Positions 1 through 54,680 of a stretch of 54,680 nt of DNA are shown here, piece by piece; position 1 is the stretch's first letter, and each line of letters starts with the position of its first letter. The position numbers and the translations under genes are program-made. The stretch is from Selenomonadales bacterium OttesenSCG-928-I06. Lineage in GTDB: Bacteria > Bacillota > Negativicutes > Sporomusales > Sporomusaceae. The DNA is taken from assembly GCA_030266395.1 (NCBI GenBank), contig JAJDHX010000004.1:1-54680 (forward strand), in the 5' to 3' direction. The notes under the pieces are model-generated. The model was not told the origin of the DNA. It saw nothing but the letters and a program-made list of their open reading frames with translations, and ran no database searches.

Positions 1-78
1 ATTTTTCTCTTATATCCATACATAACATTCTACATAAAAAAACAATTTCCTTCTATAAGAAAGAGTCTGTAACAAATT

Positions 79-105
79 AAAAAGCCGTCATCTCTGACGG
101 CTTTT
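79..105 (-). terminator. Intrinsic terminator (possibly bidirectional) 3' of the 122..1054 gene
   Basis: AAAAGCCGTCA-TCTC-TGACGGCTTTT perfect stem with flanking A/T runs. Confidence 0.8.
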
Positions 106-121
106 GTGCTGTTTTTTTGAT

Positions 122-1054
122 TTATCTATCTATTAATATTCCGAATGCTTCTACATCTTCTTTTGTTTGAATGTACATTTCTGCACCTTCTTGAATATTA
201 ATGTTTTCACCATTTACAAAAGAACCACCTATAAAGCCAAATGGACCTAAAAGAATAGCTCCTGCTACACTTGCTCCTGCTGCTCTGGCAACAGATAAGG
301 TTTCTGCTTGTGCTTTATCACCCAAAACAGTTGGTATTTCTACATTATCAATAGCTTTTACACTATAAAAATCAATTTCAAGTTTCGCATCTCTGCCAAA
401 ACTCTTAGCAGGTTTTGTATTTACTATAACAGCAGAACCTTCTGCTCCACTTGGTATAACAAGAACATCACCAATAAATACATCTTGGCTAGCTTTTATT
501 CTTACTTTATCACCTTTTTTAGTATGCTTGGTATTTATAGTATCTAATATTTGTATTTTAACTAAAGTTTCTGCAGGCAAAATAACCGGTACAGCATTTA
601 TTGTATCAACATCAAAAGTCATTTCCAGAATTTTTTTCAATCTGGTATCTAAACAATCATCGCCAGCATTAAGACCTATCATCATTTCCAGGCTCTCAAT
701 TCTGCTTTCTATACTATTTTTAGAAACTTCTACTTCTTGAAGCAAACGCCATTCTGCCGCATTTACTTTAGCAAGCATGGATGGTGCATCATCACTGGTA
801 ACACAAACAAATATGTATAAAGAATGTGCTCTATCTATAATAGAACCATCAACAGGATAACCAAATATATTTTTTTCAACTTTATTTATTCTGTCAATCA
901 AGCTTCCTGGTGTTGGATCGCCATAAATCATAGTCTCTACTCTATCTAATTTAGCCGCTACAGAAAGTTCTTCATTTGCAAGAACAGGAGTATAAGCTAA
1001 TGTAGCTGCACAAAACAAAACCAAAACTAAACATGTTAAAAATTTTTTAAGCAC
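122..1054 (-). CDS. Secreted hypothetical protein with short N-terminal repeats
   Basis: 310-aa ORF; hydrophobic signal peptide ending in ALA-like site (..TPVLANEE); RBS-like GGAGGG upstream; repeated LDRVETMIYGDPTPGSLIDR / INKVEKNIFGYPVDGSIIDR. Confidence 0.75.
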   Translation of the reverse strand: MLKKFLTCLVLVLFCAATLAYTPVLANEELSVAAKLDRVETMIYGDPTPGSLIDRINKVEKNIFGYPVDGSIIDRAHSLYIFVCVTSDDAPSMLAKVNAAEWRLLQEVEVSKNSIESRIESLEMMIGLNAGDDCLDTRLKKILEMTFDVDTINAVPVILPAETLVKIQILDTINTKHTKKGDKVRIKASQDVFIGDVLVIPSGAEGSAVIVNTKPAKSFGRDAKLEIDFYSVKAIDNVEIPTVLGDKAQAETLSVARAAGASVAGAILLGPFGFIGGSFVNGENINIQEGAEMYIQTKEDVEAFGILIDR

Positions 1055-1185
1055 AAAACACCCTCCTTTTTATTACCTTGTCTAATATTTTGCCACATAT
1101 TTTGACATTATTATTTTATTTTCGCGAATCTTTTTTTATCTCCTGCTAGAAAATATTTATTTTTATTAATCTTACATGTTTTTTT

Positions 1186-2472
1186 CTAATCTTTATCACC
1201 ATAAATACAAAACCCATCTTTCCCAATTTCCTTGACCTTATACAAAGCTATATCAGCATTTCTATATAATTGCTCAAATTCTCCCCCGTGTTTAGGATAT
1301 ATCGCAACACCTACACTACAGGAAATACTTACTTCACCTCGCGAATACTTATAAGTTCTCTTTATTAAAGAACAAACTTCCTCTGCTTTATTAATTACAA
1401 ATTCTCTGGAAACTGCCTCTTTTATAAATACCATAAACTCATCGCCGCCAACTCTACCTATAATATCAGTTCCCTTAAATACTGTTTTTAGCTTAGCAGC
1501 AACCTCAACTAAAACTTTATCCCCAAAAATATGTCCAACACTATCATTCAAGTTTTTAAAATTATCAATATCAAGGATTAACATTGCAGAATAAAGCTTA
1601 TCTTTTTCTTCTTTTTTTATCTCTAAAAACTCTGATATCTTTATTTCTGTTTCTCCTTTATTATATAACCTGGTTAACGGGTCTCTTTCTGCCTTAATTT
1701 GCAGTTCCAGAGTTTTCTTTTTCTCCTCTTCAACAACATATCGCATTACCCCGATTGCCTTTTTCTCTTTATCTTTATGATAGTTATTTAAAGCAAAGGT
1801 TGTCCAGACATATTCGCCGTTTTTTAATCTAATTCTTATATTACAAGTAGCTTTTCTATTACCTTGCATTATTTCATCAAAAACTCTTAAAAATTCGTTA
1901 ATATCTTCATGATAAACTATATCTTGCTTTATAAAATAACTAGGTGCATTATCCAAATAATTTTCTAGATAATCCAGCTTAGAACTAAGTTTTGTAAAAG
2001 ATAACGCTCTGCTGTCAATATCATAAATAAAAATTATATCAACCAAATTTTCCATGGTCATTCTATATACATCAGAATCTATATCAACTTCTAACCCTTT
2101 ATTAAACATATCCTTGCGTTTAATCTTTTCTAAAATCAAGCAACATAAGCCCTCGCCCACCTGATAACAAGAAGCAAAAAACTCGTTCTTATTACTTTTA
2201 TCATAAAAAACAAACTTTGTTTCCTGCCCTTCAAAGGCAGTCTTTTTAAAAAGCAAAAAAATCTCATGTGTTAAATCAGGAATTAAATGAGTATATGATT
2301 GTCCCAATATGTTTTTGCAATCAATACTGCCTATCTTTTCTTTACTTGAGTATCTAATCAAAAAATCTCTGGTTTTATCTTCTTTTACTACTCCCTCTAA
2401 AATCACAAAACAAAAAGATGCTTTTTGAATCAATTGCAAAAAATCAGCTTCTTTAAAAGTGTTAAAATTCAT
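1186..2472 (-). CDS. PAS-GGDEF diguanylate cyclase
   Basis: RDPLTRLYNK...DIDNFKNLND..GH..GD...RVGGDEFMVF; PAS-like region upstream. Confidence 0.9.
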   Translation of the reverse strand: MNFNTFKEADFLQLIQKASFCFVILEGVVKEDKTRDFLIRYSSKEKIGSIDCKNILGQSYTHLIPDLTHEIFLLFKKTAFEGQETKFVFYDKSNKNEFFASCYQVGEGLCCLILEKIKRKDMFNKGLEVDIDSDVYRMTMENLVDIIFIYDIDSRALSFTKLSSKLDYLENYLDNAPSYFIKQDIVYHEDINEFLRVFDEIMQGNRKATCNIRIRLKNGEYVWTTFALNNYHKDKEKKAIGVMRYVVEEEKKKTLELQIKAERDPLTRLYNKGETEIKISEFLEIKKEEKDKLYSAMLILDIDNFKNLNDSVGHIFGDKVLVEVAAKLKTVFKGTDIIGRVGGDEFMVFIKEAVSREFVINKAEEVCSLIKRTYKYSRGEVSISCSVGVAIYPKHGGEFEQLYRNADIALYKVKEIGKDGFCIYGDKD

Positions 2473-2546
2473 CTGCGATCAGTCCTTCTGAAATTATTAA
2501 AAAGATACATCTATAATTATTATTTTAACTCAAATGCTGCATAATG

Positions 2547-2578
2547 AAAATAGGAATGCAAAAATGCATTCCTATTTT
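2547..2578 (-). terminator. Intrinsic terminator after ilvB
   Basis: Perfect 14-bp stem AAAATAGGAATGCA-AAAA-TGCATTCCTATTTT directly after the ilvB stop. Confidence 0.85.
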
Positions 2579-2579
2579 A

Positions 2580-4259
2580 TTACTCTAAATCATAAGTATC
2601 TAAATCGCTTTCCAACGATAACATCGGTCTTACAAGATGTTTTTCAGATATATCTACAACTATAAGACATGGTGATTTTTCTTGCCAAGCTGCATCAAAA
2701 GCTGTTCGAAATTGTTCTTTTGTAACAACATTATAAGCTCTTATACCATACGCTTTAGCTAAAGCAACATAATCAACTTTTGCTTCTAAATTAGACGCTA
2801 TAAAACGATCTTTATAAAATACTGTTTGAAGTTGTCTTATCATACCTAAAGTACTATTATTAACCACAATTGAAATAACAGGTAATTTTTCTGCCGCAAT
2901 AGTATAAAGCTCTGAGCCAGTCATTTTAAATCCGCCATCACCTGAAATACTAATAGCACGTTTTTCAGGAACTGCTATTTGAGCACCAATAGCCGCAGGC
3001 AAACCAAATCCCATTGTACCAAGACCGCCTGAAGAAATAAAACTTCTTATCTTGCTTATTTTTAGATTTTGAGCACACCACATTTGATGCTGACCAACAT
3101 CAGTAGTAAATATGGCTTCACCATCAATGTTGCGAGAATTTATTTCTTCCATTACCCAGCAAACATTCAATTCGTCATTATCTAAACCATCATTATTTTG
3201 AGATTTTGTTTCTCGAATTTTTTCAAACCAATCACTATGATCCCTTGGTTCTATATATTCATTTAACTTTTTAACTATATCAACTATATCGCCAACAAGA
3301 CCATATTTTATATTGACGTTTTTCTTTATCTCTGCCACATCTATATCTATATGAATTATCTTCTTGCCAGCAGCATAGTCTTTCCTGTTTCCTGTTATCC
3401 TGTCATTAAATCTACTGCCAATTACTATTAAAACATCAGCATTATGAACAGCACGATTTGCACACTTCAAACCATGCAGGCCTGTCATGCCTATATAATT
3501 TGGACCTGTTGTTGGATAAGAACCCAAACCCATCAGAGTACTTACCACTGGAATATTGCCATGTTCAGATAAATATTTTAATTCTTGATCCGCATTTGCC
3601 GAAACCACACCACCACCTGCCAAAATCACAGGCTTTTTAGCTTTGTTTATAATCTGGGCACTTTCCATTATCTTATCTTGAATTCCATTGGAACTTAAGA
3701 TGCGTTTTTTATAAATATCATCCTTCAATTTTCCCCAAAACTCTTCAGGAAAATCATATTCAGCAATCTGAATATCTCTAGGAATGTCTACTAAAACCGG
3801 GCCTGGACGGCCATGTTTGGCAATTGAAAATGCACTTTCAATAATCTGAGGCAATTTTTTAATGTCGTTTACTAAAAAATTATGTTTAGTTATAGGAAGT
3901 GTTATCCCAGTTATATCTATCTCCTGAAATGAATCTCTCCCTATAAGATCTGTTGATACTTGTCCTGTAATAGCTACTAAGGGAATAGAATCCAAAAAAG
4001 CATTTGCTATTCCTGTTACTAAATTAGTTGCTCCAGGACCAGATGTCGCAATACAGACACCTACTTTACCAGATGCTCTTGCATATCCATCTGCACTATG
4101 AGCAGCACCTTGCTCATGCACAGTTAAAACATGGCGAATTTTACTATCATAGAGAGCATCATAAAAAGGCAAAATTGCACCACCAGGATATCCAAATACT
4201 ATATCAACACCCTGTCTTTCAAGACATTTTACAATAATTTGTGCGCCTGACAGCAACAT
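2580..4259 (-). CDS. ilvB: Acetolactate synthase large (catalytic) subunit
   Basis: ThDP enzyme motifs: FGYPGGAILPFYDAL, EQGAAHSADGYARASG, GDGGFKMTGSELYT. Confidence 0.95.
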   Translation of the reverse strand: MLLSGAQIIVKCLERQGVDIVFGYPGGAILPFYDALYDSKIRHVLTVHEQGAAHSADGYARASGKVGVCIATSGPGATNLVTGIANAFLDSIPLVAITGQVSTDLIGRDSFQEIDITGITLPITKHNFLVNDIKKLPQIIESAFSIAKHGRPGPVLVDIPRDIQIAEYDFPEEFWGKLKDDIYKKRILSSNGIQDKIMESAQIINKAKKPVILAGGGVVSANADQELKYLSEHGNIPVVSTLMGLGSYPTTGPNYIGMTGLHGLKCANRAVHNADVLIVIGSRFNDRITGNRKDYAAGKKIIHIDIDVAEIKKNVNIKYGLVGDIVDIVKKLNEYIEPRDHSDWFEKIRETKSQNNDGLDNDELNVCWVMEEINSRNIDGEAIFTTDVGQHQMWCAQNLKISKIRSFISSGGLGTMGFGLPAAIGAQIAVPEKRAISISGDGGFKMTGSELYTIAAEKLPVISIVVNNSTLGMIRQLQTVFYKDRFIASNLEAKVDYVALAKAYGIRAYNVVTKEQFRTAFDAAWQEKSPCLIVVDISEKHLVRPMLSLESDLDTYDLE

Positions 4260-4266
4260 TTTGAGA

Positions 4267-5343
4267 TCACCTCAATCCATCTATTATCCTACTTGCCATT
4301 TCTTCTGTAGAAACTCTTGTCATGCCTTGACCATAGATATCTCTTGTTCTATATCCATCTAAAAGAACATCTTCAACTGCTTCTTCAATCATAGAAGCAG
4401 CCATTTCGCAATCTAGAGAATGTCTGAATAAAAGAGCTCCAGATAAAATTGTACCTATAGGATTTGCAATACCTCTTCCTTTAATATCTGGCGCCGAACC
4501 GTGAATAGGTTCATAAAGACCAATACCGCCATCACCTAAACTTGCTGACGGAAGAAGCCCTATAGAACCAGTAATAACAGCAGCTTCATCACTTAAAATA
4601 TCACCAAACAAATTGCTTGTAACAATAACATCAAATTGTTTTGGTTGCAAAACTAATTGCATTGCACAATTATCTGCGTACATATGTTCAAGCGTTACTT
4701 CAGGATAATCTACAACTATTTCATCAGCAATTCTTCTCCACATACGAGCTGTTGCCAGTACATTTGATTTATCTACAGATGTAACTTTATTGGAACGTCC
4801 TTTGGCAATATTAAATGCCATTTTTACAATTCTTTCAATTTCAGGTCTAGTATATATTTCAAGATCTGTAGCTTGCTCAACACCATCCACAATGTGAGCT
4901 TCTTGTTTAGGTCCAAAATAAATACCGCCTGTTAATTCTCTTAAAATAAGGATATCAACATCACTAACCAACTCTTCTTTTAAAGGAGATTTTGAAGTAA
5001 GTGCTGAGAAAATTTTGATTGGTCTTAAGTTAGCATACAATCCCAAAGCTTTTCTAAGTCCTAAGATTGCTCTTTCTGCTCTTAATTCTGGTTTTACATT
5101 ATCCCATTTCGGGCCACCAACAGCACCCAAAAGCACTCCATTAGCTTTTTTACAAGCTTCTACTGTTTCATCTGGAAGAGGAACTCCATATTTATCTATA
5201 GCAGCTCCGCCTGCATACATTTTTTCAAAAGTAAATTTTATATTGCATTTTTCTGCAGCTGCTTTCATAACTTCAATTGCAGCAGTAGTAATTTCTTCAC
5301 CTATTCCATCACCAGGAATTACAACAATATGTTTCTCGCTCAT
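4267..5343 (-). CDS. leuB: 3-isopropylmalate dehydrogenase
   Basis: VIPGDGIGEEI, LRELTGGIYFG, SNLFGDILSDEAA, EPIHGSAPDI. Confidence 0.97.
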   Translation of the reverse strand: MSEKHIVVIPGDGIGEEITTAAIEVMKAAAEKCNIKFTFEKMYAGGAAIDKYGVPLPDETVEACKKANGVLLGAVGGPKWDNVKPELRAERAILGLRKALGLYANLRPIKIFSALTSKSPLKEELVSDVDILILRELTGGIYFGPKQEAHIVDGVEQATDLEIYTRPEIERIVKMAFNIAKGRSNKVTSVDKSNVLATARMWRRIADEIVVDYPEVTLEHMYADNCAMQLVLQPKQFDVIVTSNLFGDILSDEAAVITGSIGLLPSASLGDGGIGLYEPIHGSAPDIKGRGIANPIGTILSGALLFRHSLDCEMAASMIEEAVEDVLLDGYRTRDIYGQGMTRVSTEEMASRIIDGLR

Positions 5344-5361
5344 TTTATTTCCTCCTAATAA

Positions 5362-5862
5362 TTATTTATTTTTTATAAGTTCTTTCGTATATTGAACAAG
5401 TCCACCTTTTTTAGCGATTTCCTCAATAAAACCAGGTAATGGCTCAGTAGAAATTTTAACAGAACCAGTTTCATTTTCTACAGTACCTTCCAGGACATCG
5501 ACTTTTAAGATATCTCCTGTTTTTATTTCTTTGCTTATATTTTGACCTGTTTCTATTAGTGGCAGACCTATATTAATTGCATTTCTATAAAAAATTCTGG
5601 CAAAACTTTCAGCAACAACGCAAGTAATACCACTTTCTTTAATAACTGCCGGTGCATGTTCTCTGGAAGAACCACAACCAAAATTCTTGCCGGCAACAAT
5701 AATATCACCTGGCTGAACACCTTTAGCAAAAGACTTATCTATATCTTCCATAGCATGATTAGCAAGTTCTTTCATATCAACAATATTTAAATATCTTGCC
5801 GGAATAATAACATCTGTATCTACGTTATCTTCATATCTCCAAACTTTTCCTTCTAAAATCAT
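5362..5862 (-). CDS. leuD: 3-isopropylmalate dehydratase small subunit
   Basis: [28 protein letters not shown]; overlaps leuC by 4 nt. Confidence 0.97.
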
Positions 5863-7148
5863 GCTTCTACCTCCTTCGGACTTGCTACTCTGCCTAAAAT
5901 AGCACTTGCTGCTGCTACTTCAGGATTTGCAAGATAAACCTCACTATCAACATGGCCCATTCTGCCTCTAAAATTGCGGTTTGTAGTGGCAACACAACGC
6001 TCGCCTTCTGCTAATATACCCATATAACCACCAAGACAAGGGCCGCAAGTTGGTGTGCTAACTACAGCACCTGCTTTTATAAATGTTTCTATATATCCTA
6101 AATTCATTGCTTTTAAATATACTTCCTGACTGCCAGGAATAACAATTGCTCTTACCTTAGGATGTACTTTTTTGTTTTTAAAAACAGCCGCCGCTTTCTC
6201 TAAATCTTCTAATCTGCCATTAGTACAAGATCCTATGACAACTTGTTGAATTTCTAAATCAACTATTTCTGTAACATTCTTTACATTCTCAGGTAAATGA
6301 GGCAAAGCCACTACAGGATTAAGCTCATCTAAATTAATTGAAATTGTTCTCACATATTCTGCCCCATCATCTGGGTAAACAGGAGTATACGGTCTTTTAG
6401 CTTTATCACTCAAATATTCTTCCGTAATTTCATCAACAGGGAAAATACCATTTTTAGCCCCTGCTTCTATTGCCATATTAGAAATAGTGAGTCTGTCTGA
6501 CATTGTCAAGCTCTTTACACCATCGCCACAAAATTCTAATGATTGATATCTGGCACCATCAACACCGATTTTCCCAATCAGAGTTAAAATGACATCTTTA
6601 CCACTAACCCATTTAGGTAATTTTCCACTAAGTTCAACTTTAATTGTTTCAGGTACTTTAAACCAAGTTTCTCCAACTGCCATACTTGCAGCCATATCAG
6701 TAGATCCAATTCCTGTAGCAAATGCTCCCAAAGCTCCATATGTACATGTATGAGAATCTGCACCTATTATAACTTCACCTGGTAAAGTAAGCCCTTCTTC
6801 AGGTAAAATAACATGTTCAATACCCATTTTGCCTACTTCAAAATAATTAGTTATTTCATGTTTATAAGCAAACTCCCTTACCGCTTTGGCCATTTGAGCT
6901 GACTTAATATCTTTACTAGGAGAAAAATGATCTGGAACTAAAGCTATTTTATCTTTGTCAAACACTTTATCACTAATACGCTCAAACTCTTTAATAGCAG
7001 GAGGAGTTGTTATATCATTTCCTAATACTAAATCCACTTTACAAGTTATTAACTGCCCAGGACGAACTTCTTCTAGCCCTGCATGACGAGCCAATATTTT
7101 TTCAGTCATAGTCATCATTCTTGTCATAAGCCTATTTGCCACTCCCAT
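5859..7148 (-). CDS. leuC: 3-isopropylmalate dehydratase large subunit
   Basis: Aconitase-family motifs: [40 protein letters not shown]. Confidence 0.97.
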
Positions 7149-7313
7149 ACTTTGATTTCTATATTTAAATAATTTCCATAATCAAACTTGCCAAAAATAT
7201 CTTTAAAAGAGAATATCCTCTTTTGAAGATTCTACTACACATACTGATTCTTTCGCAAGCTAAATTAAAGAAATTATCTAACATTCTTTCTTAAATTATA
7301 ATATAAATAAAAC

Positions 7314-7414
7314 AAAAAACCTCAGGGTAAGCCCTTCAACCCCCCTTAAAAGGACTAATTACCTTCTAAATATTTGCTAAAGGGATTGGAGGTAGCTTTG
7401 CCCCCGAGGTTTTA
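7314..7414 (-). terminator. Long branched hairpin with terminal U-run between ilvC and leuC (internal terminator/attenuator or repeat element)
   Basis: Minus strand AAAACCTCGGGG....CCCTGAGGTTTTTTG closing stem with internal complementary segments CAATCCCTT / AAGGGGGGTTG. Confidence 0.6.
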
Positions 7415-7431
7415 ATTTTTAAAAATGAATC

Positions 7432-8430
7432 TTAGCGTTCTTTAAGCCAAGGCATCATATCGCGAAGTTCTTTACCAACTTTCTCGATTCTATGTTCTGC
7501 TTCATGAGCGCGAAGAAGATTAAAGCTAGGACGACCAGTTTTATTCTCGATAATCCATTTTTTCGCAAACTCTCCGTTTTGTACTTCTTGAAGCATTTTC
7601 TTCATTTCTTTTCTTGTTTCTTCAGTAACTATTCTCTTACCGCTTTCATAATCGCCATACTCTGCAGTATCACTGATTGAATGACGCATTTCTGCAAAGC
7701 CGCCTTCATAAATAAGATCAACGATAAGTTTAAGTTCATGTAAACACTCGAAATAAGCTGATTCTGGTTGATATCCAGCATCTACTAAAGTATCAAATGC
7801 TGCTTTAATAAGTTCAGCAACACCACCACAAAGAACAGCTTGTTCGCCGAAAATATCAGTTTCTGTTTCTTCTTTAAATGTAGTAGCAAGAACCCCTGCT
7901 CTACCTCCACCAATACCTCTAGCATAAGCAAGTGCTAAATCTTGACACTCACCACTAAAGTCTTGGTATATAGCCATTAGGCAAGGTACACCTTTACCTT
8001 CTTCAAAAATTCTGCGAACTAAATGACCAGGACCTTTAGGAGCGATCATGAATACGTCCACATTTTTTGGAGGTTTAATTTGGTTGAAATGAATATTAAA
8101 ACCATGAGCAAATGCAAGTGCTGAACCAGGTCTTAAATTAGCTTCAATTTCTGCTTTGTAAACATCGCCTTGTCTTTCATCTGGAATAAGTATCATTGTT
8201 ACATCAGCTTTAGCTGTAGCTTCAGCTACTGAGAAAACTTCAAAGCCATCTTTTTGAGCTTTTTTAACAGTAGGGCTGTCTGTTCTTAAACCAATTATTA
8301 CTTTTGCTCCACTTTCTTTTAAGTTTAAAGCGTGAGCATGTCCTTGGCTACCATAGCCTAAAATAGCAATAGTCTTATCCTTGATGATCTGCCAATTAGC
8401 ATCATGTTCATAATAAAGTTTTTTAATCAT
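7432..8430 (-). CDS. ilvC: Ketol-acid reductoisomerase
   Basis: [40 protein letters not shown]. Confidence 0.98.
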
Positions 8431-8945
8431 GTTGTTTCTCTCTCCTCGTTTTCATTATTATAGATTGTATTTTCACCCCGCTCTAGCGCGACAACGCCAG
8501 TGCGGATTGTTTCCAAAAGACCATAGGGCTTTAAAATATCTTGAAAAGCCTCTATCTTATTATCATCACCAGTTATCTCAAAAGTAATCGTAGTATCTTT
8601 TATATCAACTACAGAAGCTCTAAAAACATCTGATAATTTTAATATCTCATTACGGTTTTCATTTGTTCTTACCTTTAAAAGAGCCATACTTCTGGCAACT
8701 TTACCATTTGGAGGCAATATTTTAACTGATTCAACTTCCACAAGTTTACTAATTTGATTTTTAACTTGTTCAATAAAATCTTCATCGCCAGTTACAGTAA
8801 CAGTTATTCTAGAATACTTAGGATCGTGAGTGACGCCTACAGTAAGACTATCAATATTAAATCCCCTGCGAGCAAAAAGACCTGCAACCCTAACTAAAAC
8901 ACCAGGCTGATTTTCAACTAATATTGAAATAACATTCTGCACCAC
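8427..8945 (-). CDS. ilvN: Acetolactate synthase small (regulatory) subunit
   Basis: ACT domain [32 protein letters not shown]; overlaps ilvC start. Confidence 0.95.
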
Positions 8946-9000
8946 TTACTCTCCTTTCTGCAAACAGCTCAAATAGTACGTTAATTATTTCTCACAAACT

Positions 9001-9327
9001 AAAAACGCTCCTATCGGCAAACACTTACCAATAGGGGCGACTTAAACCGCGGTACCACCCTACATTATACTCTAATCAACCATACTTACATTAAAACTGC
9101 CTTTAAGGCCTGTCTTTTTAGTAGGCTTTCTAATTAACGCTTAGAAAACGCTTTTACCTATTTGCGTATGTATACACTTTAAGCAAAAGAGTTCATGGGT
9201 GAGTATTGAACTTAAGGTCCGCATCGATTTTCACCAAACATCGACTCTCTGAGGCGGTTTCACTAAAGTGTTTATCCCAATCATCACTTTTTTCGTTTTT
9301 TTATGTCAAAGATACTCTAAAGTATTG
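9001..9327 (-). promoter_or_regulatory. T-box leader, probably leucine (CUC), controlling the ilv-leu operon
   Basis: Minus strand contains AGGGTGGTACCGCGG T-box, AGAGAGTCGATG and TGGTGAAA stem-I motifs, and terminator CGCCCCTATTGG-N10-CCGATAGGAGCGTTTTT at 9001-9039. Confidence 0.93.
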
Positions 9328-9333
9328 TAATAT

Positions 9334-9362
9334 ATTATGCCAACACACAAGTGCTTTGTCAA
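9334..9362 (-). promoter_or_regulatory. Sigma-70/SigA-type promoter of the T-box/ilv-leu operon
   Basis: Minus strand TTGACA-N17-CATAAT. Confidence 0.8.
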
Positions 9363-9469
9363 GCTTTTTTATGTTTTTTAATAGTAAGCAAAATCTAACA
9401 ATTAAAACTCAAAACCAAATATTTTAAATAAAACATGTTAACCTTCTATTAAAAACCTCTGAATTGTGC

Positions 9470-9617
9470 CAATAGGATTAAAACGAATGAGAAATGTGCA
9501 GATGCAAGGCGAAAAAATTTGTAAGGTCAGGCGCGTACTAGACGTACGTAACTGACCTTACAAATTTTTTCAACGCAGCAGATGTGCGTTTATCATTCGT
9601 TTTAGCCTATTGCCTCG
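9470..9617. repeat. Long imperfect palindrome (~60-bp arms), intergenic
   Basis: CAATAGG..AAAACGAATGA.AAA.G..CA..TGC.....GAAAAAATTTGTAAGGTCAG with its reverse complement in the right arm; apex GCGCGTACTAGACGTACGTAA. Confidence 0.85.
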
Positions 9618-9637
9618 TTCAAAGCCTCAAAACTAAA

Positions 9638-9713
<76 letters not shown>

Positions 9714-9717
9714 ATAT

Positions 9718-9792
9718 TGGTGACCCGTAGGGGATTCGAACCCCTGTTACCGCCGTGAAAGGGCGGTGTCTTAACCGCTTGACCAACGGGCC
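9718..9792 (-). tRNA. tRNA-Glu (anticodon TTC)
   Basis: GGCCCGTTGGTCAAGCGG...CCGCC-CTTTCAC-GGCGG...GGTTCGAATCC...CCA. Confidence 0.95.
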
Positions 9793-9797
9793 TTATT

Positions 9798-9873
9798 TGG
9801 CTCCTCGAGTAGGACTCGAACCTACAACAACTCGGTTAACAGCCGAGTGCTCTACCGATTGAGCTATCGAGGA
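9798..9873 (-). tRNA. tRNA-Asn (anticodon GTT)
   Basis: TCCTCGATAGCTC...CTCGG-CTGTTAA-CCGAG...GGTTCGAGTCC...GAGGAGCCA. Confidence 0.95.
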
Positions 9874-10050
9874 ATAGTACAAAGTGAATTATATACTATA
9901 GAATACAAAAATGCAAGTTGATTTTTTCAAAAAAATTAAACAACATATGTTTATATTGCCTTTGGGTTACCATAATTGCTTCCATTGTCTTTACATATTT
10001 CCTTAATATATGATAAATTATATTAAGATGATGAAAAAAAAGGTGAAAAA

Positions 10051-11049
10051 ATGAAAGAACCATTAATCTCAGTAATTGTCCCTGTATACAAAGTAGAATC
10101 CTATTTAAAAAGATGTATTGACAGTATTATAGAGCAAACATATCCTAACCTTGAAATCATTTTAATAAATGACGGTTCTCCTGATAAATGCGGTGATATT
10201 TGTAACGAATATAAGAAAAAGGATAATAGAATAATTGTTATCCATCAAGACAATCAAGGACAAAGTAGTGCTCGTAATAATGGGGTTAAAATTGCAACAG
10301 GAGATTTTATCTCTTTTGTTGATGCTGATGATTATTTAGATATAACAGTTTACGAAAAAATAGTTGATTTCATATTAGAAAACAATTTAGACATTGCCGG
10401 GTTTGGATACTATAACGTGTTTTCCAATAAAGCAACTAAAACTTTTCTCTCGGAAATCAAATTTTTCACTGGCAGACAAGCTTTAATTGCCAGCTTAAAA
10501 TATGAACTCGATGATGTAATTTGGAATAAAGTTTATAAAGCTGATATTGTAAAAAAATGTCCCTTACCGCTAGGAAAAAATCACGAAGATACCGCCACAG
10601 TTTATAAGTATTTTTCTTTAGCCAATAAAATTGGGGTTTTAAATATCCCTCTTTATTATTATTATCAAAACAACCCTAATTCTATAATGACTCAATCTTA
10701 TAAATCAAAAACAATGAGTTTTAAAGCCAGATATGATCGTTTCCTTATAAGTAAAGAAAGATACGAATTCATTATTAAATACAATTTAAAAGAAGCTTTA
10801 GAGATATGTTATTTAGAAACAATTAAAGATGCTATTGCTGCCACAACTGCAATCTACAGTTCTGATACAAACATTGATGATAATGTTTATAATCTCGAAG
10901 TTTTTCTAAATACAGCATATGGTTCATCCATATATAACAAATTAAACACTAAAAACAAAATACGACTATATTCGTTTTTAAAATTAAAAAACATGCATAA
11001 ACTTTTATCTGCAGTGTCGTCATTACACAAAAAAATTAAAAATAAATAA
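10051..11049 (+). CDS. Family 2 glycosyltransferase
   Basis: ISVIVPVYKVESYLKRCIDSIIEQTYPNLEIILINDGSPDKCGDICNEY...DADD; RBS AAAGGTG. Confidence 0.92.
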   Translation: MKEPLISVIVPVYKVESYLKRCIDSIIEQTYPNLEIILINDGSPDKCGDICNEYKKKDNRIIVIHQDNQGQSSARNNGVKIATGDFISFVDADDYLDITVYEKIVDFILENNLDIAGFGYYNVFSNKATKTFLSEIKFFTGRQALIASLKYELDDVIWNKVYKADIVKKCPLPLGKNHEDTATVYKYFSLANKIGVLNIPLYYYYQNNPNSIMTQSYKSKTMSFKARYDRFLISKERYEFIIKYNLKEALEICYLETIKDAIAATTAIYSSDTNIDDNVYNLEVFLNTAYGSSIYNKLNTKNKIRLYSFLKLKNMHKLLSAVSSLHKKIKNK

Positions 11050-11098
11050 ACCAACCATACAAAGAAAAAATTTAATCTTTTTTCTCACAGGAGGCCAA

Positions 11099-12211
11099 AT
11101 GGACGAAAGAATACAAACTCTTGCTTACAATCTTATAAACTATTCAACAAAATTACAAAAAAACGAGAAAATTCTCATCGAAGTCTTTGATGATGCTTAT
11201 CCACTCGCTATAGCTCTAATAGAAGAATCATATAAAAAAAGCGCCATTCCATTCTTAAATTTAAAAAACAATAAACTTCAGCGCACACTACTTAAAGGTG
11301 CATATCAAGAGCAAATGTCTTTATTAGGCGATTATGAATCATTTATTATGAACAAAATGGATGCCTACATTGGAATAAGAGCTAGCAATAATATTAGTGA
11401 ATTTTCTGATATACCTACAGAAAAAATGAATCTATATCAAAATTTTTGGGCAAAAAAAGTTCATACAGACATAAGAGTGAAAAATACTAAATGGTGTGTT
11501 ATGAGGTATCCTAATGAATCAATGGCTCAACTTGCTAACATGAGCACAGAAGCTTTTGAAGATTTTTATTATAATGTATGTAATTTAGACTATGCAAAAA
11601 TGGCAAAAGCAATGATTCCTCTTATTAATTTAATGAACAATACAGATAAAGTCAGGATAACAGGTCCAAATACAGATCTTTCTTTTTCCATAAAAAAAAT
11701 AGGTGCTGTTCCCTGTTCCGGACTTAGAAATATACCTGATGGTGAAGTTTACACCGCTCCTATAAAAAATTCAGTAAATGGTCATATCTTATACAATACT
11801 CCTTCTGTTTATCAAGGAACTGTTTTTGAAAATGTGTACTTGGAATTTAAGGAAGGAAAAATCACAAAAGCTACAGCCAATGAAACCGAAAAACTTAATA
11901 GAATTTTAGATACAGATGAAGGTGCACGTTATATTGGAGAATTCGCCCTGGGCATCAACCCATATATAGAAAAACCGATGAAAGATATTTTATTTGACGA
12001 AAAAATCAAAGGAAGCTTTCATTTTACTCCTGGCAGCTGCTACGACAGTGCTTCAAACGGAAATCAATCAGCCGTACACTGGGATTTGGTATTTATTCAA
12101 ACAAAAGAATATGGCGGCGGAGAAATCTTTTTTGATGATAAATTAATTAGAAAAGACGGTATCTTTGTTATACCAGAACTCGAAGGATTAAATCCAGAAA
12201 ATTTAATATAG
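11099..12211 (+). CDS. Aminopeptidase, M29 (AmpS/thermophilic) family
   Basis: LI.YS..LQ.NEKILIE, IRITGPNTDLSFS, IPDGEVYTAP, NG.QSAVHWDLV; RBS AGGAGG. Confidence 0.85.
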   Translation: MDERIQTLAYNLINYSTKLQKNEKILIEVFDDAYPLAIALIEESYKKSAIPFLNLKNNKLQRTLLKGAYQEQMSLLGDYESFIMNKMDAYIGIRASNNISEFSDIPTEKMNLYQNFWAKKVHTDIRVKNTKWCVMRYPNESMAQLANMSTEAFEDFYYNVCNLDYAKMAKAMIPLINLMNNTDKVRITGPNTDLSFSIKKIGAVPCSGLRNIPDGEVYTAPIKNSVNGHILYNTPSVYQGTVFENVYLEFKEGKITKATANETEKLNRILDTDEGARYIGEFALGINPYIEKPMKDILFDEKIKGSFHFTPGSCYDSASNGNQSAVHWDLVFIQTKEYGGGEIFFDDKLIRKDGIFVIPELEGLNPENLI

Positions 12212-12236
12212 TAAAAATAAAACGTGGAGCATTTGC

Positions 12237-12770
12237 TTATTTGCAAAAATGCTCCACATATCTTTCCAGCGCTTCTTCTATTATTCTTATTGCCGTATCT
12301 CTGTCTTTAACTTCATCTACTGCCGTATCTTTACCTTCCAGATTTTTATAAACACTAAAGAAATGAGACATCTCATCAAATACGTGTTTCGGCAATTCGC
12401 TGATATCTCTATAAGTGTTATAATTCGGGTCACTAAAAGGGATAGCAATAATTTTTTCATCACCCCGACCACTGTCTATCATAGAAATAACACCTATTGG
12501 ATAACATCTAACCAAAGTAAGAGGTTCCAGCATTTCACTACATAATACAAGTGCATCTAATGGATCCAGGTCATCGCCATATGTTCTGGGAATAAAGCCA
12601 TAATTAGCAGGATAATGGGTAGACGTATGTAAAATTCGATCTAACATAATTAATCCTGTTTCTTTATCTAACTCGTACTTTTTCTTACTTCCTTTTGGAA
12701 TTTCAACTACAGTAATGAAATCTGTAGAAGTAATTCTTTTAGGGTTAATATCATGCCAAATATTACGCAA
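12237..12770 (-). CDS. ppa: Inorganic pyrophosphatase
   Basis: VVEIPKGSKKKYELDKETG, YPANYGFIPRTYGDDLDPLDALVL. Confidence 0.93.
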   Translation of the reverse strand: MRNIWHDINPKRITSTDFITVVEIPKGSKKKYELDKETGLIMLDRILHTSTHYPANYGFIPRTYGDDLDPLDALVLCSEMLEPLTLVRCYPIGVISMIDSGRGDEKIIAIPFSDPNYNTYRDISELPKHVFDEMSHFFSVYKNLEGKDTAVDEVKDRDTAIRIIEEALERYVEHFCK

Positions 12771-12849
12771 AATATCCCTCCTTACATTCTTTTTGTTAAT
12801 TACACTTTATCACTTTTTCAGCAACAAATCTACTGTATTTATTTTAAAA

Positions 12850-13674
12850 TTACTTATTCTCTACTGTAGACACACCTGTTTCAGCAAATGTTTTCATGTT
12901 TTTTGATAAATTTAGAGACATTTTAAGTAGAAATAAAAACAAAAGACCACCTGTTCCGTTAAGCTTGGTAAATTCAAAATCCAAACATGGAGCTATTTTT
13001 AATTTCTGTAAAATTAATTTGTAAATTGGATTATCAAGCTTACTTGGCATAAATAAAAACTCTTTAACCAGAGGACATATTTCGGTAGCAACTAAGGCAG
13101 CTATACTTGCAGCAACTGAATCAATTATAATCAAAGTTCTTTTTTCTGCCGCTTTTAAAATAATTCCAATCATAATTACTATTTCAAAGTTTCCCATATT
13201 GTTCAGCAAATCCACAGGTTCAACGTTTTCTTTAATTAAACTAATATCTAATTTTAAAATGCCCTCTCCTAAAACATCACTTAAACAAATAACATTGCAT
13301 TCTTCAGATACTTCTCTTTCTAAAAACTGAGCACCTTTGTCTATTAACCTTAAAATATCTTCCTGTTTTGTAATGTCACAATCTTTAAAATCCTCATTAA
13401 ATAAAACAATATCAGTGTTCTGTTTTTCTGCCAGAAAAGCCAAAAAAGATTCTTTAAAATCAGAGGCTTTCTTGTCTGAAGTCGCAACTAAAATTAATTC
13501 TGATTTTAAAAAACAAAAATGATCACAAGATAATATACCAGCAAGCCTCACTGATAACTGTTCTAAAATTCCTAAACTATTGATAGGCTTGATAAGATTA
13601 TCCCATCTTTCCTGACAATTTTTTAAAGAACTTTTATCTAAAGGCTCTGTTTTTTTTATAGTACCGATTAACAT
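12850..13674 (-). CDS. Divergent CobT-family protein lacking catalytic motifs; ArsB-like partner subunit of a phenolic-base cobamide phosphoribosyltransferase
   Basis: CobT-like ERWDNLIKPINSLGILEQLSVRLAGI N-terminus and KNMKTFAETGVS C-terminus; RLGEG region reads KLNGTGG (no Glu); lies directly downstream of the CobT-like gene. Confidence 0.7.
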   Translation of the reverse strand: MLIGTIKKTEPLDKSSLKNCQERWDNLIKPINSLGILEQLSVRLAGILSCDHFCFLKSELILVATSDKKASDFKESFLAFLAEKQNTDIVLFNEDFKDCDITKQEDILRLIDKGAQFLEREVSEECNVICLSDVLGEGILKLDISLIKENVEPVDLLNNMGNFEIVIMIGIILKAAEKRTLIIIDSVAASIAALVATEICPLVKEFLFMPSKLDNPIYKLILQKLKIAPCLDFEFTKLNGTGGLLFLFLLKMSLNLSKNMKTFAETGVSTVENK

Positions 13675-13679
13675 GATTA

Positions 13680-14696
13680 TCAGTCCTTATTTAAAAAACT
13701 TAAAAACATTTCTAAAAACTCAATTGTAATAGCTGAACCCACAGATTCACCTATTCTCATATTTAAACTAAGATAAGGCTTAAGTTCTAAAATATTCAGC
13801 ATAAGACTATGCGCCTTTTCTGATGATAACTGTGAAGCTAATAAATATTCCTTAACCATTGGCTGCAAATTATAGGCTAATAAAGCTGCCACACTAGAGT
13901 TAAAGCCATCTATAATAACAACTGCTCTGTTTGCCGCTACTGCCAAAATAACACCTACCAGAAATCCTGTTTCATATCCTCCTAATTTCATCAAAACATC
14001 AAGGGGGTCGTTTATATCTGGATTATTTATCGCAATTGCCTTTTCAACTACCGCTACTTTGTTTTTGCGCTGTGTCTCAGAAATCCCGCTGCCATATCCT
14101 GTCGCTTCATCAGCCGAAATTTCACAAAGAACAGCAGTAACAGCAGCGTTTGAAGTAGTATTTCCTATCCCCATTTCACTCAAACTAAAACAATTATAAC
14201 CTTCTTTTATTCTTTCTGTTGCAAATTTGATTCCTAATTCAATAGACTTTATAGCATCTTCAAAAAGCATAGCAGGACCTTGAGTAATATCTTGGGTACC
14301 AGATGCTATTTTTTTATTGAAAATACCAGGCAAATAAGATATATCTTTCTCTGCCCCCACATCAACTACAAATAAATCAGCTTTACAGAAATCAGAAGCA
14401 ACATTAACCGCTGCACCTTTATCAATCAAATAGCTTCTGGTCATTTGAATAGTTGTTTCAGGCGGGTAAGCACTCACTCCTAAATGAGCCACACCATGGT
14501 CAGCAACAGCAGTAATTATACATTTCTTTAAAGAAATTTTCTCTGTTCCCATAATCTCTGTCAGCTTAACTACCATCTTTTCTAAATCTTTTGGCAGATC
14601 TCCGGCAAAATTATTTTGTAGTTTTAAAGCCGGCATCTCAGCTGTATTTTTCTCAGGTGAAATTATTTTTTTTATTGTCTTAAAAAGAAGTTCCAC
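13680..14696 (-). CDS. cobT: Nicotinate-nucleotide--dimethylbenzimidazole phosphoribosyltransferase family (CobT; ArsA-like)
   Basis: ADHGVAHLGVSAYP, GTQDITQGPAM, EMGIGNTTSNAAVTAVL, GYETGFLVGVILAVAANRAVVIIDGF, MRIGESVGSA (Glu retained); probable GTG start. Confidence 0.88.
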   Translation of the reverse strand: MELLFKTIKKIISPEKNTAEMPALKLQNNFAGDLPKDLEKMVVKLTEIMGTEKISLKKCIITAVADHGVAHLGVSAYPPETTIQMTRSYLIDKGAAVNVASDFCKADLFVVDVGAEKDISYLPGIFNKKIASGTQDITQGPAMLFEDAIKSIELGIKFATERIKEGYNCFSLSEMGIGNTTSNAAVTAVLCEISADEATGYGSGISETQRKNKVAVVEKAIAINNPDINDPLDVLMKLGGYETGFLVGVILAVAANRAVVIIDGFNSSVAALLAYNLQPMVKEYLLASQLSSEKAHSLMLNILELKPYLSLNMRIGESVGSAITIEFLEMFLSFLNKD

Positions 14697-14714
14697 TTTA
14701 CCCCTTCTTCCTAT

Positions 14715-14751
14715 ATAAAAAAGCTTCTTAAAAAGATAATTTAAGAAGTTT
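14715..14751 (-). terminator. Terminator-like hairpin in the 5' leader of the cobT/ars pair (candidate attenuator)
   Basis: Minus strand CTTCTTAAA-TTATC-TTTTTAAGAAGCTTTTTT just upstream of the RBS. Confidence 0.55.
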
Positions 14752-14933
14752 ACTAAATCATATTTTGCAAATATTTTAAAGTTATATTTTGCACTATTTG
14801 TTTAAATATGTTACATTCTAGATTGGTAATATCTTTACCTTTTATTTTTTCGAAAATTTTTCTTAATAAAAGGTTTATAATTAAACATAAAATTGGTAAG
14901 ATAAATAAAAAAACAAATTAACACATAAATAAG

Positions 14934-16340
14934 GTGAAAGTTATGAGTATAATTAATCAAGAAGATACTATCAGTGCAATAGCAACACCTGTCGGGTTAG
15001 GCGGTATAGGGATTATACGCCTTAGTGGCAAAAATGCCATTGAAATTGCAGATACTATCTTTTTCTCTAAAAAGGGTAAAAAAATCAAAGATATGCCCTC
15101 TTATACTGCTCTTTATGGAGAAATAAAAGAAAATGAAAACAGTGCTACTATAGATGAAGTGCTTATTCTTCTTATGCGTTCACCTTATTCTTATACTTGC
15201 GAAGATGTAGTTGAAATTCATTGTCATGCCGGAGCAGTACCATTAAAAGAAATCCTTCTTTTAACTCTTAAAAATGGTGCTCGTCTGGCAGAACCAGGTG
15301 AATTTACTAAAAGAGCCTTTTTAAACGGCAGAATAGATCTAACTCAAGCTGAGGCAGTTATAGATGTTATTTCTGCAAAAACAGCGTCCTCCCTAAAAGC
15401 AGCTACAAACAATTTGTCAGGACAATTAAGAGATAAAGTTAATATCACAAGACAAAATATTTTAGAGATTATCGCTCATTTAGAAGCAGTTATTGATTTT
15501 CCGGAAGAAGATATTGAAGATGTTAGTGCAGCTGCCGCTCTTGAAAAAATCAATATAGAAAAAGAAAATATTTCAAATATACTTTCCACAGCCAAGACTG
15601 GTAAAATCCTGAGAGAAGGTCTTAAAACCGCAATCATAGGTAAACCTAATGTAGGCAAATCCAGTTTATTAAACTCTCTTATTGGCGAAGATAAAGCAAT
15701 TGTAACTGATATTGCAGGAACAACAAGAGATGTTATTGAAGAATATTTAAATATCGAAGGAATTCCGCTTAGAATAATGGATACTGCCGGAATAAGAAAA
15801 ACTACTGATAAAGTAGAAAAAATCGGTATTGATTTAGCTAAAAAAACTTCTGAAGAGGCAGACTTAAGATTGCTTATACTTGATAGCAGTATGCCACTAG
15901 AAGACTTAGATATAGAACTTATTAAAGATTTTAAAAATGAAAATACAATTGTTCTTTTAAACAAAAGCGATTTAGAACAAAAAATAGATTTAGATACATT
16001 AGAAAAACTTTTAGACTCTCAATCAATTTTACAAATTTCCATAAAGACAAATTCTGGTCTTGATGAATTAAAAAAAGAAATTATTGAACTTGTTTATGAA
16101 AATGGCGAAAACAATGCTCCTGAAGCAAATTTTGTAAGCAACGCTCGCCAGATAAACTTATTAGAAGAAACTATAACTCATTTAGATGATGCAGCAATAG
16201 CTGCCAACTCTCAAATGCCTATTGATTGTATTGTGGTTGATATAAAACTTGCTTGGGAGACACTTGGTAAAATAACAGGAGATTCCCTTGAAGAAGATAT
16301 TATTGATCAGATCTTTAGTCAGTTTTGCATAGGCAAATAG
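14934..16340 (+). CDS. mnmE: tRNA modification GTPase MnmE
   Basis: [42 protein letters not shown]-terminal FCIGK. Confidence 0.98.
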
Positions 16341-16366
16341 ATTTAAAATATTCAGAAGGTGAAAAA

Positions 16367-18262
16367 ATGACAGAGAAAAACTTTTATGACGTAATTGTAG
16401 TCGGAGCAGGTCATGCTGGTTGTGAAGCAGCTCTTGCTGCAGCAAGACTTGGCGCTAAAACCCTGCTTACAACTTTAAATTTAGATAATATAGCTCTAAT
16501 GCCATGTAATCCTTCTATAGGAGGACCTGCCAAAGGACATCTGGTCAGAGAAATTGATGCACTTGGCGGTCAAATGGGAATAACAATAGACAAAGCAGCA
16601 ATTCAAATGAGAATGCTCAACACAGGAAAAGGACCTGCAGTCCATGCCATCAGAGCGCAGGCAGATAAAAACGTTTATCAGCAACTTATGAAACAAACTG
16701 TTTTTGAACAAGAAAACCTTGATGTAAAACAACTCTTAATAGAAGATATTCTAACTGAAGATGGCAAAGCAACTGGAGTAGTAACTGAGTTTGGCGAAAA
16801 TTATTACTCTAAATGCGTTATTATAGCTGCCGGAACATATTTAAGAGGTAAAATCTTAATAGGCCCTGTTAGTTATTCTGCTGGTCCTAATGGTCAACGC
16901 TCTGCCGAAAAACTCTCTGAATCATTAAAGAAGTTAAATCTACCAATAATGCGCTTTAAAACAGGAACACCGGCAAGGGTAGATAAAAAAAGCATAGATT
17001 ATTCTAAAACTCTTATTCAACCAGGCGACGAAACTGTCCATAATTTTTCTCATATGAGCGAGATAACTCATAGAGAACAATTACCATGCTGGCTTACATA
17101 TACAAATGAAAAAACACATGATGTTATCAGAGCTAATCTGGATAAAGCACCTATGTATATGGGAATTATCGAAGGAACAGGTGCAAGATATTGTCCTTCT
17201 ATTGAAGATAAAGTAGTTCGATTTGCTGATAAACAAGCTCATCAAGTATTTATAGAACCTGAAGGACTACATAATTCAGAAATGTATATTCAAGGCATGT
17301 CTACAAGTCTACCAATAGATATTCAATTAGAATTTCTCAGAACTATTCCCGGGTTAGAAAACGCCGAGATAATCCGCCCGGCATATGCCATAGAATATGA
17401 TTGTGTAGATCCGCTTTGTTTAAAAGCATCTTTAGAAACTAAAGATATAGAAGGTTTATTCTGTGCAGGTCAGACAAATGGCACTTCCGGTTATGAAGAA
17501 GCTGCTGCCCAAGGTTTAATGTCAGGCATAAATGCAGTACGTAAAATTGAAGGAAAACCTGCTTTTATCTTAACAAGATCTGATGGTTATATTGGTGTTT
17601 TAATAGACGATTTAATAACCAAAGGAACAAATGAACCATATAGAATGATGACTTCGCGTTCTGAATATCGCCTTATTTTAAGACAAGACAACGCAGACCT
17701 GCGACTAACTGAAAAAGGTAAAGAAGTAGGTCTTGTTTCAGATGAAAGATATAAAAAATTCAAAGAAAAGAAAGATGCTATAGATAAAACTTTAGAACTA
17801 CTGCATCAAACTACAATCACACCATCTGCTTCTATAAATGAAAAATTAGAATCAATTGGTACAAGTAATATAAAAACTCTTGTCAGCTTATATAATTTGC
17901 TCAAACGCCCTGAAATTAACTATGATTTGCTTTGCGATCATTTTGATATGCCAAAAGTAGAATCCAAAGTTAAAGAACAAGTTGAAATACTTGCTAAGTA
18001 TGAAGGATATATTAAAAAACAAATTGATCATGTAGAAAAAACAGCTAAACTGGAAAGTAAATACTTGCCGCAAGAATTGGATTATTCTTTATTAAAAGGA
18101 CTTTCTACTGAAGCACAACAAAAATTAAACAAAGTAAAACCTCTTTCTATAGGACAAGCTTCTCGCATCTCTGGAGTATCTCCAGCTGATATAACTATAT
18201 TAATGATTTATTTAGAACAAAATCGCCGTTTGGAATCGCAAGAAAATGCTAATATCAATTAA
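16367..18262 (+). CDS. mnmG: tRNA uridine-5-carboxymethylaminomethyl(34) synthesis enzyme MnmG
   Basis: [47 protein letters not shown] with AAGGTG RBS is internal to the supplied ORF. Confidence 0.98.
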
Positions 18263-18279
18263 ATTCTAGGAGTTGTATT

Positions 18280-19032
18280 ATGACTGACTTTATAAATATA
18301 CTTGATACAAAAAGTCGAGAATATGGTATAAAGCTATCACAAGAGCAATTAGCTGCTTTTGATATTTACTATAATTTATTAATTGAATTTAACCAAAAAG
18401 TAAATCTAACTGCTTTAACTGCTCCTGAAGATGTTGCAGTAAAACACATAATAGATTCTTTATCTTGTTTTGATAAAGATCTATTTTTAGATCAAACTAC
18501 TGTTTTGGATCTTGGCACAGGTGCCGGTTTTCCTGGCATGCCTTTAAAGATATTTTATCCAAACCTAAAACTTACCTTAGTAGACTCTTTAAAAAAACGG
18601 CTTAATTTTTTAGAAGAAGTAATCAGCACTTTGCAAAAAACAAATAATCTTGGTGATATTGCAAAAGGTATGAACGAAATAACTCTAGTCCACAGCAGAG
18701 CAGAAACACTAGGCAAAAATAAGACCTATAGAGAAAGTCAGGATATAGTTGTTTCAAGAGCAGTAGCAAAACTTAGTGTCCTTTCTGAATATTGCTTGCC
18801 ATTAGTAAAACAAAATGGCTGTTTTGTCGCTCTAAAAGGTGCTAATTTAGAAGAAGAACTGAAAGAAGCTGAAAAAGCAATAAATATTTTAGGTGGTACT
18901 GTATTTAAAACACAAAATATTGTCTTGCCTGATTTGCCTGATAAAAGATTTATAGTTTATATAAAAAAAATAAAAGAAACTCCTTCTCAATATCCACGCA
19001 GAGAAGGAATTCCTGAAAAAAAATCTTTATAA
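18280..19032 (+). CDS. rsmG: 16S rRNA (guanine527-N7)-methyltransferase
   Basis: NLTALTAPEDVAVKHIIDSL, LDLGTGAGFPGMPLKI, VSRAVAKL. Confidence 0.97.
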   Translation: MTDFINILDTKSREYGIKLSQEQLAAFDIYYNLLIEFNQKVNLTALTAPEDVAVKHIIDSLSCFDKDLFLDQTTVLDLGTGAGFPGMPLKIFYPNLKLTLVDSLKKRLNFLEEVISTLQKTNNLGDIAKGMNEITLVHSRAETLGKNKTYRESQDIVVSRAVAKLSVLSEYCLPLVKQNGCFVALKGANLEEELKEAEKAINILGGTVFKTQNIVLPDLPDKRFIVYIKKIKETPSQYPRREGIPEKKSL

Positions 19033-19055
19033 ATTAAAATAACAGAGGGAAATTT

Positions 19056-20180
19056 ATGCTGAAAACAAACAACAAATCAGAATGTTCAGGCTGTCAAGCC
19101 TGTTATAATGCTTGCCCACAATCTTGTATTATCATGGAACAGGATACAGAAGGATTTAAATATCCTTTAGTTGATGAAACAAAGTGCAATCAATGTGATT
19201 TATGCGAAAATGTTTGCCCTAATATGAACAGTATTAATAAAACAAGTATGCCGCCGTTAGCATTTGCGGCATATAACAAAGATGAAAACATAAGAACAAA
19301 AAGCTCCTCAGGTGGTATTTTTTCCATCATAGCTGAACAAATCATTAAAAAAGGCGGGCTTGTTTACGGAGCAGCTTTTGATGAAAACTTTAACGTGCAG
19401 CACCAAGGTGTTGCAAACATTGATTCTTTAGAAATATTACGAGGCAACAAATATTCAGAAAGCAATATCGGCTATACATATAAAGAAATCAAAGAAAATC
19501 TGGAAAACAATTTGTTTGTTCTTTTCTCCGGAACACCTTGCCAGGTACAAGGGTTAAAAACCTATTTAAACAAAGAATATGATAATTTGTTTTGTATCGA
19601 TATAATTTGTCATGGCATACCTTCACCAATTGTCTGGCATGAATATATAACACAAAACAAGAAAAAAACCTATCCTCTCTGGAAAAAATCTTCGTTTAGT
19701 ATCCAGTATTTAGATACATTTGAATATACAACTTCAACAAATTATACAATCACTCATAATGAAGATGCTTTCATGAAAGGCTTTTTAGCTAATTTATATC
19801 TCAGACCTTCCTGCTATAAATGCAATTTTAAAACAGCAAACAGAGTAAGCGACTTTACCCTCGCAACTTTTTGGGGAATAGAACACATTGCCCCAGAACT
19901 TGATGATGATAAAGGGATGTCATTAGTTATGATTCATTCTTCAAAAGCAATAGATTTATGGGAAAATATTAAAGATGAAATTTTTTCCAAACAAGTTGAT
20001 TTACAACAAGCCTTAATTTATAATCCCTCAATGACAAACTCTGCAAAGCCACATGAAAATAGAAGTAAATTCTTTGCAGATTTTAACCAACAAAAATCTA
20101 ATATTAACTTCCACATTAGCTATAATATTGCCAATTCTAAATCTGAAAAAATAAAAGTTTACCTTAAAAAATTTTTATAA
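19056..20180 (+). CDS. Coenzyme F420 hydrogenase/dehydrogenase beta-subunit-like (FrhB family) ferredoxin-domain protein
   Basis: 2x4Fe4S: CSGCQACYNACPQSC and CNQCDLCENVCP; SSGGIFS, FSGTPCQVQGLK, CIDIICHGIPSP, CYKCNFK. Confidence 0.88.
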   Translation: MLKTNNKSECSGCQACYNACPQSCIIMEQDTEGFKYPLVDETKCNQCDLCENVCPNMNSINKTSMPPLAFAAYNKDENIRTKSSSGGIFSIIAEQIIKKGGLVYGAAFDENFNVQHQGVANIDSLEILRGNKYSESNIGYTYKEIKENLENNLFVLFSGTPCQVQGLKTYLNKEYDNLFCIDIICHGIPSPIVWHEYITQNKKKTYPLWKKSSFSIQYLDTFEYTTSTNYTITHNEDAFMKGFLANLYLRPSCYKCNFKTANRVSDFTLATFWGIEHIAPELDDDKGMSLVMIHSSKAIDLWENIKDEIFSKQVDLQQALIYNPSMTNSAKPHENRSKFFADFNQQKSNINFHISYNIANSKSEKIKVYLKKFL

Positions 20181-20258
20181 GCCACTTAAATCTTATAAAG
20201 GATATTTATAGTAAATGCAGAATTTATTTGTATCAAAACTTTTAAAGCGAGGTACGAA

Positions 20259-21203
20259 ATGAAAGGCTTAGCTAAACTATTTGGTATTAAATCTAAAGAA
20301 GAGCCACAACAAAATGAATACATATCAGATGCAGATAACAGCCAAGCTAACCAAGAAAGCTCTTTGGCATCTACAACAGAGCCTGTGAGCGAAACAGAAA
20401 AAGATCAATCTATTTCTGTTCTAACCTCTGCCATTGTACCTAACCCTTTTCAACCTCGCAAAGTTTTTACTGATGAAAACTTGCAGGAACTTGCGGCATC
20501 AATCAAAGAATTTGGTATATTACAACCCCTAATTGTAAGAAAACATGGCACTGCTTATCAACTTATTGCAGGCGAAAGACGCCTTAGAGCAGCTACAATC
20601 GCTGGTCTTTCTCTAGTTCCTGTCATTGTTAAAGATATAAACGAACAAGAAATGGCTGAAATAGCCATGATAGAAAATCTGCAAAGAGAAGATTTAAATT
20701 ACTGGGAAGAAGCAGAAGGATTGCTTAAACTCACAGAAACATTTAATTTCACCCAAGAACAATTAGCAAAAAGAATTGGCAGAAACCAATCTACAATAGC
20801 TAATAAATTGCGTTTATTAAAACTTGCACCAAAAGTTAAAAGTGAACTTTATAATAACAATTTAAGCGAAAGACATGCCAGAGCTCTTCTAAAACTCAAT
20901 GATGAAAATATTCAATTGGAAGTTTTAAACTCTGTCATAAAAAATAATTTAAATGTCAGACAAACAGAAGATCTTATTGAAACATATTTAAAAAATGCAT
21001 TAGCAGAAAAAGAAGAGCCTGAAAAAAACAAGCAAAATTTTAGAAAAATCGTAAAAGATGTTCGCATTTTTTTAAATACTATTAACAGTGTTGCAACTCA
21101 AATGAAGAAAAGCGGTTTGAAGATTAAATATGATCAACAAATTGAAGATGATTATGTAATTATAACTATGAAAGTTAAAAATGATAAAGCAATTTCTAAA
21201 TAA
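20259..21203 (+). CDS. noc: Nucleoid occlusion protein Noc (ParB family)
   Basis: IVPNPFQPRKVF, LIAGERRLRAA, MIENLQREDLNYWEEAEG, GRNQSTIANKLRLLKL, LNVRQTEDLIE; N-terminal FGIKSKE-type amphipathic segment; location after rsmG. Confidence 0.85.
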   Translation: MKGLAKLFGIKSKEEPQQNEYISDADNSQANQESSLASTTEPVSETEKDQSISVLTSAIVPNPFQPRKVFTDENLQELAASIKEFGILQPLIVRKHGTAYQLIAGERRLRAATIAGLSLVPVIVKDINEQEMAEIAMIENLQREDLNYWEEAEGLLKLTETFNFTQEQLAKRIGRNQSTIANKLRLLKLAPKVKSELYNNNLSERHARALLKLNDENIQLEVLNSVIKNNLNVRQTEDLIETYLKNALAEKEEPEKNKQNFRKIVKDVRIFLNTINSVATQMKKSGLKIKYDQQIEDDYVIITMKVKNDKAISK

Positions 21204-21218
21204 ACCTGTTATAACTAA

Positions 21219-21260
21219 AAAAAGTCTGGATTTAGAGAACTCTAAACCTAGACTTTTATT
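21219..21260. terminator. Bidirectional terminator between noc and the alkylation repair gene
   Basis: AAAAGTCTGGATTTAGA-GAAC-TCTAAACCTAGACTTTT. Confidence 0.8.
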
Positions 21261-21264
21261 TTTT

Positions 21265-21960
21265 TCAGCGCCGTCTCATTTGCGAAACTAATTCTTTATC
21301 TGCTTTTTCCACTCTATATGACTCTATTATCTTCTGAATACTTTTATTATGTGTAAATTTATCCAAATTATTATTCTTTAAAAATTCCAAAGTTAAATCT
21401 GGAAATTTAACATAACAAACTGATATTGCCCAGGCAATAGCCATTTTAGCATAATAATCTTCATGATTAACTTTATTTAAAATCTCCAAAACTTTTTTTA
21501 TGTATTCTTCCTCAATATAAAAACTTAAAAACATTACAATCGCAAATCGAACTTCAAACTCTTTGTCAGAAGAAAAATATTTCTTTAGAAAATTAAAGAC
21601 AATTTCTTTATTTTCTTTAGCAAATTTAAGACCTGTAACAAATATATCACAAACTGCCCAATTATTAATTTTAGGAACAAAGCTATCTATATAATTTAAC
21701 CTCTCATCTACAGACATTTTCGCATATCCTATAACCATGCCTTCAAGCATTATCTCTTCAAAATATTTATTGCGTACATTTTGCAAATAAGTCTGCCAAT
21801 CTCCTTTGGCAAGTTCTTTTGCCATTTTGCGTAATAAAGGAATTTTAACACCTAAAACATTTCCGGCGTTTGGGGTAAGAGAACTTGTGAATTTTTTATG
21901 TTTTTCCTCTGAAAACACAGAAAGTTTTGCAAAAATTTCATCATTTAAATCTTTTTTCAT
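21265..21960 (-). CDS. DNA alkylation repair protein (AlkD-like HEAT repeat)
   Basis: YIDSFVPKINNWAVCDIFV...FEVRFAIVMFLSFYI...YAKMAIAWAISVCYVKFP. Confidence 0.88.
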   Translation of the reverse strand: MKKDLNDEIFAKLSVFSEEKHKKFTSSLTPNAGNVLGVKIPLLRKMAKELAKGDWQTYLQNVRNKYFEEIMLEGMVIGYAKMSVDERLNYIDSFVPKINNWAVCDIFVTGLKFAKENKEIVFNFLKKYFSSDKEFEVRFAIVMFLSFYIEEEYIKKVLEILNKVNHEDYYAKMAIAWAISVCYVKFPDLTLEFLKNNNLDKFTHNKSIQKIIESYRVEKADKELVSQMRRR

Positions 21961-21987
21961 AAAATTCTCCTCCCATTATAGCTGCAA

Positions 21988-22821
21988 TTACTTCTTGTAA
22001 AGACTTCTTAAAAGAGCGATTTCTTTGCCATAGCCTTCTACATCATTTGGAGTTTCTAATATAAATATACAATCTTTCAATTTGGGATGATTAATTACAT
22101 TTACGATAGGATCCAACCCTAAAAATCCTTCCCCGATTTTTTGATGGCGATCCTTCTTGCTGCCAATTTGATTCATGCTATCATTTAAATGAATAAAATG
22201 AAGTCTTTCTAAACCAATTACTGCATCAAATTCACGAACAACTTCATCAAGGTTATTTATAATATCATACCCTGCATCATAAATATGACAAGTATCTAAA
22301 CAAACACCCAGTTTTTCTTTTAAATGAACTCTATCTATGATTTCTTTTATTTCTTCAAACTTACTGCCAACTTCCGACCCTTTGCCTGACATTGTTTCTA
22401 ATAAAACAGTAGTTGTTTGTTCCTCAGTTAATATCTCATTAAGCAAATCTACTATATGATTTATTCCTTCTTCTACACCTTGTCCAACATGATTCCCTGG
22501 ATGAAAATTGTAAAAGTTATATGGAACATATTCCATTCTCATTAAATCATCTTTCATAGTCATTAACGCAAACTCTCTTATTCTTTTATCGCTAGAGCAA
22601 GCATTAAGAGTATATGGTGCATGAGCAAGAATAGGTCTGAACTTTTCTTTTTTAAATATATCTAAAAATTTTTCTATATCTTTACTATCTAAATCTTTAG
22701 CTTTACTTCCTCTAGGATTACGAGTAAAAAATTGAAATGTATTAGCATCTATACTAATAGCCTCTTGAATCATACTTTCAAAACCTTTGGAAGAAGATAG
22801 ATGACAACCTATATTAAGCAT
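21988..22821 (-). CDS. nfo: Deoxyribonuclease IV (endonuclease IV)
   Basis: AP endonuclease 2 motifs: [64 protein letters not shown]. Confidence 0.96.
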
Positions 22822-22833
22822 AATGTACCTCTT

Positions 22834-23271
22834 TTAATATTTTATATTTCTGGATTTTTGTTTATCTTTTTGAAGTAAAAACTCATAAAAATCTTGTAAC
22901 TCTTTTTTAGATTCTTTACTTAATTCGTTGTTTTGCAACATATATTCCAAGTCTGATTCTGTGCAAACATCTTCTGCATCATAATTAGTTTCTTTCTCAA
23001 AAACATAATTAGGAACTGGTTTTTTATCATAAGAAACTTTTTTGGCAGAAGCACTAAATAATCCTGCTGCATCTTCAACTGTTAAATCAAAGTAATCCAA
23101 CAACGCATCAATAAGATTAATAGTTAAATTAGTTCTTACATTTAACTCTATCATACTTATATATGCTGCTGAGACCCTTACATTATACTTGCTTCTAATA
23201 ACATCAGCCAAACTGCCCTGACTCATTTTTCTCTCTTCTCTATTTTTCTTAATTATATTTCCGAAGTTCAT
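22834..23271 (-). CDS. XRE-family HTH transcriptional regulator
   Basis: MNFGNIIKKNREERKMSQGSLADVIR...SAAYISMIE; AAGGAG RBS supports the start at 23271 rather than 23295. Confidence 0.85.
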   Translation of the reverse strand: MNFGNIIKKNREERKMSQGSLADVIRSKYNVRVSAAYISMIELNVRTNLTINLIDALLDYFDLTVEDAAGLFSASAKKVSYDKKPVPNYVFEKETNYDAEDVCTESDLEYMLQNNELSKESKKELQDFYEFLLQKDKQKSRNIKY

Positions 23272-23538
23272 AATATTCTCCTTCAAAAAAATCACTACAT
23301 AATTTTACTATTTTTTTTATATAAGATAACTCCTTTTAACTGTAGGTAAAATTTATTAGATTTATTAACTGGTAGTTTTTTGGAAATATTCGTTCTTCTA
23401 ATATATCCTCTTTATGTATGAATTTTATATTTTATTGAAAAAATATTTATGATAGCTAAATTGTTTGCAAGCAAATTAAAATTAAAGTAGAATATAGATA
23501 AATATTTTCATATTACTAAAATATGTAAGGACTAAAAA

Positions 23539-24426
23539 ATGCAAAAAAACGACATTTTATCTATAAAAGCTTATGCTAAAATTAACTTAGCTATAGATGT
23601 TATTAGAAAAAGACCTGATAACTACCATGAAGTAAAGATGATTATGCAATCAATAGATTTATTTGATATAATAAATCTAAAAGATTATGATAATGATATT
23701 AAAATAACCTCTGAGAATAAAGACGTCCCTTTAGATGAAACTAATTTAGCTTATAAAGCAGCTCAGATTCTAAAAGAATATACAAACATCTCTCAAGGTG
23801 TTCAGATAAACATTGATAAAAAAATTCCTATTGCAGCCGGACTTGCCGGAGGAAGTGCCGATGCAGCAGCTGTTCTCATAGGATTAAACAAACTTTGGAA
23901 TCTTAACCTTGATCTAGACATACTTATGAAACTTGGGGCAACGCTCGGCTCAGATGTTCCTTTTTGTTTAAAAGGCGGAACTATACTGGCAACAGGACGA
24001 GGAGAAATCCTTACACCTCTAAACAATTTACCAGACCTTTTTGTTATTTTGGTAAAACCAAAATTTGATGTTTCTACAGCTTGGGTATATAACAATTTTG
24101 CCAGAAATAAAGTTAAAAAAACACCTAATATAGAAAACATGATTATAGGTTTAAAAGAAAACAACATAACTAAAATAGTTGAAAACTCAGCAAATGTTCT
24201 TGAATCTGTAACTATAGAAAAATATCCTGAAATTGAAAAAATTAAAGAAATTCTAAATAATGAAGAATCTTTACTAACTCTAATGTCTGGCAGCGGACCA
24301 ACAGTCTTTGCCTTGATTGACAATTTGGCAAAAGCAACCGCGATTGTTGAACAACTTAAATCTAAAGCAGATTTTAATCACGAAATATTCTTAGTAAAGA
24401 CTACAAAAAGAGGATATTTTATCTAA
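23539..24426 (+). CDS. ispE: 4-diphosphocytidyl-2-C-methyl-D-erythritol kinase
   Basis: AYAKINLAIDVIRKRPDNYHEV, IPIAAGLAGGSADAAAVL, LMSGSGPTVFAL. Confidence 0.97.
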   Translation: MQKNDILSIKAYAKINLAIDVIRKRPDNYHEVKMIMQSIDLFDIINLKDYDNDIKITSENKDVPLDETNLAYKAAQILKEYTNISQGVQINIDKKIPIAAGLAGGSADAAAVLIGLNKLWNLNLDLDILMKLGATLGSDVPFCLKGGTILATGRGEILTPLNNLPDLFVILVKPKFDVSTAWVYNNFARNKVKKTPNIENMIIGLKENNITKIVENSANVLESVTIEKYPEIEKIKEILNNEESLLTLMSGSGPTVFALIDNLAKATAIVEQLKSKADFNHEIFLVKTTKRGYFI

Positions 24427-24456
24427 TCACTGTTTCTAAATTAAAAGGAGATAAAT

Positions 24457-25221
24457 ATGCTTGATGCTGTTATTGTAGCAGGCGGAAAAAACAATAGTTT
24501 TTTAAGCACAGATTATAAAGAGCCGTATGAAGCTTTAATTAAAATAAATGACATACATATGATCTCTTTTGTAGCTGATGCCCTATATAAAAGTCAATAC
24601 ATAAAAAAGATAATAATAGCTGGTCCCAAAACAGAATTATCTAAATGCATTTTACCACCTTCAACCATAATAGTGGAAGGTGGCGAAACAATTATAGAAA
24701 CCACAAAACGTGCAGTTGACATACTCAACCATAATGAAAGATTTCTGGTAGCCGCAACAGACATCCCATTTTTAACTGTTGAAGCAATAAATGATTTCAT
24801 CATGCAATGTTCAACCAAAACAGCTGATCTCTTCTATCCAATAATAACAAAAGAAGTCTTTGAATCTAAGTTTCCAGGCAACAAAAGAACTTATGCCACT
24901 TTAAAAGAAGGCATATTTACCGGCGGAAATATTTTTATAATGAAACCGGCAGTAGTTAATGAATGCTCGGCTATAGCTGAACAAATGATTTCCAACAGAA
25001 AAAGTGTATTCAGGCTTTGCTCTCTTTTAGGTTGGAACTTTGTAATAAAATTTTGTTTAAAAATACTTAAAATAGAAGAAGTTGAAAAAAGAGTAAGTGA
25101 GCTGCTCAATGCTAAAGGTAGCGCTATAATCTCTAACTATCCTGAACTTGGAATAGATGTAGACAAACCTAGTGATTTGGATTTCGCTAGAAGTATACTC
25201 AAAAATAAAAACTTATTATAA
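24457..25221 (+). CDS. MobA-like nucleotidyltransferase family protein
   Basis: LDAVIVAGGKNN..., KPYEALIKIND-type substrate loop, FLVAATDIPFLT; RBS AAAGGAG. Confidence 0.75.
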   Translation: MLDAVIVAGGKNNSFLSTDYKEPYEALIKINDIHMISFVADALYKSQYIKKIIIAGPKTELSKCILPPSTIIVEGGETIIETTKRAVDILNHNERFLVAATDIPFLTVEAINDFIMQCSTKTADLFYPIITKEVFESKFPGNKRTYATLKEGIFTGGNIFIMKPAVVNECSAIAEQMISNRKSVFRLCSLLGWNFVIKFCLKILKIEEVEKRVSELLNAKGSAIISNYPELGIDVDKPSDLDFARSILKNKNLL

Positions 25222-25265
25222 AATACCTCTTAAACTTCTTAAATAATAAATTAATGGAGGTCCAT

Positions 25266-26504
25266 ATGTCTTTAACTAAAAACAAATTTGATTTATCTTT
25301 AAAAGATATTAAAGAAGCTTCTTTTCTAATGAAAAATGCAATTCATTATACAGCTCTTGAATCCAGCAGAACTTTTAGTGAAATTACTGGTGTAAATACA
25401 TACTTAAAGTTAGAAAATTTGCAGAAAACCGGTTCATTTAAAATAAGAGGAGCTTATTGTAAAATCAATTCTCTTTCAGAAGCAGAAAAAAACAAAGGTG
25501 TTATTGCAGCTTCTGCTGGAAATCATGCCCAGGGAGTGGCGTACGCTGCAAACTTAGCTAACATCCCCTCCATTATTGTCATGCCTCAAGATGCTCCTTT
25601 AGCAAAAATTGCCGCTACAAAAAGTTATGGAGCTGAAGTTATATTACAAGGTCATGTTTATGACGAAGCATACCAAAAAGCTAAAGAAATTCAAAAAGAA
25701 AAAGACATGACATATATTCATGCCTTTAATGATCCTCATGTTATAGCTGGACAAGGTACTATCGGTCTTGAAATATTGGAACAACTAGAAGATATCGATT
25801 CTATAATAGTTCCTGTAGGCGGCGGCGGATTATTAGCAGGTGTTGCTTTAGCTGTAAAAGAAATTAAACCTAGTATAAAAATATATGGGGTGCAATCTAA
25901 AGGCGCCCAAGCAATGTATTTATCCAAAAAGAATTCCACTCTTACCAGTTCTGAAATAACAGATACATTTGCAGACGGTATTTTAGTAGAATCTCCTGGT
26001 GATCTAACTTTTGAAATTATCAATAAATATGTAGATGATATCCAAATAGTAGATGATGAAGAAATAGCCAGAGCTATTTTGATGCTTTTAGAACGCAGCA
26101 AACTTATGGTAGAAGGCGCTGGAGCTGTAAGTTTGGCAGCACTTATTCACAATAAATTCTCTTTAAAAGGAAATGTAGCTTGCATAATATCTGGAGGTAA
26201 TGTTGATGTCAACTTTATTTCAAGAATTATAGAAAGAGGATTAGTGCGTTCTGGCAGAAGAGTTTGTCTACCTACTATAGTTCCAGATAGACCTGGCAGT
26301 TTGCAAACATTACTTGCGATAATTGCAAAATTACAAGCAAATGTATTAAGTATTTCTTTAGACAGACTTGGCAGAAACGTTCCAATAGGTCATGCCTTTG
26401 TTTTAGTTAGACTTGAAACAAAAGATGCTAAACATACCCAAGAAATTTTTGACCATCTTAAAAACTGCGGTTATAGCATAGATATCGACAATTCTTGTAG
26501 TTGA
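25266..26504 (+). CDS. ilvA: Threonine ammonia-lyase (biosynthetic, ACT domain)
   Basis: ENLQKTGSFKIRGA (PLP Lys), ASAGNHAQGVAYAA, VPVGGGGLLAGVA, C-terminal ACT VPDRPGSLQTLLAII; GGAGG RBS before ATG 25266. Confidence 0.95.
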   Translation: MSLTKNKFDLSLKDIKEASFLMKNAIHYTALESSRTFSEITGVNTYLKLENLQKTGSFKIRGAYCKINSLSEAEKNKGVIAASAGNHAQGVAYAANLANIPSIIVMPQDAPLAKIAATKSYGAEVILQGHVYDEAYQKAKEIQKEKDMTYIHAFNDPHVIAGQGTIGLEILEQLEDIDSIIVPVGGGGLLAGVALAVKEIKPSIKIYGVQSKGAQAMYLSKKNSTLTSSEITDTFADGILVESPGDLTFEIINKYVDDIQIVDDEEIARAILMLLERSKLMVEGAGAVSLAALIHNKFSLKGNVACIISGGNVDVNFISRIIERGLVRSGRRVCLPTIVPDRPGSLQTLLAIIAKLQANVLSISLDRLGRNVPIGHAFVLVRLETKDAKHTQEIFDHLKNCGYSIDIDNSCS

Positions 26505-26510
26505 AAAATC

Positions 26511-26542
26511 AGATTCAAAAGAGTTAATTCTTTTGAATCTAT
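26511..26542 (+). terminator. Intrinsic terminator after ilvA
   Basis: AGATTCAAAAGA-GTTAA-TTCTTTTGAATCT then ATTTTATT. Confidence 0.75.
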
Positions 26543-26697
26543 TTTATTATAATAAAAGAACCTTATTCGGAGAAAATTATAATATATTAGAGAAAATTAT
26601 TTTTTATTTGTCTTTAAAAAGGAGATTTTATCTATATCTAGAATAATTTTCTTTATTGTTAAAGTTAAAAATTTTTACATTTTTTAGGAGTAAGCAA

Positions 26698-28068
26698 ATG
26701 ACAGAAAAAAACTTTCTATCTATAATTTTAGCTGCCGGTAAAGGTACCAGAATGAAATCCAAATTACCAAAAGCACTTCATGAAGTAGGCGGCAAGCCTA
26801 TGATACAACACGTTCTGGACGCAGCTAAAAATGCTCAAGCTAGCAAACAAATAGTTATTACTGGTTTTGAAGCAGACATGATTAAAGCTGCTGTTGGAAC
26901 TCAGGCTGAATGTGTTTTTCAAGAAGAACAATTAGGTACAGGTCATGCAGTTAAAACAGCTAAAGAAAAAATCAGTTCTTTTACTGGTTCAACAATTATG
27001 GTATTGTGTTGCGACACACCACTTTTAACAGATTCTCTTTTAGCTAAGTTATATGAACATCATATATCTTCAAATGCGAAAGCAACTATTCTAACAGCCC
27101 TTGCCCCAGACCCAACTGGATATGGCAGAATTATAAGAGATTCAAATGATCTTGTAAGCAAGATTGTAGAACATAAAGATGCTTCACCTCTTGAACTAAA
27201 AGTAAATGAAATAAACACAGGAATTTATTGTTTTGAAAAAATCGAATTGCTTGAAGCTCTTGATTCTTTAACTTGCGATAATGCAAACAAAGAATATTAT
27301 TTAACAGATGTTATAGAAATGTTTAAAAATAAAAATCTGCCTATAGTATCAATGATTTCCCCTTCTTTTGAAGAAACTCTTGGTATTAACTCCAGACTTC
27401 AACTTGCAGAAGCTGAGAAATTTTTTAATAGACGCAAATTGCTGTCTCTGTTAGATAATGGGGTTACTATCTTAGATTTAGACAGTGTATTTATCTCACC
27501 AGAAGCAATTATAGGTCAAGATACTATTATTCATCCCTTTACATTTATAGAAGGAAATACTGTTATAGGCTCTGATTGTGAAATTGGACCTAATACTAAA
27601 ATAGACAATAGCGTTATAGGTAATGGTGTATATATTTATTTCAGTTATTTAAACGAATGTAAAATCAAAAACAATGTCAAAGTAGGACCATATGTCCAAA
27701 TCAGACCTGACAGTGTTCTGGAAGACAACGCCAAAATAGGTAACTTTGTTGAAATAAAAAATTCTATTATAGGCGAAGATAGCAAAGTTCCTCATTTAAG
27801 TTATATTGGCGATACCGACCTTGGTAAAAAAGTTAATATTGGTTCAGGCACAATAACTGTAAATTATGACGGTAAAAATAAATCCAGAACAACAATTAAA
27901 GATATGGCATTTATAGGCTGTAATTGCAATCTTATAGCACCTGTTGTAATAGAAGAAGGTGCCTTCATTGGTGCAGGATCAACTATTACAAAAAATGTTC
28001 CTGCCTGGTCTTTAGCTGTAGAAAGATCAAATTTAAAATGTATAAAAGACTGGAGAAAACCTGAATAG
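26698..28068 (+). CDS. glmU: Bifunctional UDP-GlcNAc pyrophosphorylase / GlcN-1-P acetyltransferase
   Basis: LAAGKGTRMKSKLPKALHEVGGKPM, QLGTGHAV, LbetaH hexapeptides, TVNYDGKNKSRT; start 26698 with TAGGAG RBS. Confidence 0.97.
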   Translation: MTEKNFLSIILAAGKGTRMKSKLPKALHEVGGKPMIQHVLDAAKNAQASKQIVITGFEADMIKAAVGTQAECVFQEEQLGTGHAVKTAKEKISSFTGSTIMVLCCDTPLLTDSLLAKLYEHHISSNAKATILTALAPDPTGYGRIIRDSNDLVSKIVEHKDASPLELKVNEINTGIYCFEKIELLEALDSLTCDNANKEYYLTDVIEMFKNKNLPIVSMISPSFEETLGINSRLQLAEAEKFFNRRKLLSLLDNGVTILDLDSVFISPEAIIGQDTIIHPFTFIEGNTVIGSDCEIGPNTKIDNSVIGNGVYIYFSYLNECKIKNNVKVGPYVQIRPDSVLEDNAKIGNFVEIKNSIIGEDSKVPHLSYIGDTDLGKKVNIGSGTITVNYDGKNKSRTTIKDMAFIGCNCNLIAPVVIEEGAFIGAGSTITKNVPAWSLAVERSNLKCIKDWRKPE

Positions 28069-28245
28069 ACCTTTGTAAAACAAATTAGACTTGAAATTAA
28101 TCGTATAAAGGGCTATAATACGTTTGGAATAAAATTTAATTTTATCCAATATGCCACTTAATTTCATTTCAATAATTTTTCTTTTATCTTTAAAAGAAAA
28201 GTTGTTTTAAATAAAAGATTTTTATTTTAAGGGTAGAGGTGCAAA

Positions 28246-29202
28246 ATGAGAATAATCGAAAGCCACAAAAGGCTTAGACTGTTTAGTGGTAACGCAAATA
28301 TAGCTCTTGCTACAGAAGTTGCCGAATATTTAGATATAAAACTCGGCAATGCTTTTGTCGGCAAGTTTAATAATGATGAAATTCAGATATGTATAGAAGA
28401 AAGTGTAAGAGGTAGTGATGCATTCATTATCCAACCTACCTGTGCACCTGTAAGTGACAACATAATGGAGCTCCTAATTTTAATAGATGCTTTAAAAAGA
28501 GCTTCTGCCAGAACAATCACAGCAGTTGTTCCTTATTATGCCTATGGACGTCAAGACCGTAAAAGCAGAGGCAGAGAACCAATATCTGCTAAATTAATGG
28601 CAAATCTATTGACAACAGCAGGGGCAACAAGAGTTGTAACTATTGACTTACACGCACCTCAAATTCAAGGGTTTTTTGACATTCCAATGGACAACCTACC
28701 TGGTGTTCCTGTATTAGGTGATTATATATTAACTAAAAATCTTTCTGATATAGTTGTAGTAAGTCCTGATTTAGGCGGAGTTTCAAGAGCAAGAGAAATG
28801 GCAGATAGATTGCAAACTTCTATTGCTATTATAGAAAAAAGAAGACCACAACCAGGCGTAGCAGAAGTTATGAATATAATCGGAGATGTTAAAGGAAAAA
28901 CTGCAGTAATCGTAGATGATATGGTAGACACTGCCGGTTCATTAACAGAGGGAGCTAAAATACTAACTGAGTATGGTGCTAAAGAAATTTATGCTTGTTG
29001 TACTCATCCGGTTCTAAGTTATCCAGCTGTAGAACGTCTAGCTAACTCAACCTTTACTGAAATAGTTGTAACAAATACACTTCCAATTCCGCCAGAAAAA
29101 CAATTACCTAATTTAAAAGTTTTATCTGTAGCTTCTTTAATAGGGGAAGCTGTCATTAGAATATTTGGTGAACTTTCTATTAGTAAGCTATTTGATAATT
29201 AA
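28246..29202 (+). CDS. prs: Ribose-phosphate pyrophosphokinase
   Basis: LFSGNANIALATEVAEYL, YYAYGRQDRKSRGREPISAKL, VVIVDDMVDTAGSL-type PRPP site (AVIVDDMVDTAGSL). Confidence 0.97.
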   Translation: MRIIESHKRLRLFSGNANIALATEVAEYLDIKLGNAFVGKFNNDEIQICIEESVRGSDAFIIQPTCAPVSDNIMELLILIDALKRASARTITAVVPYYAYGRQDRKSRGREPISAKLMANLLTTAGATRVVTIDLHAPQIQGFFDIPMDNLPGVPVLGDYILTKNLSDIVVVSPDLGGVSRAREMADRLQTSIAIIEKRRPQPGVAEVMNIIGDVKGKTAVIVDDMVDTAGSLTEGAKILTEYGAKEIYACCTHPVLSYPAVERLANSTFTEIVVTNTLPIPPEKQLPNLKVLSVASLIGEAVIRIFGELSISKLFDN

Positions 29203-29224
29203 AAAATTTTTTATGAAATAATTT

Positions 29225-29257
29225 AAAGACTTAAACGCTAAACGTTTAAGTCTTTTT
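29225..29257 (+). terminator. Intrinsic terminator after prs
   Basis: AAAGACTTAAACG-CTAAA-CGTTTAAGTCTTTTT. Confidence 0.88.
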
Positions 29258-29413
29258 ATAATTCTAAAAAGATATTGACTCATATATTTAAAATTCAAGA
29301 ATATAATTTTTTAATGATTGTCTCGATTTTTATATTTAAATAAAATTTTTTCTATGTTAAAATGATTTGGTAAAGTTTAAAAATTCGATATTCAATAAAA
29401 ATTGAGGTTTTCT

Positions 29414-30211
29414 ATGTTTAAAACTGTAACTTTTAAAAGTTTTTTATTTGCAATATGGGCAATTATTTTAACTAATATTTTTTTGCATCAATTTGGTAAT
29501 TTTACCATTAGCAATGCTTTTTTTATTAGTATCATACTAGTAGCAGGCATTATTTTGCTGTTTAGAACTATCAGAAAAAAAATGATGTCACGCAGAATAA
29601 TATCTTCTGGCATTAAAGGTAAAAAAACTGCTGCACTTACTTTTGATGATGGACCTTATTCCCCTTACACAGAACAAATTTTAGATTTACTTAAAGAAAA
29701 AAACGTTAAAGCTACTTTTTTTGTTTTAGGTTATCATGCTGAAAGAAATCCAGAAATAATAAAAAGAATAGTCAGCGAAGGACATCAACTAGGAAATCAC
29801 TCATACACTCATCTCAACTTTAAAAAAATTACCAGAGAAAAAGTAATAGAAGAGATAAATACCACTAATAAGATTTTATTTGAAATTACTGGTCAAAACA
29901 TCAAAATTATGCGACCTCCTTATGGGGGCAAAAATCTTAATGTTCTTGACACAATTGAGAATTTAGGCTTTAAAGTAGTTCTTTGGTCTGCTGCTGGTCA
30001 AGATTGGGCTAACCATGGTGTAAATAAAACTGTAGAAAAAACACTGAGAGAATTTAAAGATGGCGGAATTATCTTGCTACATGATGGCGACTCTTTAGAA
30101 CCAAAAGAACCAAGAGAACAAACAATAGAGATCACCAAAACATTAATAGATAGACTTACTGCTGAAGGATATTCATTCTTAACAATTGATGAATTATTAG
30201 CATTAAATTAG
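29414..30211 (+). CDS. Polysaccharide deacetylase (NodB domain), membrane-anchored
   Basis: N-terminal TM segments; LTFDDGPYSPYTEQIL, GNHSYTHLNF, RPPYGG, LLHDGD. Confidence 0.92.
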   Translation: MFKTVTFKSFLFAIWAIILTNIFLHQFGNFTISNAFFISIILVAGIILLFRTIRKKMMSRRIISSGIKGKKTAALTFDDGPYSPYTEQILDLLKEKNVKATFFVLGYHAERNPEIIKRIVSEGHQLGNHSYTHLNFKKITREKVIEEINTTNKILFEITGQNIKIMRPPYGGKNLNVLDTIENLGFKVVLWSAAGQDWANHGVNKTVEKTLREFKDGGIILLHDGDSLEPKEPREQTIEITKTLIDRLTAEGYSFLTIDELLALN

Positions 30212-30368
30212 GTTTACTATAACAAAATCTTTCAAGTTGTTTACTGGTAAGTTATTTGATATAATGAATATTGTTATTATAAAAAGTTGAGGCTTAGACA
30301 TAGAAAGTGTTTAAGCCACTTAAATTTATTTAGGATATATTCCCTAGAAAAGAGAAGGGTATTTTCAT

Positions 30369-31187
30369 ATGTTTGAAAATTTTAGGTTAATAAATTTTTT
30401 AACTGTTTTATCTGCAATTGTACTTGTTAGTTTATTTTTAAATTATTTTAAAGCTTTTAAAAAAGTAAAAATTATATCTCTTACTATAGCAATATTCGGA
30501 ATATTTATAGGCACTACCTTCTTATTAAATGCCGTCTTACCAAACAATAATTTTTATGGGCCAATAGTTTCACATGGCTCATCTAATGAGAAAATAATTG
30601 CACTTACTTTTGATGATGGACCTTATTCCCCTTATACTGAACAAATTCTAGATGTACTTAAAGAAAAAAATGTTAAAGCCACTTTTTTCATAGTAGGTCA
30701 CAATGCAGCAAGTAACCCTGAAATTGTCAAAAGAATAGTATCAGAAGGACATCAAATAGGAAATCACACTTACAATCATATAGATCTCTTAAAGACTTCA
30801 AACAAAGAAATGATTGAAGAGCTGAGCTCTACTAATAAAATTTTATTTGAAATTACCGGTCAAGAAGTTAAAATTATGCGTCCCCCTTTTGGAGCCAAAG
30901 ATGCCAATGTGGTAAAAACTGCTCAAGAAAAAGGACTGCAAGTTATTACTTGGTCTGTTGACGGAAAAGACTGGTTAAATCGCGGTGTAGATATAACATC
31001 AAATGAAATTTTAACTAAAGCCACAAGTGGTGACATCATCCTTTTGCATGACGGTGATGAAGTTAAATCTGAAAACTCAAGAGAACAAACTGTAATTGTT
31101 ACTAAAATAATAGTAGATGAATTGATAAAACAAGGATATGAATTAACTACAGTTGATAAACTTTTAGAAAAAAGGATATCTAATTAA
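30369..31187 (+). CDS. Polysaccharide deacetylase (NodB domain), tandem paralogue
   Basis: LTFDDGPYSPYTEQIL, GNHTYNHIDL, RPPFGA, LLHDGD; adjacent paralogue of 29414..30211. Confidence 0.92.
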   Translation: MFENFRLINFLTVLSAIVLVSLFLNYFKAFKKVKIISLTIAIFGIFIGTTFLLNAVLPNNNFYGPIVSHGSSNEKIIALTFDDGPYSPYTEQILDVLKEKNVKATFFIVGHNAASNPEIVKRIVSEGHQIGNHTYNHIDLLKTSNKEMIEELSSTNKILFEITGQEVKIMRPPFGAKDANVVKTAQEKGLQVITWSVDGKDWLNRGVDITSNEILTKATSGDIILLHDGDEVKSENSREQTVIVTKIIVDELIKQGYELTTVDKLLEKRISN

Positions 31188-31188
31188 A

Positions 31189-31770
31189 ATGAAACTTATA
31201 GTAGGGCTTGGAAATCCAGGCAAAGAATATCAAAATACCAGGCATAATATAGGATTTATGGCAATTGACAAACTAGCTGCAAAATTTAATGCATCTACTT
31301 GGCAAGAAAAGAAAAATTATGTCCAAGCAGAATGCCTGAGTGTTATTAGTGAGAAAATATTGCTTTTAAAACCACTTACCTATATGAACCTGAGCGGCGA
31401 TGCAGTACAAGCAGTAATGAATTGGTATAAGCTTTCTTTAGATGACATTATAGTGATTTATGATGATTTAGATCTAGAAATAGGCAGAATAAGACTTAGA
31501 CAAAAAGGAAGTTCTGCTGGACATAAAGGTATAGAATCTATAATCTATACTCTTAATTCTGATGTCTTTAAAAGAATAAAAATAGGTATAGGCAGACCTT
31601 CAAATAAAAACTTTGCTATAAATAACTTTGTCTTAAGTAAATTCTCTTCAGAAGAAGAGTCTTTAATAAATGAAGCTTTAGAAAAAACTTGTGATGCTGT
31701 AGAATGTATCTTGAAAAAAGATATTATTAGTGCCATGAATATATTTAATCCAAATGAATCTAAAAATTAA
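31189..31770 (+). CDS. pth: Peptidyl-tRNA hydrolase
   Basis: LIVGLGNPGKEYQNTRHNIGFMAID, LLKPLTYMNLSG, DDLDLEIGRIRLRQKGSSAGHKG. Confidence 0.97.
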   Translation: MKLIVGLGNPGKEYQNTRHNIGFMAIDKLAAKFNASTWQEKKNYVQAECLSVISEKILLLKPLTYMNLSGDAVQAVMNWYKLSLDDIIVIYDDLDLEIGRIRLRQKGSSAGHKGIESIIYTLNSDVFKRIKIGIGRPSNKNFAINNFVLSKFSSEEESLINEALEKTCDAVECILKKDIISAMNIFNPNESKN

Positions 31771-31803
31771 TTCTCAAGAAGCATTTAGCTTCTTGAGAAT
31801 TTT
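31770..31803 (+). terminator. Intrinsic terminator after pth
   Basis: ATTCTCAAGAAGC-ATTTA-GCTTCTTGAGAATTTT. Confidence 0.85.
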
Positions 31804-31820
31804 ATAAGAAGGAGTTTTTT

Positions 31821-33047
31821 ATGATTACCACACTTTATGCAGATATAAACGGCAACATATATGATGCTCCTTTTAAGCAAGCATTGGGACAAAATGGCAA
31901 AGATCATTACATACTCAAAAAAGAAGATTTAATAAAACTGCCAAAAGGTGCTTCTTTAACTTATTTGCCCGGACACGAAGCTCTCTACGAAAATACTGGG
32001 AAAATATCTGCATTAAAAGAAAAGTTTGCAGTAGCTGCTCTACTCCCTTTAGGCTATACCAGAACATTTCTGCCAGCTTCCCGCAAATCTAAAAACTCCC
32101 CCATTCTCCCTCTCTATGGTTATACTGCTGTGGCTTTATACAAAGATGAAATTTATGTGACTGCCATTAAACACAATGATAATGAAAAATGGGATCCTAA
32201 AAATTATGATACTGCCGCTTTAAAGAAGAATATCAAACTCCTAAAAACTCTTTTTCCTAAAAACAGACTAGTAAATCACTTAGAAAACTGTTCTCTTAAG
32301 TGGCATTGTTATACAGCCCAAAATTTATTCTACAATCGCTGGGAGATGGGCATACCTGTTTCAAAATCTTGTAATGCAAATTGTCTTGGTTGTATTTCTC
32401 TGCAAACATCTGAATGCTGCCAAGCACCTCAATCCAGAATAACCTTTACTCCTACGCCAGAAGAAATTGCAGAACTTGGTATCTATCACTTAAAAACAGC
32501 TTCTCAAGGCATAGTAAGTTTTGGACAAGGCTGCGAAGGTGAACCTTCTTTAGAATTCGAAATAATTGCTAAAGCAATCAAGCAAATACGAAATAAGACA
32601 AAATTAAATCAAATAAATATAAATACAAATGCTGGCTTTACTTTAGGTATTAAAGAAATAGTAAATGCTGGCCTTGATAGTATGAGAGTCAGTATAATTA
32701 GTGCAAATGAAGACATTTATAAATCTTATTATAGATGTAATTATTCCTTAAATGATGTTATTGAATCAATTAAATATGCCAAGAAAAATAATATCCATGT
32801 TTCTTTAAACATGCTACTATTCCCTGGTCTCAACGACCAGAAAGAAGAACTTAAATCATGGATTGAATTTCTTCAAGAAACTAAAGTTGATATGATTCAA
32901 TTACGCAACTTAAATTTTGATCCAAATTTGTTTCTAGAAATGATACCGCCAAAAGAAACTTCTGTCGGTATAAATAATTTCATAGAAAGTTTAAACAAAA
33001 ATATTCCCAATATTAAAATCGGAAGTTTCACTGAATATATAAAATAA
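31821..33047 (+). CDS. Radical SAM protein with uncharacterised N-terminal domain
   Basis: CNANCLGC (CX3CX2C) cluster motif, FGQGCEGEPSLEF, NINTNAG, SIISANEDIYKSYYR; RBS AAGGAG. Confidence 0.85.
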   Translation: MITTLYADINGNIYDAPFKQALGQNGKDHYILKKEDLIKLPKGASLTYLPGHEALYENTGKISALKEKFAVAALLPLGYTRTFLPASRKSKNSPILPLYGYTAVALYKDEIYVTAIKHNDNEKWDPKNYDTAALKKNIKLLKTLFPKNRLVNHLENCSLKWHCYTAQNLFYNRWEMGIPVSKSCNANCLGCISLQTSECCQAPQSRITFTPTPEEIAELGIYHLKTASQGIVSFGQGCEGEPSLEFEIIAKAIKQIRNKTKLNQININTNAGFTLGIKEIVNAGLDSMRVSIISANEDIYKSYYRCNYSLNDVIESIKYAKKNNIHVSLNMLLFPGLNDQKEELKSWIEFLQETKVDMIQLRNLNFDPNLFLEMIPPKETSVGINNFIESLNKNIPNIKIGSFTEYIK

Positions 33048-33191
33048 AAAGACCTAATTCTATTACAAATTTTAGAGTTAAGTCTTTTTTTGCACATTTT
33101 AAAACTTTTAAATTGCCTATCAACAAACATATGATATAATTATGATATTCAACTATGTATTTCCTTTTCACCTAATAAAGGAGTTTTATAA

Positions 33192-34808
33192 ATGACTAAA
33201 AACAATGTCTATGGCAGCATTAGTTCATTTTTCGAAGAAAATGCACAATTAGATATTCTTATAAATCAAGAAGACATCGAAGGCTTTTTGCGTCAAAAAG
33301 CCTGGCAAGGGAAAACTGATAAAGACTTAAAAGATATCTTTGATAAATTACAAATGTTTCTCTCCTATGTTTTCTATACAAATATCTCAAATCTTGAAGA
33401 ACTCAGCGCTTCCGAATATAGCCTTGCTATAGAGTGGATGGAAGTGCAATTTGAATTTGAAGCTAACTTTACCTCTGTAAATGACTTTTTTATAATATTA
33501 AAAGATTTCTATGATTATTTAATTAAGAAAAAAGTTATTGTGAATAAACTGGAGTTAGAAAAAGCATCTGCCTTAATGACAATAGGTAAACAACTTAATT
33601 TTATAGAACCTTCATTACAATATTTTTATAATACATATTTAAATGATGATGAAGATATAAAAAGATTACCTGACAAAAAGATTTCAGTCTTGCCAAATAT
33701 AGTTTCTGAAGATATCAGCGAACAAATTAAAGAAATAGTAGAAAGATTAATGCTAAAATTTAGTTCTTATTTTCAAAAACAAGAATTTGAAGATGATATT
33801 GATCGTGCCATTACCTTATATACAGGTCCGGTAAATGAAATTCCGGAAGACACTCCTGAATTGCCTGACGGAAATTTTTGGATTGGTTTTTGGGACTATT
33901 TTCTGTTTGATTATCACCTGCTGGAAAATGATTTAACTCCTTTAGAACATTTTAAAAATAATTTTAATAATCTTTCCCGCGATGAAAAAGTTTTTTTAGA
34001 AGATATTGCCACAGCAAAATTTACTGTCTTTCATGTAGAAAAGATAATAGATAATGATTGGTTAGAATGTATAAATTTATTAACAGAAGAAACATTCAAA
34101 ATTCCTAATCCTGATTTTGATTATACATTTATTAAAAAAGCACTCTTTTTTGGTCATATATTTTTCAAACAATGCGGTAAAGAAATTATCATGATTAACT
34201 TCATAACTAGTATTGACGTGAGTTCAAAACTCAAAGTTAGAATAAAAGAGGAAATAGAAAAACAAAAAACAATTTTTCAAATTCAAGAACCTAATGCCTC
34301 CTGGGATGATTTTCTGCAAAGACATTCCAACTTAGTTCGTCACACTATAGATTTACTTTCAACATATGCAAAAGTAAATGTTACACCGCATATATATGAA
34401 AACAAGTCTTCTAATAGCAAAAGAACAAAACAACTTAAAGAAAGTCCTTTATATTTAGATATAAACCGTTTTATTGGTGAATATCTTCCTAAAATCGCAT
34501 GTTCCAAACATGATATCAAACTAACTCAAAAACTCTGGAAAGACTATTATCTTAGCGATGAGAAAAAGCTGCAAGAAACAACAAATCCTTTTAGTGTAAC
34601 AGCAGCTTTAATATTCACATATCTTCAAATTAATACAGATGATGAGACAACAAAAAATAGTCTTTTAGCTATTTTAGAACAAGAGATAAATATAAAAAGA
34701 GAAGTAATAGTGCAAATAAGTAATAAAATACAAAAGAAAATGAAAATTAAACAATTTGATCCTCGTTACCTAAACGAAGAAGGATTTTTGTATATGCTTT
34801 ATCAATAA
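33192..34808 (+). CDS. Hypothetical protein, 538 aa
   Basis: Long ORF with RBS AAAGGAG; acidic, no recognised catalytic motif. Confidence 0.7.
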   Translation: MTKNNVYGSISSFFEENAQLDILINQEDIEGFLRQKAWQGKTDKDLKDIFDKLQMFLSYVFYTNISNLEELSASEYSLAIEWMEVQFEFEANFTSVNDFFIILKDFYDYLIKKKVIVNKLELEKASALMTIGKQLNFIEPSLQYFYNTYLNDDEDIKRLPDKKISVLPNIVSEDISEQIKEIVERLMLKFSSYFQKQEFEDDIDRAITLYTGPVNEIPEDTPELPDGNFWIGFWDYFLFDYHLLENDLTPLEHFKNNFNNLSRDEKVFLEDIATAKFTVFHVEKIIDNDWLECINLLTEETFKIPNPDFDYTFIKKALFFGHIFFKQCGKEIIMINFITSIDVSSKLKVRIKEEIEKQKTIFQIQEPNASWDDFLQRHSNLVRHTIDLLSTYAKVNVTPHIYENKSSNSKRTKQLKESPLYLDINRFIGEYLPKIACSKHDIKLTQKLWKDYYLSDEKKLQETTNPFSVTAALIFTYLQINTDDETTKNSLLAILEQEINIKREVIVQISNKIQKKMKIKQFDPRYLNEEGFLYMLYQ

Positions 34809-34872
34809 AATATCTTTGTACTTCTTAATTTTCACTATAATTCTTTCTGAAAAACAATTAGGAGGGATTTAA

Positions 34873-35220
34873 ATGAAATGCCAGCTTTGTGGCAAACCTA
34901 TAGAAAATGGTGAAACTTGTGATTCTTGCTTTAATGAAGGCTCTGTAAGAGTTCTTACCAGAACTGAGAGAGATTTTTATGAAGGCGAAACTATAGATGC
35001 TTCTAACGACTCTGAAAAGCAAAACTATTACAACTACTCCAACCAAAATAATAACATGTTCTTTAAAGTGCGAAGCTTCAATTTAGTTCCTAAAAGCTTT
35101 CTTGGCAAATTAACTCTAATACTTATAATAGGATTACTAATCTTAATTTCTATTCCTTTAGTGCTCCTAATATTTTTACTTGGCGCCATTTCCTGGTTCT
35201 TTTTTAAAAGAAAATATTAA
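34873..35220 (+). CDS. Small zinc-ribbon membrane protein
   Basis: CQLCGKPIENGETCDSC zinc ribbon plus C-terminal TM helix; RBS GGAGGG. Confidence 0.7.
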   Translation: MKCQLCGKPIENGETCDSCFNEGSVRVLTRTERDFYEGETIDASNDSEKQNYYNYSNQNNNMFFKVRSFNLVPKSFLGKLTLILIIGLLILISIPLVLLIFLLGAISWFFFKRKY

Positions 35221-35224
35221 AATA

Positions 35225-35249
35225 AAAAACCTAGTATAACTAGGTTTTT
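35225..35249. terminator. Bidirectional terminator between convergent genes
   Basis: AAAAACCTAG-TATAA-CTAGGTTTTT. Confidence 0.85.
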
Positions 35250-35676
35250 ATTTTGACTTATTTTTTTGTTCTTTTAATAATAAAAAATCATAGAAATCCT
35301 TCAGTGCTCTTTTGGATTCTGCACTTAAAGTACTTTGCTTTTGCAAATAGCTTGATTCTAAGTTATTACAGGAACCTTCAATTTCATAAGCCAGTTCCTG
35401 TTCTGCAACAAGCTCTTTTTTGTTCTTATAATTATAAGAAACATCATATAAAGAACTTTTAAACAAACTCTTAGTATCTTCTATAGACAAATCAAAATAA
35501 TCCAACAATGAATTTAGAAGATTTACTGTTAAATTTGTACGCACATTTGATTCTATCATACTTATATAAGCAGCAGACATTCTAACATGATATTTCTCTC
35601 TTATAATTTTAGCTAAACTTTCTTGACTTAACTTTCTTGCTTCTCTGTTTCTCTTAATAATTTCGCCAAATGTCAT
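35248..35676 (-). CDS. XRE-family HTH transcriptional regulator (paralogue of 22834..23271)
   Basis: MTFGEIIKRNREARKLSQESLAKIIREKYHVRMSAAYISMIESNVRTNLTVNLLNSLLDYFDL. Confidence 0.85.
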   Translation of the reverse strand: MTFGEIIKRNREARKLSQESLAKIIREKYHVRMSAAYISMIESNVRTNLTVNLLNSLLDYFDLSIEDTKSLFKSSLYDVSYNYKNKKELVAEQELAYEIEGSCNNLESSYLQKQSTLSAESKRALKDFYDFLLLKEQKNKSK

Positions 35677-35756
35677 TTATATCACCTCTTAACAAAACTA
35701 CTCTTACCTTTGCAAAAATAGTTTTTAACTATCAGTGAATCGATAATATAACATTC

Positions 35757-37949
35757 TTACTTCTTAACCTTTTTTAAACTTAAAGCAATTCTATTTCTTT
35801 CTTCATCTACATTTATAACCATTACATCTATAACATCACCAACTGAAACTACATCTACAGGATGTCTAAATGGTTTATCACTAAGTTCTGATCTATGGAT
35901 AAGACCATTAACTTTTATCCCTATATCTACAAAAACGCCAAAATCCACTATATTTTGAACAGTGCCTTTAACAACAGACTCTTTTTGAATATCAGAAAGT
36001 TTCACTATATTTTGACGCAAAACCGGTACAGGCATCTCATCACGAGGGTCTCTGCCAGGTTTTTTTAATGCATCAATAATATCTCTTACAGTAGGTTCGC
36101 CTGCATCAAGCTCCTTTGCCAGTACTGTAGCATCTACTTTTAATATTTCTGAATTTATTTTTTCTAAACTAGATCTATCCAATAAATCACTTAAAGAAAA
36201 TCCTAATTTATCTAATATTTTTTCAGCTAAAGGATATGACTCTGGATGAACTTGCGTATTATCTAGAGGATTCTTAGCATTCACTATTCTTAAAAAACCT
36301 GCACATTGAGTAAATGCTGCCGCGCCCAAACGAGGTACTTTCATTAATTTTTTTCTATCTTGAAAAACACCATTTTCATTGCGATATGTAACAATATTTT
36401 TTGCCAAGCCAGAATTAATTCCCGAAACATAGGTAAGAAGAGCTGCTGAAGCAGTATTAATATCTACTCCTACATAATTCACACAAGATTCAACAACTGT
36501 TGCTAAGGCTGATCCCAGCTCTTTTTGATTAACATCATGTTGATATTGTCCCACACCAATTGACTTAGGGTCTATTTTAACCAGCTCTGACAAAGGATCT
36601 TGAACTCTTCTGGCTATAGATACTGCACCTCTTAAAGAAACATCTATATCAGGCATCTCTTCTTTAGCAAGTTTGGAGGCAGAATAAACAGATGCACCTG
36701 CTTCATTAACAACAATATAGTTAATTCCTAGTTTATTTTCATTTATTAAGGTTGCGGCAAACTGTTCTGTTTCATAAGATGCTGTTCCGTTGCCTATTGA
36801 GATTAAAGTTACTTTAAACTTCTTTATAAGTTCAAGCATTCTTACTTTGGCTTCATTAGCTTTACCTTCACCAGTAGTAAGATAAAAAACATCTGTATGA
36901 ATAAGCGCACCTGTAGCATCTACAATTGCAGCTTTACAACCTGTACGATAACCAGGATCAAGACCTAAGACCACATATCCTGAAAGTGGTGCTTGCAGCA
37001 AAAGTTGTCTTAAATTAATACCAAAAACCTTAATTGCTTGTTTTTCAGCATTTTCAGTTAGGACTGATCTTATTTCTCTTTCTATTGACGGAAATAATAA
37101 TCGTTTATAACCATCTTTAATTGCATCAAATATTAACTCTTTAAAAATTGATTCACCTGTTATAATTTTTTGAGCTATATTGCTTATATTAGCCTCATGG
37201 TTTATTTCCAAGGTGACTTTAAGTGCGTCCTTGTCTTCACCACGATTAACTGCAAGCACTCTATGAGACGGAATTCGTTTCACAGGTTCTATGTATTCTT
37301 TATATGTCAAAAATTCTCTTAAAATTCTTTCGTTATCTTCACTGGCAGCTTCTTTTTCGTTGAATTTTGTGGATATCTGACCATTTTGCCAAATAAGTCT
37401 TCTGACTAATGCTCTTATATCACTTCTCTCTGCCATAACCTCAGCAATTATATCTTGCGCTCCTGCCAAAACAGCTTCTGTTGTTTCAAGCTCATTTTCA
37501 GCATTGATATATTCTGAAGCAATTGCCTCTATATCCCCTTCTTGCAGCGTTTGTGATAACATCAAAACACTTAGAGGCTCCAGTCCTTTTTCTCTGGCAA
37601 CTTGAGCTCTTGTTCTTTTCTTAGGTTTATAAGGCAGATATAAGTCCTCTAATTCTTGCAGTTTTATAGTTTTATTAATCATTTCTTGAAGCTCTGGAGT
37701 TAATTTTTCTTGGGCTTCAATACTAGCAATAATCTCTTCTTGCCTTTTAACTATATTTTTTAAATATTGACTTCTTTCTTTTATATTTAATATCTTTTCT
37801 TCGTCAAGCTCACCTGTAGCTTCTTTTCTATATCTAGCTATAAAAGGTACAGTATTCCCTTCTTCTAAAAGGTCTTCTACTGCCTTTACTTGAAAAGGCT
37901 TAACAGACAACTCTTTTGCAATTAAATCATTAACTTCAGTAAGAAGCAT
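35757..37949 (-). CDS. tex: RNA-binding transcriptional accessory protein Tex
   Basis: TVPFIARYRKEATGELDEE, GLDPGYRTGCKAAIVDATG, SIGNGTASYETEQF, C-terminal S1 domain VKGTVQNIVDFGVFVDIGIKVNGLIHRSEL. Confidence 0.96.
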   Translation of the reverse strand: MLLTEVNDLIAKELSVKPFQVKAVEDLLEEGNTVPFIARYRKEATGELDEEKILNIKERSQYLKNIVKRQEEIIASIEAQEKLTPELQEMINKTIKLQELEDLYLPYKPKKRTRAQVAREKGLEPLSVLMLSQTLQEGDIEAIASEYINAENELETTEAVLAGAQDIIAEVMAERSDIRALVRRLIWQNGQISTKFNEKEAASEDNERILREFLTYKEYIEPVKRIPSHRVLAVNRGEDKDALKVTLEINHEANISNIAQKIITGESIFKELIFDAIKDGYKRLLFPSIEREIRSVLTENAEKQAIKVFGINLRQLLLQAPLSGYVVLGLDPGYRTGCKAAIVDATGALIHTDVFYLTTGEGKANEAKVRMLELIKKFKVTLISIGNGTASYETEQFAATLINENKLGINYIVVNEAGASVYSASKLAKEEMPDIDVSLRGAVSIARRVQDPLSELVKIDPKSIGVGQYQHDVNQKELGSALATVVESCVNYVGVDINTASAALLTYVSGINSGLAKNIVTYRNENGVFQDRKKLMKVPRLGAAAFTQCAGFLRIVNAKNPLDNTQVHPESYPLAEKILDKLGFSLSDLLDRSSLEKINSEILKVDATVLAKELDAGEPTVRDIIDALKKPGRDPRDEMPVPVLRQNIVKLSDIQKESVVKGTVQNIVDFGVFVDIGIKVNGLIHRSELSDKPFRHPVDVVSVGDVIDVMVINVDEERNRIALSLKKVKK

Positions 37950-38157
37950 AAATAAAATTCACCATCTTTTCTTGTTTATCAACTATTCTTTTTATTATAC
38001 CTTATAAAATCACTTGATAACAAGCATTTTGTATATTTAACATAAATATTGTCTCTAAAATCTTTTACTAAAATTATTCCTCTAACTAGCTTTTCTTGCA
38101 TATATTTGCCTTACTTTAGGAAACATAATTATGAGTAAAACGAAAGGAGGCAATAAA

Positions 38158-38355
38158 ATGTTAACAGCAAAAGAGCTTATGGGCATAGAAGACTTTCTTG
38201 GTTCAATGCAAAACAATATTAACACAATGAATTATTTTGCATCAAATATTCAAGACAGCCAGGCTAAACAATTGTTACAACAATTAGCCCAAAAAGGACA
38301 ACAACACTTTCAAACAATTGGCAAACATTTAAATGCCGGACAATCTTTACAATAA
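38158..38355 (+). CDS. Small CotF-associated/spore-coat-like protein
   Basis: MLTAKELMGIEDFLGSMQNNINTMNYFASNIQDSQAKQLLQQLAQKGQQHFQTI; AAAGGAGG RBS before ATG 38158. Confidence 0.6.
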   Translation: MLTAKELMGIEDFLGSMQNNINTMNYFASNIQDSQAKQLLQQLAQKGQQHFQTIGKHLNAGQSLQ

Positions 38356-38375
38356 TAACTAAAGAGGTGAATAAA

Positions 38376-38690
38376 GTGGCACAACAAAGTAACCAAACAA
38401 GCCAGTCTTCTCAACAAATGTCAGGACAAAATACATCTTTATCTGATAAAGATATACTGCAGCTATCTTTAACTTGTTTTAAACATATGGCAAGTTCAAT
38501 AAATACTTTTGCTTTAGAATCAAGCGATAACACACTAAGAAGAGATTACTTAAGCGTCTTGGGAGAAGTTCAAGGTGCAGGCAAACAATTATTTGATCTA
38601 ATGAATCAAAAAGGATTCTACAATGTTAAAAATGCAACTCCGCAAGATATTAATCAAACCAGATCATCTTTTAGCCAACAACTATCATAA
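38376..38690 (+). CDS. CotF-family spore coat-like protein
   Basis: LSDKDILQLSLTCFKHMASSINTFALESSDNTLRRDYLSVLGEVQGAGKQLFDLMNQKGFYNVKNA; probable GTG start 38376 after AGAGGTG. Confidence 0.75.
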   Translation: MAQQSNQTSQSSQQMSGQNTSLSDKDILQLSLTCFKHMASSINTFALESSDNTLRRDYLSVLGEVQGAGKQLFDLMNQKGFYNVKNATPQDINQTRSSFSQQLS

Positions 38691-38694
38691 TAAG

Positions 38695-38722
38695 AAAAGA
38701 GAGGATAATTCCTCTCTTTTTT
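38695..38722 (+). terminator. Intrinsic terminator after the coat-like genes
   Basis: AAAAGAGAGGA-ATAA-TTCCTCTCTTTTTTT. Confidence 0.88.
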
Positions 38723-38785
38723 TATTTTATCTATAATTTTTTATGTAATTTCTTGACTTTAGTAAAATTTTGATTTATCATGATA

Positions 38786-38800
38786 TTATAATAATTATTA
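38786..38800. promoter_or_regulatory. PerR/Fur-type operator box upstream of the Fur-family gene
   Basis: TTATAATAATTATTA, one mismatch from the PerR box consensus TTATAATNATTATAA. Confidence 0.6.
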
Positions 38801-38832
38801 ATTAGTATTTTCTATTGAGAAGGAGCATCGCC

Positions 38833-39252
38833 ATGAAAAAAAATGTTACAACGCTACTGCGAGATAAAGGCTTTAAGGTAACCCCTCAAAGGATTGCAAT
38901 ATATAATGCTCTGTTGTCAACAAAAGAACATCCTAAAGCTGAAACTATTTATAACAAACTTTTACCTTTATATCCAACTATGAGTTTGGCAACTGTATAC
39001 AAAACTTTAGAAACTCTTAGTAATCTAAATTTAATTCAAGTTCTTAACCTTGGAGAAGATAGTTTCCGTTATGATGCTGATATGTCTACACATCATCATA
39101 TACGTTGTCTAAAATGTGATAAAGTAGAAGATTTACATGGTATAGATGCACAAACATTTATAAATGAAGTTACAGATAAAACAAATTATACTTTGCAAAG
39201 ACAACAATTTTATTTCTTTGGAGTTTGCCCTAATTGTCAAAAATCTCACTAA
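38833..39252 (+). CDS. perR: Fur-family metalloregulator, PerR-like
   Basis: LLRDKGFKVTPQRIAIYNALL, ATVYKTLETL, HHHIRCLKCDKVEDL, CPNC; GAAGGAG RBS before ATG 38833. Confidence 0.75.
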   Translation: MKKNVTTLLRDKGFKVTPQRIAIYNALLSTKEHPKAETIYNKLLPLYPTMSLATVYKTLETLSNLNLIQVLNLGEDSFRYDADMSTHHHIRCLKCDKVEDLHGIDAQTFINEVTDKTNYTLQRQQFYFFGVCPNCQKSH

Positions 39253-39264
39253 TTAATAAAAATT

Positions 39265-39289
39265 AAAGAACCTTAATGGTTCTTTTTTT
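39265..39289 (+). terminator. Intrinsic terminator after the Fur-family gene
   Basis: AAAGAACC-TTAAT-GGTTCTTTTTTT. Confidence 0.85.
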
Positions 39290-39344
39290 ATTTCAATACA
39301 TAAGCAAGATAATTTGGGATAAAATATCTCTTGGAGGGATAATA

Positions 39345-39761
39345 ATGTTATATAATAATATTTCAAATGATATGGCAGTCTGTGCCAATTGCTTTCAAAG
39401 TATTGAAGAAAATTCAAGCAACTGCCCTGCTTGTGGGACAAATGTTATTTTTGATGGTGAAAACAAGTCTGTAATAGATCGGATAGAACCAAATTGTCTT
39501 ATTCACCGTTATGAAGGTTCTGATTTACTTGAGCCTGCTTTTTTAATCAAAGAGGCAAGAGCTAACTGCAAAGTAGCTACAAGACTTAAGGAATATCCTA
39601 AGCCCATAACAGTTCCTAAAAGCAAAGTATATAAATTTGACGATAAAATATTAGGATCTGTCAAAGCCTTAAGAAATGAACGTACTGCTACAATGTATCG
39701 CTATGATCAACTTATTGGAAAACACTTTGAAAAATTACAGCCTTTTAATAATGACAACTAA
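39345..39761 (+). CDS. Zinc-ribbon hypothetical protein
   Basis: CANCFQSIEENSSNCPACG; GGAGGG RBS before ATG 39345. Confidence 0.65.
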   Translation: MLYNNISNDMAVCANCFQSIEENSSNCPACGTNVIFDGENKSVIDRIEPNCLIHRYEGSDLLEPAFLIKEARANCKVATRLKEYPKPITVPKSKVYKFDDKILGSVKALRNERTATMYRYDQLIGKHFEKLQPFNNDN

Positions 39762-40433
39762 TTACTTTCGAACTTCATAATATTTTAAAAGTTCACTTAC
39801 TGTTAACAATTCATACCCTTCTTCTCTTAATTTATCAATTATAGTTGGCAGAGCTTTCATAGTATTAATTGGATATTGTCCATCATGAAATAAAATAATA
39901 TCCCCTGGTTTAATATTTTTCACCACATTATTAATTATTGTTACTTCAGAAACCAAAGACCAATCAGAACTATCAACAGACCAAAGCACAGTTATATAAC
40001 CTTTTTGTTTAATAATCTCTAAAGAATTATCATTATAAGTTCCAAAAGGCGGTCTAAATAAAATAGGTTTTACCCCAACACTCTCCAGCATCTGTTCTGT
40101 GATATTCAGCTCTTTTAAAATGTTTTCTGAAGTCAATTTACTAAAATCCTTGTGACTATAACCATGATTAGCAAGCTCATGTCCCTGTTCTGCTTCTTGT
40201 TTTAAAATATCCATATTCTTCTCAGCATTTACCCCTAAAATAAAAAAAGTTGCCTTAACATTTTTTTCTTGTAATACTTGCAAAATTTCAGGAGTTGTTT
40301 TGGCATGCGGACCATCATCAATTGTAATTGCGACTACTTTATGAGTAGTCGGTATTTTTTTTATCACCGATTTATCAGTAGTCAAATTCTGCATTGTATT
40401 AAAAGACAGCCCAAAGACAACTGCCATAAGCAA
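39762..40433 (-). CDS. Polysaccharide deacetylase (NodB domain)
   Basis: AITIDDGPHAKTTPEIL, ANHGYSHKDF, RPPFGTYN, LFHDG. Confidence 0.9.
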   Translation of the reverse strand: MLMAVVFGLSFNTMQNLTTDKSVIKKIPTTHKVVAITIDDGPHAKTTPEILQVLQEKNVKATFFILGVNAEKNMDILKQEAEQGHELANHGYSHKDFSKLTSENILKELNITEQMLESVGVKPILFRPPFGTYNDNSLEIIKQKGYITVLWSVDSSDWSLVSEVTIINNVVKNIKPGDIILFHDGQYPINTMKALPTIIDKLREEGYELLTVSELLKYYEVRK

Positions 40434-40629
40434 AATCGCAATACTAAAAAACCCTTTTTTGATCCACCGAACTTTAATTTAAAACACTCCTTCCTGGTTT
40501 TATGATTTGTTTTAAAAATATAAAGGTATAATTTAAAAATTTCAGACTAAAAATATCTTATAACTGTATTTTAATCTTACGAAAAAAAAGAAAAGTATAT
40601 ACCAAGTTTTACTTAAAAGGGAGAATAAA

Positions 40630-41796
40630 ATGCATAGAAACTTATTGCGATTTGTAAGTTGCTTTCTTCTGGTAATTTTATTATCTTGTTCTATAGTAAT
40701 ACCAATATACAGTAAAGATATTAAAATCTCTGCTAAATCAGCAATTTTAATGGATGCCGAAACAGGTCAAATTTTATATGAAAAAGATATAAATCAAAAA
40801 TTGCCACCAGCCAGCACTACAAAAATATTAACTGCGATTATTGCCCTGGAAAGTGGCAGACTTGATGAAATTGTAACTGTAAGTCATAGTGCAGCTTCTA
40901 CAAAGGGCTCTACACTACATCTCTATTCTGGTCAAATGATTTCTTTAAGAGAGCTTATTACAGGACTGCTTCTACGATCAGGCAACGATGCTGCAGAAGC
41001 AATCGCAGAACACCTGGCAGGCTCTGTAGAAAATTTTGCTGTTCTTATGAATACAAAAGCAACTTTATTAGGAGCAAAAAACAGCAATTTTATTAACCCC
41101 CATGGTTTACCAGAAAATGATCATCTGACTACTACACTAGATTTAGCTATTATAACTCGTTATGCCCTAAGCAACTCTGAATTCTCCCAAATAGTAAGTA
41201 CAAAAGAAACAGACATTAAATGGGTTGATGAAAGCGGACAAATAAAAGAAGGCAGTATTAGAAATACCAATAAACTCCTTTGGATGATGCCTATAGCTGA
41301 TGGTGTAAAAACAGGTACAACTTCAGCAGCAGGGCCCTGTCTGGTTGCCAGTGCCAAAAAAAATGGTCAGAGACTTATCGCAGTTGTCTTAAATGATCGC
41401 TCAAGATGGCGAGATTCCTTCAATCTTTTACAATACGGCTTTCAAAATTTTGAATGTATTGAGTTTTCACCAGAAGGAGCTGTAATTTCAACAATACCTG
41501 TAAAAAAAGGGATGTCTCCTATGCTTAATATAATCACTAATGAAAAAGCTTCTGTAACAATAAAAAAAGAAGATTATCCTTTTTTAAAAACAGATATGAA
41601 CTTACCTGAAGAAATTATTGCCCCTATTTATAAAGGTCAAAAAATAGGTGAATTAACCTTCTATTTGCATGATAAAAATATAAGAACAGTTGATTTAGTA
41701 GCAGACAAAGATATAGCAGAAAGATCTTTGAAAAACTTGTTTTTAGAAAATATTATGATCCTTTCCAGAAAATTGTCTCAAATAGGAATCCTCTAA
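40630..41796 (+). CDS. D-alanyl-D-alanine carboxypeptidase (serine-type, DacF-like)
   Basis: Signal peptide; PASTTKILTA (SxxK), LRSGNDAAEA (SxN), DGVKTGTT (KTG). Confidence 0.95.
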   Translation: MHRNLLRFVSCFLLVILLSCSIVIPIYSKDIKISAKSAILMDAETGQILYEKDINQKLPPASTTKILTAIIALESGRLDEIVTVSHSAASTKGSTLHLYSGQMISLRELITGLLLRSGNDAAEAIAEHLAGSVENFAVLMNTKATLLGAKNSNFINPHGLPENDHLTTTLDLAIITRYALSNSEFSQIVSTKETDIKWVDESGQIKEGSIRNTNKLLWMMPIADGVKTGTTSAAGPCLVASAKKNGQRLIAVVLNDRSRWRDSFNLLQYGFQNFECIEFSPEGAVISTIPVKKGMSPMLNIITNEKASVTIKKEDYPFLKTDMNLPEEIIAPIYKGQKIGELTFYLHDKNIRTVDLVADKDIAERSLKNLFLENIMILSRKLSQIGIL

Positions 41797-41799
41797 AAT

Positions 41800-41855
41800 A
41801 ATAGCTTGGTTTTTAAGAAATATAAATTTCCTTAAGAACCAAGCTATTGTTTTAT
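41800..41855 (+). terminator. Intrinsic terminator after the D,D-carboxypeptidase gene
   Basis: AATAGCTTGGTTTTTAAGAAA...TTTCCTTAAGAACCAAGCTATT then GTTTTATT. Confidence 0.8.
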
Positions 41856-41926
41856 TGCCTTAACTATTATTTTTTGTTAAAATTAAATGAATGTGTAAAA
41901 ATAGCAATTTTATGGAGGATCAATAT

Positions 41927-42868
41927 ATGAAAAAAATTCTAGCTTTAATGCTTGCTTTAATTATGATATTTTCCCTTGGTGGATGTGCAAAAAAAGAAGA
42001 TTCAGGCTCAACTGCCAAGAAAAAAATAGTTATTGGTATTATGCCTGATATAGACTCTATTCCAATCATAATAGCTGCTGAAAAAGGATACTTTAAAGAA
42101 GAGAATATCACAGTAGAAATTCAACTTTTCAAAAGTGCTATGGAACGCGATAGTGCATTGCAAAGCGGCAATTTAGATGGTACAATATCTGATGTTTTGG
42201 CCATTGCTTTTGCTAAAGAAGGTGGCTTTGATTTAAAAATAACTTCTGCAACAGTGGGAAGTTATAAACTCGTTGCAGCAAAAAATCAAAATGCTTCCCA
42301 AATAACAGATCTCAAAGGTAAAGATATAGCTATTTCCAAAAACACTATTATAGAATTTGTAACAGACAAAATTATTGAAGAGCAAAATATGAAAGAATCA
42401 GACTTCAAAAAAGTAATTATACCTCAAATTCCTACAAGACTAGAAATGCTGCAAAATGGCAACTTAGCCGCAGCAACTCTTCCGGAACCTTTAGCAAGTG
42501 CTGCTATTCATAAAGGAGGCACACTAGTAAGCAGTTCTGATATTTTAAAGATCAATCCTGGAGTAATGATTTTCACTAATAAATCCTTAACTGAAAAAGA
42601 ACAAGAAATAAAAGCTTTTTATCGTGCTTATAACAAAGCTATTAATTACATAGAAAAAGAACCTCTAAATAATTATATTGATCTTTTAATTGATAAACTT
42701 GGATTTCCTAATGCTACAAAAGACTATTTAGTTTTACCTGAATTTGAAAAAGCTGCATTGCCTACAGAAAAAGATTTTAATGATTGCATAAAATGGCTTT
42801 TAGATAAAAACCTTATTAAGAAAAATTTTGTTTATCAAGATCTTGTTGATGGAAGATTTGTAGAGTAA
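41927..42868 (+). CDS. ABC transporter substrate-binding lipoprotein (NMT1/SsuA/ThiY-like)
   Basis: Lipobox SLGGC; KKIVIGIMPDIDSIPIIIAAEKGYFKEENITVEI; GGAGG RBS before ATG 41927. Confidence 0.9.
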   Translation: MKKILALMLALIMIFSLGGCAKKEDSGSTAKKKIVIGIMPDIDSIPIIIAAEKGYFKEENITVEIQLFKSAMERDSALQSGNLDGTISDVLAIAFAKEGGFDLKITSATVGSYKLVAAKNQNASQITDLKGKDIAISKNTIIEFVTDKIIEEQNMKESDFKKVIIPQIPTRLEMLQNGNLAAATLPEPLASAAIHKGGTLVSSSDILKINPGVMIFTNKSLTEKEQEIKAFYRAYNKAINYIEKEPLNNYIDLLIDKLGFPNATKDYLVLPEFEKAALPTEKDFNDCIKWLLDKNLIKKNFVYQDLVDGRFVE

Positions 42869-42874
42869 AAAATC

Positions 42875-43630
42875 ATGATTGAAATAAAAGATTTATCTGT
42901 AACGTATCATTCTAATAAAGAATTTTATAAAGTTTTTACTGATATAAATTTAACAATTCCTACAGGCTCAACTTGTGCTCTTATAGGACCTTCTGGTTCT
43001 GGGAAATCAACTATATTAAAAGCCTTAGCCGGAATTATTACAGATTTTGAGGGATCTATTGCAATAAATGATGTCCCTCTTTCTCCTACTATGCAAACTA
43101 TAGGTTTTATACCCCAAAATTATGGGCTTCTGCCTTGGAAAAACGTATATGAAAACATTTGTCTGGGAGTAAAAATTAAAAACAAAAAAGTCAAGATAGA
43201 CAAGAACGCTGTCAAATCAATAATGCATAATCTTGGAATTGCAGGTCTTGAACATCGTTATCCTAATGAATTAAGTGGCGGTCAACAACAGCGAGTAAGT
43301 TTGGCACGTTCATTTTTACTGAAACCAGATTTGCTTTTGATGGATGAGCCTTTTTCTGCACTTGACGCAATTACTCGCGAAGAAATACAAGATGCCTTTT
43401 TAATTCTTTGGAAAAGATATTCTCCGCTTACAGTACTTGTTACACATTATGTAGAAGAAGCAGTTTATCTGGGGCAAAAAATTGTTATCTTATCTACAAA
43501 TCCCAGAAGAATCAGTAAAGTTATAGATAACCCTATTTTCGGAGTTAAAAATATTAGAAAGCAAAAAGAGTTCTTTGAACTTTGTTCAACTATAAGAAAC
43601 TTTATTAAAGAGGATTGGACAACATGTTAG
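42875..43630 (+). CDS. ABC transporter ATP-binding protein (nitrate/sulfonate/taurine type)
   Basis: GPSGSGKSTILKALAGI, LSGGQQQRVSLARSFLLKPDLLLMDEPFSALD. Confidence 0.95.
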   Translation: MIEIKDLSVTYHSNKEFYKVFTDINLTIPTGSTCALIGPSGSGKSTILKALAGIITDFEGSIAINDVPLSPTMQTIGFIPQNYGLLPWKNVYENICLGVKIKNKKVKIDKNAVKSIMHNLGIAGLEHRYPNELSGGQQQRVSLARSFLLKPDLLLMDEPFSALDAITREEIQDAFLILWKRYSPLTVLVTHYVEEAVYLGQKIVILSTNPRRISKVIDNPIFGVKNIRKQKEFFELCSTIRNFIKEDWTTC

Positions 43631-44370
43631 AAAAAAGAACTTTCTACGGATATATTTCAGCAATTATTATTTTATTTGCAATCTGGCACCTCGTTGCTGT
43701 AATTTTGGATTTACCTATAATTCCTCAACCATTCATGGTTTTAGATAATTTAACAGCAATATTTATTGATGAAATAGCTATTCACGGTCTTTACAGTATT
43801 TGGCGAATAATTGCAGGTGTATTTCTAGCAATTATAGTAGGAGTACCTATCGGTGTATTAATGGGGTATTTTGATAAGTTTGATCGTTTTTTAGCCCCTA
43901 TTATATACCTTACCTATCCTATACCTAAAATAGCTTTATTGCCTATCTTAATGCTTCTCTGTGGCTTAGGAGAGATGTCTAAAATAATTATGATATTTCT
44001 AATTATTGTCTTTCAGGTAGTTGTTTCTGTCAGAGATGGTATTAGAAGCATTCCTAAAGAAATCTACTACCCTCTTTACTCTCTTGGTGCTAATTTCATG
44101 GATATCTTTAAAGAAGTTTTATTTAATGCATCTATGCCAAACTTTTTAACATCAATCAGAATAGCTTTAGCAACTTCTATTTCTGTTTTATTTTTTACTG
44201 AAACTTTCGGATCACAATATGGTATGGGTTATTTTATAATGGATGCCTGGCTCAGAGTAAATTATCTGGAAATGTATTCAGGAATAATAGTACTTAGTTT
44301 TATAGGTCTGATATTATTTGTTTTTACTGACTTTTTAGAGAAAAAAATATGTCGCTGGCAATATAAATAA
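43624..44370 (+). CDS. ABC transporter permease (SsuC/TauC-like)
   Basis: Multi-TM; EAA-like YSLGANFMDIFKEVLFNASMPNFLTSIRIAL; start overlaps end of ATPase gene. Confidence 0.93.
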   Translation: MLEKRTFYGYISAIIILFAIWHLVAVILDLPIIPQPFMVLDNLTAIFIDEIAIHGLYSIWRIIAGVFLAIIVGVPIGVLMGYFDKFDRFLAPIIYLTYPIPKIALLPILMLLCGLGEMSKIIMIFLIIVFQVVVSVRDGIRSIPKEIYYPLYSLGANFMDIFKEVLFNASMPNFLTSIRIALATSISVLFFTETFGSQYGMGYFIMDAWLRVNYLEMYSGIIVLSFIGLILFVFTDFLEKKICRWQYK

Positions 44371-44371
44371 A

Positions 44372-44404
44372 AAAACCTTTAGCTTTTAAAGCTAAAGGTT
44401 TTAA
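44372..44404. terminator. Bidirectional terminator between permease gene and gyrB
   Basis: AAAACCTTTAGC-TTTTAAA-GCTAAAGGTTTT. Confidence 0.85.
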
Positions 44405-44408
44405 TTTT

Positions 44409-46337
<1,929 letters not shown>

Positions 46338-46388
46338 TTATTTACACATAAAAAAATAAACTTTATTTTGCAATTTGAATTTTTATTA

Positions 46389-46631
46389 TTATAAATTTAA
46401 AGTTCTCTTCTTTAAAGTTTGAGAAGATATCGCTGAGAAATATATCTCCTTATCAGTCACAATAAAACTTTTGGGATCATTCTCAGACACATCAATTATT
46501 TTTAAATTTTTATTTTTATAAGCTTTTTTGAAATATTGGTCATTAATAGACAATTTTGAGATTTTAACATCCAAAATAGCAATAACACTTGAAAATGGGA
46601 TAATTTTGTCTATTCCTATATGTAAAAACAT
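46389..46631 (-). CDS. remB: Extracellular matrix regulator RemB (YaaB, DUF370)
   Basis: MFLHIGIDKIIPFSSVIAILD; location between recF/DUF721 gene and gyrB. Confidence 0.8.
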   Translation of the reverse strand: MFLHIGIDKIIPFSSVIAILDVKISKLSINDQYFKKAYKNKNLKIIDVSENDPKSFIVTDKEIYFSAISSQTLKKRTLNL

Positions 46632-46632
46632 T

Positions 46633-47535
46633 CTATTCTTCCTTTTTCCCAAACTTTTTCTTTAATTTATCAATAACTTCAGAAATCTGTTTTTCATTTA
46701 AATCTTCAACCTTATTTTTACTAACAAGCATAACTATAATAGCTTCAAATTCTTTGTCACTTTTATAATCTTCTGTCAGCAAAATTCTTAATAACTTAAA
46801 AAATAAAGATTTCTTTATAATATTATATTCTTCTTCACTTAACTCAAAATATCTATTCAAATCTTTATAAGAAAAATAAGGCTTTCTTATAAGAAATTCC
46901 TCAATCTTACCAGATCTATTTTGATTTAAATTTAAATTACAATTAAAACAATACTTGCTTTCTGGTGCAACTAGAGTATCACATAACAAACATTTGCTCC
47001 AACCATTTGCTTCTTTAGCTTTTTCCAAAGCTTTTTGTTTTATGATAATATAATCCAATTTACTCTTTATTTTTTTATCTTTTAATTTCTTAGTACTTTT
47101 TTTAATTTCTTCTATTTCAGAATTATTTAAAACAATTGGCTGGATAGTATTTTCCAGGATATTATCTATATTATCCTCTATTAGATATTTCTTTTTTTCT
47201 CCATAATATCCTGCACTAAAAAAAATATCTTTAACTAAATTTTCATTGATATAACTATTAATTTTCTGAATTACTTCTTTTTTCATCATCATTAAATGAT
47301 GACTCCAGGCAGAATTTTTTACTTTTAGTTTTAAAATCCCTTTATCTATAGAAACCGGAAAGCAATTCTCTGATATTTGACTGCCAACTATTTTATCCCA
47401 ACTAACCAAAACTACATTGGCATTATATTTTTTCTTTATTCCATATTTTTTAAACACTTTTTTTATAACATCTTCAAGCGGAAACTCATGGTTATCTAAA
47501 TTTTTCTTGGATTTATTATTTATATCATCACTCAT
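46633..47535 (-). CDS. DUF721/DciA-like protein with zinc-ribbon C-terminal extension
   Basis: N-terminal LEDVIKKVFKKYGIKKKYNANVVLVSWDKIVGSQISENCFPVSIDKGILKLKVKNSAWSHHLMMMKKEVIQKIN (DUF721); CLLCDTLVAPESKYCFNC. Confidence 0.8.
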   Translation of the reverse strand: MSDDINNKSKKNLDNHEFPLEDVIKKVFKKYGIKKKYNANVVLVSWDKIVGSQISENCFPVSIDKGILKLKVKNSAWSHHLMMMKKEVIQKINSYINENLVKDIFFSAGYYGEKKKYLIEDNIDNILENTIQPIVLNNSEIEEIKKSTKKLKDKKIKSKLDYIIIKQKALEKAKEANGWSKCLLCDTLVAPESKYCFNCNLNLNQNRSGKIEEFLIRKPYFSYKDLNRYFELSEEEYNIIKKSLFFKLLRILLTEDYKSDKEFEAIIVMLVSKNKVEDLNEKQISEVIDKLKKKFGKKEE

Positions 47536-48635
47536 TCTATTACTCTACCTTCTTTTATCTTATAAAATTTAGCTGATAAATCTTTTGGGAAATATCTTTC
47601 ATCTGTAGTAGTAATAAATGTCTGTACTCTTTCCTTTAAAAAAAACAACAATTCATTTCTTCTTTTTTCATCAAGTTCGCTCATAATATCATCTAAAAGC
47701 AGTATCGGATATTCACCTGTTTCTGATTTTAAAAACTCTAATTCTGCTAATTTCAAGGCTAATATCCCTGTTCTCTGCTGACCTTGAGAACCAAAACTTT
47801 TTAAATTATAATCATTAATTAAAAATATCAGATCATCTCTGTGAGGACCAATAGAAGTAATGCCTTTATAAATATCTTCTTTTTCATTTTCTTTTAGTTT
47901 TTCATAATACCATTGTTGTATATTGACTATATCTTTAATTTCACCACTTAAACCTTGCAAAAAATAACTAATAGATAAACTCTCTTTATTTAAAGTAAGT
48001 TTTCTATGATATAAGTTGGCAATCATATTTAATTTTTTAAGTGATTCCATTCTTTTTAAAAAAATCAAAGACGCTTTTTTTACTAATTGTTCATTCCAAG
48101 CATCTAACATTTTTTTATTTTCTCTATTTTCTCTTATATTTTTTAGAAGATTATTTCTTTGAATTACTATTCTATTATAATCTAAAAGATTTTTATAATA
48201 TGAAGGACTTGCCTGAGAAATTTCATTATCTAAAAAACGCCGGCGCAATGCCGGCGCTCCCTTTACTATCAATAAATCTTCAGGAGAAAACAGAACTGCT
48301 GTTAGTGAACCTATGACTTCTTTTAATGAATAACTGTAATTATTGTATATAATCTCTTTATTTTTACTACCCATTAACCTTATTTTTAAAAGGTTTTTAA
48401 CTTGTTTTCTAAAAAACACAATACTAATTACAGCTTCTTCTTTATCCCAATTTATCAATTCCTGCTCAGAAAAAATTCTATGAGAACGAGCCATAGCTCC
48501 AAGATAAATTGCCTCTAAAAGATTAGTCTTTCCTTGAGCATTGTCACCAACAAATATATTTATATTATTGGAAAAACTTAAATTTAAATTTAAATAATTT
48601 CTAAAATTTAAAAGAGTAATAGTATCTATCTGCAT
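47532..48635 (-). CDS. recF: DNA replication/repair protein RecF
   Basis: LLNFRNYLNLNL, VGDNAQGKTNLLEAIYLGAMARSHR, KGAPALRRRFLDNEISQ, GSQGQQRTGILALKLAELEFL. Confidence 0.97.
   Translation of the reverse strand: MQIDTITLLNFRNYLNLNLSFSNNINIFVGDNAQGKTNLLEAIYLGAMARSHRIFSEQELINWDKEEAVISIVFFRKQVKNLLKIRLMGSKNKEIIYNNYSYSLKEVIGSLTAVLFSPEDLLIVKGAPALRRRFLDNEISQASPSYYKNLLDYNRIVIQRNNLLKNIRENRENKKMLDAWNEQLVKKASLIFLKRMESLKKLNMIANLYHRKLTLNKESLSISYFLQGLSGEIKDIVNIQQWYYEKLKENEKEDIYKGITSIGPHRDDLIFLINDYNLKSFGSQGQQRTGILALKLAELEFLKSETGEYPILLLDDIMSELDEKRRNELLFFLKERVQTFITTTDERYFPKDLSAKFYKIKEGRVIE
48232..48256 (-). terminator. Intrinsic-terminator-like hairpin inside recF coding sequence
   Basis: Minus strand CGCCGGC-ATTGC-GCCGGCG-TTTTTT. 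Confidence 0.6.
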
Positions 48636-48667
48636 AAAAAACTCCTATTACAATTTTCACTATACTA

Positions 48668-48886
48668 TTAAACTTCGTTTATTACCTTTAATACTGCTAC
48701 TCCCTCTATTTTAACTACATCTCCAGGATAGATTTTCTTTCTTCTCTCACTAATAACAACATCATTAACTAATATTAGTTTTTCTTCTAAAAGTTGGATA
48801 ACTTGTCCATTACTTTCAATCAATCCTGAAAATTTTAGTAACTGATCCACATTTATATACGGAGTTTTTATCTCTATTATTTCCAT
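48668..48886 (-). CDS. yaaA: S4-domain RNA-binding protein YaaA (RlbA)
   Basis: YINVDQLLKFSGLIESNGQVIQLLEEKLILVNDVVISERRKKIYPGDVV; between dnaN and recF. Confidence 0.88.
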   Translation of the reverse strand: MEIIEIKTPYINVDQLLKFSGLIESNGQVIQLLEEKLILVNDVVISERRKKIYPGDVVKIEGVAVLKVINEV

Positions 48887-48894
48887 AGCAGATC

Positions 48895-50052
48895 CTATAA
48901 AGTCCTAACAGGTGTAACTATATATATATAATCCTCATCATCAAGAGGCATTATACAAGCTGCACTTAAAGGGCCATTAAGTGAAAAAACTATCTCTTCT
49001 TTTTCAATATTTTTTAGTATTTCTATTACATATGTAGCATTAAAAGAGATTTCTATTTCTTCTCCTTCAGTTTTTAAAGGAATAGACTCAAAAGCTTTAC
49101 CAACTTCCGGATTATTTGAAGTTATATTAATCTCATTTTCTTTAAAGTAAAACTTTACTATATTATAATCTCTTTCTTTAGCTATTAAAGAGACCCTTTC
49201 AACAGCATCTTGAAATAATGCTGTATTTATAACAGATTTAGTTTTAAACTCTTTAGGAATAACTTTACTGTAATCAGGATATTTTCCTTCTATTAACCTA
49301 CATTCAAAGTAAACATTATCAAATATAAAATACACTTTACTTTTTTCAAAATATATTTTTACTTCAGTAGGAACTTCAGAATTTAAAAGCCTTGAAAGTT
49401 CATTTAAATATTTATATGGAATTATTATTTGAGAAACTTCTTCTTCATTTTCTTGAGGTAAGTCTAAATTTTCTTCATGTTTGCTTTTTTTCACTGCCAT
49501 TCTGTGAGTATTTGTAGCAACCATTCTTATTTCTTTATTGTCATTTTCTAATAAAACCCCTGTATATATAGGTTTTATTTCTTCAGTAGCACAAGCAAAA
49601 CTTGTCTTTTTTATTAAATCTTTTAAAACATTATCTTTAACTACTATACTTTTATCTGCTATTTTTTCTAAATGACTTTGATCAAAAGCAGATTTTAGAA
49701 CCGGAAATTCCTCATAAGGCATCATAAGGAGATTAAAATCTGAAGAGAGAGATGATATTTTCATACTTCTTTCTTCTTTATTTTGAGAGACTTCAACATT
49801 TTCACCTGGAAGTCTTCTAACAAGTTCCTGAAAATATCTGCCATACAATACTACTTTACCTTCTGATTCAACATTGGCTTCTATAGTGCAACTTATCCCT
49901 AAATTATAGTCTGTTGCTTGTAATGTTACTTTATCACCTTCTGCCATGATAAATATTCCTGATAATATTGGCATTGTATTTTTGCTGGATATTGCTTTTT
50001 GAACTGTTTGAACTGCATTATTAAGGCTTTCTTTTGAACATGTAAATTTCAT
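48895..50052 (-). CDS. dnaN: DNA polymerase III beta clamp
   Basis: NAVQTVQKAISSKNTMPILSGIFI, LVRRLPGENVEVS, CRLIEGKYPDYSKVIP, C-terminal VTPVRTL. Confidence 0.97.
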   Translation of the reverse strand: MKFTCSKESLNNAVQTVQKAISSKNTMPILSGIFIMAEGDKVTLQATDYNLGISCTIEANVESEGKVVLYGRYFQELVRRLPGENVEVSQNKEERSMKISSLSSDFNLLMMPYEEFPVLKSAFDQSHLEKIADKSIVVKDNVLKDLIKKTSFACATEEIKPIYTGVLLENDNKEIRMVATNTHRMAVKKSKHEENLDLPQENEEEVSQIIIPYKYLNELSRLLNSEVPTEVKIYFEKSKVYFIFDNVYFECRLIEGKYPDYSKVIPKEFKTKSVINTALFQDAVERVSLIAKERDYNIVKFYFKENEINITSNNPEVGKAFESIPLKTEGEEIEISFNATYVIEILKNIEKEEIVFSLNGPLSAACIMPLDDEDYIYIVTPVRTL

Positions 50053-50188
50053 TTTGATAAAGTTACCTCCTTATGTTAAGGTTCTTTTTTTATTGTACCA
50101 TTTTTTGAATCTGATGTGAATTGACTTTTTATTTATTTTATTAAAGTTTTCTAATATTGTTTTTAAAAGATTAAATTAATAAAAAAAA

Positions 50189-50372
50189 TAGTAGTAATAG
50201 TAGTAGAGACTGTAGATATGTAGATATGTATTTATGATAGTGAAAAACCAACTGATTATAGCTGTGAATAATATGTTAATAACTTTTTGTAAGTTATCTA
50301 CATGTTATAAAAAAATGTAGATAACAATTTTATTTACATTTTATCTACATTTTTATACATAAGTTATCCACA
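50189..50372. promoter_or_regulatory. oriC: oriC core (dnaA-dnaN intergenic): DnaA boxes plus DnaA-trio tract
   Basis: TTATCCACA 50364-50372; TTATCTACA-type boxes 50294-50302, 50316-50324 (reverse), 50341-50349; TGTGAATAA 50263; TGTAGATAT x2 50211-50227; TAG-TAG-TAA-TAG-TAG-TAG 50189-50206; AT-rich stretch to 50.1 kb. Confidence 0.88.
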
Positions 50373-50382
50373 ATAGACAAAA

Positions 50383-51897
50383 TTATTTTGATTCGATCTT
50401 TTTTATGAGACTATTGATACAGTTATTTAACTTTATATCAGAACTTTTATCTTTGTTTATTTTCTCGTGAGCGTAAATTACAGTTGTGTGGTCTCTGCCG
50501 CCAAATTGTTCTCCTATTTTAGGAAGAGATGTTTGAGTTAACTCTCTGCAAAGATACATAGCGATTTGTCTTGGATAAGCAATATTTCTAGTTCTGTTTT
50601 TAGCTGACAGATCTTCAACTTTAATTTTAAAATAAGATGATACTACTTCTTTTATATGGTTGATTGTTATTTGTTTATTTTGTTCATCTGGGAATATATC
50701 TTTTAAAGCTTCTATTGTAAGTTCTATATCTATTTGTTTGTTACACAAAGAAGAATAAGCTAAAACTCTTATAAAGGCTCCTTCAAGTTCTCTTATATTA
50801 TTTTCGATTCTGCTGGCAATATATAAAATAACTTCATTGGGAACTTCAATTTTATGTATCTGGGCTTTTTTTCTTAAAACTGCAATTCTTGTCTCCAAAT
50901 CAGGTGTCTGAATATCTGTTATAAGTCCCCATTCAAACCTTGAACGCAGCCTGTCTTCGAGTGTTTGAATTTCTCTTGGCGGTCTGTCGCTTGATAATAT
51001 AATTTGTTTATTAGCGCCATGAAGAATATTAAAGGTATGAAAAAATTCTTCTTGAGTTCGTTCTTTTTTGGCCAAAAACTGAATATCATCAACTAAAAGG
51101 ACATCTATGTATCTGTATCTTTGACGAAAACTTTCCGGATTGCCGTCGCGAATTGATGTTATAAGTTCATTTGTGAATTTTTCGGTTGAAATGTATGCTA
51201 CTTTAAGATGTGGATAATTTTTTCTGATACTGTGTCCTATAGCATGCATTAAATGAGTTTTGCCAAGACCTACTCCACCATAGATAAAAAAAGGATTGTA
51301 TATTTGAGCAGGAGCTTCTGCAACTGCCATTGATGCAGCATGTGCTAATCTATTAGAATTTCCTATAACAAAAGTAGAAAAGACATATTTGGGATTTAGT
51401 GAATAAGAGCTGTCATCAACTGATAAATTATTTGTAGCTATTGTTACAGGAGTATCGATTTCTTCGTTTTCCTTATTTGGTTCTTTATTAATTAATTGGA
51501 TTTCTTCTTTTGTAAATTCTATCTCTAATTCATTAATCTCTGAGTCTATGACTTCTGAAAATTCTGCTTGATTATTATCTGGTTTTTTAGTTTCAGGCAA
51601 GGAATCATTTATGGTGATATTTTCAGTGTCTTCCAGATCCATATTTATAAAGATTATATCAAAATCTTTATCAGTAGCAGATTTTAAAGCTTCTTTAAAT
51701 ATTGATAAATAACGATTCTCAAACCAGTCTTTAATGAATTTTTTTGGTGTGCCTAATTCAATTGTTGTTTCACTTATAGCTAAGGGGATTGTTTCTTTTA
51801 CCCAAGTTTCATATAGCTGATTATTAAATGATTTTTCTAAATATGATAAAGTTTTTTGCCAAACTGTTGCCAAATAGGCAGTATCATTGCTGTTCAT
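50383..51897 (-). CDS. dnaA: Chromosomal replication initiator protein DnaA
   Basis: NPFFIYGGVGLGKTHLMHAIGH, VLLVDDIQFLAKKERTQEEFFHTFN, GGRDHTTVIYAHEKI; AAAGGACG RBS before ATG 51897. Confidence 0.98.
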   Translation of the reverse strand: MNSNDTAYLATVWQKTLSYLEKSFNNQLYETWVKETIPLAISETTIELGTPKKFIKDWFENRYLSIFKEALKSATDKDFDIIFINMDLEDTENITINDSLPETKKPDNNQAEFSEVIDSEINELEIEFTKEEIQLINKEPNKENEEIDTPVTIATNNLSVDDSSYSLNPKYVFSTFVIGNSNRLAHAASMAVAEAPAQIYNPFFIYGGVGLGKTHLMHAIGHSIRKNYPHLKVAYISTEKFTNELITSIRDGNPESFRQRYRYIDVLLVDDIQFLAKKERTQEEFFHTFNILHGANKQIILSSDRPPREIQTLEDRLRSRFEWGLITDIQTPDLETRIAVLRKKAQIHKIEVPNEVILYIASRIENNIRELEGAFIRVLAYSSLCNKQIDIELTIEALKDIFPDEQNKQITINHIKEVVSSYFKIKVEDLSAKNRTRNIAYPRQIAMYLCRELTQTSLPKIGEQFGGRDHTTVIYAHEKINKDKSSDIKLNNCINSLIKKIESK

Positions 51898-52052
51898 TAA
51901 AGGCTCGTCCTTTCTTTTGAGGCTAGTTAACGAAAAGTGATGTTTTGTCAATATTTTTGCTTAAAATTGTTAGTAAGTTATTATTCTAGCAAATACGGGG
52001 ATTATTGCCATCCCTTTTTTTGTAAAAATGCTTAAAAATAAAGAAAATAAAG

Positions 52053-52193
52053 TTATCAACTGTTGTTGATAATTTTGTGGATAACTTTTTAAAATTAATT
52101 TATCTTGTGGATAACTCATATTTTACTCACAATACACATAGAGGTTTTGCTGTCTATTTTTAATATTAACAAATAAAATGACAATTATCAACA
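52053..52193. promoter_or_regulatory. DnaA-box cluster upstream of dnaA (second part of origin / dnaA autoregulation)
   Basis: TTATCAACT 52053, TGTTGATAA 52064-52072, TGTGGATAA 52076-52084 and 52106-52114, TTATCAACA 52185-52193. Confidence 0.82.
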
Positions 52194-52291
52194 AGATGTT
52201 TCATAATAAAATAAAGGTAATGATGTTATTAAGTAGCAATACGTTCTAAAATTGAGTCAGAAAAAATAAAATAATGTTTATCCCAGATTTC

Positions 52292-52320
52292 TTGACACGC
52301 CACCTAAGCTGCGATATAAT
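52292..52320 (+). promoter_or_regulatory. Consensus SigA promoter of rpmH-rnpA
   Basis: TTGACA-N17-TATAAT, exact consensus hexamers. Confidence 0.88.
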
Positions 52321-52437
52321 TTTAACTGATACTTTTTAAATAGTTAAAAATGCTTGTATATTGCTTATATATATTAATTGAAAGCAATTGAAATAATTTT
52401 GTTAAAAACTTAAGAAACTATAAGGAGTTGTAAAATA

Positions 52438-52572
52438 ATGAAACGGACTTATCAACCGAATACTCTTTGGAGAAAAAGAACTCATGGATTTCGTGAGCGC
52501 ATGAAAACTAGAGGCGGCAGAATGGTACTTAAAAGAAGACGCGCTAGAGGCAGAAAATTAATATCAGCATAA
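52438..52572 (+). CDS. rpmH: 50S ribosomal protein L34 (44 aa, absent from the ORF track)
   Basis: [53 protein letters not shown]. Confidence 0.97.
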
Positions 52573-52702
52573 ATTAGTGTTTAGGCCGCTGGAGCGGTCT
52601 ATTTTCCATTAAGTAAAAATTTTTTGTAATAATATTAGCTTCAGTTAAGAAAAGTCATATTAATAAATTAAATATGAAAAATATTTAATATATAGGATTT
52701 TT

Positions 52703-53044
52703 ATGAAAAAATACACTCTCTCTAAAAAAAGAAAGCTATCTAGTAAAAAATTTCAAAAGGTTTATAAAAATGGAAAGTCTTATGCCAATAAATATCTTGT
52801 TCTTTATGTGTTTAAGAGCGAAAAGAATTTAGTTGGTTTTGCTGCAGGTAAAAAACTTGGTTCAGCAGTTGTCAGAAATAAAGTCAAACGAAGATTAAGA
52901 GAAATTTATAGACTAAATCAAACTAATATTTCTCGAAATTACAGTTTAATTTTAGTTGGGCGAAAATATGTAATTAAAGCTAATTATAAATTAGTAGAAG
53001 ATGCATTTTTAGATTTGGTATATAAAGCTGGTTTAGTGAAATAA
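52703..53044 (+). CDS. rnpA: Ribonuclease P protein component
   Basis: [46 protein letters not shown]. Confidence 0.96.
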
Positions 53045-53076
53045 ATATATGTATAAGAGTTATACATAAACGTGAG

Positions 53077-53301
53077 ATGAAAGAAATGACCTTTTTAAAA
53101 ATAATAGCAATACAGTTAATAAAATTTTATCGCAATTTTATATCACCAATGAAAAAACCTTGTTGTATATTTATTCCTACTTGTTCTGAATATGCACTAA
53201 TGGCTTTTGAAAAACATGGTTTCATTAAAGGTATGCAGCTTACTTTAAAACGTATTTTAAAGTGTCATCCTTTTAATCCAGGTGGTTATGATCCTATTTA
53301 G
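53077..53301 (+). CDS. yidD: Membrane protein insertion efficiency factor YidD
   Basis: [61 protein letters not shown]. Confidence 0.95.
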
Positions 53302-53376
53302 TGCAGGCTGAATTTGAATTGTAATTTATGAAAACCTCATAAATAGAATTAATAGTAAAGATTTGGAGGGAGTTTT

Positions 53377-54027
53377 TTGGATTTTATTATAGATGCAATG
53401 GCAAGCATTTTAATGTTTTTTTATAGTGTTACAGAAATGGTTGGTTACCCTAATTTCGGATTAGCAATCATTTTATTTACAATTGTAATTAAAATAATTT
53501 TATATCCTATGACTGTTAAGCAAACTCGTTCAATGAAAGCAATTCAAGACATACAACCTAAGGTAAAAGCAATACAAGACAAGTATAAAGGTGATTCAGA
53601 AAAATTAGGCAGAGAAATGACCAAGTTATATAAAGAATCTGGTATAAATCCTATAGCTGGGTGTTTGCCTCTATTAGTTCAGATGCCTTTTTTGATTATA
53701 ATATTTTGGGCACTTAAAGACTTTAATTATGCCGGAGTAATAAACGGTTTTATCTGGATTACTGATTTATCTTTGCCAGATCCTTTTTACATATTGCCAG
53801 TACTGGCTGTTGTAACTACATTTGTGCAACAAAAACAAGTTATGTCTAATGCAACAGGCTCAAGTAAAATGATGTTATATATGATGCCTCTTTTCATAGG
53901 CTGGATAAGTGTGACATTTCCTTCAGGGCTTGTTATTTATTGGGTAACAAATAATATTTTGCAAATAATTCAACAATGGTATATAAATAGAGGAGACGCT
54001 GCTCTTGTGAGTAAGGAGGCCAAATAG
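53377..54027 (+). CDS. yidC: Membrane protein insertase YidC (Oxa1/SpoIIIJ family)
   Basis: NFGLAIILFTIVIKIILYPMTVKQTRSMKAIQDIQPKVKAIQDKYKGD, GINPIAGCLPLLVQMPFLI; TTG start after GGAGGG. Confidence 0.95.
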   Translation: MDFIIDAMASILMFFYSVTEMVGYPNFGLAIILFTIVIKIILYPMTVKQTRSMKAIQDIQPKVKAIQDKYKGDSEKLGREMTKLYKESGINPIAGCLPLLVQMPFLIIIFWALKDFNYAGVINGFIWITDLSLPDPFYILPVLAVVTTFVQQKQVMSNATGSSKMMLYMMPLFIGWISVTFPSGLVIYWVTNNILQIIQQWYINRGDAALVSKEAK

Positions 54028-54030
54028 AAA

Positions 54031-54680
54031 ATGACTTTTGATAGTGATAAAAAGAATGATTTTATAGAAGCTACCGGCAAAACAGTAGAAGAAGCTTTAA
54101 GTAAAGCTTTACAAGAGTTGAATGTTACTGAAGATCGAATTAATTATGAAATATTAGAAAAACCAAGCAAAGGTATTTTGGGTTTTGGTTCTAAAGTAGC
54201 TAAAATTAGAGTTACCTTATTAGTAAAAGATCCTATTGATAAAGCTACTGACTTTTTAAAAGAAATTTTTGAAACACTAAAAATAGATGTTTCTTTTGAT
54301 GTAGTAAAAAAAGAAGTGGCATATGAAGAAGATTATAAAAACTTATCCAGAGATGACGACAACAAAAAAGATAATTCTAAATACAATAAAGAGAGAAGTC
54401 ACTATGTTATTAATTTAAAAGGTAATAATATAGGTATGATGATAGGTAAACATGGGCAAACTTTAGATGCGCTTAATTATTTGACTAGTATAGTTGCAAA
54501 TAATGAATCTGATGAGAGAATAAGAGTAGTTCTTGATATAGAAGGATATAGATCAAGAAGAGAAGATACTTTAAGAAAATTAGCATTAAGGTTAGCAGAT
54601 AAAGTTAAGAATCGGATGGGAAAAGTCGTTTTGGAGCCTATGAATCCACAAGAAAGAAAAATCATTCATACTGCACTTCA
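54031..54680 (+). CDS. jag: Jag/KhpB (SpoIIIJ-associated) RNA-binding protein, truncated by window end
   Basis: ATGKTVEEALSKALQELNV (Jag-N), KGILGFGSKVAKI, KH domain LKGNNIGMMIGKHGQTLDALNYLTSIVAN, R3H region; no stop before 54680. Confidence 0.93.
   Translation, partial: MTFDSDKKNDFIEATGKTVEEALSKALQELNVTEDRINYEILEKPSKGILGFGSKVAKIRVTLLVKDPIDKATDFLKEIFETLKIDVSFDVVKKEVAYEEDYKNLSRDDDNKKDNSKYNKERSHYVINLKGNNIGMMIGKHGQTLDALNYLTSIVANNESDERIRVVLDIEGYRSRREDTLRKLALRLADKVKNRMGKVVLEPMNPQERKIIHTAL

Follow-up and report, generated by a model that had tools for sequence, protein, structure and literature searches.

A Tandem arsA-arsB Locus in a Selenomonadales Bacterium Encodes a Core-Eroded ArsB: Catalytic Motifs and Small-Domain Ends Are Divided between Two CobT Homologues

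Two adjoining CobT-family open reading frames in the genome of Selenomonadales bacterium OttesenSCG-928-I06 very probably encode an ArsAB base phosphoribosyltransferase, in which ArsA is the catalytic chain and ArsB completes the base pocket, with phenol or p-cresol as the most likely substrate. The genes lie on the minus strand of the 54,680-nucleotide stretch of DNA that we analyzed (the window), where an earlier note made from the sequence had recorded them, and both are present as it described: arsA at 13680-14696 (338 aa, GTG start), the predicted catalytic subunit, and arsB at 12850-13674 (274 aa), a putative non-catalytic partner subunit with an eroded core. Both products match the Pfam family DBI_PRT (308.7 bits for ArsA and 137.8 bits for ArsB, against a cut-off of 22.6), and both fall below the cut-off of TIGR03160, the equivalog model for the singleton DMB CobT (307.7 and 118 bits; cut-off 319.3). 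The intergenic gap is 5 bases, and the ribosome-binding site and start codon of arsB (AAGGACTGATAATCATG; 13672-13688, minus strand) place the ribosome-binding site, AAGGA, just 5′ of the arsA stop codon; the two genes thus appear to be translationally coupled. No RNA family, cobalamin riboswitch included, was found near the pair, and a promoter scan at the locus gave results at chance level. Elsewhere in the window, a T-box leader (9030-9293 and 9641-9873, minus strand) lies upstream of ilvN/ilvC-like genes and adjoins three tRNA genes.

The genes are orthologous to Sporomusa ovata arsA and arsB, as judged by sequence, trees and fold. Among solved structures, window ArsA matches S. ovata ArsA (4hdk_A) over its whole length with 310 bits, against at most about 170 bits for the CobTs. 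The best PDB sequence match of window ArsB is S. ovata ArsB (4hdk_B), to which it is 26% identical, and the same chain is the best fold match (TM 0.87) of its AF2 model (pLDDT 88.7, pTM 0.90). The earlier note had read the pair as ArsAB and proposed a profile search and phylogeny against CobT. Phylogeny places the two proteins in the ArsA and ArsB groups: a tree of 106 sequences separates ArsA, ArsB and CobT, with window ArsA inside the first (support 100) and window ArsB inside the second. In a smaller and more careful tree, the ArsA clade containing the window protein is supported at 99/96, and an approximately unbiased (AU) test rejects a CobT position for it (p 0.013). Its membership in ArsA is firm. 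The branch that leads to window ArsB is long, and for this protein the AU test fails to reject a CobT position (p 0.089); in the smaller tree the starred sets that hold it (11, 16 and 19 rows) contain ArsB only. Its assignment draws on its sequence marks (the C of NCQ, DNL.KP and MKTF are ArsB-typical residues), its fold and its gene order. A relative placed in the same family as the window genome (G008, locus L121) carries near-complete matches to S. ovata ArsA and ArsB (735 and 698 bits).

The motifs of a complete CobT are shared out between the two genes, all of them on the minus strand. ArsA has TQDITQGPAM (14268-14297); EMGIGNTT (14154-14177), which holds the conserved Glu equivalent to E174 of CobT in the phosphate/ribose region and whose E and N are found in 100% of ArsA proteins but in 37% and 33% of ArsB proteins; and MRIGESVGSA (13731-13760), whose Glu, equivalent to CobT E317, is present in 100% of ArsA and CobT proteins and 54% of ArsB proteins. 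Every motif named in the earlier note is there, and the tail is missing, as it had said: the protein ends in FLSFLNKD. The alignment adds that the N-terminal KPxGSLG has also been lost, NNFAGDLP (14592-14615) standing in its place, so that both ends are gone. ArsB presents the converse. It keeps the N-terminal half of the small domain (RWDNLIKPINSLG; 13570-13608; K, P, S and L invariant in ArsB) and its C-terminal tail (MKTFAETGVS, 12868-12897; M, T, F and V invariant in ArsB and lost in ArsA), and in FTKLNGTGG (12946-12972) the catalytic Glu is gone. The loss of GNTT and of this Glu, with both ends retained, is what had been read from the downstream frame before; we find that it also lacks the first Glu and about 75 core residues. 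Every invariant end residue is nevertheless kept (K29, P30, S33, L34, M260, T262, F263 and V268), and within the pair the catalytic residues are in ArsA only.

A division of motifs of this sort might be expected if a single cobT had been broken in two by a frameshift or by recombination. We reject that account as having almost no chance of being right, since the two frames overlap in the family positions that they cover, instead of dividing one protein into halves, and in the tree each belongs to a separate set of orthologues.

The same reciprocity holds across the family. Mean conservation, taken in order over the N-end, the three segments of the core and the C-tail, comes to 1.74, 2.78, 2.86, 2.65 and 1.45 bits for 58 ArsA proteins and to 2.85, 1.42, 1.22, 1.83 and 2.68 bits for 53 ArsB proteins. 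ArsA shows 100% conservation of the second Glu and, within EMGIGNTT, of E-M-G-I and N-T, against a decaying KPxGSLG region and C-tail. For ArsB it is the end residues that reach 100% (K, P, S and L at the N-terminus; M, T, F and V at the C-terminus), with core motifs conserved at about 25-60%. On these alignments the split is a family rule, by which ArsA keeps its core and loses its ends and ArsB keeps its ends while its core erodes, and the window pair is a sharp case of it. The pattern agrees with the earlier proposal of one catalytic and one completing chain.

It could be argued that arsB is instead a decaying pseudogene, leaving ArsA to act alone or as a homodimer, and the eroded core, the loss of both Glu residues, the long branch and a GC content below that of arsA (29% versus 35%) are features that such a gene would share. 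We consider this very improbable. The reading frame is intact and apparently coupled in translation to arsA, all of the invariant end residues are retained within a confidently predicted fold, and core erosion of like kind has occurred in many lineages with the ends kept every time; moreover, ArsA is without the ends that it would need to work alone.

The preferred reading, a catalytic ArsA completed by ArsB, has a structural rationale. In CobT, the N- and C-terminal pieces make up a small domain that covers the active site of the neighboring chain. The S. ovata ArsAB enzyme is said to be a pseudosymmetric heterodimer that is active in ArsA only. CobT of Salmonella and Thermus shares its fold and chemistry with the window pair, and the base pocket of the Salmonella enzyme is formed by both chains (PMC9561151); these CobTs, however, are homodimers in which each chain carries both functions, whereas the window pair divides them. 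If the small domain acts in trans on a pocket of this sort, the motif division follows, because ArsA would need the large domain only and ArsB the small domain only. In the dimer geometry and activity that we infer for the window pair, ArsA would carry the whole catalytic large domain and would use nicotinate mononucleotide as phosphoribose donor for a lower-ligand base, in all likelihood phenol or p-cresol, yielding an alpha-ribotide for the cobamide tail. Since neither KPxGSLG at the N-terminus nor MxTFxEA at the C-terminus is left of its own small domain, it would depend on ArsB, whose own catalytic core would be dead and eroding, to supply that domain across the dimer interface and close the base pocket. 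Thus ArsB is most likely a small domain provided in trans, and it seems to survive only to complete the active site of its partner. The catalytic-plus-completing division of the two chains is well supported.

The locus belongs to a kind already known, the unusual degree of ArsB erosion making it a variant. Like S. ovata ArsAB (4hdk, 4hdm, 4hdn, 4hdr, 4hds), it consists of two tandem CobT homologues, with catalytic motifs present and the C-tail absent in ArsA, and GNTT lost and the tail kept in ArsB; S. ovata ArsB, however, has 350 aa and retains the LGEG Glu, whereas in window ArsB, 274 aa long, both that Glu and the core residues noted above are missing. Veillonella ArsAB shares the tandem order, and its ArsA falls in the same subclade as window ArsA with weak support (84/81), but its ArsB has 360 aa (locus L007). 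The same division of labor is taken furthest in Pectinatus, where ArsA and a miniature ArsB are fused (L004, L180-L184): here the two genes of the window are replaced by a single polypeptide from which nearly all of the ArsB core has been deleted. The Pectinatus brassicae fusion has 469 aa, and its ArsB part of about 125 residues is essentially the two ends; nearly full-length matches at 64-67% identity occur in four further species or genomes of the genus. In a comparison of two of these species, identity is 73-74% for the ArsB ends and 12% for the linker, so constraint acts on the ends. The scores of the fusion model (pLDDT 93.5, pTM 0.94) are in keeping with a small ArsB part firmly seated on ArsA.

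Gene arrangements vary considerably among 60 related genomes. Tandem arsA-arsB with both products of at least 300 aa was found in 31 and tandem genes with a shorter ArsB in 3, of which one is truncated at a contig end; 5 show arsA-cobS-arsB, 13 have one fused A-B reading frame, and 3 have ArsA without ArsB at the locus. The fusions lend indirect support to a heterodimer of the separate chains, and fused forms are present in rumen Selenomonadaceae (L026, L042). The arsA-cobS-arsB order, seen in the five Negativicutes loci and in L006, ties the pair to cobamide assembly. The L006 contig is labeled Acholeplasmataceae and its arrangement is of the Negativicutes type, so that either a mislabeled or misbinned genome or a transfer would account for it. 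In two other genomes (L129 and L134, in G017 and G022), a complete CobT-like gene replaces ArsB in the order arsA-cobS-cobT, cobS being read in L129 only; this is possibly an intermediate of the ArsAB split. Orphan, divergent CobT-like proteins of 341 aa that lean toward ArsB, with no ArsA at the locus, occur in L141 and L173 (G029 and G060). On four contigs (G198:C43, G090:C58, G058:C27 and G184:C4) the matches cross in-frame stops, with read-through frames of >600 aa; these are perhaps tandem arsA-arsB genes lying in one frame and split by stops.

Phenol or p-cresol specificity is likely for the window enzyme, although its sequence does not by itself assign a substrate. In ArsA, the segment SAYPPETTIQM (14442-14474, minus strand) places a Tyr and a Met, by spacing, at the positions of S80Y and Q88M in the CobT triple variant S80Y/Q88M/L175M, for which there is a PDB entry with p-cresol. 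Thermus CobT has Tyr and Met at the same positions (AYPQEVTRQM), and since these residues are common to ordinary CobTs they are not diagnostic of ArsA. The pair could be a lower-ligand enzyme of ordinary mechanism acting mainly on a benzimidazole or a purine, as the organism's sole CobT. Pocket residues (Y/M/M) that are not specific to ArsA would allow this, as would the crystallization of S. ovata ArsAB with DMB (4hdr) in addition to phenol and p-cresol (according to PDB entry titles). The earlier note had held that a second complete cobT would count against its reading, and the 72%-complete assembly yielded no CobT besides this pair, which also suits ArsAB as the sole CobT. Nevertheless, window ArsA groups, if loosely, with that of Veillonella, and Veillonella parvula, which has separate cobT and arsAB genes, is a reported producer of p-cresolyl cobamide (PMC8123684). 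We regard a benzimidazole or purine as an unlikely main substrate, with perhaps one chance in a handful, and continue to favor a phenolic one.

The genome that would use this cobamide is 1.33 Mb in size, and in its 72%-complete assembly we found neither CobS, CobU, CbiB and CbiD nor methylmalonyl-CoA mutase and NrdJ. A PduO-type adenosyltransferase is present. Four hits to the B12-binding domain were considered as MetH or mutase and set aside by eye, three lying in radical-SAM-type proteins and the fourth, a weak one, in an IMP-dehydrogenase-like protein. All 41 relatives with completeness of 90% or more and contamination of 5% or less have CobS. Possibly the cob cluster lies in the missing 28% of the genome, or else most of the pathway has been lost with ArsAB remaining.

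For phenolic bases, the literature names ArsA and ArsB as a tandem pair of cobT homologues that is nearly restricted to Negativicutes, and a survey that required tandem cobT genes of 300-800 aa each, a filter aimed at annotation errors and not a property of the enzyme, counted 27 species (PMC6461909). With an ArsB of 274 aa, the window pair fails that size criterion and would be missed by it; 31 of the 52 relatives with both parts at the locus would pass. A query built from ArsA and the miniature ArsB has strong matches in 262 of 301 Negativicutes genomes, an upper figure because some matches may be CobT or ArsA without ArsB. We found no description of the fusions or of eroded ArsB in a search confined to openly available papers. 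We lean toward the view that ArsB is on a repeated path to a detached "lid," minimal in Pectinatus, through independent erosion and fusion in Negativicutes, and that producers of phenolic cobamides number far more than 27 species, the survey filter having omitted eroded and fused forms. Phenolyl cobamides are reported to be abundant in the rumen, in feces and in a dechlorinating enrichment, with just two producers known (PMC8123684). Eroded, cobS-interrupted and fused forms of ArsAB would all escape the published tandem-gene criterion. The erosion series, in turn, may be viewed as a natural experiment on the minimum of a duplicated subunit that is needed to complete the active site of its partner.
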